Below the pieces are notes generated by a model. It did no database searches, was not told the DNA's origin, and worked only from the letters and a program-made list of their open reading frames with translations. Positions 1 to 29,010 of a stretch of DNA of 29,010 bases are shown here, piece by piece. Each line of letters starts with the position of its first letter. Position 1 is the stretch's first letter. Both the position numbers and the translations under genes were made by a program. Source of the DNA: a virus; the IMG/VR virus record IMGVR_UViG_3300030329_004017, positions 1 through 29,010 of that record; one strand, written 5' to 3'.

Positions 1-128
1 CCACGGAGCCACAGAGCCACGGAGCCACGAGACCACGGAGCCACAGAGCCACAGAGCCACGGAGCCACGGAGCCACGGAGCCACGGAGCCACGGAGCCAC
101 AGAGCCACGAGACCACGAGACCACGAGA
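1..128. repeat. Octamer tandem repeat, 16 units, cut by window edge
   Basis: Sixteen uninterrupted 8-bp units of three kinds: CCACGGAG (A), CCACAGAG (B) and CCACGAGA (C), in the order ABACABBAAAAABCCC. The array starts at the first base, so it probably continues outside the window. An 8-bp period is not a multiple of three, which argues against a coding repeat. It could be a binding-site array, a packaging or end-related repeat, or simply a microsatellite at which the assembly stopped. The copy number may be wrong because short-read assembly collapses such arrays. Confidence 0.95.
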
Positions 129-141
129 CAAATTGATAAGA

Positions 142-165
142 GCGCGCACGCGTTAACGTGCGCGT
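142..165 (-). terminator. GC-rich hairpin downstream of ardA
   Basis: An inverted repeat CGCGCACG / CGTGCGCG with loop cgttaa lies just past the ardA stop codon. There is no T-run after it on the minus strand, so intrinsic termination is uncertain; it may instead protect the 3' end of the message. It resembles the hairpins behind the next three genes. Confidence 0.4.
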
Positions 166-184
166 CTGTACGCCGATTCAACGC

Positions 185-700
185 TTAGTTGTCGAACACG
201 TAAACCGTATGGCCGCTCGATTCAATCGAAAACATATCCATAAATAAATCGCGCGCGAAAGCTTCATAATCAAAGTATTGCGCCATGATTCCCTCTAACG
301 TGTAGCATTCGTCGATAATGTGTTCGGCGTACTCTAATTCGCTAGACCATTCTCCACAGTACGCATCTTGGAATTCGTTGCCACTATTGCCATAATCCGC
401 GCCGACATGAGCGCACCATAATGCGTAAGCTTCGCCGTGCTCCTCCAATAGTTCAGCAAAGTCCGACAATTCTCCAATGTCGTGATAGGCGTAAAGCGTT
501 GCTCCTTGCCATCCCTCGTAATCGTGAATAGCGTACTCTTCCGCGCCTTCCGTCGGCGAATCGGCAAGCATTTCCGAGATTGCGTCGCGTATGTCTTCCT
601 CGCTTTGATCGCAATCAATCCAAGCGCCGTACAAAATGCCGGAGTTGTAACTGGCCAAACAAGCAACATAGATTCTTGGGCAATTCGTTTTGCAAATCAT
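185..700 (-). CDS. ardA: Antirestriction protein ArdA
   Basis: 171 aa, the usual length for ArdA. The family is an acidic DNA mimic that binds and inhibits type I restriction-modification enzymes, protecting incoming DNA. The recognisable features are the opening PRIYVACLASYNSGILYGAWID, here seen as PRIYVAC and YNSGILYGAWID, then EEYAIHDYEGW, LLEEHGEAYALW in the antirestriction-motif position, and YFDYEAFARDLFMDMFSIE near the C-terminus, with strong acidity throughout. The start at 700 is supported by GGAG eight bases upstream. The leader (aagctccaaaaaggt on the + strand) is nearly identical to that of the GP88 gene. It is the last gene of the leftward transcription and sits next to the octamer repeat. 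Carriage fits a phage facing type I restriction. Confidence 0.93.
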   Translation of the reverse strand: MICKTNCPRIYVACLASYNSGILYGAWIDCDQSEEDIRDAISEMLADSPTEGAEEYAIHDYEGWQGATLYAYHDIGELSDFAELLEEHGEAYALWCAHVGADYGNSGNEFQDAYCGEWSSELEYAEHIIDECYTLEGIMAQYFDYEAFARDLFMDMFSIESSGHTVYVFDN

Positions 701-727
701 TTCCTAAGCTCCAAAAAGGTAGTGAAC

Positions 728-764
728 TGACAATGGCGCGCACCGTAGTGCGCGCTGGTTGTCA
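728..764 (-). terminator. Hairpin between GP88-family gene and ardA
   Basis: A two-part inverted repeat: outer arms TGACAA / TTGTCA (728-733, 759-764) and inner arms GCGCGCA / TGCGCGC (736-742, 749-755) around a 6-base loop. It follows the GP88-family stop and precedes the ardA ribosome site. It has no clear T-run, so it may be a terminator, an attenuator or an mRNA-stabilising structure. Confidence 0.45.
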
Positions 765-778
765 ATTCGCATACCCGT

Positions 779-1777
779 TTAGATAGTCACGACAAACCCG
801 CTATCGTCCCTCGCTGCGCGGCCCTTTGCATACAACGCAACTACGCTTGGCAAGGGATCCAAATGTCGCAAATCGCTTTTGTCGCCGTCCACAACGCGCA
901 CGCCATCGAATTCAGCAATGCCGTTTTTGATTGCTTGCCCAATTGCCTGTTTGCCAAGTATGGCCAGCGGTTTCCCCCAGCTGGTTCGCATTGCTTCGGT
1001 CCGAATAACTGCCGCAACCCTCCCGCCGCGCTTCAAAATGTCGGCACATTGCTGCGAGTTGCTTTCGTCGCGCGAAAACGTCAAGTCGTAATTGCTTGGA
1101 AGTGTGTTGAGAAAACGCTTTCCAATTTTCGTGTAATCGTAAAACTGAATTCCAGGTAAAGCGTTGAAAATGGTTTGATGTGCCAAACGCTCGATGGTGA
1201 GCGATTCAAACGGGATATCGGACGTCCCATTTAGCCGAACCAACGGAGTTAAATCTTGCCGCGCTGCGCTTCGAGCGAATCGGGAAAGATCGTCAAACAA
1301 GCACTCAAAAAAGAGGTCGCGATTCTGGTTGAATAATCGCGCCTTCGCAATCCTTGCCGCATGCACGTTATGAGTTAACGCCGTAGCAATGTTGCGGACG
1401 AGGAAGGATTGCTTGCCGATTGTTTCCCCGCGCGACTCAAAACCATCATTGCTCATTTGGCCCTTTCCGTTGTACGTAACGCAAACACGTGCGCAAGCTT
1501 TCGCCATTGGGCACAATTGCTTGCCGGACATTTGATGTGGGGCAAGATGAAGGATCGCCGATAGAAATCGCTTTGAAGTGTTATCGGATTTGAGAATTTT
1601 CGCGTTGCCAGCGCCGCGAGTGAGAAACCGGTTTGCGGTAATGGTATACGTCGAAGCGTATCCGATACCAGCAGCAGCGGCCGCGCGCTTGTAATACTGT
1701 GGATCGGACTCAAGCAACATTGGGACAGTGACAGAAACGAGGGATCCATGTGAGTTGCGATTGAAAGTAACGGACAT
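779..1777 (-). CDS. GP88-family phage protein (DUF7227-like)
   Basis: 332 aa. It resembles the phage 'gene product 88' family, of unknown biochemical function. Visible family features are a cysteine cluster LCPMAKACARVC (Cys89, Cys95, Cys99), a PLVRLNGTSDIPFESL stretch where relatives have a conserved Arg-rich strand, IQFYDYTKIGKRF, and YDLTFSRDES. The three close cysteines suggest metal or iron-sulfur binding, but this is inference. The start at 1777 follows GGAGCTTTCAA, a good ribosome site, and the leader matches that of ardA. Its neighbours are accessory anti-host genes, so a role in takeover or counter-defence is possible but not shown by the sequence. Confidence 0.75.
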   Translation of the reverse strand: MSVTFNRNSHGSLVSVTVPMLLESDPQYYKRAAAAAGIGYASTYTITANRFLTRGAGNAKILKSDNTSKRFLSAILHLAPHQMSGKQLCPMAKACARVCVTYNGKGQMSNDGFESRGETIGKQSFLVRNIATALTHNVHAARIAKARLFNQNRDLFFECLFDDLSRFARSAARQDLTPLVRLNGTSDIPFESLTIERLAHQTIFNALPGIQFYDYTKIGKRFLNTLPSNYDLTFSRDESNSQQCADILKRGGRVAAVIRTEAMRTSWGKPLAILGKQAIGQAIKNGIAEFDGVRVVDGDKSDLRHLDPLPSVVALYAKGRAARDDSGFVVTI

Positions 1778-1818
1778 TTGAAAGCTCCAAAAAGGTTAGT
1801 GAGTGAAACGACGCAATA

Positions 1819-1842
1819 AAGCGCTGCATTGCTGCAGCGCTT
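1819..1842 (-). terminator. Perfect hairpin downstream of VDVWG protein A
   Basis: AAGCGCTGCA / TGCAGCGCTT with a four-base loop, extended by CGCAA / TTGCG after a small bulge. It lies 12 bases past the stop of the 1855-2301 gene and before the GP88-family ribosome site. The downstream T content on the minus strand is low (TTTATTGC), so termination would be partial. Confidence 0.5.
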
Positions 1843-1854
1843 CGTTGCGCCGTG

Positions 1855-2301
1855 TCAATCGACACGTCGAGATACTTCATCCGCAAACTGTTTTGCCCGA
1901 TGGTGATACTCGTCAGTTCCTGGTTCCAAATTGTCACAGTCGACGATGGCTTGCCATTCGGCATTCAGCGCGAACAACTCGGCGTCGGTGTAGCCTCGGG
2001 TGTTGTCCTGCCTGAATAGTTCGAGTGCGTCACCCCACGCCTCGGCATGCATGGCCTCACTCACTCCTTTCTCGTCGATCAGAGGGCCGACAACGACGCG
2101 CACGCTAACGCACAGCCTCCACCCCTCCGAGCCGGAGCCGCCCCAGACATCTACGGTGCCGTCCGTTTCGATCGCGTCGTCACAGTCGGGGTCGATGTCG
2201 CGCAGTGCTGCTAGTAGGTCGTCATAGCTGCCAGCGTAGTCCACGTGGACTCGCTCGGTGTGCGTGATGGATCGAGTGACGGCGTTTTTAAGTGTGTTCA
2301 T
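1855..2301 (-). CDS. Hypothetical protein, 'VDVWG' family copy A
   Basis: 148 aa, function unknown. I start it at the ATG at 2301 (MNTLKNAVTRS), because AGAGGAAA sits just upstream; an upstream in-frame start would overlap the previous gene. Residues about 12-75 align by eye with the product of 2367-2732: a THTERVHVDYAG strand, a helix like LLAALRDIDPDCDDAI, then GTVDVWGGSG and GWRLCVSVRV. Past this, the C-terminal half (EAMHAEAWGDALELFRQDN, then helical and acidic to the end) is unique to this copy. The protein is acidic and has no membrane segment. Being a diverged duplicate in a phage accessory end, it may be a host-interaction protein, but nothing in the sequence proves that. Confidence 0.75.
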   Translation of the reverse strand: MNTLKNAVTRSITHTERVHVDYAGSYDDLLAALRDIDPDCDDAIETDGTVDVWGGSGSEGWRLCVSVRVVVGPLIDEKGVSEAMHAEAWGDALELFRQDNTRGYTDAELFALNAEWQAIVDCDNLEPGTDEYHHRAKQFADEVSRRVD

Positions 2302-2329
2302 CGGGTTTCCTCTGGTTGGATTGGGGAAC

Positions 2330-2368
2330 AGACAAGGGCACGCCCCGCTACGGGCGCGCAGTTTGTCT
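2330..2368 (-). terminator. Hairpin overlapping stop of VDVWG protein B
   Basis: Outer arms AGACAA / TTGTCT (2330-2335, 2363-2368) and inner arms CGCCC / GGGCG around a 6-base loop. It overlaps the stop codon of the 2367-2732 gene. It has the same plan (GACAA, GC-rich core, TTGTC) as the hairpin at 728-764. No T-run follows. Confidence 0.4.
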
Positions 2369-2732
2369 ATTCGGCGTCCGCGCGAAGACTGATCCGCAGC
2401 CGCCATTCCATCTCGCCTTCTGGGGCGTCCGCTCTATACCCCCACACATCTACCGTCTCGACGTCAACAACGGTGGCGTCGATTTCTCCGTCATACAACC
2501 CGCTCAGCACCTCTACGAGCTCCGCACTATACCCCCACACGTCTACCGTCTCGGCTTCAACAGTAGACGTGTGGAAGAACGATGGACGAACAACGGTGAC
2601 GGCGATTTCTCCGTCATACAACCCGCTCAGCACCTCTACGAGCTCCGCTTGGTTTCCGGTTGCGTCCACACTCACAATCTCGGTGTGGCTGCGGCTGCGG
2701 TCGATCGCCTTCTTTAGTTCTTGGGTGGTCAT
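2367..2732 (-). CDS. Hypothetical protein, 'VDVWG' family copy B with internal repeat
   Basis: 121 aa, function unknown. The start at 2732 follows GGAGAGCAAACG. It opens with TTQELKKAIDRSRSHTEIV and then carries two tandem copies of a roughly 31-aa unit, AELVEVLSGLYDGEI...TVV...ETVDVWGY, separated by a ten-residue insertion in the first unit. It closes with EMEWRLRISLRADAE, which matches GWRLCVSVRV in the neighbouring copy A. The repeat is also near-exact at DNA level (2481-2525 and 2604-2648, 45 bp identical), so the duplication is recent or kept by gene conversion. Acidic, no cysteine, no membrane segment. It is expressed from the promoter/leader just upstream. Confidence 0.75.
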   Translation of the reverse strand: MTTQELKKAIDRSRSHTEIVSVDATGNQAELVEVLSGLYDGEIAVTVVRPSFFHTSTVEAETVDVWGYSAELVEVLSGLYDGEIDATVVDVETVDVWGYRADAPEGEMEWRLRISLRADAE

Positions 2733-2742
2733 CGTTTGCTCT

Positions 2743-2791
2743 CCGTTTGTGTTTTGCTGCTTGCCATGTATAAAAGTATATACTCTTATCG
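2743..2791 (-). repeat. Promoter/leader direct repeat, copy 1
   Basis: 49 bp that recur at 2943-2991 with two mismatches, exactly 200 bp apart. The repeat contains the -10 element, the palindrome AGTATATACT and a short start-codon-containing leader (ATGGCAAGC...). In this copy the leader ORF is 12 codons (MASSKTQTESKR) and its stop overlaps the ATG of VDVWG protein B. Confidence 0.9.
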
Positions 2792-2803
2792 ACCCTTTAT
2801 CAA
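2775..2803 (-). promoter_or_regulatory. Sigma70-like promoter for VDVWG protein B, with operator-like palindrome
   Basis: On the minus strand TTGATA (2798-2803), a 17-bp spacer and TATACT (2775-2780): 5/6 matches to both consensus hexamers at ideal spacing. The -10 lies inside AAGAGTATATACTTTT (2772-2787), a 16-bp near-palindrome found again at 2972-2987, 3001-3016 and, diverged, 6489-6504. A repressor binding there would cover the -10. The -35 overlaps the stop codon of the 43-aa gene. Confidence 0.65.
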
Positions 2804-2931
2804 TAAGAACCGGTCATTTGAATGACCCAATCACCCATACTGTTCTGCGTCACTTCGTATCCGATCCCCTTCATCGTCAGTTCCGCCACAATCGTTACCA
2901 TCTCTTTCGTGTCCGCAATCCTAATAGTCAT
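2800..2931 (-). CDS. Small hypothetical protein, 43 aa
   Basis: Reads MTIRIADTKEMVTIVAELTM then KGIGYEVTQNSMGDWVIQMTGSY. It is unrecognised but looks like a compact alpha/beta fold. The ATG at 2931 has GGGAG ten bases upstream. An in-frame ATG at 2967, inside the duplicated leader, would add MASNKTQTGDET. At the equivalent place before VDVWG protein B the leader ORF stops instead, so the shorter form is the more likely one. It has its own copy of the promoter/leader and lies in the same small operon. Confidence 0.6.
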   Translation of the reverse strand: MTIRIADTKEMVTIVAELTMKGIGYEVTQNSMGDWVIQMTGSY

Positions 2932-2942
2932 CGTCTCGTCTC

Positions 2943-2991
2943 CCGTTTGTGTTTTGTTGCTTGCCATGTTTAAAAGTATATACTCTTATCG
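2943..2991 (-). repeat. Promoter/leader direct repeat, copy 2
   Basis: The second copy of the 49-bp unit at 2743-2791 (47/49 identical), placed before the 43-aa gene. Duplicating a promoter with its leader lets new genes be inserted as separately expressed cassettes. Confidence 0.9.
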
Positions 2992-3016
2992 GGTGTTGAC
3001 AAGACTATATACTCTT
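2975..3016 (-). promoter_or_regulatory. Sigma70-like promoter with tandem operator-like palindromes
   Basis: On the minus strand TTGTCA (2997-3002), a 16-bp spacer and TATACT (2975-2980). Two 16-bp near-palindromes flank it: AAGAGTATATACTTTT (2972-2987) and AAGAGTATATAGTCTT (3001-3016), each 7/8 symmetric, with centres 29 bp apart. The second abuts the -35. This is a typical arrangement for cooperative repression of a phage promoter. It lies just downstream of the terminator that ends the recombination operon. Confidence 0.65.
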
Positions 3017-3097
3017 TTGCGGGAAGAATTTACCAAAGTATTTCCAAAAGTGCCAAAAACCCTAGGAAACAAGAGGATATATTTTTATCAGCGCATG

Positions 3098-3148
3098 AAA
3101 AAAGCCCCCTAGGCGTGGAAACAACTCAAAGAATTGAACCTAGGGGGC
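3098..3148 (-). terminator. Rho-independent terminator of the recombination operon
   Basis: A perfect 10-bp stem GCCCCCTAGG / CCTAGGGGGC (3139-3148 and 3104-3113) with a 25-base loop, followed on the minus strand by six Ts (3098-3103). It lies about 30 bases past the SSB-like stop. The bases after the T-run (CATGCGC) are shared with the terminator at 25042-25086, and ATGCGC follows the one at 6536-6568. Confidence 0.88.
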
Positions 3149-3177
3149 GGCGTGGAGGGCTACTACTCAGAATACCA

Positions 3178-3678
3178 CTAGAACGGAATTTCGTCATCCG
3201 CTGGTGCTTCTGATTCGGCCGGTGGAGGTGGAGCACTCTTCTTAGATGGTGCTCTGTTCTGTTTGAAGGCACTAGAGAACAGATTATCTAGCTGCCTCAT
3301 CTCTTTCTTCTCCAGGCTTTCGTATTTGCTACCAGTCGATATGTGCCAGCGTTCCTTCAGCTCTCCTTCGTACTCTTCATGAGTAACGTACATTTCTACG
3401 TCTTGGCCTGCGAAGACTTGAGCCTCAGGATGCGACGGGTCCAAAGTGCTAACACGGTCACCAGTGAAGCCAAGAGCCCTTAGGTTATCAACCGTAAAGC
3501 TAACCGTCTTGCTAGTGAGGTATGTGTAGCAAGTCCTGTCTTCAGCATCGACAGGAACACCGCGCATATTCAGCGGATAGAAGTGAAGCACAAAGCATGG
3601 AGTGCCTTTGCTTCCCGACTTAGTCATCCCTTGCCCTGTGACTCTGCACAGATAAGTGCCTGGTTCGTATGTTGTCAT
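3178..3678 (-). CDS. Single-stranded DNA-binding protein (SSB-like)
   Basis: 166 aa. The N-terminal ~115 residues look like a beta-rich OB-type domain (YEPGTYLCRVTGQGM, CFVLHFYPLNMRG, YVTHEEYEGELKERWHI). A Pro/Ser/Ala-rich linker follows, and the protein ends in DDEIPF, the acidic tip by which SSB proteins recruit partner enzymes. Its start overlaps the stop of the ATPase gene by ATGA, so the two are probably translationally coupled. With the nuclease and Sak4-like ATPase it forms a phage recombination set: end resection, strand annealing and ssDNA protection. The tip is the decisive evidence; the OB assignment is inferred from pattern and position. Confidence 0.8.
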   Translation of the reverse strand: MTTYEPGTYLCRVTGQGMTKSGSKGTPCFVLHFYPLNMRGVPVDAEDRTCYTYLTSKTVSFTVDNLRALGFTGDRVSTLDPSHPEAQVFAGQDVEMYVTHEEYEGELKERWHISTGSKYESLEKKEMRQLDNLFSSAFKQNRAPSKKSAPPPPAESEAPADDEIPF

Positions 3679-4499
3679 TTGTCTTTGCCTTGCTTAATTG
3701 TGTTGATGAAGTTTGACCAACCTTCCGCGCCTGATTCACCTAGCTCGAATTCCTCAGGCATACCGTGACGGTTCTTAGCGTCCCAAGCTGGGGTCTTAGT
3801 CGTAAAAGCAACACGGTCTAATCCGCCTTTGCCTTTCGCGCGTAAGCCTTCAGCATCGATAGCTACAGGGGTGTGAAAGAAGAGGACGATATCTGCCCAC
3901 TTATGAGTAGCACCCCAAAGCTTCTTGTGTAGCTCTGGTGTATATCGGTCGTAGTCCTCACCTTCAGGATTATGAAAGGGCTTCACGTGACTATGACACA
4001 AGCAGATAACAGCCATCTTCTGACGCTCTCTCAGCTCATCGAGTGCAGCTAAGAACTGTCGCCAATCACCAACAGATGACTCAGGACCTTGTCCATACGC
4101 TAAGAAGGCTTTCATCGAGCCTTTGAAGTCTCGTCGGCATACGTGATTGAAACAGAGTGCTTCAAGTCCGTTAATCGTATCGATGATCAGCGTCTTGTAA
4201 TCCGTAGGTGTGTTTGTCAGCTCTTCTATAATCGCTAACAACTCGCACCACTCTTTGACTTCTGGGAAGTGTGGCGTTTCGTCTAGCCTTCCTGAATCTA
4301 TCAGAGTCTCTAGACCTGTCTCACCATCACTCATAATCACTAACGGCTTGGGTGCTGATGCGCCAAAGCTCGTCTTACCAACTCCCTCCCCACCATGAAC
4401 TATCAGTCGCTGTGGTAGGTTCCTCCCTTTGCTGACTACGTTGGACAGGGCTGATATCGCCGTTGTCCGCGAAGCTGTCTGTGCTTTCGCCGTTGCCAT
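3675..4499 (-). CDS. Sak4-like RecA-fold ATPase, putative recombinase
   Basis: 274 aa. Walker A is GGEGVGKTS (residues 36-44) and Walker B is TLIIDT (103-108). HSHVKPFHNPEG and YTPELHKKLWG follow, in the layout of phage Sak4 / AAA_24 proteins, which anneal single strands or load recombination partners. I start at 4499 because AAGGAGATCCCAG precedes that ATG; an upstream in-frame start at 4523 has no comparable site. The first 125 bases overlap the end of the nuclease gene in another frame. Downstream coupling to the SSB-like gene supports a joint function in recombination or recombination-dependent replication. Confidence 0.85.
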   Translation of the reverse strand: MATAKAQTASRTTAISALSNVVSKGRNLPQRLIVHGGEGVGKTSFGASAPKPLVIMSDGETGLETLIDSGRLDETPHFPEVKEWCELLAIIEELTNTPTDYKTLIIDTINGLEALCFNHVCRRDFKGSMKAFLAYGQGPESSVGDWRQFLAALDELRERQKMAVICLCHSHVKPFHNPEGEDYDRYTPELHKKLWGATHKWADIVLFFHTPVAIDAEGLRAKGKGGLDRVAFTTKTPAWDAKNRHGMPEEFELGESGAEGWSNFINTIKQGKDK

Positions 4500-5544
4500 C
4501 TGGGATCTCCTTAAAATGGTCAAACCAAGCTCTTAATGCTTCGTGCATCAATGAACCGAAATGCAAAGCTTCAGAATCCTCTTGATTCTGTTTCCTGATT
4601 CCTAACTCGTATCTGTAGTAGTGTTTCCTCCTGCATGTCTGATAGGTGCTAATTCGTGAATTGGTTAATAGGTTTCTACCGTCGTCTTCTGTATCGAGCT
4701 CGGCATGAACCTTATCGACATTCTCCCAACGATCGCTATCCGGCTCGTCATGTCCACTACAGATGCCCAGGTAAGCACAGGGACGACCATAGGACATACA
4801 AGCTGCTGAGTTACGGAAGTTTCTACCCGTCCTCTGTGAGTCTCTGATAGCCTGTGAAACGTGCCACAGCTCATAGGCCCATTCCACAATCTCATGGTCC
4901 AGACGTGGAATCATCTTTCGTCTGAAATACCACTCAGGTCGCGTGCAACAGTCTTGGGCTAATCTGGCGGTAAACATCCAGGGAGTCTCCCTGAACTCAT
5001 CAGAAGCCAATCTGGCATATTCTGAGTCACTGATAGCCCATCCGTAGTATTGATGCTTGTCATCCACCTCTCGCATGGTGCCTAGCTTTATCTCGCCTGT
5101 CTTGTTCGTCCTAGGCACTGTCTTAGGCTTGATGTTGGGCTTCCTGATAACGTCGTAGACCGTACCAGATAACTTAATGCCTCTCTGCCAATGACTCAGC
5201 ACATACATGCTGACCTGGGAATCAATATCAAGCCGATTCCAATATGTAGAGTCACCGTGAATCTGGTCACTGGTGGTCTTGTGCTCTAGCAGGAAATGCT
5301 GGTTATCTCGAGCAATGATTCCGTCATAGACACCAGCCTGCTCAAAGGTCTTAGACGGTCTACACGTATCAGGGTTGACGATAGGAAGCTTGAATTGCTC
5401 TTCAGTGGTCAGAGTGGTATAGCCGGCATCATGCCATCGATAGTGATAGCCACTCATCAGCCCCTTGGCTTTAGCCTTATCGATAGGATTCGCCTCATAG
5501 GAATCTATCGTAGTCCATGACTTCTTCAGTGCTTCAAGGTTCAT
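4375..5544 (-). CDS. Cas4/AddB-like PD-(D/E)XK nuclease with permuted motif order
   Basis: 389 aa. Nuclease motifs are GVYDGI (Asp74), LLEHKT (Glu87, Lys89) and QVSMY (Gln110, Tyr114). A cysteine triplet follows, C249MSYGRPC256AYLGIC262. Only then comes the segment that normally opens this family: LLTNSRISTYQTCRRKHYY (Cys304) and FGSLMHEAL (His334). All parts of an Fe-S nuclease are present, but the usual N-terminal part is at the C-terminus, and the protein begins where that part would normally lead (ALKKSWTTIDSYEANPIDKA). The start overlaps the upstream gene, so no N-terminal module is hidden there. The last ~42 residues overlap the ATPase gene and look like filler. Expected role: DNA end resection feeding the ATPase and SSB. 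Confidence 0.85.
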   Translation of the reverse strand: MNLEALKKSWTTIDSYEANPIDKAKAKGLMSGYHYRWHDAGYTTLTTEEQFKLPIVNPDTCRPSKTFEQAGVYDGIIARDNQHFLLEHKTTSDQIHGDSTYWNRLDIDSQVSMYVLSHWQRGIKLSGTVYDVIRKPNIKPKTVPRTNKTGEIKLGTMREVDDKHQYYGWAISDSEYARLASDEFRETPWMFTARLAQDCCTRPEWYFRRKMIPRLDHEIVEWAYELWHVSQAIRDSQRTGRNFRNSAACMSYGRPCAYLGICSGHDEPDSDRWENVDKVHAELDTEDDGRNLLTNSRISTYQTCRRKHYYRYELGIRKQNQEDSEALHFGSLMHEALRAWFDHFKEIPDGNGESTDSFADNGDISPVQRSQQREEPTTATDSSWWGGSW

Positions 5545-5728
5545 AAGCAGACTTCTTTATGCGTACGGTTAGGTTAAGCATATCCCTATAGTCCAGAGAC
5601 AAGTCGGAATCTTTGTGCATCTCAACAATTCGATATATGACTTCCTTCCACCTATCACGCCTATATAGAAAGATGTACTTCTCACCATCCTGCTTAATCA
5701 GTGCTTGAACGTAGATGTCTTCATCCAT
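5534..5728 (-). CDS. Small hypothetical phage protein, 64 aa
   Basis: MDEDIYVQALIKQDGEKYIF then LYRRDRWKEVIYRIVEMHKD. The pattern 'EKYIFLY' with a following helix and LSLDYRDMLNLTVRIKK recurs in small phage proteins next to recombination genes, but its function is not known to me. The start at 5728 overlaps the upstream stop, with GAGG six bases before it, and its end overlaps the nuclease start by 11 bases. It is part of a tightly packed operon. Confidence 0.75.
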   Translation of the reverse strand: MDEDIYVQALIKQDGEKYIFLYRRDRWKEVIYRIVEMHKDSDLSLDYRDMLNLTVRIKKSAYEP

Positions 5729-5921
5729 CGTCGGCCTCGCTTTCTTTAGTGAGCTGTCGCAGCGCGTCAGACGTTGCGTGTTTCCTCGCCCTCATTTCCT
5801 CAAGTGTTGCACCGTAAACGACTGCGATAGTCTTTCGTTCGCCATCGCCAAACAAATACACTTCGCCGCGATACCGGCCCTTTAGTTTGCGGTCGTTAAT
5901 TGACGGAAGAATTGTAGGCAC
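5721..5921 (-). CDS. Small hypothetical protein, 66 aa (GTG start)
   Basis: Starts at a GTG preceded by a very strong ribosome site GGAGGAGGTG. The protein is basic and hydrophilic: MPTILPSINDRKLKGRYRGE, then VYLFGDGERKTIAVVYGATLE and a charged helix. No family is recognised. It is the first gene after the palindrome at 5944-5962 and overlaps the next gene by 8 bases. Confidence 0.7.
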   Translation of the reverse strand: MPTILPSINDRKLKGRYRGEVYLFGDGERKTIAVVYGATLEEMRARKHATSDALRQLTKESEADDG

Positions 5922-5943
5922 AATCGCACCTCCTCCGATTTAT

Positions 5944-5962
5944 TGTGGAGTATCACTCCACA
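5944..5962. promoter_or_regulatory. Perfect 19-bp inverted repeat
   Basis: TGTGGAGT-atc-ACTCCACA, fully symmetric in its 8-bp arms, about 25 bases before the GTG at 5921. The short 3-base spacer suits either a DNA operator or an RNA hairpin that exposes GGAG near the ribosome site. GGA-containing hairpins are preferred CsrA targets, and csrA is the gene just upstream. Confidence 0.6.
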
Positions 5963-6103
5963 TTAATTAGTTCTTTTAAAGCTGATCGCGTAAGCCAAAT
6001 CCCAAGAGCAGCCAGCCTTGCCGTCGTCGCCAGAACCAGCTCCCCGCGGAATGCGAATTACCCGGTAGGGCGACTCAAGGAGCGTGTATCCGTGCTTCGT
6101 TTC
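5963..6103 (-). other. Spacer after csrA with a coding-like frame but no start codon
   Basis: Between the csrA stop and the palindrome lies a 46-codon open frame that reads like protein (GYTLLESPYRVIRIPRGAGS, then GDDGKAGCSWDLAYAISFKR) but has no ATG, GTG or TTG where a start is needed, and a TGA closes it upstream. It may be the remnant of a gene whose 5' end was lost when csrA was inserted, or an untranslated RNA segment. I do not call a gene here. Confidence 0.35.
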
Positions 6104-6114
6104 TCACATCCTCG

Positions 6115-6288
6115 TTATCGACCACCTTCGGCCTCGCTCTCTTTGCCCTTTAGTTCGCCTCTAAGTATCTCTGTCTTCCTGTCGGCTTTAATCGAAAGTG
6201 TGACCCGGTTAGCTGACACCTTCTGTACGTAGACTTCGGAATCACCAATGTAAAGCTTCTCACCCTTCTTGCGCGTCAGTACCAACAT
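6115..6288 (-). CDS. csrA: CsrA-family RNA-binding translational regulator
   Basis: 57 aa, the usual length. It opens MLVLTRKKGEKLYIGD, matching the canonical CsrA strand 1 (Leu4, Thr5, Arg6, where CsrA contacts RNA), then VYVQKVSANRVTLSIKAD, then TEILRGEL, matching the second RNA-contact strand with its Arg (Arg43) and Glu. CsrA is a dimer that binds GGA motifs in message leaders and blocks or changes translation. The start at 6288 has AAAGGA eight bases upstream, itself a GGA site, so self-repression is possible. AACGAGGATGT at the stop codon resembles the CsrA site consensus. It overlaps the previous gene by 29 bases and is in the recombination operon. Finding it in a phage is unusual. Confidence 0.93.
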   Translation of the reverse strand: MLVLTRKKGEKLYIGDSEVYVQKVSANRVTLSIKADRKTEILRGELKGKESEAEGGR

Positions 6289-6448
6289 GATTGAATCCTT
6301 TCTGGAGGTCTGAATCTATCTGGTCAAGATAACTGTACTGCTCTTCTATAAGACGCTCTGTCTCAGCCTGGAAGACTGGGTTTAACTCCAGGTCTCTACG
6401 CTGTTCCAGATATTCGATGCGAGCTAGCCCAAGATTGAAAGCGTTCAT
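6260..6448 (-). CDS. Small hypothetical protein, 62 aa
   Basis: MNAFNLGLARIEYLEQRRDL followed by a long charged helix (ETERLIEEQYSYLDQIDSDL), probably a coiled coil or helical hairpin. I start at 6448, where AGCAGGTGCAGC precedes the ATG. A longer in-frame start at 6535 would lie inside the terminator's downstream flank and translate through the operator, which is unlikely. It is the first gene of the left operon and overlaps csrA by 29 bases. No family recognised; coupling with csrA suggests a shared role or simply compactness. Confidence 0.65.
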   Translation of the reverse strand: MNAFNLGLARIEYLEQRRDLELNPVFQAETERLIEEQYSYLDQIDSDLQKGFNHVGTDAQEG

Positions 6449-6488
6449 GCTGCACCTGCTTTCAATAGTTAAATTGTTTCCACTGTTT

Positions 6489-6504
6489 AAGACTATATCG
6501 TCTT
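6489..6504 (-). promoter_or_regulatory. Operator-like palindrome at the head of the csrA-recombination operon
   Basis: AAGACGATATAGTCTT on the minus strand, 7/8 symmetric and one of four related 16-mers in the window. It lies between the terminator at 6536-6568 and the first gene of the operon. TATAGT within it could be a -10, but I see no good -35 at the right distance, so the promoter call is weaker than the operator call. Confidence 0.5.
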
Positions 6505-6535
6505 TGGTGGTTGGCTGGAATAGCAATATGCGCAT

Positions 6536-6568
6536 AAAAAAAGATGGCTGATATCCGTATCAACCATC
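6536..6568 (-). terminator. Rho-independent terminator of the lysis operon
   Basis: On the minus strand GATGGTTGATA-cgga-TATCAGCCATC, with one G-T wobble pair, followed by seven Ts (6536-6542). It closes the operon of small genes downstream of the lysis region and separates it from the csrA operon. Confidence 0.85.
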
Positions 6569-6602
6569 CTCAACTGAAGGAACCGTCGCAACCAGACTTC
6601 TG

Positions 6603-6737
6603 CTACTTCTCTTCTTCTTTGTTGTTAGCTTTCCTATCCATGGAACCAAAGAAGTAAAGAAGAGCGATTCCCTCAGTTACTCCAACACTCATCCTGTCTC
6701 TTAATGCGAACTGCTGTGTTGTCAGGTCTAGTTTCAT
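6603..6737 (-). CDS. Small hypothetical protein, 44 aa
   Basis: MKLDLTTQQFALRDRMSVGV then TEGIALLYFFGSMDRKANNK and an acidic/basic tail. It has a short hydrophobic stretch (GIALLYFFG) that could associate with membrane. Its ATG overlaps the stop of the upstream gene (ATGA, 6734-6737), which argues for coupling and a real gene. Function unknown; position suggests an accessory lysis or membrane role. Confidence 0.6.
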   Translation of the reverse strand: MKLDLTTQQFALRDRMSVGVTEGIALLYFFGSMDRKANNKEEEK

Positions 6738-6844
6738 ATCGACCACCCAGAAAGGGCTGCCAGGAATAATCCTATAGCAAAGATAGCGACTATGACTGCT
6801 AAACCCAAAAGTTGAATCCTGTCACTCTCATTCAGTTTCTGCAC
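6734..6844 (-). CDS. Single-span membrane protein, 36 aa (GTG start)
   Basis: MQKLNESDRIQLLGLAVIVA then IFAIGLFLAALSGWSI: a charged N-terminus followed by a clear transmembrane helix of about 22 residues that runs almost to the C-terminus. It starts at GTG (6844) after CAGGGGACTTCTAAG and overlaps the end of the previous gene. Small one-span proteins near a holin often act as holin, antiholin or spanin-like accessories. No family recognised. Confidence 0.6.
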   Translation of the reverse strand: MQKLNESDRIQLLGLAVIVAIFAIGLFLAALSGWSI

Positions 6845-7116
6845 CTTAGAAGTCCCCTGAATAGCCCTCTACGCTCTCGATTGAATAGACGCCTGATTAT
6901 ACCTTCAGAACGAAAAAGGCCCTTGGATTCGCTCTCAGAAGCTGCTTTTTTCTGTTGTTGACTCTGCTTTGGCTTCTCAGGCTCTTTGGGCGTCTCTTCG
7001 TTCATGAAATCGTACTTAGCCAAGATGGCTGACTTACCTGGGATTTTCTTAGGTGTATCAGCCATGTGGTCGTACGGGTTAGCTGTCAGTACTACTAGCA
7101 GAATCAGTGATTCCAT
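6832..7116 (-). CDS. Hypothetical protein with short hydrophobic N-terminus, 94 aa
   Basis: I start at 7116 (MESLILLVVLTANPYDHMAD), with GGAGACTGAAG just upstream; the longer in-frame reading would overlap the 7130-7450 gene in a non-coding frame. A hydrophobic start (LILLVVLTA) is followed by a Lys/Pro/Gln/Glu-rich linker and a strongly basic end (GIIRRLFNRERRGLFRGLLR). It could be a small anchored protein with a basic tail. Function unknown. Its last codons overlap the next gene by 13 bases. Confidence 0.6.
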   Translation of the reverse strand: MESLILLVVLTANPYDHMADTPKKIPGKSAILAKYDFMNEETPKEPEKPKQSQQQKKAASESESKGLFRSEGIIRRLFNRERRGLFRGLLRCRN

Positions 7117-7129
7117 CTTCAGTCTCCGA

Positions 7130-7450
7130 TTACATGTGTGATATCTCGTCTTTAATTTTGGCGTGCTCCACGTTGAGCCTATCCCAGAGAAGCTGCATAA
7201 CCTCTTCAATAACTGGAACCAAATGTTTTCCACCGATGTAATCATTCTCCACCTTGACTGTCCCGGTAGGAAACCCAGCAGCCATGCCAATACGCATAGT
7301 CACATCAAACCCATCGCGGGTGGCTACCGCTATTCCGTCTAATACTCGCTTAACCTCCATCTCCCTGTGGTTTATCCGTTCAGCTTCTTTGATTCGGTCA
7401 TCTAACTCAGCTCGTTCTTTCTTCAGTCTTTCTACTAGTCCGTGATCCAT
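7130..7450 (-). CDS. Hypothetical coiled-coil protein, 106 aa
   Basis: MDHGLVERLKKERAELDDRI and KEAERINHREMEVKRVLDGI predict a long helical coil over the first ~40 residues. A compact region GMAAGFPTGTVKVENDYIGG and a C-terminal helix follow. Start at 7450 with GAGG upstream, nine bases after the protease stop; a TTG at 7462 is a weaker alternative. No family recognised. Being coupled to the protease, it could be a partner or inhibitor, which is speculation. Confidence 0.65.
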   Translation of the reverse strand: MDHGLVERLKKERAELDDRIKEAERINHREMEVKRVLDGIAVATRDGFDVTMRIGMAAGFPTGTVKVENDYIGGKHLVPVIEEVMQLLWDRLNVEHAKIKDEISHM

Positions 7451-7458
7451 ATCAGCCC

Positions 7459-8511
7459 TCAAATGTGCAAGTAGGAAATGTCTCTACGGTTGATACCGTC
7501 TACACGACTAATCAACCAACTACCTCTAGCGTTCAACATTCTTCCAGCCACTCTATCTGTTACCCAGAATGAACCCACTGGTTGGTCTAGATAGGTAGGT
7601 CCACTGATCCAATCGCCCCAGCTGTTCTGAATGAGAAACAGCCTCTCGCCATAGTGCTTATAGGCTTCGTTGTCCTCGTCATCGATGCAGCCAATGAAGG
7701 TCATGGCATGTGACCAGCTACCCCTAGGACGAGCTACACCGAATCTACCGCGGTCAGAATTGAAACCGTAGTCACTACAGACTGCTACGCCGTATCCGTT
7801 GCCAATGGCATCACAGAGCTCATCAGTATTGGTGATGAGTGCAACGTGCTTAGATTTGTTTTTGGCTGCTATTTTGTTGAGCCATCCTGGCGTGCCTCTT
7901 CTGCCCCAATTGTGTCCAGTGCGCGAATTGTAAGACGATAAATCCTCGCTGTTACTACCAGATGAGTAATCGCCACGAACCAGAAAACCCCCTGGCCCAT
8001 CATCTGAGACGTATCCACAGAGGTCACTGCAACTAGCCCCCTGCCCTCCATGTCCGCGCCAGCCGTAGATGTTTTCAGTAGCAAGCCTGCCCTTGTAATC
8101 AGTTTCGCCGAATGCAGCATCAATACAGTAGTCAAGCATACCGCTGTTGCGAGTAGCGTGACTAACACAATCGCCCGTTGTCTGTGGTTCATAGCCACCA
8201 AACTCCGGCTCTAGTTGAAGTACTGCTTTGTAGGGCAAGCTGATTTTGCCCCTGCCTGTCTTCTCTAGATGGATAGCAACCTGACCAAACAGGAAGCCTC
8301 CTTGCTTCGCTGTAAGGCTAGAGCAAAGAGAAGCGAACTTCTCTGGGTTTCTAACGCTTCCTACCGCTTTGACAAGATGCCCATTTTCATCATAGCCACC
8401 CTGTGAATACAGTCTGACTAAGTCTTCGGGTTTAGGCGCTTCATCTTTGAATTCATGCCAAGCACCTAATGATCCGTGGTCATATTCATTAGATGTGATC
8501 GTATTCGTCAC
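7459..8511 (-). CDS. Papain-like (peptidase family C1) cysteine protease
   Basis: 350 aa. The papain catalytic plan is complete and in order: Gln110-TTGD-Cys115-VSHA (oxyanion Gln and nucleophile), SWSHAMTFIG with His268, and IQNSWGDW with Asn296. Family C1 enzymes hydrolyse peptide bonds. The ~100 residues before the nucleophile could act as a propeptide or targeting domain. No signal peptide is visible, so export would need the holin or another route. GTG start at 8511 with AGGA eight bases upstream; it overlaps the previous gene by 23 bases. No lysozyme, amidase or transglycosylase was recognised nearby, so it may be the lytic enzyme or a tail/host protease. Confidence 0.88.
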   Translation of the reverse strand: MTNTITSNEYDHGSLGAWHEFKDEAPKPEDLVRLYSQGGYDENGHLVKAVGSVRNPEKFASLCSSLTAKQGGFLFGQVAIHLEKTGRGKISLPYKAVLQLEPEFGGYEPQTTGDCVSHATRNSGMLDYCIDAAFGETDYKGRLATENIYGWRGHGGQGASCSDLCGYVSDDGPGGFLVRGDYSSGSNSEDLSSYNSRTGHNWGRRGTPGWLNKIAAKNKSKHVALITNTDELCDAIGNGYGVAVCSDYGFNSDRGRFGVARPRGSWSHAMTFIGCIDDEDNEAYKHYGERLFLIQNSWGDWISGPTYLDQPVGSFWVTDRVAGRMLNARGSWLISRVDGINRRDISYLHI

Positions 8512-8926
8512 TATCGAAATCCTGACTCAAGTTGACGATGTCAGTCTCTTCCATCGAGCTTGTTTGCTCTAACACTGATTCGGCTAATAGCTCAGGCTCT
8601 CGCGCCCATCGTCCGAACCTTTGAGTACTACAGCTAGAGCAGAATTCCCTGGCACGTGACTCCACAACATTCCTGGTACGTCGTCGCCTACGCTTAGAAG
8701 TGCGGGCCAATCTGCTTCTATCACAGTCTTCAAACGCTTCTAGAAGAAACTTGATTAGCTGAAAGATGATGTCCACCGAACCTGATAGATCGCGTGCTGA
8801 ATACCCTGGTTCATCACCACCGTTTTCGATGTGCTGGTCAACAGCAGAAGTTGCGGCTTTTACATCATCGAATGATGCCCCTGTAACTTTTGCAGCCACA
8901 GTTGCACAAAACGTTTTGCTATCCAT
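8489..8926 (-). CDS. Hypothetical protein, 145 aa, with basic cluster
   Basis: N-terminal helix-rich half (MDSKTFCATVAAKVTGASFD, VDIIFQLIKFLLEAFEDC), then a very basic segment (RTSKRRRRRTRNV) and a Cys/Arg stretch FCSSCSTQRFG, ending in an acidic tail (SQDFDSDEYDHI). No family recognised. It overlaps the protease start, so the two are translated together. The charged halves might pair with DNA, membrane or each other, but no role can be assigned. Confidence 0.65.
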   Translation of the reverse strand: MDSKTFCATVAAKVTGASFDDVKAATSAVDQHIENGGDEPGYSARDLSGSVDIIFQLIKFLLEAFEDCDRSRLARTSKRRRRRTRNVVESRAREFCSSCSTQRFGRWAREPELLAESVLEQTSSMEETDIVNLSQDFDSDEYDHI

Positions 8927-8936
8927 CTTCTACCTC

Positions 8937-9704
8937 CTATTTAACGGCTTTTAGGCCAGTTGCTAATTCCTGCCATGCTGTCTGATGGTCCTGTAGAGAC
9001 TTACCTTTGAGCACCTTTCCAAGCTGACCAGCTAACGGAGTAAAGAACTCCGTGCGCATCTTCGTTCTAGCTGGGTCTTGGAATAGCTCACGCATTGCCT
9101 TAGCGGTTTCCTTGTTGAGCTCTGATACGCTCTTGATTCCACCTGCTGCCACTGCTGCTGCTTTTGATGTGTAGACACTAGCAATCTTCTTAGCGGCGTC
9201 AGAATCGATGCTAGGTGCATTAACGGCTAAGTCGTAGGCAAACTTGGCAAGCTTGTATTTACCATCAGGAAGATTCACTGGCTTAGGTGGTGTTGGCTTT
9301 GGTCCTGGTGTTGGAATAACCGGCCCTTTACCACCTATCGTGATTTCAACAGCGCCCTCTTTTGTGGTCACTGTCTTGGCATCGAAGTCCACATAGATAG
9401 CAACTACTTTGACTGTGTATTTACCAGCCTTACCACGTATCTCTACTACGTTCCCTTTTTCGTCTGCGCTAACGCCTGCAGGAATAGCCCAGACGTATTT
9501 GATAGCTCCACCTGGAGCAGTGATACGCGCGAATGTCTGCACGTTCATTGATAGCCCAGTTGATACCTTTGGCTGTTGGGCTACTACTTTCCTCGGTTCA
9601 TTGATAGCCCTCAGAAAGAGAGCATCAACACCATAGAGGACGACAAGAGCTACCGCCAACGGCGCGCAAAACCTTGTGAGGAAGTTTGCAATCTTCGTCT
9701 TCAT
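8937..9704 (-). CDS. Membrane-anchored protein with Ig-like domain
   Basis: 255 aa. A positively charged start, then one hydrophobic helix (RFCAPLAVALVVLYGVDALF, about residues 12-31), placing the rest outside the membrane. Residues about 50-130 have Ig/PKD-like beta strands (YVWAIPAGVSADEKGNVVEI, GKYTVKVVAIYVDF). A proline linker VIPTPGPKPTPPKP follows, then an Ala/Lys-rich helical C-terminal domain. This domain plan is familiar from planctomycete genomes and their phages, with no known function. Next to the holin-like gene and upstream of the protease, it may help disrupt or modify the envelope. Overlaps the holin-like stop by ATGA. Confidence 0.7.
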   Translation of the reverse strand: MKTKIANFLTRFCAPLAVALVVLYGVDALFLRAINEPRKVVAQQPKVSTGLSMNVQTFARITAPGGAIKYVWAIPAGVSADEKGNVVEIRGKAGKYTVKVVAIYVDFDAKTVTTKEGAVEITIGGKGPVIPTPGPKPTPPKPVNLPDGKYKLAKFAYDLAVNAPSIDSDAAKKIASVYTSKAAAVAAGGIKSVSELNKETAKAMRELFQDPARTKMRTEFFTPLAGQLGKVLKGKSLQDHQTAWQELATGLKAVK

Positions 9705-9892
9705 TGTTGATTCATCTTGGCTAAACCGCGTGAAATTGTATAACCGCCACCAACTAAGCCAGCAGCAATTAACGCAAGCAGTTTAGGCCAAGGGTCATCA
9801 ACAGAACCCAGCAATCCAGAAGAGGCTATTGAAGCCAATACAAGCGAAATAACAGTCACCCAGAATTCCGTCGTTTTCCATCCCGGTTTCAT
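9701..9892 (-). CDS. Holin-like protein, two transmembrane segments
   Basis: 63 aa: WKTTEFWVTVISLVLASIAS (TM1), a short loop with SVDDPWP, LLALIAAGLVGGGYTISRGL (TM2) and a short Lys/Gln tail. Size and topology fit small phage holins, which pore the inner membrane at the end of infection. The W-T-E-F-W start with two helices is common in phages of this kind. The gene precedes the anchored Ig-like protein and the protease, as expected of a lysis cassette. Confidence 0.7.
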   Translation of the reverse strand: MKPGWKTTEFWVTVISLVLASIASSGLLGSVDDPWPKLLALIAAGLVGGGYTISRGLAKMNQQ

Positions 9893-9914
9893 TGTCTACC
9901 TCCTTAGTGTTTTC

Positions 9915-10004
9915 CTATCTGTAGATGCAGTCCCAACAGTTTCTATCTCGCCTAACCCTAACATTAGGGACACTACGCTTAGTGGGGGTTATCGCTAAAG
10001 CCAT
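9915..10004 (-). CDS. Possible 29-aa protein, duplicated tail of the zinc-ribbon gene
   Basis: MALAITPTKRSVPNVRVRRD then RNCWDCIYR. Its C-terminal half repeats the end of the upstream protein (VPRVRVRRERNCWDCI), and the DNA is similar too (gcagtcccaacag versus gcagtcccagcag). It looks like a partial tandem duplication. Whether this short frame is translated is uncertain; no strong ribosome site is seen. The 140-bp gap between 10032 and 9893 holds nothing else. Confidence 0.35.
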   Translation of the reverse strand: MALAITPTKRSVPNVRVRRDRNCWDCIYR

Positions 10005-10032
10005 TGTCACCGTTTGCGGTGCTAAGTCTACG

Positions 10033-10368
10033 TCACGTGTCCGCCACGTTTTCTTTGGCGGTTATGCAGTCCCAGCAGTTACGTTCGCGACGCACACGCA
10101 CCCTTGGCACTTTCCGCCTAGTCGTTTCCGCGTCGTGTAAATTGCAGTGGTGGACTGGCAAAGGCTTATTCACACCGCAGCCGCACTGCTTAGCGGGTAT
10201 TTCGTCTACGACATCGCCTAAGTGCGGACAGTTGTCTAGCAACTCTACATACTGTAGTGACCTACCAGTGGTGCCGTCTTTGTGCACGATAAATCCACAC
10301 TTGCAGACAAACTTGCCCTTTGGCTTTCGCCGGACAGCAAAACCACATTCTGGACAAAGCCAAGCCAT
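10033..10368 (-). CDS. Cysteine-rich zinc-ribbon protein, 111 aa
   Basis: Opens with a zinc-ribbon pattern, CPECGF...CKCGF (two CxxC/CxC knuckles), followed by a second Cys/His cluster (NCPHLG, CGCG, HHCNLH) and a final NCWDC. Such rubredoxin-like modules bind zinc and often mediate protein or nucleic-acid contacts. Its ATG at 10368 overlaps the upstream adhesin gene's stop. Lying at the end of the tail operon, it may be a tail-tip or assembly factor; the function is not known. Confidence 0.7.
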   Translation of the reverse strand: MAWLCPECGFAVRRKPKGKFVCKCGFIVHKDGTTGRSLQYVELLDNCPHLGDVVDEIPAKQCGCGVNKPLPVHHCNLHDAETTRRKVPRVRVRRERNCWDCITAKENVADT

Positions 10369-11513
10369 TAGAGGGACGTTATCTTTGCTACGAGATTAGT
10401 GTGGTCGCACGGACCCGGATCGCCGCTTCCCACGCACAGTCCATCTATAGTGTCCACCTGTTCCTCATCCCATGCGAGGCAATCCACGTCCTGGTTTGTG
10501 AAAACCTTTTTCAGCCGCACACCATACCCTGCACCTTCAGGGGTTCCGGAAAGGGGGAAATTGACGTATAGCGTTGTGTCGTTAGTAATTGGGTCGTGGA
10601 ACACTTCCACGGCTACGCACGACGTGCTACCAGTCCCGCAAGGGAATCCAAAAAATGCACTGTTCCAAACGCAACCCTGGTCGAATGCACACACGCACGG
10701 ATTGGGGTTTGTCCCAAAAGGGATATAAGACAACACGTAGGTTCCGTTTATGTCTTCGCAGCAGCTATGGGCCGTATCAGCACCTGATATCTCTACCTCC
10801 AAGAAATTGGGTGCTTCGTTGTCCCCACAGTAGAGGCAGTTAGCTGGTGGACAATCAGGACAGCCAGACACTTCGGAATCCATCGATGATCTACGGCCCT
10901 GCCAATCATCGACGGTTAGGTTGCCCGCTGTTACCGCAGCCGTGCCACAGCCAAACCCCTTTTTTTCATGGGTAGTAAGCTGCACACGATCAGATCGTAC
11001 GCCGTATTCATTACCGAAGTAACGGACTGTTGTTTCTACGTAGCCATAATCACTAAGTGGACTCTCGGGAACCATTGACAGGCACATGTCTACTTCAGTG
11101 CCTAGCGGTATGCCTATCGTCTTTGCGTAGCCGTGTTCGGTATCTGTTCCAGCATCATGCTTGTATAGCTTGAGTGTTGCGTTACTGCTGCCAAACTCCA
11201 GCTGTCCGTAGTAGTAGTTATCAGACGCTTCACCTAATACAGCGCCAGCAATCAGCCGCGCCTGGACTCCGTCTTCATTGCCATAGACCTTGGCATAGAC
11301 AACATGACCGTATTCATCTGGCTGTGTTCCATCGTCGTAGTTGCTATAGCAGATCGTGTCGTCCTGACGCAGATCCGCTTTTTCGTCCTTGATATCAGCG
11401 TCGCCAGCGTATTCCGTCCAGCCTGCACCAAGACTATCACCGTCCGCCCTATCGAATAGATCGCGGTGGATAATGCAGTTACTGCAACAGGGAAACCAGC
11501 CTTTGCTTCCCAT
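10368..11513 (-). CDS. Tail tip / receptor-binding candidate, cysteine-rich
   Basis: 381 aa. After MGSKGWFPCCSNCIIHRDLF comes DRADGDSLGAGWTEYAGDAD, the typical opening of a laminin-G/concanavalin-like beta-sandwich, extending to about residue 205. The C-terminal part is rich in paired cysteines (CPDCPPANCLYCGD, CCEDINGTYVLSY, CVCAFDQGCVW), suggesting disulfide or metal-stabilised repeats. In other planctomycete-associated phages similar beta-sandwich proteins sit at the end of the tail cluster. Position after the tail hub supports a host-recognition role; this is inference from order and fold. Confidence 0.6.
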   Translation of the reverse strand: MGSKGWFPCCSNCIIHRDLFDRADGDSLGAGWTEYAGDADIKDEKADLRQDDTICYSNYDDGTQPDEYGHVVYAKVYGNEDGVQARLIAGAVLGEASDNYYYGQLEFGSSNATLKLYKHDAGTDTEHGYAKTIGIPLGTEVDMCLSMVPESPLSDYGYVETTVRYFGNEYGVRSDRVQLTTHEKKGFGCGTAAVTAGNLTVDDWQGRRSSMDSEVSGCPDCPPANCLYCGDNEAPNFLEVEISGADTAHSCCEDINGTYVLSYIPFGTNPNPCVCAFDQGCVWNSAFFGFPCGTGSTSCVAVEVFHDPITNDTTLYVNFPLSGTPEGAGYGVRLKKVFTNQDVDCLAWDEEQVDTIDGLCVGSGDPGPCDHTNLVAKITSL

Positions 11514-12098
11514 CTACGGACACTCCGCTTGGATGACGATATAGCGGCCACCTTGCCGCACTACTAGCATTTCTTCGTTGTTTTTGACCAGGCTAAAGGT
11601 GCCTAGCGGATCGTGCACCGTAACGTCTGTCGTTGTGTCGTTTTCGAATATGTCTTTCAGGTCACAGCTGCACTGGCCCGCGGTAGTCGCACCGAAGTCT
11701 TCTTTGGCTATAGCGTGCCAAAGCGTTGGAATATCCATAATGAAGACGTATGTTTTGCCGTCAGCTCCATCTATTTCAAAGATGGGAAGGACTGTGTCTT
11801 CCAAAACGTTTGTTCCGTCAATCGTGCGACCGACAAACTGAACACCTGAATCACGGTCTGTGTCTGTTACGCCTTGGCTTCCTGCTGTCCTTGTGTATGC
11901 ACTGTCAACAGTAACCATTTGGAATGTATTGGAGTAGCCAGTTGGATAAGTTCCACTCGTCGTTGTCTTGGCGTGCCTGAGTCGCACCTTTGGAGTGAGA
12001 TTAGTAGATCTTTGATTGGCGCGGTTCAACTGCTTCAGATGCTCTATTTCACGCTCTAAATACTGTACGCGACGCTCTAGCGGTAGGTTAGTTGTCAT
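11514..12098 (-). CDS. Tail-associated protein with N-terminal coiled coil
   Basis: 194 aa. A leucine-zipper-like coil (RRVQYLEREIEHLKQLNRAN) would trimerise the protein. It is followed by a beta-rich region (MVTVDSAYTRTAGSQGV, FEIDGADGKTYVFIM, CSCDLKDIFENDTTTDVTVH) and ends in IQAECP. Coil plus beta domain is typical of tail fibre or tip subunits. It starts at 12098 overlapping the hub stop by ATGA and ends next to the adhesin start. Function inferred from architecture and location. Confidence 0.6.
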   Translation of the reverse strand: MTTNLPLERRVQYLEREIEHLKQLNRANQRSTNLTPKVRLRHAKTTTSGTYPTGYSNTFQMVTVDSAYTRTAGSQGVTDTDRDSGVQFVGRTIDGTNVLEDTVLPIFEIDGADGKTYVFIMDIPTLWHAIAKEDFGATTAGQCSCDLKDIFENDTTTDVTVHDPLGTFSLVKNNEEMLVVRQGGRYIVIQAECP

Positions 12099-14365
12099 AC
12101 GCCAAAAAACCTCACAGGGTCCAAGTCAGCATATTGCGTGGCGTATGTAATCCTAGGCACTCCAGGCTGTGCATCAGCTGAAATAGGTGACTCAATCTGT
12201 ATCGATGTAACTACCGTATTAGCGGTGATTTGGTCCGTGCCGGCTTCCACCGTCGTAACCATGTCACCTACACGTATTCCAACTTCGTTTGAATCCACTG
12301 TTTCGCGAAATGGTTTGTAGACACTGGTGGTCCATTCCAGTGCTATTCTTTCGTCCTTGTACCATTCGTAGGCAACCCTAGCTAAATCCTGCATTGGCTG
12401 TCGATCGTCGCGTATGTAGCCGCCGCTGGTCGTGCGGATTAGCGTGCCATCTGTCCCATCTACTCCGACAACAGTTTCTTTAACCACCCAGTCCTGGCGG
12501 TATCCGTCGCCCACGTTGATTACCAATGTCCTGGCCGCGTCTACGCCAGTCGGGAATTTAACGTTGTTGTATTCGTCGTGCGGGTAGTGCGCTTCGCAGT
12601 ATCGTTCGTCTTCTACAGCAATCGTGAAGATGAAGTCTTGCCAATCCCAACGGTCGATAGCCCAATCAGAAGAGTCTACAGGCGAGAATTCATTCTTGGC
12701 TATTTTATGTTGTGGTGCTCCAGTTACCTGAACACGAATAGATCTTGAGTCAGGTTCTACGATTACTGAGCCAGACCAGTTCCTATCATCACCTGTACCA
12801 GCGTAGTAAGCGCTTCTAACAATCCCGACATTTTCGACGTGCACGTAAAAGTTTGTGTCGTCGAGAAGTGGCGTCAGCACTATAGGCGGCAACTCCTGGT
12901 ACGGTGCATCACCGGTCGGCACAACATGCGTTTCGTCTTTGATATTTGTTCCGCTATAGTCGTGGTGCGACAGCAGCGGAAGAGTAGGCAGCAATTTGAT
13001 TCCTGGTGGATACGCCCTATATGGTGCGTCTTCGGCCAACCCGCCGTCTCCTAGAGGGAATACGACATTTGCTTCCGCTAGCCCATTTTGGCCGTCGTTG
13101 GCTTTCAGGTTCCAGTTGTCCACCAGGACAAATCGTGCATAGACATCGCGCAGCTTATCGACTGCTCTAGCTGATGCGTTTCTCTTCTGTCTTTCGTCAA
13201 CGTTAGCTGCACCAGGATAGGCAGGACTAGAAGCGGTAGATGCGCCGTTGTTGTAGTCCGTCTGGTCTGCGCTGGTCCATCCTGACGTGATTGTGCTATC
13301 GTCATAGCTTACGGTAAAGCAACTGCGACGCTTGGCACCGCGGACGGTCACGACATCCACAACGTCCACGGAGCTCTTTTGGACGACTACATTGGCAGAC
13401 GCATCGTTTGCAAGAACAAGCTTCTTTAGGTTTTGATTGCCGCTGTATGTATCGAGCCACGGTTCCAGTACTAAGTCGGAGTCAAGAAAGCTGCACGGGT
13501 GAACATATACCGCGTTGTCTTCCACCCGTATGTCGTAGCCCAGCAAACGCTGCCTGGCCAACACCGTATTAAGCACCTCTAGGGTCATGGCCCCTTCGCG
13601 GGTCACAACAGGGCGGTCGAAGTCAGGAATAACCGTTTTGTCCGTTGGGTCCAATGCCATCTGCACGCGAGGCGTCTGGTACTCGACAGCTTCGCTAAAC
13701 GGGTCCGATCGATACTCCTCAAGGTCTTCTGGCATGGGTGCATCGAATTCCAGCAGGTAGTTCACTATTTCCAAGGAATCCCAATAGCCACCAGTTAGGT
13801 CGTCAACTGTATCGGCACCACCGTCGAACGGTATAGCATTGTCTCGTCGGGAGGCTGCGTCCGCCATGTTGCCGGCACCGTTCGCATTGAATGCAAACGC
13901 GGCGTTGCTCACCTGCAGTTTGTTGGTTTGGTCAACCCAAAAGCTTCGCCTGATCGTGTGAATATCAAGCAGTCTTTCCAACCCGAAGCAGACAAACTCC
14001 TGCACGCCTGTCGCGATCCCGCCAACGTCACTGCCGCCGCGACTGTCGCCTTCGATTTCGATGCCACCGTACCAGTCGTTGGTGCTGGTAAAGTCTGCGT
14101 GGGAATAGGATATCTTTACGTAATAGCGGCTTAGGCTTTTCCGCGCGACGTTGACGAAGATACCGTCGCCTGGCCGCTGCCCAACGCCATATCGCCAGAC
14201 TAGCGTTGCTGTAGGGATTTCTGGCGACAGGGACCACTTGCATAGAGTGCAGTAAAGGTGCGGCTGCTCTACCCAGTCATCAGCCCAAGCAGCTTTAGCG
14301 TACACAGTCTGCAAAGGCACGTGCACGGAATTGCTAGTTGTCGCGAAGGATATCGCATCAGCCAC
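12095..14365 (-). CDS. Large tail hub / tip protein
   Basis: 756 aa, the largest product of the tail cluster, with a GTG start at 14365 preceded by AGGTGCC. It starts with beta-rich sequence (LYCTLCKWSLSPEIPTATLV, DGIFVNVARKSLSRYYVKIS) and has a central section (LEVLNTVLARQRLLGYDIRV) like phage tail-hub proteins. Its length and place after the tape measure and two small tail genes suggest the baseplate hub or central tail tip that receives the tape measure. No peptidase or lysozyme motif was seen. Adhesin genes follow. Confidence 0.65.
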   Translation of the reverse strand: MADAISFATTSNSVHVPLQTVYAKAAWADDWVEQPHLYCTLCKWSLSPEIPTATLVWRYGVGQRPGDGIFVNVARKSLSRYYVKISYSHADFTSTNDWYGGIEIEGDSRGGSDVGGIATGVQEFVCFGLERLLDIHTIRRSFWVDQTNKLQVSNAAFAFNANGAGNMADAASRRDNAIPFDGGADTVDDLTGGYWDSLEIVNYLLEFDAPMPEDLEEYRSDPFSEAVEYQTPRVQMALDPTDKTVIPDFDRPVVTREGAMTLEVLNTVLARQRLLGYDIRVEDNAVYVHPCSFLDSDLVLEPWLDTYSGNQNLKKLVLANDASANVVVQKSSVDVVDVVTVRGAKRRSCFTVSYDDSTITSGWTSADQTDYNNGASTASSPAYPGAANVDERQKRNASARAVDKLRDVYARFVLVDNWNLKANDGQNGLAEANVVFPLGDGGLAEDAPYRAYPPGIKLLPTLPLLSHHDYSGTNIKDETHVVPTGDAPYQELPPIVLTPLLDDTNFYVHVENVGIVRSAYYAGTGDDRNWSGSVIVEPDSRSIRVQVTGAPQHKIAKNEFSPVDSSDWAIDRWDWQDFIFTIAVEDERYCEAHYPHDEYNNVKFPTGVDAARTLVINVGDGYRQDWVVKETVVGVDGTDGTLIRTTSGGYIRDDRQPMQDLARVAYEWYKDERIALEWTTSVYKPFRETVDSNEVGIRVGDMVTTVEAGTDQITANTVVTSIQIESPISADAQPGVPRITYATQYADLDPVRFFGV

Positions 14366-14775
14366 TACGGCACCTGAATTTCACTCACGTGTACTTTGAC
14401 GGCGATACTGGTGGCAGTCTTGCCTATGCCAAGAATCGTCACGTAATCATTGGTAGCCAGGTCCGCTTCTGGTGCAACGCCACCAGCCGTGCCGGATACC
14501 ACGTAGATTTCGCCCACGGTGGCACTGGTAACCGTCAAATCGCCTAGCGTTACGTAGGACACTGGCTGGCCCGCTTTGGGTGCTGAATTCACCGCAATTC
14601 CGACTGCAGCAGCTGTTGCAGCAGTGTTGTCCGCGTCCGCCAGCTTCACCTTGTTGCTGTCGGTTGAATCCAGATAGACGGACTGGCCGGCCAAGATAGC
14701 TTCGCCGGCCGTACCAGCGTTAACGCCAGTTGCAGGTGGCACCACGTCGGAAGCGGTAATTGTCAAATCTGCCAT
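14365..14775 (-). CDS. Small beta-rich structural protein, 136 aa
   Basis: MADLTITASDVVPPATGVNA then repeating alanine/valine-rich strands (AILAGQSVYLD, KVKLADADNTAA, VGIAVNSAPKAGQPVSY, YVVSGTAGGVAPEADL). The 'AGQSVYLDSTDSNKVKLAD ... GIAVNSA' pattern resembles trimeric capsid-decoration or DUF2190-like proteins, although here it is in the tail cluster. It could be a tail decoration or tip subunit. It shares the stop/start junction with the large hub gene. Confidence 0.6.
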   Translation of the reverse strand: MADLTITASDVVPPATGVNAGTAGEAILAGQSVYLDSTDSNKVKLADADNTAATAAAVGIAVNSAPKAGQPVSYVTLGDLTVTSATVGEIYVVSGTAGGVAPEADLATNDYVTILGIGKTATSIAVKVHVSEIQVP

Positions 14776-14785
14776 TACTCAAGTC

Positions 14786-15178
14786 CTATAGGATTACTGG
14801 CTGTAGAGTCCATTCAGCGCGTAGCAAAGAGAATCCGTTATTCAGTCCACCGCGCCCGATGGTTAGCCGTTTTATTTCAATGACTCGCACACCCAAAACG
14901 ATGTATTTGGCTGCGTTGATAAATACACTGCTCCACTGAATCTGGACAGGGTTTCCACCAACTAGCCCCTCATAGTTTCTGTAAATGTTTTCGCTGGTCA
15001 CGTTGTTTGCAAAGTCAACAACGCTCTGAACCGTAAATGGCATCCCCTTAATTCCTGTACGCCACACGGCTACATCGTCTACACCAGCGCGAGACTCTAC
15101 CTCTACCGTTTGCCTAGGTGCCTCTGGTGGCTGACTCAGACTGATGAACTGATACGGACCTATGAAGTAGTTAGCCAT
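14786..15178 (-). CDS. Tail protein, 130 aa, distal-tail candidate
   Basis: MANYFIGPYQFISLSQPPEA, then VESRAGVDDVAVWRTGIKGM and a beta-rich remainder with GGNPVQIQWSSVFINAAKYI. It follows the tape measure directly (TAATG overlap at 15178), where the distal tail protein is usually encoded. Its strand-rich sequence fits a ring-forming tail subunit, but I recognise no specific family. Confidence 0.55.
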   Translation of the reverse strand: MANYFIGPYQFISLSQPPEAPRQTVEVESRAGVDDVAVWRTGIKGMPFTVQSVVDFANNVTSENIYRNYEGLVGGNPVQIQWSSVFINAAKYIVLGVRVIEIKRLTIGRGGLNNGFSLLRAEWTLQPVIL

Positions 15179-16830
15179 TATTTTTCTAGGTGTCTTCCGC
15201 GGGCTGCGTTGGCATTGCCCTTGTTAACGTTCTGCTGCCCATTAAGAAGCCTTTTTTCATCTGCTGCATTCTGTCTCAGTTGAACAAGTATCTCTTCTAA
15301 GAGCTCGGCTGACCGTCTTTCAGCATGACTCATTTCATCTGGAGTTTTCTTTCTATCTGCTGGTGGTGGACCTCCAAAAAAGTCGCCTTCCAAGCCACTA
15401 AACTTCTGAGGGTCTTGGGCGATTGTTATTTGCCTTAGTCTCTTCCTGACCATCCTCAGAAGACCTGATGTCTTGTCACCAGTAAAAGCGTTAACTGTGT
15501 CCTGTAGGTCCTGGTCTGTCTTTCCAGCTGCGCCCTTTATCCCCCTGTCTCTGAGTTTCTTCAATCCTTCAAGAACCAGCCTTCTTGACGAAGCCCTAAT
15601 TGCACCAACTTCATCTGTCAGGTCAATCTTCTGCAGCAGCCTATCTGTCTGCGATTCCCTTACGCCAGTTCTCAATGGGGCAGTGGCTGTCCTGCCTTCT
15701 GCAAATCTTCGCTCAGCAATCTTTGGGTCGAATCTGATATCTTTCATCACCTCAGCAAACTTCTTCATTCCCTCCTTGGAGGTAATCCCCTGTATGAATT
15801 CTTTGGTCTGTCCAAGCTGCGCCTTGGAGAAAAATGCTTCCCTGAGGAATGGGTCTTGGAGGAGCTTAATCCTTCCCTGAATGGTTCCAGGGTCCTGAGG
15901 TCTAACAAGTCCATCGTCATGATCCCCGGTAATCCCCTTTCTTTCCATTGCATCCAATGTGCGCTGGTCTAACTTGAATCCTTTAGTAACGAACTCGTTT
16001 AATGCTCCAGCAAAATTACCAGAAAACCTTCTAGACACTTCACCTGTTGTGTCTGTTCCAACACGGGACAAGCGAGCGAAGAAAGTGGAGGCAAACCGGG
16101 CTACCTCTTTCTTGTCCTGGTTCTTTACCGTCTCTGTCCAGCGAGCGATTACCCGCGGTAGGTTCTCGGCAACTTTAGCAATATTTTCGACTGACGAAGC
16201 CTGTTGTGTGGCTGCAATCATGCCGCCCGTTGCCAAAGCAGATTTATCACCAGACTTGTTCATTACCGCAACAACAGCCTTAGCCATCTCTGGCGCATCT
16301 TGCGGCCTGTTACGGGTCAGTTCTCCAGCAAACCTTCCGGCTTGAACAGCTTGCCTAGGTGTAGCTCCAGCTGATATAGCTACGCCTAGCAATCGCTCCA
16401 GCACCTTGGCATCAGGGAATGCTGTGATCTTCGCTAGTGGTGCAGCCTGAGCCCTGACAAATTCCTTTTGTTTCTTCGTCAGCGATACGATGTTGTCTAG
16501 TTGCTCTTCCTGAGCTGCTGCCATCGCGCGTTGCTCGTCAGCTGCTGCTTTGTCTGCTGCTCTCCTTTCCTTTACCGCATCACCATAAATACGAAGGGCT
16601 GCAGTAGCTGCATCCCAAGCAGAACGAATACCAAATATTGCACCAGCTGCCTGCATCGCACCTTGCTTAACCGAAGCAGTTAGTCGTCGCTGTGCTTGCT
16701 GGCTCTTTTTGGAAGCACTCGTCATCTGCTGCTGCTGCTGCAACAACTTGGTGTTGGCCTTCATGAGCTTGGCGTAATCACGCTCTAGCTCTCGAAAGTC
16801 AGACGTAGCTTTCCACTTGGCAACACCCAT
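15178..16830 (-). CDS. Tail tape measure protein
   Basis: 550 aa, mostly helical: an N-terminal coiled coil (FRELERDYAKLMKANTKLLQ, then five glutamines), a short hydrophobic stretch AAGAIFGIRSAWDAATAAL, and long Ala/Lys/Arg/Glu helices. Tape-measure length sets tail length at roughly 1.5 A per residue, so about 80 nm would be expected if uncleaved. No peptidoglycan-hydrolase motif is visible. The ATG shares its A with the stop of the frameshifted chaperone frame, the usual order of chaperone then tape measure. The glutamine run is encoded by a CTG/CAG repeat. Confidence 0.8.
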   Translation of the reverse strand: MGVAKWKATSDFRELERDYAKLMKANTKLLQQQQQMTSASKKSQQAQRRLTASVKQGAMQAAGAIFGIRSAWDAATAALRIYGDAVKERRAADKAAADEQRAMAAAQEEQLDNIVSLTKKQKEFVRAQAAPLAKITAFPDAKVLERLLGVAISAGATPRQAVQAGRFAGELTRNRPQDAPEMAKAVVAVMNKSGDKSALATGGMIAATQQASSVENIAKVAENLPRVIARWTETVKNQDKKEVARFASTFFARLSRVGTDTTGEVSRRFSGNFAGALNEFVTKGFKLDQRTLDAMERKGITGDHDDGLVRPQDPGTIQGRIKLLQDPFLREAFFSKAQLGQTKEFIQGITSKEGMKKFAEVMKDIRFDPKIAERRFAEGRTATAPLRTGVRESQTDRLLQKIDLTDEVGAIRASSRRLVLEGLKKLRDRGIKGAAGKTDQDLQDTVNAFTGDKTSGLLRMVRKRLRQITIAQDPQKFSGLEGDFFGGPPPADRKKTPDEMSHAERRSAELLEEILVQLRQNAADEKRLLNGQQNVNKGNANAARGRHLEK

Positions 16831-17725
16831 TAGATGCTCTCAAAATCCATATAAGCAGCTATGGCTAATTCACCGCGGCTGGGTTTGATTCCGCTAAGCC
16901 GTCCAGTTCTCCAAGACTGGATTTCGATGATTCTTCGGCTGAGGGGGACTTCTCCGGCGTCTCTTTTTTTTTGAATGATTCAAACTCTTTGAAGTCGATC
17001 AATGCGCGGAGAATTCGACCAGCTATCCCAGGCTCTATCCTTATCAGTTCATGCTCACGCCAAAGAACACTGAGCTCTTCAAATGAAACCCTGTAGTTAA
17101 CAGCTAAACATTCAATAGCTGTATCAACCAGCCACTGGGTTATTTGGTCGTCAGGGATCGGGAATGGCTTGTCTTCAACGTCTGTATCATGCTGCTCAAA
17201 GAAGTCCCAAACTATCGCTGACTTCTCCCACAGTGCGCGATGCTCATTGACAACCTCAGGGACTACCTTTCCGCTCTCATCAAAGTCATAAGCGTAGGAC
17301 AACGTCCCGCATGGCTCGTTGTCCATTCGGGCAACAGGAACCTGCCAAGACTTTTCAGCGTATCCACAGTCAATCATGTAGCCAGGGACCGCGGTTGTCT
17401 TCTTCATGTCTTCAATCGTTGGTGGGTCATTAATCCACCAGCCGATATAAAACAAAGGCTGACCATTCCTCTTCTGCTTCGATGGCTTATAGACCTGATA
17501 CTCAGGATGGTAGCCCAGCTTCTTCGGTAGCTTCTCTGGATAGTTGGAATCTTTAGGCCATAACCAAGACCCTATTTTGTGGTCAGGTCCTGAATCGACT
17601 TTGGCAACAATGTAATCGTCTCCAACCTTAGAAACATCACTCAAAGCCGTACCCAAGCCATACTCAGAAAATGCTTCTGATGATATGCCTTGGACGTTGG
17701 GGATAAAGTAAAACAGCCCGCTCAT
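16830..17725 (-). CDS. Tail assembly chaperone, -1 frameshift extended product (GT-like)
   Basis: The reading frame of 16865-17725 contains nine As (16964-16972) read as three AAA lysine codons (residues 252-254). Slipping back one base there gives a coding-like tail of 44 residues: RDAGEVPLSRRIIEIQSWRT then GRLSGIKPSRGELAIAAYMD and FESI. It ends in a TAA that shares its A with the tape-measure ATG. The result is 298 aa instead of 286. Many tailed phages make a short and a frameshifted tail chaperone right before the tape measure; lambda G and GT is the model. The site A AAA AAA G is a good -1 slip sequence. Frameshifting itself is inferred. Confidence 0.65.
16865..17725 (-). CDS. Tail assembly chaperone candidate, unshifted product (G-like)
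   Basis: 286 aa. Early region MSGLFYFIPNVQGISSEAFS, then WLWPKDSNYPEKLPKKLGYH and WWINDPPTIEDM; the second half has helical sequence (DDQITQWLVDTAIECLAVNY, FEELSVLWREHELIRIEPGI) and a Ser/Glu-rich disordered tail after the lysine run. It is the last gene before the tape measure, the normal place for tail chaperones, and it carries an A9 slip site near its end. It starts at 17725 with AGGAGACGACGAAGA and overlaps the 61-aa gene by ATGA. It is longer than lambda G, so identity rests on position and the slip site. Confidence 0.6.
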   Translation of the reverse strand: MSGLFYFIPNVQGISSEAFSEYGLGTALSDVSKVGDDYIVAKVDSGPDHKIGSWLWPKDSNYPEKLPKKLGYHPEYQVYKPSKQKRNGQPLFYIGWWINDPPTIEDMKKTTAVPGYMIDCGYAEKSWQVPVARMDNEPCGTLSYAYDFDESGKVVPEVVNEHRALWEKSAIVWDFFEQHDTDVEDKPFPIPDDQITQWLVDTAIECLAVNYRVSFEELSVLWREHELIRIEPGIAGRILRALIDFKEFESFKKKETPEKSPSAEESSKSSLGELDGLAESNPAAVN

Positions 17726-17907
17726 TCTTCGTCGTCTCCTAGGGAAAGTGTCATCTGGGGATCAGTTGCAGCTTCCTCTACCTCGCAACCTTCCAGCTTC
17801 TTAATCTGGTCTTCAGTAGGAATCATCCTGCCCTCTGCCATCTCCTTGGCAGCTGCAGCAGAAATACCAAGCTTGTCTTTGCACTCTTGTGCGCTGTACT
17901 TCGCCAT
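17722..17907 (-). CDS. Small hypothetical protein, 61 aa
   Basis: MAKYSAQECKDKLGISAAAA followed by KEMAEGRMIPTEDQIKKLEG and an acidic tail SLGDDEE. The first part looks like a small helical domain. It lies between the tube protein and the chaperone candidate, and its stop overlaps the chaperone start. No family recognised; it may be a minor tail or assembly factor. Confidence 0.6.
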   Translation of the reverse strand: MAKYSAQECKDKLGISAAAAKEMAEGRMIPTEDQIKKLEGCEVEEAATDPQMTLSLGDDEE

Positions 17908-17915
17908 CGTATCAC

Positions 17916-18845
17916 CTAGGTAATGGTGGATGTAGTATCACTGATGATTAGCGGGTCCGTTGCGTTATCAGGCTTGATTAAATCAATATCAATCTGAACA
18001 GCAGCTTCTGGAAGTCCTGAAACCTCCCTGGCTCGAATCGTACCTGCGGTAGCAGTCATCTTGATGTGCGTAGCTGTACCGTTAGCGACCACGTTGCCAT
18101 TCGCGGCTAGGTGTCGCCAGTAGAGCTCAAAGCTCGTTAGGGCCGTTCCTGCTGTCCCGTAGGTACGCATCAGCGTGACATCTCGGGAGGTAATAGAAAT
18201 ACGCGGGCTGAACCTCTGAATGCCGCCGTAGGTGATGTAGGCTTCACCTGAGTCAGCTACTTCTTCGTATTCCACCTGATAGTCAACCGATACATCAGTC
18301 ACTGCGCCAATATCAGTACCGTTGATATCGATTCTTCCGAGGGTGAAGAATTCAGAGACAGCAGATGCAGGAAGGTTACCCAGTGAACCAGTAAAGACAA
18401 TCGGGTCCGTTGAGCCATCCCAGACAGGGAGCAACCTAGCTACCATCGTTGCCAGTCCACCTTGGCTTGCGCTCATAGACTGAATGGTCAGCAGTGCATT
18501 TGTGGTTAGTCGCCATCTATCGTGCAACGTATCACTTACACCGATGGCTTCTCTGGTCGAGTGTGGGTCACTCTTTCGATACCACAGGTCAGCCGAACCA
18601 CCAGACAAGTCATGAGCCACGTTCTCAACATCAATCAAGTCAAGGACCGTCTTTAACTGACTTGTCGTAAACGTGAAGTCTGGAACCGCACCAAAGGAAC
18701 CACTAAACAATGGTGCTGCTTCAGAAGCAGAGTATTCGATGAGCTCTTGGACGTTATTAGCTGGGGTTACGTCCTGCAATTGAGTCAGAACGTTGGTTCC
18801 GTTCAAGTCGATTGCATGCGGATACCAAAGGGATGCGGTTGTCAT
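17916..18845 (-). CDS. Major tail (tube) protein candidate
   Basis: 309 aa, beta-rich and without cysteine: MTTASLWYPHAIDLNGTNVL, a region rich in short strands (WRLTTNALLTIQSMSASQGG), VDYQVEYEEVADSGEAYITY, and IQIDLIKPDN-type strands near the end. Abundant beta strands and location between the tail-completion genes and the chaperone pair are as expected of a tube subunit. It is longer than lambda gpV, which would allow an extra Ig-like domain on the tail surface. It overlaps the upstream gene's stop by TAATG. Confidence 0.65.
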   Translation of the reverse strand: MTTASLWYPHAIDLNGTNVLTQLQDVTPANNVQELIEYSASEAAPLFSGSFGAVPDFTFTTSQLKTVLDLIDVENVAHDLSGGSADLWYRKSDPHSTREAIGVSDTLHDRWRLTTNALLTIQSMSASQGGLATMVARLLPVWDGSTDPIVFTGSLGNLPASAVSEFFTLGRIDINGTDIGAVTDVSVDYQVEYEEVADSGEAYITYGGIQRFSPRISITSRDVTLMRTYGTAGTALTSFELYWRHLAANGNVVANGTATHIKMTATAGTIRAREVSGLPEAAVQIDIDLIKPDNATDPLIISDTTSTIT

Positions 18846-19318
18846 TATTTAACCTTCTTACGCTTGCGAGGTTTGTAGTTGTTTATCAGCTTCTGAAGTT
18901 CCTGGTCATGTATCTCTGTCAGCTTGTCTTCGTCCTTCTTGTCTACTCGGGTTACCTCTTCACCAAGATTCGGTCTGTTGCCGCTCTTGGGTCTCATCGA
19001 CAAGTAACTAGGACCAGGAATGTTGATTGTTGCTCTCGTTGGGTATGCCATGACTATCTGCCTACGTGTCATCAAGTTCTTCAGATGACCAGTGAACACT
19101 AACGGCCTACGCTCTCCCCTTCGACGCTTTCGTTCCTGATAGGCAGTGCTACGCTTCTTGAATCGGTATCGCCTAGCCGCTCCTGGCTGGAAGTGTTTGG
19201 GTAGTTGCTTCTGTTGCCAATATGCCCCCGTTCTCTTCATGGCTTCCCTGCGCATCTGATTTAACGCGCGTTTGCCAATCATCCCGGTGATTTCGACATC
19301 AAAGCCGATAGCAATCAT
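18845..19318 (-). CDS. Neck / tail-completion protein candidate, highly basic
   Basis: 157 aa with a high Lys/Arg content (RRYRFKKRSTAYQERKRRRG, YKPRKRKKVK at the end). It begins MIAIGFDVEITGMIGKRALN, similar to neck proteins with a helix-strand start. Position between the tail-terminator candidate and the tube is where HK97 gp10-like or minor tail completion proteins are found. Start overlaps the previous stop by ATGA. Assignment is from order and general character. Confidence 0.55.
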   Translation of the reverse strand: MIAIGFDVEITGMIGKRALNQMRREAMKRTGAYWQQKQLPKHFQPGAARRYRFKKRSTAYQERKRRRGERRPLVFTGHLKNLMTRRQIVMAYPTRATINIPGPSYLSMRPKSGNRPNLGEEVTRVDKKDEDKLTEIHDQELQKLINNYKPRKRKKVK

Positions 19319-19815
19319 TCGGCACTCGTATCAAACATGTAACGACAGGTCCAAACGTTTACTGTCTCTGTCCTGTGCTGAATCGGTGTAGGCATTGGAG
19401 GTTCAATCATCTCAAAGCCCACAGAACCATAATCGGCAACTGTCAGCTGACCTACGTTGGTCTGGATATCATCCATCACGTTGCCGATGAAGTTCAGAAC
19501 GTAGATGTACTTATCAATAAACAATTGCTCATGTGGTGGGTCATTGATAAACCATCGAAGGTCTATCTGAACACCACTGCGAACTAGTGGACCAGCGCCA
19601 ACCTGATCCCCACGGTGACCAATGATTGCAATTGCTGCTACTGGTCTCTTTACCTCTAATATTTTTGGGTCTTCCTGGTCTTGGAATAACACTACGTGTT
19701 GCTCCTTGACCTCTGCTTCTGTTGCTTCTGCTTCCGCTTGGAAGTTGCTGCTTTGCGACAACAGAGTGCGCAGAATGTCGAGTGACTCAGAAAGTGCGCC
19801 AGCTGGTGTTGGCAT
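19315..19815 (-). CDS. Tail terminator / neck protein candidate, 166 aa
   Basis: MPTPAGALSESLDILRTLLS opens with a helix, then strands such as VAAIAIIGHRGDQVGAGPLV, IDLRWFINDPPHEQLFIDKY and the end VWTCRYMFDTSAE. The alternating helix/strand plan, size and place before the tube gene resemble tail terminator proteins. It shares a TAATG junction with the upstream gene. No specific family match is claimed. Confidence 0.55.
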   Translation of the reverse strand: MPTPAGALSESLDILRTLLSQSSNFQAEAEATEAEVKEQHVVLFQDQEDPKILEVKRPVAAIAIIGHRGDQVGAGPLVRSGVQIDLRWFINDPPHEQLFIDKYIYVLNFIGNVMDDIQTNVGQLTVADYGSVGFEMIEPPMPTPIQHRTETVNVWTCRYMFDTSAE

Positions 19816-20195
19816 TAGTTACCTGCCCCGTGTTCCAGGTATCTAACGCGGGAAAACTCCAGGACCCAGTCATCTGTAGTCTGCTCTGACTTGCGACCAG
19901 TCCAAGCGTACTCTTCTTCGTACGGATCATCAGCTACAGCGCGTAGGATTGTATCGCCCCGCTTTGGGTCATCGATGCCAGTAGAAGCAGAGCGAATGCA
20001 ATTGACTTCGATGTATTGCCTCTGTTCACCGTAGCCACCTTCAAAGTTGGTATCATCGTCCGTCTCATGGACAACTACGGTAATAGACCGACTGTCATCG
20101 TCAGTCTTATAAGTAACTGACTCTCCAAAGTCTTCTGATGTTATGCCGGTATAACCTGCTGTAACATCATTCGCTCTCAAGTTGTTCAGGGACAT
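19815..20195 (-). CDS. Head-tail joining protein candidate, 126 aa
   Basis: A beta-rich protein (GESVTYKTDDDSRSITVVVH, YGEQRQYIEVNCIRS, YAWTGRKSEQTTDDWVLEFS) with DPKRGDTILRAVADD, like the 'GD.i' motif of gpFII-type and similar head-tail joining proteins that probe for local base or ring structure. It lies third after the capsid gene. Start at 20195 overlaps the upstream gene by 29 bases. Confidence 0.6.
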   Translation of the reverse strand: MSLNNLRANDVTAGYTGITSEDFGESVTYKTDDDSRSITVVVHETDDDTNFEGGYGEQRQYIEVNCIRSASTGIDDPKRGDTILRAVADDPYEEEYAWTGRKSEQTTDDWVLEFSRVRYLEHGAGN

Positions 20196-20406
20196 CTAGA
20201 ACGTCCTCAGTCGATTCTAGCAATTCGTCAACGGGTTTAGCTTTACCTTTACCACCAGGAACCTCTGCTAGGTATTGAGGCATGTATCGCTTCACTCGTT
20301 CGATGTGGGCACGTTTAACCGTTGTCGGTTTGTCTCTGTAAAACATCAGCTTCGTTTTAGCGTCTATGCGAAAACCAAACTGATTGGCAACGGATACAAC
20401 TCTCAT
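20167..20406 (-). CDS. Small hypothetical protein, 79 aa
   Basis: MRVVSVANQFGFRIDAKTKL then MFYRDKPTTVKRAHIERVKR and an acidic C-terminus (DVLDVPEQLESE). I start at the ATG 20406 with AGG nine bases upstream; the TTG two codons earlier is unlikely. It is the first gene after the capsid terminator and overlaps the next gene. The basic N-terminal half followed by an acidic tail suggests an adaptor or a DNA contact at the head vertex. No family recognised. Confidence 0.6.
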   Translation of the reverse strand: MRVVSVANQFGFRIDAKTKLMFYRDKPTTVKRAHIERVKRYMPQYLAEVPGGKGKAKPVDELLESTEDVLDVPEQLESE

Positions 20407-20417
20407 ATTCAAAACCT

Positions 20418-20468
20418 AAAAAGTGACGAGGGAGTAAGCGCGGGCTGCTCGCTGTCCTCCCTCGTCAC
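20418..20468 (-). terminator. Strong terminator after the major capsid gene
   Basis: A perfect 12-bp stem, GTGACGAGGGAG / CTCCCTCGTCAC (minus strand), with a 22-base loop and five Ts following. It lies 17 bases past the capsid stop. It should reduce read-through into the tail genes, letting the capsid gene be expressed above them. Confidence 0.85.
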
Positions 20469-20484
20469 GAGGTAGAACTATCTA

Positions 20485-21411
20485 CTAGGTGAAGGTAGTC
20501 AGAACTGACTTCCACCAAGCCAAGTAACCAACGTTGTATCGAGCGCTGGTCATGAACTTGACATCCTTCGTTTCCTCATCCGTCAATCCCTTCATCTGGC
20601 GAGCCAGAGGACGACGAGCTTGGAAAACAAAAGGCTTCATTGCGCCACCAGTGTGGTTCAAATACCACTTAGTTGCACTGGTCAGGTATGGAGACACAAC
20701 GATTTGGATATCGTTCTGCTCCATCACAATATTGGTATCACCACCACCCAAGAGGGTAGATCGAATGGCCTCATGTGCTGGCACTTCCAATTCCGGTGGA
20801 ACCAAGACCTGCAAGTCACCCAAGCCCGTCACAGTTGGACGATTGAGCAGCTTTCCCTGGTCATTCTTATATTCCATCATCGTACGACGGGCTGCATGGA
20901 AAGCAGTCTTAAACTCAGCCGCGGTTACATTCGCCGTGTCAGTGGCGCTCGCGGTCAAGTCGTTGTCTTGCGTTCCACTGTCACCCCAGCTGTGGTCAGT
21001 GTCATAAAAGAACTGCGTGTCAAAACATGCAGTGCTTTCGCCAGCCACAATAGTGGTAAACAACAAGTCATCAGGATGGTGAGTCGCTTCTGATGCAAGG
21101 TCTTGGAGAAGAGGACCATACATATTCATGCGGTCATCTTCCAAGTTTTCCTTGCTAATCAAAAGACTGTTTTCCCAAGTCTTGTTGACCAGTGTGTAGT
21201 TAGCAGCACGAAGTTCGTTGAAGTGCCTGTCACCAAGCCACTCACGAGTCCCCGGCATGCCGCCTAACCATCCGTACTTCTCATCCTGACCATCACTAGG
21301 AGCGATAGTACAGATAGAAGGGTAGAACGGATTAGCTGCAGCAGCTGCACTGTCAAACTTCGCGGTCAAGTCGCGCAGAATAACAGTGGCCTTCGCTGTA
21401 TCAAGAGCCAT
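20485..21411 (-). CDS. Major capsid protein, Mu gpT-like
   Basis: 308 aa. It carries the recognisable features of the Mu gpT major head family: YGWLGGMPGTREWLGDRHFN, YTLVNKTWENSLLISKENLE-DDRMNMYGPL (written in two parts), and HHPDDLLFTTI with CFDTQFFYDTDHSWGD. These proteins have the HK97 fold and build the icosahedral shell. It follows the protease/scaffold and decoration genes, has a good ribosome site AGGAGAAATTCA, and is followed by a strong terminator. No N-terminal delta domain is obvious; the separate scaffold may replace it. Confidence 0.92.
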   Translation of the reverse strand: MALDTAKATVILRDLTAKFDSAAAAANPFYPSICTIAPSDGQDEKYGWLGGMPGTREWLGDRHFNELRAANYTLVNKTWENSLLISKENLEDDRMNMYGPLLQDLASEATHHPDDLLFTTIVAGESTACFDTQFFYDTDHSWGDSGTQDNDLTASATDTANVTAAEFKTAFHAARRTMMEYKNDQGKLLNRPTVTGLGDLQVLVPPELEVPAHEAIRSTLLGGGDTNIVMEQNDIQIVVSPYLTSATKWYLNHTGGAMKPFVFQARRPLARQMKGLTDEETKDVKFMTSARYNVGYLAWWKSVLTTFT

Positions 21412-21452
21412 TGAATTTCTCCTATTTGTGGTATGCGACTAAATCGCGTTAG

Positions 21453-21875
21453 TTACGGTGCAGCAGAACCAACTTCAAGCTTGACCATCAGCTTGGTTGC
21501 TGAAATGAATTCAACAGCCGTACCAATGAAACTTGCTGAAGTGGAAGACTTTTGAATGGTCCAGTTGTCGATTGCATAGATTGCATCGCCAACATCCGAT
21601 TGGGCAAACCCAGAACCGACAAGCTCGAAAACGCCTTCCGTGTAGACTTCAACATCCAGATCGCCAGTGGCACCTGAAGAGTTGTCTTTCTGCTCTTTGA
21701 CGATTCCAGCAAATGCGTTAGCACCATCGTTATCATCACCTGTGATGTCACCCACAGAAGCATCAAAGAAGGCCATAGTTCCTTGATACAAGTTCTCACT
21801 TGCGTTAGCGGGACCGCCAACCAAACCACCAGGATTCTGTGCCTTGATTAGCTGATTGCTAGTAGTAGCAGCCAT
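21453..21875 (-). CDS. Capsid decoration protein candidate
   Basis: 140 aa, beta-rich, glycine/alanine/serine-rich, with no cysteine: MAATTSNQLIKAQNPGGLVG, MAFFDASVGDITGDDNDGAN, VEVYTEGVFELVGSGFAQSD and GTAVEFISATKLMVKLEVGS. The pattern resembles DUF2190-like or lambda gpD-like trimeric cement proteins that strengthen the shell. It lies between the protease/scaffold and the capsid gene, the usual place for decoration proteins. Confidence 0.7.
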   Translation of the reverse strand: MAATTSNQLIKAQNPGGLVGGPANASENLYQGTMAFFDASVGDITGDDNDGANAFAGIVKEQKDNSSGATGDLDVEVYTEGVFELVGSGFAQSDVGDAIYAIDNWTIQKSSTSASFIGTAVEFISATKLMVKLEVGSAAP

Positions 21876-21917
21876 CGTTTAACTCCTAGATTGTCGATGG
21901 AGTGGTTAGTAAATCGC

Positions 21918-22427
21918 TTACCGATTCAGTGCGACGAGCTCATCAAGTCCGTCATCAATTCTTCGCGTACGGATGTATTCATCTTCGGTCGTACCACTGT
22001 TGGTGTAGTACGCCTGATTTTCCTTGTACTCGTCAACGTACTTCTGGTTCTCGTTGACAGGTTCAGGGTCAGCGCCACCATCATCAGGGACGGCCCTTCT
22101 TTGTTGCTTCAGGATGTTGGTGATGGCGTCTTGAGTGCCTTCAAGAGTGAAGTCATTATCGATGAATGACTTTCGGTGCTTGTCATCGACATTAGCCATC
22201 TCACAGAGCGCGGTAATCTGCTTCTGTCGAGTCTTCTCAGAAACTCGAACAGCGTCATCGTCAACATTGACCGGCTCATCAACTTCAACTTCTGGCTCTT
22301 CTTCTGGTGTAGGCTCTTCTGCCTTGAAGAAGTTTTCAACCACCCAATTCTGGGCTTCATCGTCTGAGATATCCGAAGGCATCCCAGCAGCCACAAATTT
22401 GGCCTTAAGACTTTCGTTAAGTGCCAT
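21918..22427 (-). CDS. Scaffold protein from an internal start (Nu3-like)
   Basis: An in-frame ATG at 22427 inside the protease gene is preceded by GGGAGGTGATCCG, one of the strongest ribosome sites in the window. It would yield a 169-aa protein: MALNESLKAKFVAAGMPSDI, a Glu/Pro-rich acidic stretch, then helices (TRQKQITALCEMANVDDKHR) and a charged C-terminus. Lambda makes scaffold Nu3 in the same way from within protease gene C. Acidic, helical and removable by the protease, it fits a scaffold. Expression from the internal site is inferred from the ribosome site. Confidence 0.7.
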   Translation of the reverse strand: MALNESLKAKFVAAGMPSDISDDEAQNWVVENFFKAEEPTPEEEPEVEVDEPVNVDDDAVRVSEKTRQKQITALCEMANVDDKHRKSFIDNDFTLEGTQDAITNILKQQRRAVPDDGGADPEPVNENQKYVDEYKENQAYYTNSGTTEDEYIRTRRIDDGLDELVALNR

Positions 22428-23108
22428 CGGATCACCTCCCTTTGGCTCTTCCTCGTCGGGTAAATACCGCTCAGCTGCCGCGAATGGCAAAGAACGGTTT
22501 GGGATGTTCACAAATCCCATTGATTTAAAGTTGCTGCGCGTCTTGCCTTCAACAATCTCATCAATGAACCCGGCATCTAGAGCAGATTCAGCTGTGAACC
22601 ACGTTTCGTCAGCCATCCATTCCTTCAGGTCATCGAGAGCTATATCAGTGCGCTTCGCGTAGGTGTTTGCTATTTGGTCGCGTTGGGTGTCTAAAACTTC
22701 CGCTTCCTTGCGCAAGTCTTCCGCGGTCCCCGCCATGAAAACACGCGGATCGTGGATCATGAAATCGGCATTCTCAGCCATCCTGATGGTGTCGCCGGCC
22801 ATAGCGATAAAGGATGCTGAACTAAGGGCGATACCTTCAATCAGAACATCAACTTCCGCGGGATGGTGGACCAGTGCGTTATAGATGGCCTTACCGTCTG
22901 AAATCAGACCGCCTTCGCTATTGATTCTCACATTGATTCGCTTGGCGCTCTTGGTGTTCTTCAGGTCCGTTGCAAAGTCAGCCGCGCTGATGCCTTCACC
23001 GAAGAAACCACCACCGATGACACCATAGATGAGCACATCAACCTCTTTGCCCTTCTGGTTGATGATGTAGTGACCGTCTTTAGCGTCTGTTTGTTTGGTG
23101 TAGTTCAT
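21918..23108 (-). CDS. Prohead protease, ClpP/S14-like, fused to scaffold
   Basis: 396 aa. A ClpP-fold serine protease domain over about residues 20-205: INSEGGLISDG, the nucleophile segment GIALSSASFIAMAGD (Ser96 by alignment) and FMIHDPRVF (His119). It cleaves scaffold and capsid during head maturation. Residues 228-396 are the scaffold part, also made separately. I start at 23108, just after the portal stop; an upstream GTG at 23180 adds a basic 24-aa extension within the portal frame and lacks support. Order portal-protease-scaffold-decoration-capsid matches lambda B-C-Nu3-D-E. Confidence 0.88.
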   Translation of the reverse strand: MNYTKQTDAKDGHYIINQKGKEVDVLIYGVIGGGFFGEGISAADFATDLKNTKSAKRINVRINSEGGLISDGKAIYNALVHHPAEVDVLIEGIALSSASFIAMAGDTIRMAENADFMIHDPRVFMAGTAEDLRKEAEVLDTQRDQIANTYAKRTDIALDDLKEWMADETWFTAESALDAGFIDEIVEGKTRSNFKSMGFVNIPNRSLPFAAAERYLPDEEEPKGGDPMALNESLKAKFVAAGMPSDISDDEAQNWVVENFFKAEEPTPEEEPEVEVDEPVNVDDDAVRVSEKTRQKQITALCEMANVDDKHRKSFIDNDFTLEGTQDAITNILKQQRRAVPDDGGADPEPVNENQKYVDEYKENQAYYTNSGTTEDEYIRTRRIDDGLDELVALNR

Positions 23109-23112
23109 TCGT

Positions 23113-24741
23113 TCAAGCCACCGCTTCTTCCTCTGCCTGATTTTCGACGCTTTGTCTTGCCGCTTTGTCATTGACATCACCTATGATTAGCTGGATATCA
23201 ACACCCATCTCTTCAGCAAGCTCTTTAGCTCGCTCAATCTCTTTCGCCCGTGCCTCTATTTTCTGTAACCGCTCTTCGGTTCGTCTTTCCCTGACCTCGT
23301 CGTAGTCATGTCCGCGGGCTGCTAAGACATCCGTTTCGGTTGACATATTTCCTTCAACGGCCTTGATATCAGCGTCTACTTCTTTGACTGGGTCAACCCA
23401 GGGCCAACCTGGAGCAATCCACGCATGCCGCTGGAATTCTGCTCGGTTCTCTTCGTAGTCTACAGGGTCAATGTCAATGACTCCGGTTGCGACACAGTCA
23501 TCTAGAAATTGCTTGTAGACACGGGACCAACAGTCATCTATGGCTTCCTGTTGCCATCTACCGAAGAACTGACGACCGTCGATAAGAGAAAGCCGGCCTG
23601 AGCTGTAGTTTGTTCGGCTGTAGTCTTTGACCAACATTTCAAAGGGGTAGCCCAATCCCGCGGCTACTGCTCTCAGGTGCCATTCCATGTATGGCCCTAG
23701 GGTGTTTCCTGGTCGGTCAGCGCCGCCAAAGGTTACGTCTTGGCCTTCACCCAGATACTGGATGAGCCCAGGCGATAGTTCTTCTAGTCGGTCTGTGGTG
23801 CTACCGCTTGCGCGAGCTCCATCAGCTATGGCTAGCGGGTCACCATCGGTCCTGATGAATGCTGAGAAGCAAGCTGCAACTTGTTCGCCGATTAGGTGCG
23901 CTTCTGAGAAGTCTTTGAGGTCTTTAAGCAGTGTTAGCACTGGTGCCAGCCAAGGTACACCGCGGGACTGACCTGGGAGAAGTTCGCTATAGCTGTGACA
24001 TACTCGCTCGGCTTCTACCTCCATCCATTGGAATGATGTGTCTATATCGTCTTCAGGATGACTAGTGCGGATGAAGTAGTCGGTTGGTTCGCCCCACTTG
24101 TCGAAGCGTATACCAAGTCTAAGGTTCTTTTTTTCGGTTTGATTCGGCGGCGTTTCCAGTCGTCTGGGATGCATAATCTGCAAATGCAGAGGTACAATCC
24201 CATCCTCACGCGCTGATAGAACCGCGATTCCTTCACCGTAGATGGCCTTCGATTGTTCGTACAGCCTCTGCTTATCGTAGAGCCGCTGCTCATCGGCCCA
24301 GATTCGCATTACAGCGTCTATACGCTCGTTGAGTGCTCTGGCCTCTGATTCGTCTAAAACACCGTCTATGGCCCTCACACGAGCTTGTGGGCGAATTCCT
24401 CTACCAACGACGTTAGAAACACGACCGTTGACGGCAGATGCAGCGAAAGCATCCTTCCTGAACATGTCCTCACAGTTGACGACTAGGTCTTCCCAGTCTT
24501 CCGTAAGCTGGGAATTGGGGGCTAGTCTAGAAGCAAGCCACTTAGAGCCCCTGAGGCGGTCTGTGCTGTCCGCGCCTTCGTACGCCCTGTTTTCACGTCT
24601 GACTACTCTCTCAGCACGTTCTAGGGCTAATTCTGAAGCTTTGGCGCGTCGTCTATAGCGATCCCTCGATTCCTTACGCCTAGAACCCCAGGCAGGGAAG
24701 ATAGAGTAAATCGCGTTGTCGATTCGTTCGCCTAGACTCAT
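23113..24741 (-). CDS. Portal protein, lambda gpB family
   Basis: 542 aa. Typical lambda-family features: YRRRAKASELALERAERV and RRENRAYEGADSTDRLRG, then VNCEDMFRKDAFAASAVNGR, VVGRGIRPQAR, RVCHSYSELLPGQSRGVPWL and the C-terminal DYSRTNYSSGRLSLIDGRQF. Twelve copies form the vertex channel through which DNA is packaged and the tail attached. It overlaps the gpW-like stop by ATGA. The C-terminus is acidic and helical (QSVENQAEEEAVA). Start at 24741 fits. Confidence 0.93.
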   Translation of the reverse strand: MSLGERIDNAIYSIFPAWGSRRKESRDRYRRRAKASELALERAERVVRRENRAYEGADSTDRLRGSKWLASRLAPNSQLTEDWEDLVVNCEDMFRKDAFAASAVNGRVSNVVGRGIRPQARVRAIDGVLDESEARALNERIDAVMRIWADEQRLYDKQRLYEQSKAIYGEGIAVLSAREDGIVPLHLQIMHPRRLETPPNQTEKKNLRLGIRFDKWGEPTDYFIRTSHPEDDIDTSFQWMEVEAERVCHSYSELLPGQSRGVPWLAPVLTLLKDLKDFSEAHLIGEQVAACFSAFIRTDGDPLAIADGARASGSTTDRLEELSPGLIQYLGEGQDVTFGGADRPGNTLGPYMEWHLRAVAAGLGYPFEMLVKDYSRTNYSSGRLSLIDGRQFFGRWQQEAIDDCWSRVYKQFLDDCVATGVIDIDPVDYEENRAEFQRHAWIAPGWPWVDPVKEVDADIKAVEGNMSTETDVLAARGHDYDEVRERRTEERLQKIEARAKEIERAKELAEEMGVDIQLIIGDVNDKAARQSVENQAEEEAVA

Positions 24742-24974
24742 CTTGATTTCAACGAAGCTTTGTTACGGACAAAACCACCAGACTCACTAGATATCTGAGC
24801 CTTGAGGTATTTGATTTGGCGTAGAATCTCATCAGGACCAGCCCGAACAACACCGATAGAGCGGTTCGTATAGCTAATTCCTGCTTTACCACATCTGGCC
24901 CAGGCTTCTTCCCAAATCGCCAACAGCTCAGCGTTGGTGTAGCTCTGGTCCCCTACATGTTTTGCTTCAGCCAT
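24738..24974 (-). CDS. gpW-like head-tail connector
   Basis: 78 aa. It sits between terminase and portal as lambda gpW does, and has the small helical pattern YTNAELLAIWEEAWARCGKA plus ILRQIKYLKAQIS, ending in a basic tail. gpW-type proteins close the filled head and form the ring to which the tail attaches. Sequence similarity is modest; assignment relies on size, helices and position. Confidence 0.7.
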   Translation of the reverse strand: MAEAKHVGDQSYTNAELLAIWEEAWARCGKAGISYTNRSIGVVRAGPDEILRQIKYLKAQISSESGGFVRNKASLKSR

Positions 24975-25041
24975 GTAGGAATCTTAGAAACCCGTGAGAA
25001 GATAGATAAGCAGCGTCTTATAGGTTTCTGTAACGCGCATG

Positions 25042-25086
25042 AAAAAACCCCTAGCCGACTTACAAGGGGATGAAATCGGCTAGGGG
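25042..25086 (-). terminator. Rho-independent terminator upstream of the head operon
   Basis: Stem CCCCTAGCCGA / TCGGCTAGGGG (11 bp) with a 17-base loop, followed on the minus strand by six Ts (25042-25047) and then CATGCGC. It closes the terminase/zinc-ribbon transcript. The next 60 bases before the gpW-like gene have A/T-rich stretches (CTATAAG, TATCTATC) that may hold a promoter, but no clear hexamer pair is seen. Confidence 0.85.
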
Positions 25087-25142
25087 AGGCGAACATCTAT
25101 GTGCTGAGCATGGACCACAGGCACACAGACGGAGTAGTCAAG

Positions 25143-25367
25143 TTAATCTTCTTCGTCAGCTGGGTCGTAGTCAACTGTTCCATTGACCTGCTTCTGGCTC
25201 TCTTTGCAGGTGTCATAGGGGCAATAGTAGTAGCGAATATCGCCCACTGTGCTTTTACAGTTCATCAGTACGCCATGAACAGGACAGATCGGGCGCTGTT
25301 TTACGCGCACCTTCCTTGGCTGCTTATTCCTGCCTACGGTAGTGATTCTGCGTAGCTTTTTTGCCAT
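25143..25367 (-). CDS. Small zinc-binding protein, 74 aa
   Basis: Basic N-terminus (MAKKLRRITTVGRNKQPRKV), then CPVHG...C...YYYCPYDTC, a zinc-ribbon-like set of three Cys and one His plus further Cys, and an acidic end DYDPADEED. Probably a small nucleic-acid or protein-binding ribbon. It starts right after the methyltransferase remnant, is followed by a terminator, and has no recognised family. Confidence 0.7.
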   Translation of the reverse strand: MAKKLRRITTVGRNKQPRKVRVKQRPICPVHGVLMNCKSTVGDIRYYYCPYDTCKESQKQVNGTVDYDPADEED

Positions 25368-25546
25368 CTAAAACAAAACTGATTGCTTTTTGGTTCTATC
25401 CGGTTCTAAGAAATCAACCCTACGCAGTTCATCCTGAATTCTTCTCTTCGCTATAGCAAAGTACCCTTCATCGATTTCCACTCCCCAGAACTGACGCACA
25501 ACCACAGTTTCACTGTTCCGCAATCAGATTCCCATGTTGGCTCCAT
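25368..25546 (-). pseudogene. Remnant of a DNA adenine methyltransferase, internal deletion
   Basis: From 25546 an ATG opens MEPTWESDCGTVKLWL, the typical start of phage/host site-specific methyltransferases. Within a few codons the sequence passes, in another frame, into RQFWGVEIDEGYFAIAKRRI then QDELRRVDFLEP, the typical C-terminal end of the same enzymes. The catalytic DPPY region and everything between are missing. The first frame stops at 25451 and the second at 25368. So a full gene following terminase has been reduced to its two ends, probably by a deletion with frameshift near 25500. No methylation activity is expected. Confidence 0.8.
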
Positions 25547-25554
25547 CACATCAC

Positions 25555-27702
25555 CTATCGTCTACGGTTCATATGACGAATACCACCCTTATTCTGGCGT
25601 TCTGAGTTGCCTGTAGGTGGTTTGCTACGTCTTACCCTGCGAATCTGGATAGATGCGGCTACACAGCTCATGTAGAGAGCATCTAGATAGTGATTATTGG
25701 GGTTTTTCTTCTTCCATTTGACCTCTAAACCCTTGTTTTCCACAAAAGTCGTCTCTTCTATCTCGGCAACCATGTGGTTAGAGAATGTCATATGGTCTAG
25801 CGGGTCTTCTCCCCAAATGGTGATTAAGCCCTCTTCTGACTCGAATCTTCGATGTACGAAGGTCTTCCAGTAGTCAGAATCACCCAAAACAAGCCAAATA
25901 CCGTTATTTTGCTTGTACATAGCCCACTTGTTACCGGCTACCTTGCTCTTTGAATTGGTCGTATTGTCATTCAGCTTGGCGCGCTTGTCACCAGATGCGC
26001 CTGAACCATGAAAGGGCTGATATCTGGGCTTTCCAGCCGCTTTATAGAAAGCGTAAACCCCATCCTGACAGTAAGCAGCATCAACCAGCGCGTAGGTAAC
26101 GTCTACACCAGAATCATGCTTTTTCTTCAGCTCAGTCAATGCTTTGAAGACAGCGTCATCGAGCTGCTTTTTCTCTTTGCCTTCTGGGTAAACCTCTTGT
26201 ACTCCGTAATCGATGATAGACGCCCTGGCGTCCTCTATGCCGCGCTCTCCAAGTACCCAGGCTGTTTCTACCCAGTGACAGTTGGAGGACGTTCCTACGT
26301 CGACACCTAGCGTTACAAAGGCGGTTTCGTCTGGTAGCTCTAATCGGTTTAGCCCATTGAGTCGTGATCTGACCTTCTCAGCCGAAATATCAAGAGACAT
26401 CGGCTCATCTTCGTCAGGTGGGTCATTGTTGTACTCAGAATTAAAGTGCTTCCACCCGTCTTCTCCATCCTGTGAACCGTCGGCTATCACATTGAAACAG
26501 AACTGAATAGTCGAGTGTTCTATCTGCTCTCCATCCTCGCCAAGGGCAGAAACGAACCTGCGTGGATTGCTGACTACCGCGCCGGCATCCATCTTTTTGC
26601 GGTTGTCCAGATAGAACTTCGTTGCCATCTGTCCTTCTGGGCTAGTTCCATCGCTCATGCCAGCCATACGCATACGCATGTATTCTTCCCACAGGTCCAT
26701 ACGCTCTGGCTGAGAAGAAAGCAGCTGATATCGTTTTCCGTTCCAGCTAGGCTTCCTCAGAGGATCTGTGTAGATGTAGGCAATGCAACGCTTGTTAATG
26801 GTCGTGCACAACATTGCCATCGAGAGCCTTTGGCCAGGACCAGCCAAGCCCATCACGTCCTTCTCGATGATTTTGATTCGCTTCTTCGTCTGCTCTTCAG
26901 AGTCAGCTGATTCGCCTGTGTCAACGTCGTCCAAGATGACTAATTGGGGTCTTTTTCCGCCAATATTAGCGCCGCGGATTCCATCGCCCGTGATACCCGT
27001 TGTATCAATGATTCCACCATTTGGAAGCCTGATACGGTTAGCCTTCCACTCAATCTTGACACTCTTTCCATTGACCGTACATGCAGCAGCCTTCTGTGGT
27101 GCCGTGTTGACGTACCTAGCGACTGCACAGCATGTGGGGAAGTCTTCGAAGAGCTCGGAATATTCTTCATTGACTAGTGCCTGCTTAATGTCGTCCAGTA
27201 TCTGATTAGCTTTTGGCTGAGTAGCACAGATAATCAGCACGTAATCCACCAAACCATGCAGAACAGCCAAGAGGGCTACATGTTTGGTGATGGTCGATTT
27301 TCCCTCACCACGTGGACCAGCGATGGCCTGACTTCCACCGTATCTGGCTCTACGCTCGATAGAACGCACCATTTCGGTCTGATCGCCTGTCCATTCTCTA
27401 TCGAACTGGTCAGGGAAATAGACCTTGAGGCCATATAGATAGTCAGAATCAGCCTTCAGGCGTCTTTCTGACTTGCCTTCTTCAATGATTTGAATATCAC
27501 GAGCACTTGCACGGCGGGTTGCCATGTAGTCTCGGAAATATTCATTGCTGCCACTGCGATTCTCAGTCGGTAGCTTCTTCCCCTGAAGCTGTAGCAGAAT
27601 CTGACTCGCCTTCTCCCTCGGAAGCTTCTTCAAGAAGGCCGTCAATTCCGAGCTCGGAAGCGATTTGAGAAAATCTATCTTCTTCTTTGTCAACCGTACC
27701 AT
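25555..27702 (-). CDS. Terminase large subunit, GpA-like
   Basis: 715 aa. ATPase: Walker A AGPRGEGKST (128-137), Walker B VILDDVD (255-261). Nuclease: GVDVGTS (Asp468), LVDAAY (Asp541) and NHYLDALYM (Asp674), the RNase H-like fold that cuts concatemers. N-terminal ~60 residues are leucine-rich helices. It pumps DNA through the portal. The start at 27702 overlaps the previous gene by 140 bases, and both overlapping frames look coding; a downstream ATG (27525, MATRRASARD) is a weaker alternative. It is followed at once by the methyltransferase remnant. Confidence 0.93.
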   Translation of the reverse strand: MVRLTKKKIDFLKSLPSSELTAFLKKLPREKASQILLQLQGKKLPTENRSGSNEYFRDYMATRRASARDIQIIEEGKSERRLKADSDYLYGLKVYFPDQFDREWTGDQTEMVRSIERRARYGGSQAIAGPRGEGKSTITKHVALLAVLHGLVDYVLIICATQPKANQILDDIKQALVNEEYSELFEDFPTCCAVARYVNTAPQKAAACTVNGKSVKIEWKANRIRLPNGGIIDTTGITGDGIRGANIGGKRPQLVILDDVDTGESADSEEQTKKRIKIIEKDVMGLAGPGQRLSMAMLCTTINKRCIAYIYTDPLRKPSWNGKRYQLLSSQPERMDLWEEYMRMRMAGMSDGTSPEGQMATKFYLDNRKKMDAGAVVSNPRRFVSALGEDGEQIEHSTIQFCFNVIADGSQDGEDGWKHFNSEYNNDPPDEDEPMSLDISAEKVRSRLNGLNRLELPDETAFVTLGVDVGTSSNCHWVETAWVLGERGIEDARASIIDYGVQEVYPEGKEKKQLDDAVFKALTELKKKHDSGVDVTYALVDAAYCQDGVYAFYKAAGKPRYQPFHGSGASGDKRAKLNDNTTNSKSKVAGNKWAMYKQNNGIWLVLGDSDYWKTFVHRRFESEEGLITIWGEDPLDHMTFSNHMVAEIEETTFVENKGLEVKWKKKNPNNHYLDALYMSCVAASIQIRRVRRSKPPTGNSERQNKGGIRHMNRRR

Positions 27703-27982
27703 GCGCGTGAATATGAAGCTTTGCTGGCTTCTCGTCCTCCTGATTCATGCGTTCCATAGCGATAAGGTTTCTAATCCCTGCTGCCGAAACCCGTTCGTTA
27801 TCGCTCTCGATGTGCTCGCGCGTCTTCTCTATGGCTAAATCTCTAACCGTATCGTCAGTATTCCATCTTAGAGCACGTTGTATCAACTGAGCTTCAGCCC
27901 TGGCGCTGATGGGATACTCATCGTTGCTGAGCTCACGTTTCGGCTTGTCTGGCTGTTTCTTTCGTTTCTTAGCCATTTGCAT
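27563..27982 (-). CDS. Terminase small subunit candidate
   Basis: 139 aa: a basic start (MAKKRKKQPDKPKRELSNDE), then helices (ISARAEAQLIQRALRWNTDD, EKTREHIESDNERVSAAGIR, NLIAMERMNQED) and an acidic tail (EEASEGEGESDSATASGEEA). Small terminases bind packaging sites with an N-terminal helical DNA-binding domain, and the size and order (directly before the large subunit) fit. The ATG at 27982 has AGGTAG upstream; the second ATG two codons later is equally possible. It overlaps the large-subunit gene by 140 bases. Confidence 0.65.
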   Translation of the reverse strand: MQMAKKRKKQPDKPKRELSNDEYPISARAEAQLIQRALRWNTDDTVRDLAIEKTREHIESDNERVSAAGIRNLIAMERMNQEDEKPAKLHIHAHGTVDKEEDRFSQIASELGIDGLLEEASEGEGESDSATASGEEATD

Positions 27983-28027
27983 TTCTACCTAATGTTTGGT
28001 CTATTTTTGGCGAAGTCTGGTTGGCTT

Positions 28028-28074
28028 AGCCCGCTAAGTGATTTGGCAATGACTTAGCGGGCTTCTTTTTTTTT
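28028..28074 (+). terminator. Plus-strand rho-independent terminator
   Basis: A perfect 12-bp stem AGCCCGCTAAGT / ACTTAGCGGGCT (28028-28039, 28052-28063) with a 12-base loop, followed on the + strand by TC and nine Ts (28066-28074). On the minus strand the T-run is absent, so this terminator acts on rightward transcripts, unlike every other one here. No + strand gene precedes it in the window. Confidence 0.8.
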
Positions 28075-28360
28075 GCCCGTACAGGCTCAGGTGCCAAAGG
28101 GAACACTGCTACCAGTTCCCACAGTCGATACAAGAAGACTGGTAGGACAAATCCGATAGATACGATTGGCACTGCTCTGTGAATTGGTGAGAGTGTGATA
28201 CGAACCAAGGAGAGCAATTCCGCGATTGTCGTATCCGGCGGCTGAAAGAATAGTCGTTAATACCATCGGTGCCGAGGATTCCCACAAGGAACGATTGCAG
28301 GGCTTTGTACTGCGGTGCGGTGGGGGTTTTTGCGCTCACGTTGTATCCGAATCACTTGGA
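28075..28360 (-). other. Poorly coding stretch after the methyltransferase fragment
   Basis: Three minus-strand frames are open here, and none is convincing. The GTG at 28339 reads MSAKTPTAPQYKALQSFLVG; a frame from 28287 reads MVLTTILSAAGYDNRGIALL; and a frame from 28217 has a hydrophobic stretch VSIGFVLPVFLYRLWELVAV and runs into the terminator. Switching between them suggests degraded coding sequence, perhaps the ruined remainder of the methyltransferase region or of another gene. I make no gene call. Confidence 0.4.
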
Positions 28361-28519
28361 TCACTCATGTATCCACTGTCCAACGTTTGGCGAATGTCTT
28401 TGCAATACTCGCTGGCAGAAAACATCTTTTTCAACTTGCCACCTGCATTCTAAGCCCGCTCTTTCTAGACCTAAATCAAGTCCACCTATCCCAGCAAACA
28501 AAGACCCAAATGAAATCAT
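28361..28519 (-). pseudogene. N-terminal fragment of a C5-cytosine DNA methyltransferase
   Basis: 52 aa from ATG 28519: [20 protein letters not shown], then [20 protein letters not shown] and [12 protein letters not shown], stop. [19 protein letters not shown] is motif I (SAM binding) of Dcm-type enzymes and [14 protein letters not shown] is motif II. Motif IV (PCQ) and all later motifs are missing. The ATG overlaps the upstream stop by ATGA, so the fragment may still be translated. It is either dead or a decoy/antigenic remnant; no methylation activity is expected. Confidence 0.85.
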
Positions 28520-28911
28520 TTGTCAGCCTGTAGTGCTAGAGCCTTTGGGCAGTCGTAACTAATCAGATTCCCTGGTCTAGTTACCTGTGGTAGCAGCAGG
28601 TGTTCTGGAATGTCTAAGTCAAAGCTGATGGGGTCTGCGCTGTACCTGTCTTCATCGAATGATGAAATCCAATGAGACACACGAAATGGAAGCGGAGAAA
28701 CAAAAAGTCCAGCGCGATCCATTACAGAATCATCTTCATACATGAACAAGACATCATGCCCGTCTACTAAAACCACGTCCCCACGGGCACGTTCTTGCAG
28801 ATACGACGTATCAATCAATCGACATATGGCATTAGCTACGGCGCAGAGTGTAGCTGCACCACAAACACCACTGTCGATATCTTTCTGGGTTACGTTGACT
28901 CGAACTAACAT
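28516..28911 (-). CDS. Hypothetical phage protein, 131 aa
   Basis: [20 protein letters not shown], then [20 protein letters not shown], a middle beta part ([18 protein letters not shown]) and [33 protein letters not shown]. The plan 'V.V...DI..G......C.(V/I)A.AI' followed by 'P..V..WI..FD.....P.SFDL' is one I recognise as recurrent in planctomycete-associated phage and viral contigs, of unknown function. I start at 28911 with GGGAG eight bases before ATG; a TTG at 28926 is an alternative. Coupled to the methyltransferase fragment. Confidence 0.7.
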
Positions 28912-29010
28912 TACAGATACTCCCAATATTCAGGGTAACTCCCGAAGGTCATCATGGATTGACCACTTTTAACGATTTAACAAAGTGCAATTTATCGTCG
29001 ATGTTTTCAC
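28912..29010 (-). other. Right edge of the window, possible short leader ORF
   Basis: The 99 bases to the window's end hold no full gene. On the minus strand ATGATG opens a 14-codon frame (MMTFGSYPEYWEYL) whose TAA shares its A with the ATG at 28911, as a coupling leader might; it may also be chance. Further upstream is A/T-rich (CTTTGTTAAATCGTTAAAAG), with no clear promoter pair. Confidence 0.35.

Follow-up and report, generated by a model that had tools for sequence, protein, structure and literature searches.

Nucleases of the Cas4 and AddB type carry one cysteine before the nuclease core and three near the C-terminus, and Cas4 is a 5′–3′ exonuclease of single-stranded DNA (PMC3466216). 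The same cysteine arrangement is present in 3L0A, a zinc-binding homologue discussed in that work. In phages the type is represented by the canonical 'Cas4 family exonuclease' of PHROG 1218 (PF12705, PDDEXK_1) found, for example, in Corynebacterium, Streptomyces, Rhodococcus and Serratia phages. For the present analysis the family was split into three segments: N, with a cysteine and the HEAL histidine; C1, from GYxARW to the strand of the catalytic Asp; and C2, from E-x-K to the last cysteine. In canonical relatives the N segment is N-terminal, as it also is in Cas4 and AddB, C1 comes after the HEAL helix and C2 is C-terminal (order N-C1-C2). The C-terminal nuclease domain of AddB, from Bacillus AddAB, belongs to a helicase-nuclease subunit of ~1150 aa with the canonical order. 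In the lambda Red, RecET and HK620 Sak4 + SSB modules, the genes for a nuclease, an annealing protein and an SSB lie side by side, and Sak4 carries out ATP-dependent annealing that is stimulated by its SSB (PMC5928155).

The window, meaning the whole stretch of DNA that was analysed, is a 29,010-base IMG/VR virus record with portal, protease, head and terminase genes. The product of one of its genes is very probably an Fe-S PD-(D/E)XK exonuclease that belongs to the Cas4/AddB-like type of phages (PHROG 1218) and has undergone natural circular permutation. It has the same segments and motifs as the PHROG 1218 exonucleases, which are ordered N-C1-C2, but in the order C1-C2-N. With AddB it shares the putative character of an Fe-S 'staple' nuclease, the core fold and a match to AddB 787-834, whereas it is a stand-alone, permuted domain. 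Four conserved cysteines and a RecB-type nuclease core are shared with Cas4 and solo-Cas4; unlike these, the window protein is rotated, no CRISPR link was seen and the similarity is weak (Pfam Cas4, E 0.17; NCBIfam cas4, E 0.004), with the curated Cas4 model TIGR00372 not being passed (16.9 bits against a cut-off of 65). The difference from the lambda Red, RecET and HK620 modules is that the window nuclease lies in the Fe-S Cas4/AddB-like branch and is permuted.

Rotated order of the nuclease segments

The gene and its parts are listed in Table 1. In a BLAST comparison with the canonical relative L038 (loci are referred to by L numbers), which shares 37% identity with the window protein and 24-26% with the PHROG 1218 exonucleases of cultured phages, residues 19-287 aligned with residues 69-319 of L038 (37% identity, E 1e-55), and a second HSP that crossed the first placed residues 291-340 on residues 3-50 (48% identity, E 9e-12). 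Crossing pieces were likewise obtained with PHROG 1218, residues 22-269 falling on profile positions 96-336 and the C-terminal part on 3-58. When a canonical profile of 332 positions, made from 20 canonical relatives, was used, residues 6-287 matched positions 63-330 (E 3e-68) and residues 291-345 matched positions 5-57 (E 9e-16). As the protein covers positions 63-330 and then 5-57, almost every canonical position is present exactly once. The match of the window protein to PF12705 (Pfam E 2.5e-14) was above the cut-off but in two crossing pieces, whereas that of L038 was collinear (8-293 on 5-246); annotation tools that assume a motif order score permuted proteins only in part. The moved segment (residues 294-343) was recognised by NCBIfam models of AddB (787-834, on residues 296-343) and Cas4 (2-44). 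The cysteines accordingly run three first and then one, and only ~8 residues separate the conserved blocks VHAEL and LLTNSR at the junction. A PDB sequence search with the window protein gave no match, nor did a first viral scan that used this protein alone.

Table 1. Positions of the nuclease gene, its segments and its neighbours in the window, and of the CP2 relatives on their own contigs.
Feature	Position	Strand	Remarks
Permuted PD-(D/E)XK exonuclease ORF (putative Fe-S), order C1-C2-N (CP1)	4375..5544	-	389 aa, ATG start
Segment C1, residues 14-80, AKxLMxGYxxRW helix to catalytic Asp74 strand	5305..5505	-	Segment HMMs
Segment C2, residues 82-268: E87-H-K89, Q110-Y114, putative Fe-S cysteines 249, 256, 262	4741..5301	-	
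Junction, residues 269-292: old C-terminus (WENVDKVHAEL) fused to old N-terminus (LLTNSR)	4669..4740	-	
Segment N, residues 293-345: LLTNSR..C304..HFGSLMHEAL (His334)	4510..4668	-	AddB and Cas4 model matches
Predicted disordered C-terminal tail, residues 346-389, encoded within the sak4 overlap	4375..4509	-	pLDDT under 50 for 354-389
Sak4-like ssDNA annealing protein	3675..4499	-	AAA_24 E 1.9e-32, PHROG 124 E 2.5e-32; ATG at 4499, GGAG upstream
SSB-like protein	3178..3678	-	35% identical to Tunturi_2 protein annotated SSB; SSB-type tail DDEIPF
CP2 members	L033:1256-2149, L041:621-1727, L201:2980-4149, L206:2989-3891; L039:3163-3987		L033, L041, L201 and L206, viral contigs; L039, Myxococcales MAG, cut at contig end

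A reading of this DNA made from its sequence only had named the residues of the motifs and the cysteines and had described their order as reversed. All of the named residues were found at their positions in the ORF, and the crossing matches to PHROG 1218, the canonical profile and L038 bear out the rotation. Its statement that the protein starts exactly at the sequence that normally follows HEAL is correct give or take a few residues (the moved piece ends at profile position 57 and the protein starts at 63), though not exactly.

Relatives, segment orders and cut points

A tblastn search of GenBank phages matched two records and no others, those of Tunturi_1 and Tunturi_2, which are cultured phages of Acidobacteriota. 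Their proteins are 40-42% identical to the window protein and collinear with it, and annotated Sak4 and SSB genes follow within two genes of the nuclease. Scans of IMG/VR gave dozens of independent contigs with the order seen in the window. The natural circular permutation that the sequence-only reading had proposed is shared by two phage isolates and many contigs, a recurrence that excludes chance. Segment order was determined with one HMM per segment, the order of matches being read in every ORF of every locus. Among the 138 unique ORFs that were classified, 75 were canonical (N-C1-C2), 59 had the order of the window (C1-C2-N, termed CP1) and 4 had a third order (C2-N-C1, termed CP2); a fifth CP2 member, L206, came from a later scan. 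The window's order is thus not that of the whole family, which includes 75 unpermuted homologues. The marks of circular permutation were all observed: nearly all canonical positions present once, rotated, with the termini fused and in several independent genomes.

Three types of cut were distinguished. In the window clade the cut lies at about canonical profile positions 58-63. In L190 it lies one helix further along (profile start 75, end 79), and in CP2 it falls at 140-145, within the hairpin that links the strand of the catalytic Asp to the E-x-K strand. CP2 proteins therefore reach E-H-K within a few residues of their N-terminus and end just past the Asp. In all three, nearly every canonical position is present once. 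The rotation is not a one-off but has been conserved within a phage lineage, and other permutations with other cut points exist within the family.

Duplicated segments were seen in none of the classified ORFs, and double-length intermediates in none of ~220 loci. No convincing remnant of a lost N segment upstream, or of C1 or C2 downstream, of the permuted genes was found; the best upstream match (L101, E 9e-4) is most likely the divergent C1 of the L101 protein itself.

L190 (L190:335-1417) and L191 appear to represent a recent, independent permutation of the CP1 type with its own cut point. Over 271 core residues, L190 is 68% identical to the canonical L017, and no other pair is as well suited as L190/L017 to a study of the way in which permutation came about. 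With close canonical and permuted pairs such as this, both the duplication-trimming route and the permutability conferred by a metal 'staple' become directly testable.

Number of independent permutations

On a tree of 123 rows inferred from de-rotated sequences, the CP1 order required three changes, and a single origin of CP1 was found in 0 of 200 bootstrap trees. L190 grouped with L017 and three other canonical rows (99/99). When L206 was included, the four viral CP2 rows formed one clade (99/93) within canonical rows, and L039, which has a long branch and masked bases, was placed elsewhere. AU tests rejected the window clade and L190 as one clade (p 0.0033), gave a borderline result for a clade of all CP1 rows (p 0.065) and did not reject the window clade with clade II (p 0.275), clade II with L190 (p 0.62) or CP2 as one clade (p 0.40), all of these p values leaning low because the tests were named after the tree had been seen. 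An insertion common to L190, L017 and clade II was absent from all 35 window-clade rows; it is present as well in one CP2 row and in some of the remaining canonical rows.

It was considered whether a single ancestral permutation was followed by reversions to the canonical order. The AU results for all CP1 rows and for the window clade with clade II are compatible with this, and the canonical rows L086, L106 and L111, which adjoin the window clade in the tree, could be read as revertants. However, L190 and the window clade were rejected as one clade, the cut of L190 (75/79 versus 58-63) and its core identity to canonical L017 set it apart, and CP2 has a wholly different cut and nests among canonical rows. 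The AddB and Cas4 outgroups are, furthermore, canonical (PMC3466216). A single origin with reversions is thus regarded as improbable, and the safe statement is that at least three independent permutations occurred: in the window lineage, in L190 and in CP2.

Conserved residues and predicted structure

The residues named for the window protein are conserved among its relatives. In the 48 CP1 rows, Asp74 and Glu/Asp87 were each present in 47, and Lys89, Gln110, Tyr114, Cys249, Cys256, Cys262, Cys304 and His334 were each present in all 48. All four cysteines, the N-segment His and Asp74 were kept in 4/4 CP2 rows. In the canonical rows (n=71), the cysteines were kept save for one exception at the Cys249 position, the N-segment His was found in 70 and Asp74 in all, and Lys89, Gln110 and Tyr114 were kept in every row of every order. 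All four cysteines and, rare exceptions aside, the catalytic residues are therefore retained across all orders.

The structure of the window protein was predicted with AlphaFold2 from 33 CP1 rows, the two Tunturi rows being left out. The model had a pLDDT of 89.7 and a pTM of 0.85, with residues 291-340 at ~91-98 and residues 354-389 below 50. A pTM of 0.85 with 9% of the chain disordered suggests that the displaced segment is packed on the core, so that the docking on which the proposed permutation depends is predicted, as judged from AlphaFold2 confidence. The tail (residues 346-389) is outside the nuclease fold and is a disordered read-through that runs over the first 125 nt of sak4, the next gene downstream. 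For the CP2 protein L033, modelled from four rows, confidence was only moderate (pLDDT 70.5), and no conclusion is drawn from that model. Structural comparison of the core with the PDB gave AdnA (Z 8.9, 3.5 Å, 176 residues) and the Cas4-family ACE1 (Z 7.8), and residues 1-268 of the model were matched to AddB 852-1138 (Z about 7.5-7.6), the displaced segment staying unaligned in this sequential alignment. The predicted core fold thus appears to be shared with Fe-S 'staple' nucleases, the Z scores being middling and the sequence profiles in support. In BFVD, the uncultured-phage protein A0A6J5NSY1 matched over 363 columns (TM 0.71/0.80), as would be expected of another permuted member; most other matches were only partial.

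The position of the N segment at the chain end, next to a disordered tail, might also suggest a partial-gene fusion, in which the C-terminal segment is left over from a second nuclease and is either idle or docked on a neighbouring subunit by domain swapping; a domain swap would look no different in sequence. The core, however, would be without its fourth cysteine and its His unless this segment were used, and each of the two is present in 48/48 CP1 rows. Neither the ORFs nor their flanks contain a further copy of any segment, and the AlphaFold2 monomer gives the segment a pLDDT of ~95 (pTM 0.85). A fusion of this kind is considered quite improbable, and the segment is read here as the rotated N segment of the same nuclease.

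One CP1 member, L037 (L037:4890-6032, from a Pirellulales/Planctomycetota MAG), keeps all of its cysteines and is without Asp74, the acidic residue at 87 and His88. It is perhaps an inactive copy, and not every permuted copy need be active. The absence of Asp74 and the acidic residue in L037 would also suit a changed function of the permuted protein, for example a structural or regulatory one without nuclease activity. Against this, the D, E/D-x-K, Q-x3-Y and His motifs are present in 47-48 of the 48 CP1 rows and the setting among recombination genes is unchanged; very little weight is accordingly given to such a change, and the permuted proteins are treated as nucleases.

Genomic setting and overlap with sak4

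In the window the nuclease, Sak4 and SSB genes are adjacent on one strand, and the same synteny is present in Tunturi. An automatic test for Sak4 downstream on the same strand was passed by 45/48 CP1, 69/71 canonical and 3/4 CP2 loci. The CP1 exceptions were the window itself (stored in reverse orientation, and with Sak4 confirmed directly downstream), L069, which stops at the contig end, and L037, which is without a Sak4 match; the CP2 locus that failed is at a contig end. The constancy of the Sak4 neighbour across orders indicates that permutation took place in situ or that the permuted genes moved together with the module.

Although the window is from an uncultured IMG/VR record, an artefact of assembly or binning, through a chimeric join or a repeat put together wrongly, which the sequence-only reading had held open, has a negligible chance of having produced the rotated gene, since two complete genomes of cultured phages and dozens of contigs from different samples show the same order at ~40% identity, the flanking genes are ordinary, and CP2 was recovered from four separate viral contigs and one MAG.

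The window nuclease ORF overlaps sak4 by 125 nt (4375-4499), with its stop codon located within the Walker A codons of sak4. Overlaps of at least 60 nt with the sak4 start were found in 11/34 measurable CP1 genes and 2/63 canonical genes (Fisher p 1e-4; the rows are related, two more CP1 rows with an alternative start were uncounted and the cut-off was picked post hoc). Such an overlap fits the loss of the core of a second gene copy together with its stop codon, as might occur in duplication and trimming.

Proposed function and origin of the permutation

The protein is most likely a Cas4/AddB-like Fe-S PD-(D/E)XK 5′–3′ exonuclease that supplies the SSB + Sak4 annealing module. It would resect DNA ends in the 5′–3′ direction, the resulting 3′ single strands being passed to the neighbouring SSB and Sak4 for annealing. 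Ligation of a [4Fe-4S] cluster and 5′–3′ polarity are assigned by analogy, and the same arrangement of cysteines is known from the zinc-binding homologue 3L0A.

In the proposed rearrangement, the N-terminal 'staple', comprising the first Fe-S cysteine and the active-site His helix, would have been moved behind the three C-terminal cysteines, and the permuted chain would start in the loop past the HEAL helix. The join of ~8 residues may leave the fold, the cluster and the active site intact because the Fe-S cluster holds the old termini together, and this meeting of the termini at the cluster would explain why the fold tolerates permutation. The gene itself may have arisen by tandem duplication in place, after which the first N segment and the second core would have been lost. 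This route, which the sequence-only reading had offered in the form of tandem duplication and trimming, fits the permuted genes and is unproven, neither double-length intermediates nor remnants having been found.

A single catalytic domain is rarely permuted in nature, and repeated independent permutation within one enzyme family at the same locus is rarer still. Circular permutation in other parts of the PD-(D/E)XK superfamily is mentioned in reviews. Type I restriction S subunits show natural circular permutation with several cut points in one family (PMC3874165); these are internally repeated DNA-recognition proteins, whereas here a single catalytic domain is concerned, with the active site split by the cut in CP2. 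On balance, we lean slightly towards the nuclease locus being a natural hot spot, with at least three independent in-place events at three cut points (about 58-63, 75-79 and 140-145 on the canonical profile), because the Fe-S staple would pin the termini and the phage's own nuclease-Sak4 annealing system would both make and resolve the tandem copies serving as intermediates.

No earlier report of a permuted member was found in the literature searched, and the terms searched did not bring up the gene in the Tunturi paper. A search for biochemistry on any family member likewise found none. As far as can be told, the function is of a known kind, and the architecture and its recurrence are new. 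The ready-made permuted variants may serve the study of recombineering nucleases.

Other genes of the window

Several long ORFs without a PHROG match (e.g. 756 aa and 550 aa) occupy positions 10368-17725 on the minus strand, where tail genes would be expected. On the same strand, the window also carries a phage-encoded CsrA-like RNA-binding regulator (6115-6288; Pfam CsrA, E 4e-14) and an ArdA antirestriction protein (185-700; Pfam E 2e-39).

Follow-up and report, generated by a model that had tools for sequence, protein, structure and literature searches.

A divergent CsrA-family gene near the nuclease, Sak4 and SSB-like genes of an IMG/VR virus record

Genome organization

The window analysed here is the whole of a 29,010-base stretch of an IMG/VR virus record (IMGVR_UViG_3300030329_004017, positions 1 to 29,010), in which nearly all annotated genes lie on the minus strand. 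The minus-strand order is terminase, lambda-type portal, ClpP-type head protease, Mu gpT-type capsid, tail-region genes and papain-like peptidase, followed by small genes, the nuclease, Sak4, an SSB-like protein and a GP88 protein. The features of the region around csrA, in that order, are as follows.

7459-8511, minus strand: papain-like (C1) peptidase with a QNSWG motif; no Pfam match
6540..6571, minus strand: intrinsic terminator with a 14-bp stem, before the csrA unit (-17.4 kcal/mol, z -6.2)
6434-6466: inverted repeat of 9 bp, holding the Shine-Dalgarno site and ATG of the 62-aa ORF in its loop
6260..6448, minus strand: 62-aa ORF (MNAFNLGL...) upstream of csrA; no family
6296..6298, minus strand: GGA in the csrA ribosome site (AAAGGATTCAATC-ATG), an ordinary Shine-Dalgarno; leader fold z 0.04
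6115..6288, minus strand: csrA-like gene for a CsrA-family protein of 57 aa; ATG to TAA, 57 codons, intact frame
6106..6117, minus strand: TAACGAGGATGT at the csrA stop, matching 9/12 positions of the CsrA SELEX consensus RUACARGGAUGU; unstructured
5940..5966, no strand assigned: near-perfect palindrome TTAATGTGGAGT-GAT-ACTCCACAATAA with 12-bp arms, before the recombination genes (z -3.2)
5721..5921, minus strand: 66-aa ORF, first gene of the recombination unit, with a strong ribosome site (Shine-Dalgarno GGAGGAGG)
5534..5728, minus strand: 64-aa ORF without a family (Pfam, PHROGs)
4375..5544, minus strand: Cas4/RecB-type PD-(D/E)XK nuclease with a circularly permuted motif order
3675..4499, minus strand: Sak4-like ssDNA annealing ATPase (PF13479, E 1.9e-32; phrog_124, E 2.5e-32; both scans were run on the longer ORF 3675-4523)
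3178..3678, minus strand: SSB-like protein with an acidic ...DDEIPF tail, in the usual position

No integrase was identified among the annotated genes. Close relatives were found neither by the portal protein in viral contigs or GTDB genomes nor by the nuclease alone in viral contigs; relatives of the nuclease were retrieved only with alignments. At 28361-28519 (minus strand) a C5 DNA methyltransferase is represented by an N-terminal stump of 52 aa (TIGR00675, E 2.2e-6, profile positions 3-40 of 329), which ends in a stop codon and whose remainder is absent from the ORF list.

A preliminary description of this DNA had placed csrA at the head of an operon with nuclease, ATPase and SSB. The nuclease and the Sak4-type ATPase were confirmed by profile. 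The SSB-like protein gave no family match in the profile libraries searched; its assignment is based on its tail, its position and its homologues, which directly follow Sak4 in L034, L036, L038-L047, L049-L051 and L071-L075. The leading place of csrA was overstated: it is not plainly the head of the nuclease operon, being second in a unit that begins after the intrinsic terminator. The 62-aa ORF (6448-6260) precedes it and overlaps its first 29 nt, which would allow translational coupling, and the folding energy of the inverted repeat at 6466-6434 is not unusual (z -0.3). The next gene starts 193 nt after csrA, past the palindrome at 5940-5966, a possible repressor operator or leader hairpin. 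This interval has no minus-strand terminator, and a transcript spanning csrA and the recombination genes is possible. A scan of 5400-7500 found no sigma-70-like promoter.

Identity and predicted fold of the CsrA-family protein

The 57-codon frame reads exactly as first described, and the protein matched Pfam PF02599 at 52.6 bits (E 4.4e-14; cut-off 27 bits), residues 1-48 aligning with positions 1-49 of the 53-position profile. A six-frame search of the record with the same profile returned this ORF as its sole match (51.4 bits, E 3.5e-15). The match is far beyond chance, and the presence of an intact phage CsrA-family gene at 6115..6288 is thereby confirmed. In PHROGs the protein matched PHROG 9500/5527/8397. 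It fell below both NCBIfam CsrA equivalog cut-offs (NF002469, 39.5 vs 73 bits; TIGR00202, 38.4 vs 70.1 bits), which the CsrA copies of F116, phi297, Vibrio D65 and L010 pass. Other phage CsrA copies found scored 62-91 bits against 51.4 for the window protein in the same kind of search, and on these scores it is among the most divergent phage copies.

In E. coli CsrA, L4 and R44 are the residues most important for RNA binding. The alignment shows L4, T5, R6, K7, A35, R43 and E45 to be kept in the window protein, R43 being the counterpart of E. coli R44; the earlier claim that the RNA-contact strands and Arg43 are retained thus holds for L4, T5, R6 and R43. Conserved columns across 12 phage CsrA copies include L4, R6, K7, A35, R43 and E45, with L4, R6 and R43 invariant in all 12. 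The window protein departs from the family in three places: it has D36 where the Ala-Pro pair has its proline, its loop (VSAN) lacks the glycine, and strand 2 begins with a one-residue deletion. It shares the fold and the main RNA-contact residues with the bacterial CsrA/RsmA proteins of E. coli and Pseudomonas, from which it differs in its approximately 35% identity (fold alignment), in being one residue shorter, and in lacking the Ala-Pro proline and the loop glycine.

An AlphaFold monomer model (pLDDT 77.5, pTM 0.50) has the expected strands and C-terminal helix, and all 15 of the 15 best PDB fold matches were CsrA/Rsm proteins or their complexes. The best match had an E-value of 0.007 at probability 1.00; modest E-values (0.007 and above) are to be expected of so short a chain (57 residues), in which the outer strands pair with a partner. 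The protein is accordingly modelled as having the CsrA fold.

Two readings of the gene turn on these residues. It could be a decaying copy without function, as its low score, the one-residue deletion and the lost loop glycine might indicate, and relatives close enough for a test of selection were not found; the intact frame, the ribosome site and the retained contact residues make this very improbable. It could also interfere with the host Csr system, by forming mixed dimers with host CsrA or by soaking up its antagonists (Csr sRNAs, FliW). A small divergent protein with an altered loop and Ala-Pro motif and intact core strands would suit that role, but with L4 and R43 kept it looks capable of RNA binding of its own; we regard interference as improbable.

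GGA sites and Csr-type RNAs

The preliminary description proposed that csrA controls itself and the downstream genes through a GGA in its own ribosome site and through TAACGAGGATGT at its stop. Both sites are present. Ordinary Shine-Dalgarno sites contain GGA, and the site at the stop serves no start codon, because its ATG directly precedes TGA. Dinucleotide shuffles of this strand contain 35.7 +/- 5.7 sites matching RUACARGGAUGU at 9/12 positions or better, and the strand itself contains 31, hence no excess. The search of the window for GGA in hairpin loops likewise gave no enrichment over shuffles, with 0 in the csrA unit (2.05 in shuffles), 5 in the recombination unit (7.95) and 72 on the whole strand (74.8). 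With consensus sites at chance level and outside hairpin loops, and the stop site unstructured, autoregulation through the two GGA sites was unsupported and was set aside. A genuine RNA target is still conceivable, since one site suffices.

Csr-type sRNAs (CsrB/RsmY) were not detected above threshold in the record. The only match, to RsmY at 16436-16524 on the minus strand (19.8 bits vs a cut-off of 57, E 0.62), lies inside a long ORF and is most likely due to chance, and the idea of a CsrB-like decoy encoded in the window was rejected. An antagonist of the window CsrA could be host-encoded.

The circularly permuted nuclease

In Cas4/RecB-type nucleases the piece with the fourth cysteine and the GxxxH motif normally comes first. 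In the nuclease at 4375-5544 the motif order is D74, E87-H-K89 and Q110xxxY114, then C249, C256 and C262, then C304 and G330xxxH334. Residues 294-350 match the start of the Pfam PDDEXK_1 profile (3-56), residues 294-339 weakly match the start of Cas4 in NCBIfam, and Cas4 4r5q is weakly matched by both pieces in swapped order. The model of the nuclease (pLDDT 79.6, pTM 0.76) is confident except for the last 42 residues, and its best PDB matches, with weak E-values, include Cas4 (SSO0001), RecBCD, AddAB, EXO5 and MGME1.

Permuted nucleases were found in the window, L034, L036, L038-L051, L071-L078 and L106 (uncultured phages), the tail piece following the core in every tested locus of the viral family with this layout. 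The standard order, tail piece before core, was found in L035, L079, L080 and the MAG homologues L056-L070. When a tree was built from the core only, a branch (97/89; present in 95% of bootstrap trees) separated the permuted nucleases from the others, which is consistent with a single rearrangement having produced them. The four cysteines are invariant in the alignment. AddB and Cas4 carry an iron-sulfur cluster, and by analogy these cysteines would hold one as well. No report of a permuted Cas4/RecB-type nuclease was found in open-licence PMC papers.

Hints of the host come from two findings. Proteins with 46-53% identity to the papain-like peptidase occur in contigs of up to 164 kb, and of 392 Planctomycetota genomes 10 contain weaker matches to this C1 peptidase (24-41% identity). 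The second is a 34-kb contig (G152:C35, L106) of one Planctomycetota genome, which has a permuted nuclease and Sak4 together with a TerL sharing 33% identity with that of the window; the contig could be a misbinned virus. The host phylum is perhaps Planctomycetota, these matches being suggestive and not proof.

Placement of csrA beside recombination genes

Nuclease searches with alignments A1 and A3 yielded a family of uncultured phages sharing the order nuclease-Sak4-SSB. Besides the window, csrA-like genes were found near this cassette in 4-5 of 13 lineages.

L038: csrA 0.6 kb upstream of the cassette; 69.5 bits
L072: csrA 2 kb upstream of the cassette; 55.6 bits
L042/L043: csrA-like gene immediately following SSB; 26.3 bits, slightly below the Pfam cut-off
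L034: C-terminal half of csrA at the contig edge, then a serine recombinase
L071: weak csrA-like match near the cassette

Among these only L038 and L072 exceed the Pfam cut-off. No csrA-like gene was found in L036, L039-L041, L044-L051, L074, L075 and L078, within the extent of sequence examined, nor in L106. At least 4 of 13 lineages against the published csrA background of 1.2% of phage genomes (PMC7366521) corresponds to a binomial P of ~1.4e-5 (about 1e-5 or less for 4-5 of 13), and against a background of 5% to 0.003; the linkage is a lead, because the 1.2% background is unmatched for host or habitat. None of the 10 contigs found by the C1 peptidase carries csrA.

Comparable arrangements were seen elsewhere. 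In L007, an unrelated contig found via CsrA, the order is exonuclease-Sak4-csrA, with csrA 3 nt after Sak4. Other contigs found in this way have an exonuclease ~2.3 kb downstream of csrA (L012) or replication or modification genes near it (L003, L011, L013). In the annotated phages phi297 and F116, csrA lies upstream of exonuclease genes, with RecT next in phi297. Exceptions are Providencia phage PSTCR8lys, in which csrA lies beside a cI repressor gene, and phage JC1, in which it lies among structural genes (see below). The CsrAs linked to the cassette do not group in a tree, which is weakly resolved with long branches; their common origin was unsupported, and with it a single inherited function. 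No literature linking CsrA with Sak4 was found in open-licence PMC papers, and this is hence weak evidence.

The recurring placement suggests an early-acting role. Tentatively, recombination modules of unrelated phages (Cas4/RecB-type exonuclease, Sak4 or RecT annealing protein, SSB) might recurrently include a CsrA-family protein, acquired repeatedly to serve as a translational switch timing or balancing the recombination proteins.

Comparison with known phage CsrA proteins

Phage copies of CsrA had been called rarely described, which is an overstatement. Sobrero and Valverde in 2020 counted csrA in 30 of 2,517 phages and called for loss-of-function tests (PMC7366521), a further copy is known from phage JC1 (PMC9144972), and PHROGs includes 'CsrA-like regulator' families. 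In tblastn against annotated phages the window CsrA (P0001) found no match; a consensus-like CsrA query matched 86 phage records, a count that is too high, as one of them, an Acinetobacter phage MD-2021a record (CAKLQH020000034.1, L087), is plainly chromosomal, containing a csrA region with alaS and thrA that looks like host DNA. Phage CsrA is therefore not new, and the window gene adds a divergent copy. No demonstrated function of any phage CsrA was found in open-licence PMC papers.

The RsmM proteins of P. aeruginosa phages, including F116 and phi297 (PHROG 5527/9500/8397) have the CsrA domain in common with the window protein and are encoded in the early region with exonuclease genes downstream (PMC7366521). 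Those of F116 and phi297 comprise 123 aa, including an extra C-terminal segment, and score above the equivalog cut-off, whereas the window protein has 57 aa and fails it. CsrT of Legionella integrative conjugative elements is, as cited in PMC7366521, a CsrA paralogue proposed to regulate its own element; like the window protein it is a CsrA of a mobile element, but in that citing account the element is conjugative and linked to type IV secretion, and is not a phage.

In the Bcep22-like Burkholderia phage JC1 the gene for the CsrA protein gp47 lies between the portal and major capsid genes, and one unique CsrA peptide in purified virions led to the suggestion that it is possibly virion-associated (PMC9144972). 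Both are CsrA-family genes of tailed phages, and the location between portal and capsid is that of JC1 only. A window CsrA carried in the virion and delivered with the DNA, as suggested for gp47, has little to recommend it, because csrA is separated from the structural genes by a terminator; gene position likewise counts against a late role by analogy with JC1.

The JC1 gene has also been called a moron (PMC9144972), and the window gene could be host-directed cargo that alters host physiology (carbon flow, motility, biofilm, defence) and not phage genes. CsrA is a global regulator of the host, and in Serratia CRISPR-Cas is under the control of the Rsm pathway (PMC8450108). Such a role is possible but rather unlikely, as csrA recurs within recombination and replication modules, which are not typical moron sites, and the annotated genes of the window include no integrase.

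A proposed role for the window CsrA

The best reading, to which we give a probability of about 0.55, is that the gene encodes a divergent CsrA-family homodimer, expressed early, that regulates translation of host or phage messages. The phage would make this RNA-binding protein early in infection from the short transcription unit between the structural and lysis genes and the recombination genes. The homodimer would bind GGA-containing ribosome sites and would block or tune translation of host or phage messages as infection turns to replication and recombination of phage DNA. This reading is built on the intact gene, its CsrA-family sequence and fold, the retained RNA-contact residues and its placement near exonuclease and annealing genes; RNA binding, the dimer, early timing and repression are what we infer for the window protein. 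Counted against it are the lack of any excess of GGA hairpins or consensus sites, the lack of a Csr-type sRNA, the score below the equivalog cut-offs, the failure of the cassette-linked CsrAs to group in the weakly resolved tree, the lack of a sigma-70-like promoter in the scanned region and a 1.2% background that is unmatched for host or habitat.

The repeated position of csrA beside recombination genes offers a testable idea of what phage CsrA proteins do, and csrA with three to five further genes makes a compact test system. If the idea is true, phages would apply Csr-type control of translation to their own early genes and not solely to those of the host.

Follow-up and report, generated by a model that had tools for sequence, protein, structure and literature searches.

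The export routes of endolysins interchange around a constant catalytic core, so that the same kind of enzyme may carry no signal, a signal anchor or a secretion signal. Viral cysteine peptidases that serve for a wall other than murein are also known, namely the pseudomurein endoisopeptidases PeiW and PeiP of methanogen viruses. Among the papers listed by our literature search, none dealt with the enzymes by which planctomycete phages lyse their hosts.

The planctomycete wall itself is unusual. Cysteine-rich YTV proteins are present in planctomycete wall preparations, and most Planctomycetales are described as being without peptidoglycan synthesis genes (part of PMC8567305). In Planctopirus limnophila, most peptidoglycan genes are dispensable, and a planctomycete-restricted group among its essential proteins includes a YTV domain protein, with wall rigidity through cysteine as the suggested role (excerpt of PMC10632474). 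Lysozyme attacks the cells of four tested planctomycete strains and the isolated peptidoglycan sacculi of two (excerpt of PMC4432640), so a peptidoglycan enzyme would work on those strains.

Here, we analyzed a linear virus record from IMG/VR with a length of 29,010 bases (termed the window, i.e. the whole stretch of DNA at its full length). A sequence-only reading had pointed to a papain-like protease that might take the place of an endolysin in this virus. We compared the gene, its predicted structure and its neighborhood with those of its relatives in viral contigs and in genomes.

Gene block around the protease

The genes considered here, together with the structural and replication blocks, are all located on the minus strand. 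Along the direction of transcription, the record encodes a terminase, a portal, a ClpP-like prohead protease, a Mu-like major capsid protein, tail genes, a block of small genes that includes the protease, and replication genes; the tail genes and some of the replication genes were identified by eye. The small genes follow one another in the order listed in Table 1. At three junctions, adjacent genes share 4, 23, and 4 nt, respectively, and strong Shine-Dalgarno sites are found at several of the genes, so the block, including the protease, probably forms a single operon.

Table 1 Features of the window, in the order of transcription.
Feature	Position	Strand	Basis
ClpP-like prohead protease	21918..23180	-	CLP_protease, E 4.1e-32, in Pfam scan of window proteins; ORF placed by eye
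Small holin-like membrane protein of 63 aa with two hydrophobic segments (starting near residues 10 and 36); strong Shine-Dalgarno; 4-nt overlap with next gene	9701..9892	-	Hydropathy
Membrane-anchored protein, 255 aa: hydrophobic helix at the N terminus, then an Ig/PKD-like beta domain and a helical domain at the C terminus	8937..9704	-	Weak Pfam match, alignment, poor model
145-aa protein: hydrophobic/amphipathic segment, then basic stretch; 23-nt overlap with protease start	8489..8926	-	Neighbor comparison
Papain-like (C1A-fold) protease, 350 aa, no signal peptide, GTG start	7459..8511	-	Alignment, AlphaFold2 model, fold comparison
110-aa protein, role unassigned; start overlaps protease stop by 4 nt	7130..7462	-	ORF list
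94-aa protein, hydrophobic start, basic C-terminal tail, good Shine-Dalgarno	6832..7116	-	By-eye likeness to the small gene that follows the protease in L004, L005, and L030

The earlier reading had placed a holin-like gene and a membrane-anchored Ig-like protein upstream of the protease, and both are present, with the label "holin" standing for size, hydropathy, and place only. The 63-residue protein matched no Pfam or PHROG holin family; it matched phrog_22388, a "membrane protein" (E 0.0012), and it clusters with genes of loci L066 and L091 that are located four places upstream of their proteases. A small membrane protein gene, recognized by hydropathy and not by family match, thus shares the probable operon with the protease. 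The anchored protein can be aligned with those encoded next to the protease in L001, L004, L005, L007, L102, and L111; its PKD_6 match is weak (E 0.017), and the beta-strands of its poor model (pLDDT 63) are usable as a hint only. The 145-residue protein, placed partly by eye, resembles protease neighbors in L001, L004, and other loci at only 12-18% identity.

Elsewhere in the window, the Pfam scan identified an ArdA antirestriction protein and GP88 (185-700 and 779-1777, ORFs placed by eye). The left end of the record (1-128) is an array of 8-bp units (CCACGGAG-like), and a small ORF at 2367-2732 contains 60-nt direct repeats.

Catalytic residues and predicted fold of the protease

The residues Gln110, Cys115, His268, and Asn296 of a papain-family enzyme occur exactly at the positions claimed for them in the sequence-only reading, which had not given the strand; counted from the start at 8511 on the minus strand, their codons occupy 8184-8182, 8169-8167, 7710-7708, and 7626-7624, respectively. 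The oxyanion Gln is thus followed by Cys, His, and Asn in the C1A order. The frame is not a chance one, as it was open in 0 of 2000 shuffles. We found relatives at 31-55% identity, and all four catalytic residues are kept in an alignment of six of them. Among 151 unique relatives, Cys115 is invariant (151/151) and Gln110 is Q in 148, while His268 is H in all 149 that have letters at that column and Asn296 is N in 146 of 149, the other three having Q.

The AlphaFold2 model, built with 40 sequences, has a pLDDT of 87 and a pTM of 0.86. Its best match among solved structures is xylellain (3ois; Z 20.8, rmsd 2.9 over 236 residues), and procathepsins come next (Z 17-19). At the sequence level, the protease gave no significant match in Pfam, PHROG, or PDB. 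It matched no Pfam family, the Peptidase_C1 profile included, and this profile matched nothing in the record; among the relatives, L070 and L007 matched it below the cut-off and L010 above it. We therefore treat the protein as a divergent papain-fold protease and do not file it as a member of Pfam C1. The model and the conserved residues together place the gene product in a divergent family of papain-fold proteases, with proteolysis as its predicted activity.

We also considered a capsid maturation protease and rejected it: the ClpP-like protease sits by the portal and capsid genes, and the papain-like gene is 13 kb away.

Family size, host range, and wall type

A profile search yielded at least 559 relatives among at least 599 matching viral-contig stretches, 80 of which were taken, and a second profile yielded at least 574 relatives among at least 599. 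With tblastn, the window protein and three relatives found none in 50,697 phage records; the outlier L010 matched one unannotated phage record. In viral contigs, a search with the window terminase gave no relatives. Our sample comprised 185 records (184 loci and the window), and our own gene calls recovered the protease ORF in 171 of them, corresponding to 151 unique proteins and to 91 after clustering at 80%.

In the genome collection, 11 of the 15 MAGs with the protease family belong to Planctomycetota; the rest are SAR202, Lokiarchaeota, Flavobacteriales, and Anaerolinea. The window's closest kin in this collection are in the SAR202, Lokiarchaeota, and Flavobacteriales MAGs (40-43%), and planctomycete MAGs come next (35%). 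The family members in non-planctomycete MAGs are possibly mis-binned viral contigs. Members from these MAGs are L088, L097 (SAR202 MAG), L089, L090 (Lokiarchaeota MAG), L091, and L103, either mis-binned or from other hosts.

Strong profile matches (E below 1e-15) were found in 14 of 392 Planctomycetota genomes versus 1 of 395 Bacteroidota genomes, each count including its centre, and the single Bacteroidota match being that centre, the seed itself; leaving the centres aside, the counts are 13/391 and 0/394 (p 1e-4). Weak matches (E 1e-3 to 1e-8) were counted as other papains and left out, which removed 9 of 23 Planctomycetota genomes and 15 of 16 Bacteroidota genomes that had any match. Partial matches to the profile were seen in planctomycete chromosomes, e.g. 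in G312, G338, G058, and others. Contigs of 0.9 to 7.8 Mb carry several of the strong matches, and some of these matches adjoin genes that by eye are terminase-like or tape-measure-like, which points to prophages. It is through its protease family alone that we infer the window virus to belong among planctomycete viruses.

The carriers share a wall component. The YTV domain (PF07639) was found in all 14 protease-carrying Planctomycetota genomes versus 3 of 66 genomes without the protease, one of the three being marginal (p 5e-13); these 66 came from the top of the list of genomes that the protease profile did not match, with the weak matchers G058 and G110 left out, and are not clade-matched. 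As both traits occur in one class, the link between YTV and the protease may reflect shared ancestry, in part or whole.

Search for classical lysins

The sequence-only reading had recognized no peptidoglycan hydrolase in the window, and Pfam scans of 40 window ORFs likewise revealed none. Above the curated cut-offs, Amidase_2 was found in 0 of 26 relative records and 0 of 14 more (the window being covered by the Pfam scan rather than by this genome search), Phage_lysozyme in 0 of 27 records including the window and 0 of 14 more, and Amidase_3, NlpC/P60, and M15_3 in 0 of 27 each, with one sub-threshold NlpC/P60 in the record of L004. M23 was above its cut-off in 0 of 34 virus records, with one sub-threshold match; it was matched in two host MAGs. 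For 121 cassette neighbors, no peptidoglycan hydrolase was present among the 25 Pfam families listed, of 39 in all. As a control, 27 random virus records of at least 35 kb gave one Amidase_2 and three lysozymes, i.e. 4/27 versus 0/41 family records (p 0.02). Because random records score in only 4 of 27 cases and records may be incomplete, the absence of lysins is weak evidence, and we dropped it as a decisive argument after this control.

These counts bear on two alternative roles. In one, the protease would be an auxiliary envelope enzyme, either spanin-like or removing an outer layer, and an unrecognized or unsequenced endolysin would do the main work. The linear 29-kb record and the low rate of lysin detection even in random records leave room for such an endolysin, but no lysin family exceeded its cut-off in any relative virus record, several of which are longer than 120 kb; we regard this role as rather unlikely, though to be taken seriously.

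In the other, the protein would be a true endolysin, i.e. a papain-fold peptidase that cuts the stem peptides of peptidoglycan after release by a holin. There are precedents, as papain-fold NlpC/P60 and CHAP enzymes cut peptidoglycan. A papain-family N5 domain is described in mycobacteriophage LysA (excerpt of PMC3314691), and some planctomycetes possess lysozyme-sensitive peptidoglycan (excerpt of PMC4432640). However, the nearest folds of the window protein are C1A enzymes that cut proteins, the Pfam scan found no wall-binding domain in it, NlpC/P60 stayed under its cut-off in every one of the 27 records, and all 14 carrier genomes encode YTV walls. We consider a true endolysin improbable.

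Neighboring genes across the family

Clusters of recurring neighbors were derived from the first 104 loci. Two of them contain small hydrophobic proteins, one of about 72 residues immediately upstream of the protease in 26 loci (cluster 11) and one of about 60 residues, two or three genes downstream, in 34 loci (cluster 9). Anchored or lipoprotein-like proteins are present in 145 copies across 85 loci (cluster 0), and proteins that combine an amphipathic segment with a basic tail, resembling the 145-residue protein of the window, occur in 40 loci (cluster 7). In the 91 dereplicated loci, small membrane-protein genes made up 148 of 770 near genes versus 40 of 640 far genes, i.e. genes farther out in the same loci (p 3e-13), and N-terminal hydrophobic segments were encoded by 248 of 770 near genes versus 56 of 640 far genes (p 3e-28).

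Several other neighbors were observed. Cluster 8 (34 loci; e.g. L019:9165-9764), two places upstream of the protease, has a membrane segment and a region that looks PAS-like by eye, with no Pfam match. In L105, L224 (6521-7624), and L227 (10333-11586), the upstream gene seemingly fuses a holin-like hydrophobic part with a long exported part. Exported trypsin-like proteins are encoded in the protease cassettes of L178 (11245-12117; Trypsin_2, E 4.6e-13) and L004 (8198-8908; E 5.7e-4, below the cut-off), so some cassettes contain more than one protease. L004 also carries a gene that appears permuted-papain-like by eye, with no Pfam match.

A gene with a thioredoxin motif lies within eight genes of the protease in 37 of 151 loci versus 0 of 1181 same-strand genes farther out; after dereplication, the motif was found in 22 of 770 near genes and in 0 of 640 far genes (p 2e-6). 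Most of these genes are immediately downstream of the protease and encode a hydrophobic start. Three of four tested thioredoxins were above the Pfam cut-off (E 4.5e-12, 2.8e-9, and 1.3e-7) and the fourth was below it, and thioredoxin was the commonest Pfam family among the 121 cassette neighbors, a few of which were hand-picked. The window lacks the motif, and so do the protease neighborhoods of its nearest relatives, L001, L003, and L005. Exported downstream neighbors (e.g. L052:10924-11496) also repeatedly show a cysteine motif, CDGSGWITHGDGHKTECPGC, which by eye looks like a zinc ribbon or DnaJ; proteins with this motif are often fused to thioredoxin, and they occur within eight genes of the protease in 46 of 151 loci, with one case farther out.

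Export modes

By N-terminal type, the 151 unique relatives comprise 113 with no signal, 20 with a membrane anchor, 14 with a Tat signal, and 4 partial sequences. In the tree, the Tat members form a single clade and the anchored members need two changes; the window falls in a no-signal clade of 43 rows, together with members from Planctomycetaceae and Pirellulaceae MAGs. A small membrane gene is nearby in 54 of 61 dereplicated no-signal members versus 5 of 15 anchored ones, as expected if no-signal members need a holin, but the loci of the anchored type are shorter, which biases the comparison and makes it only suggestive. Thioredoxin accompanies 15 of 61 no-signal, 6 of 13 Tat, and 0 of 15 anchored dereplicated loci; it was found with anchored members on the large planctomycete contigs L194, L195, and L196 (the last seen in part).

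Export would also suit an enzyme that alters the host surface and so serves superinfection exclusion or host takeover, with no lysis of the cell. The export signals, the lipoprotein-like partners, and glycosyltransferases nearby agree with such a function, but the protease sits among holin-like genes in many viruses, and we judge it quite improbable. The least probable role, that of a virion or entry protease digesting the envelope at infection, has in its favor that the protease directly follows the tail genes in the window, but Tat or anchor signals in 34 of 151 relatives are odd for a virion protein assembled in the cytoplasm, export routes that swap around a constant core are hard to square with one, and the membrane-protein neighbors are constant.

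A putative lysis protease for a protein-walled host

Taken together, the evidence suggests, as its simplest account, a lysis protease for a protein-walled host, associated in many family members with a disulfide reductase. We favor, with some confidence but well short of certainty, a lysis-cassette protease that cuts an envelope protein of planctomycetes, in place of an endolysin or assisting one. The papain-fold cysteine protease would be made in the cytoplasm as the enzyme of the lysis cassette, and the neighboring holin-like protein would release it; in other family members, the protease would export itself by its Tat signal or N-terminal anchor. Once released, it would cleave a structural envelope protein. 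The likeliest target is the cysteine-rich wall layer, with YTV proteins as candidates for it, and this cutting of wall protein may replace or assist an endolysin in lysis. Where an exported thioredoxin is present, as in other members, it would either weaken the disulfide cross-linking or maintain the catalytic cysteine in its reduced state.

A more far-reaching form of this proposal is that planctomycete viruses lyse their hosts by reductive proteolysis, with thioredoxin opening the disulfides of the YTV wall, the protease cutting it, a holin, Tat signal, or anchor giving access, and peptidoglycan hydrolysis being unneeded. We put it forward tentatively, as a possibility that we would not yet bet on. 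The sequence-only reading, in which a protease could be the main or auxiliary lytic enzyme for planctomycetes, gains from the membrane-gene neighborhood, the export signals, the thioredoxins, the planctomycete prophages, and the cysteine-rich walls, while lysis, the substrate, the status as sole enzyme, and the host of the window are parts of it that we still infer.

If lysis by protease and thioredoxin is confirmed, some phages would lyse cells and leave peptidoglycan unattacked, in a manner used by hundreds of uncultured virus records. It would also provide independent evidence on the load-bearing layer of planctomycete cells, which has been debated for decades, and enzymes for dissecting the planctomycete wall. 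The link between the protease and the YTV wall makes the proposal directly testable in cultured hosts with these prophages.

Comparison with known systems

Xylellain (3ois) and the other enzymes of family C1A, i.e. papain and the cathepsins, share with the window protein the papain fold over 236 residues and the Gln, Cys, His, and Asn residues in order. Unlike them, the window protein, which is 15% identical, does not match Pfam Peptidase_C1 and is encoded in a phage neighborhood of the lysis type.

The locus resembles a canonical holin-endolysin cassette in that a gene for a small membrane protein lies upstream and is read in the same direction, and the family resembles endolysins in its range of export modes (none, anchor, or secretion signal). 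It differs from such a cassette in that the enzyme is a papain-like protease with no match to a known peptidoglycan hydrolase family, in that many family members are accompanied by an exported thioredoxin, and in that no spanin was recognized. PeiW and PeiP differ from the papain-like protease in belonging to a transglutaminase-like family and in acting on another wall polymer. Mycobacteriophage LysA, as described in part of PMC3314691, is similar in that a papain-family domain, N5, is found within a phage lysis enzyme, whereas N5 is a single domain within a peptidoglycan hydrolase that has several domains and includes wall-binding parts.
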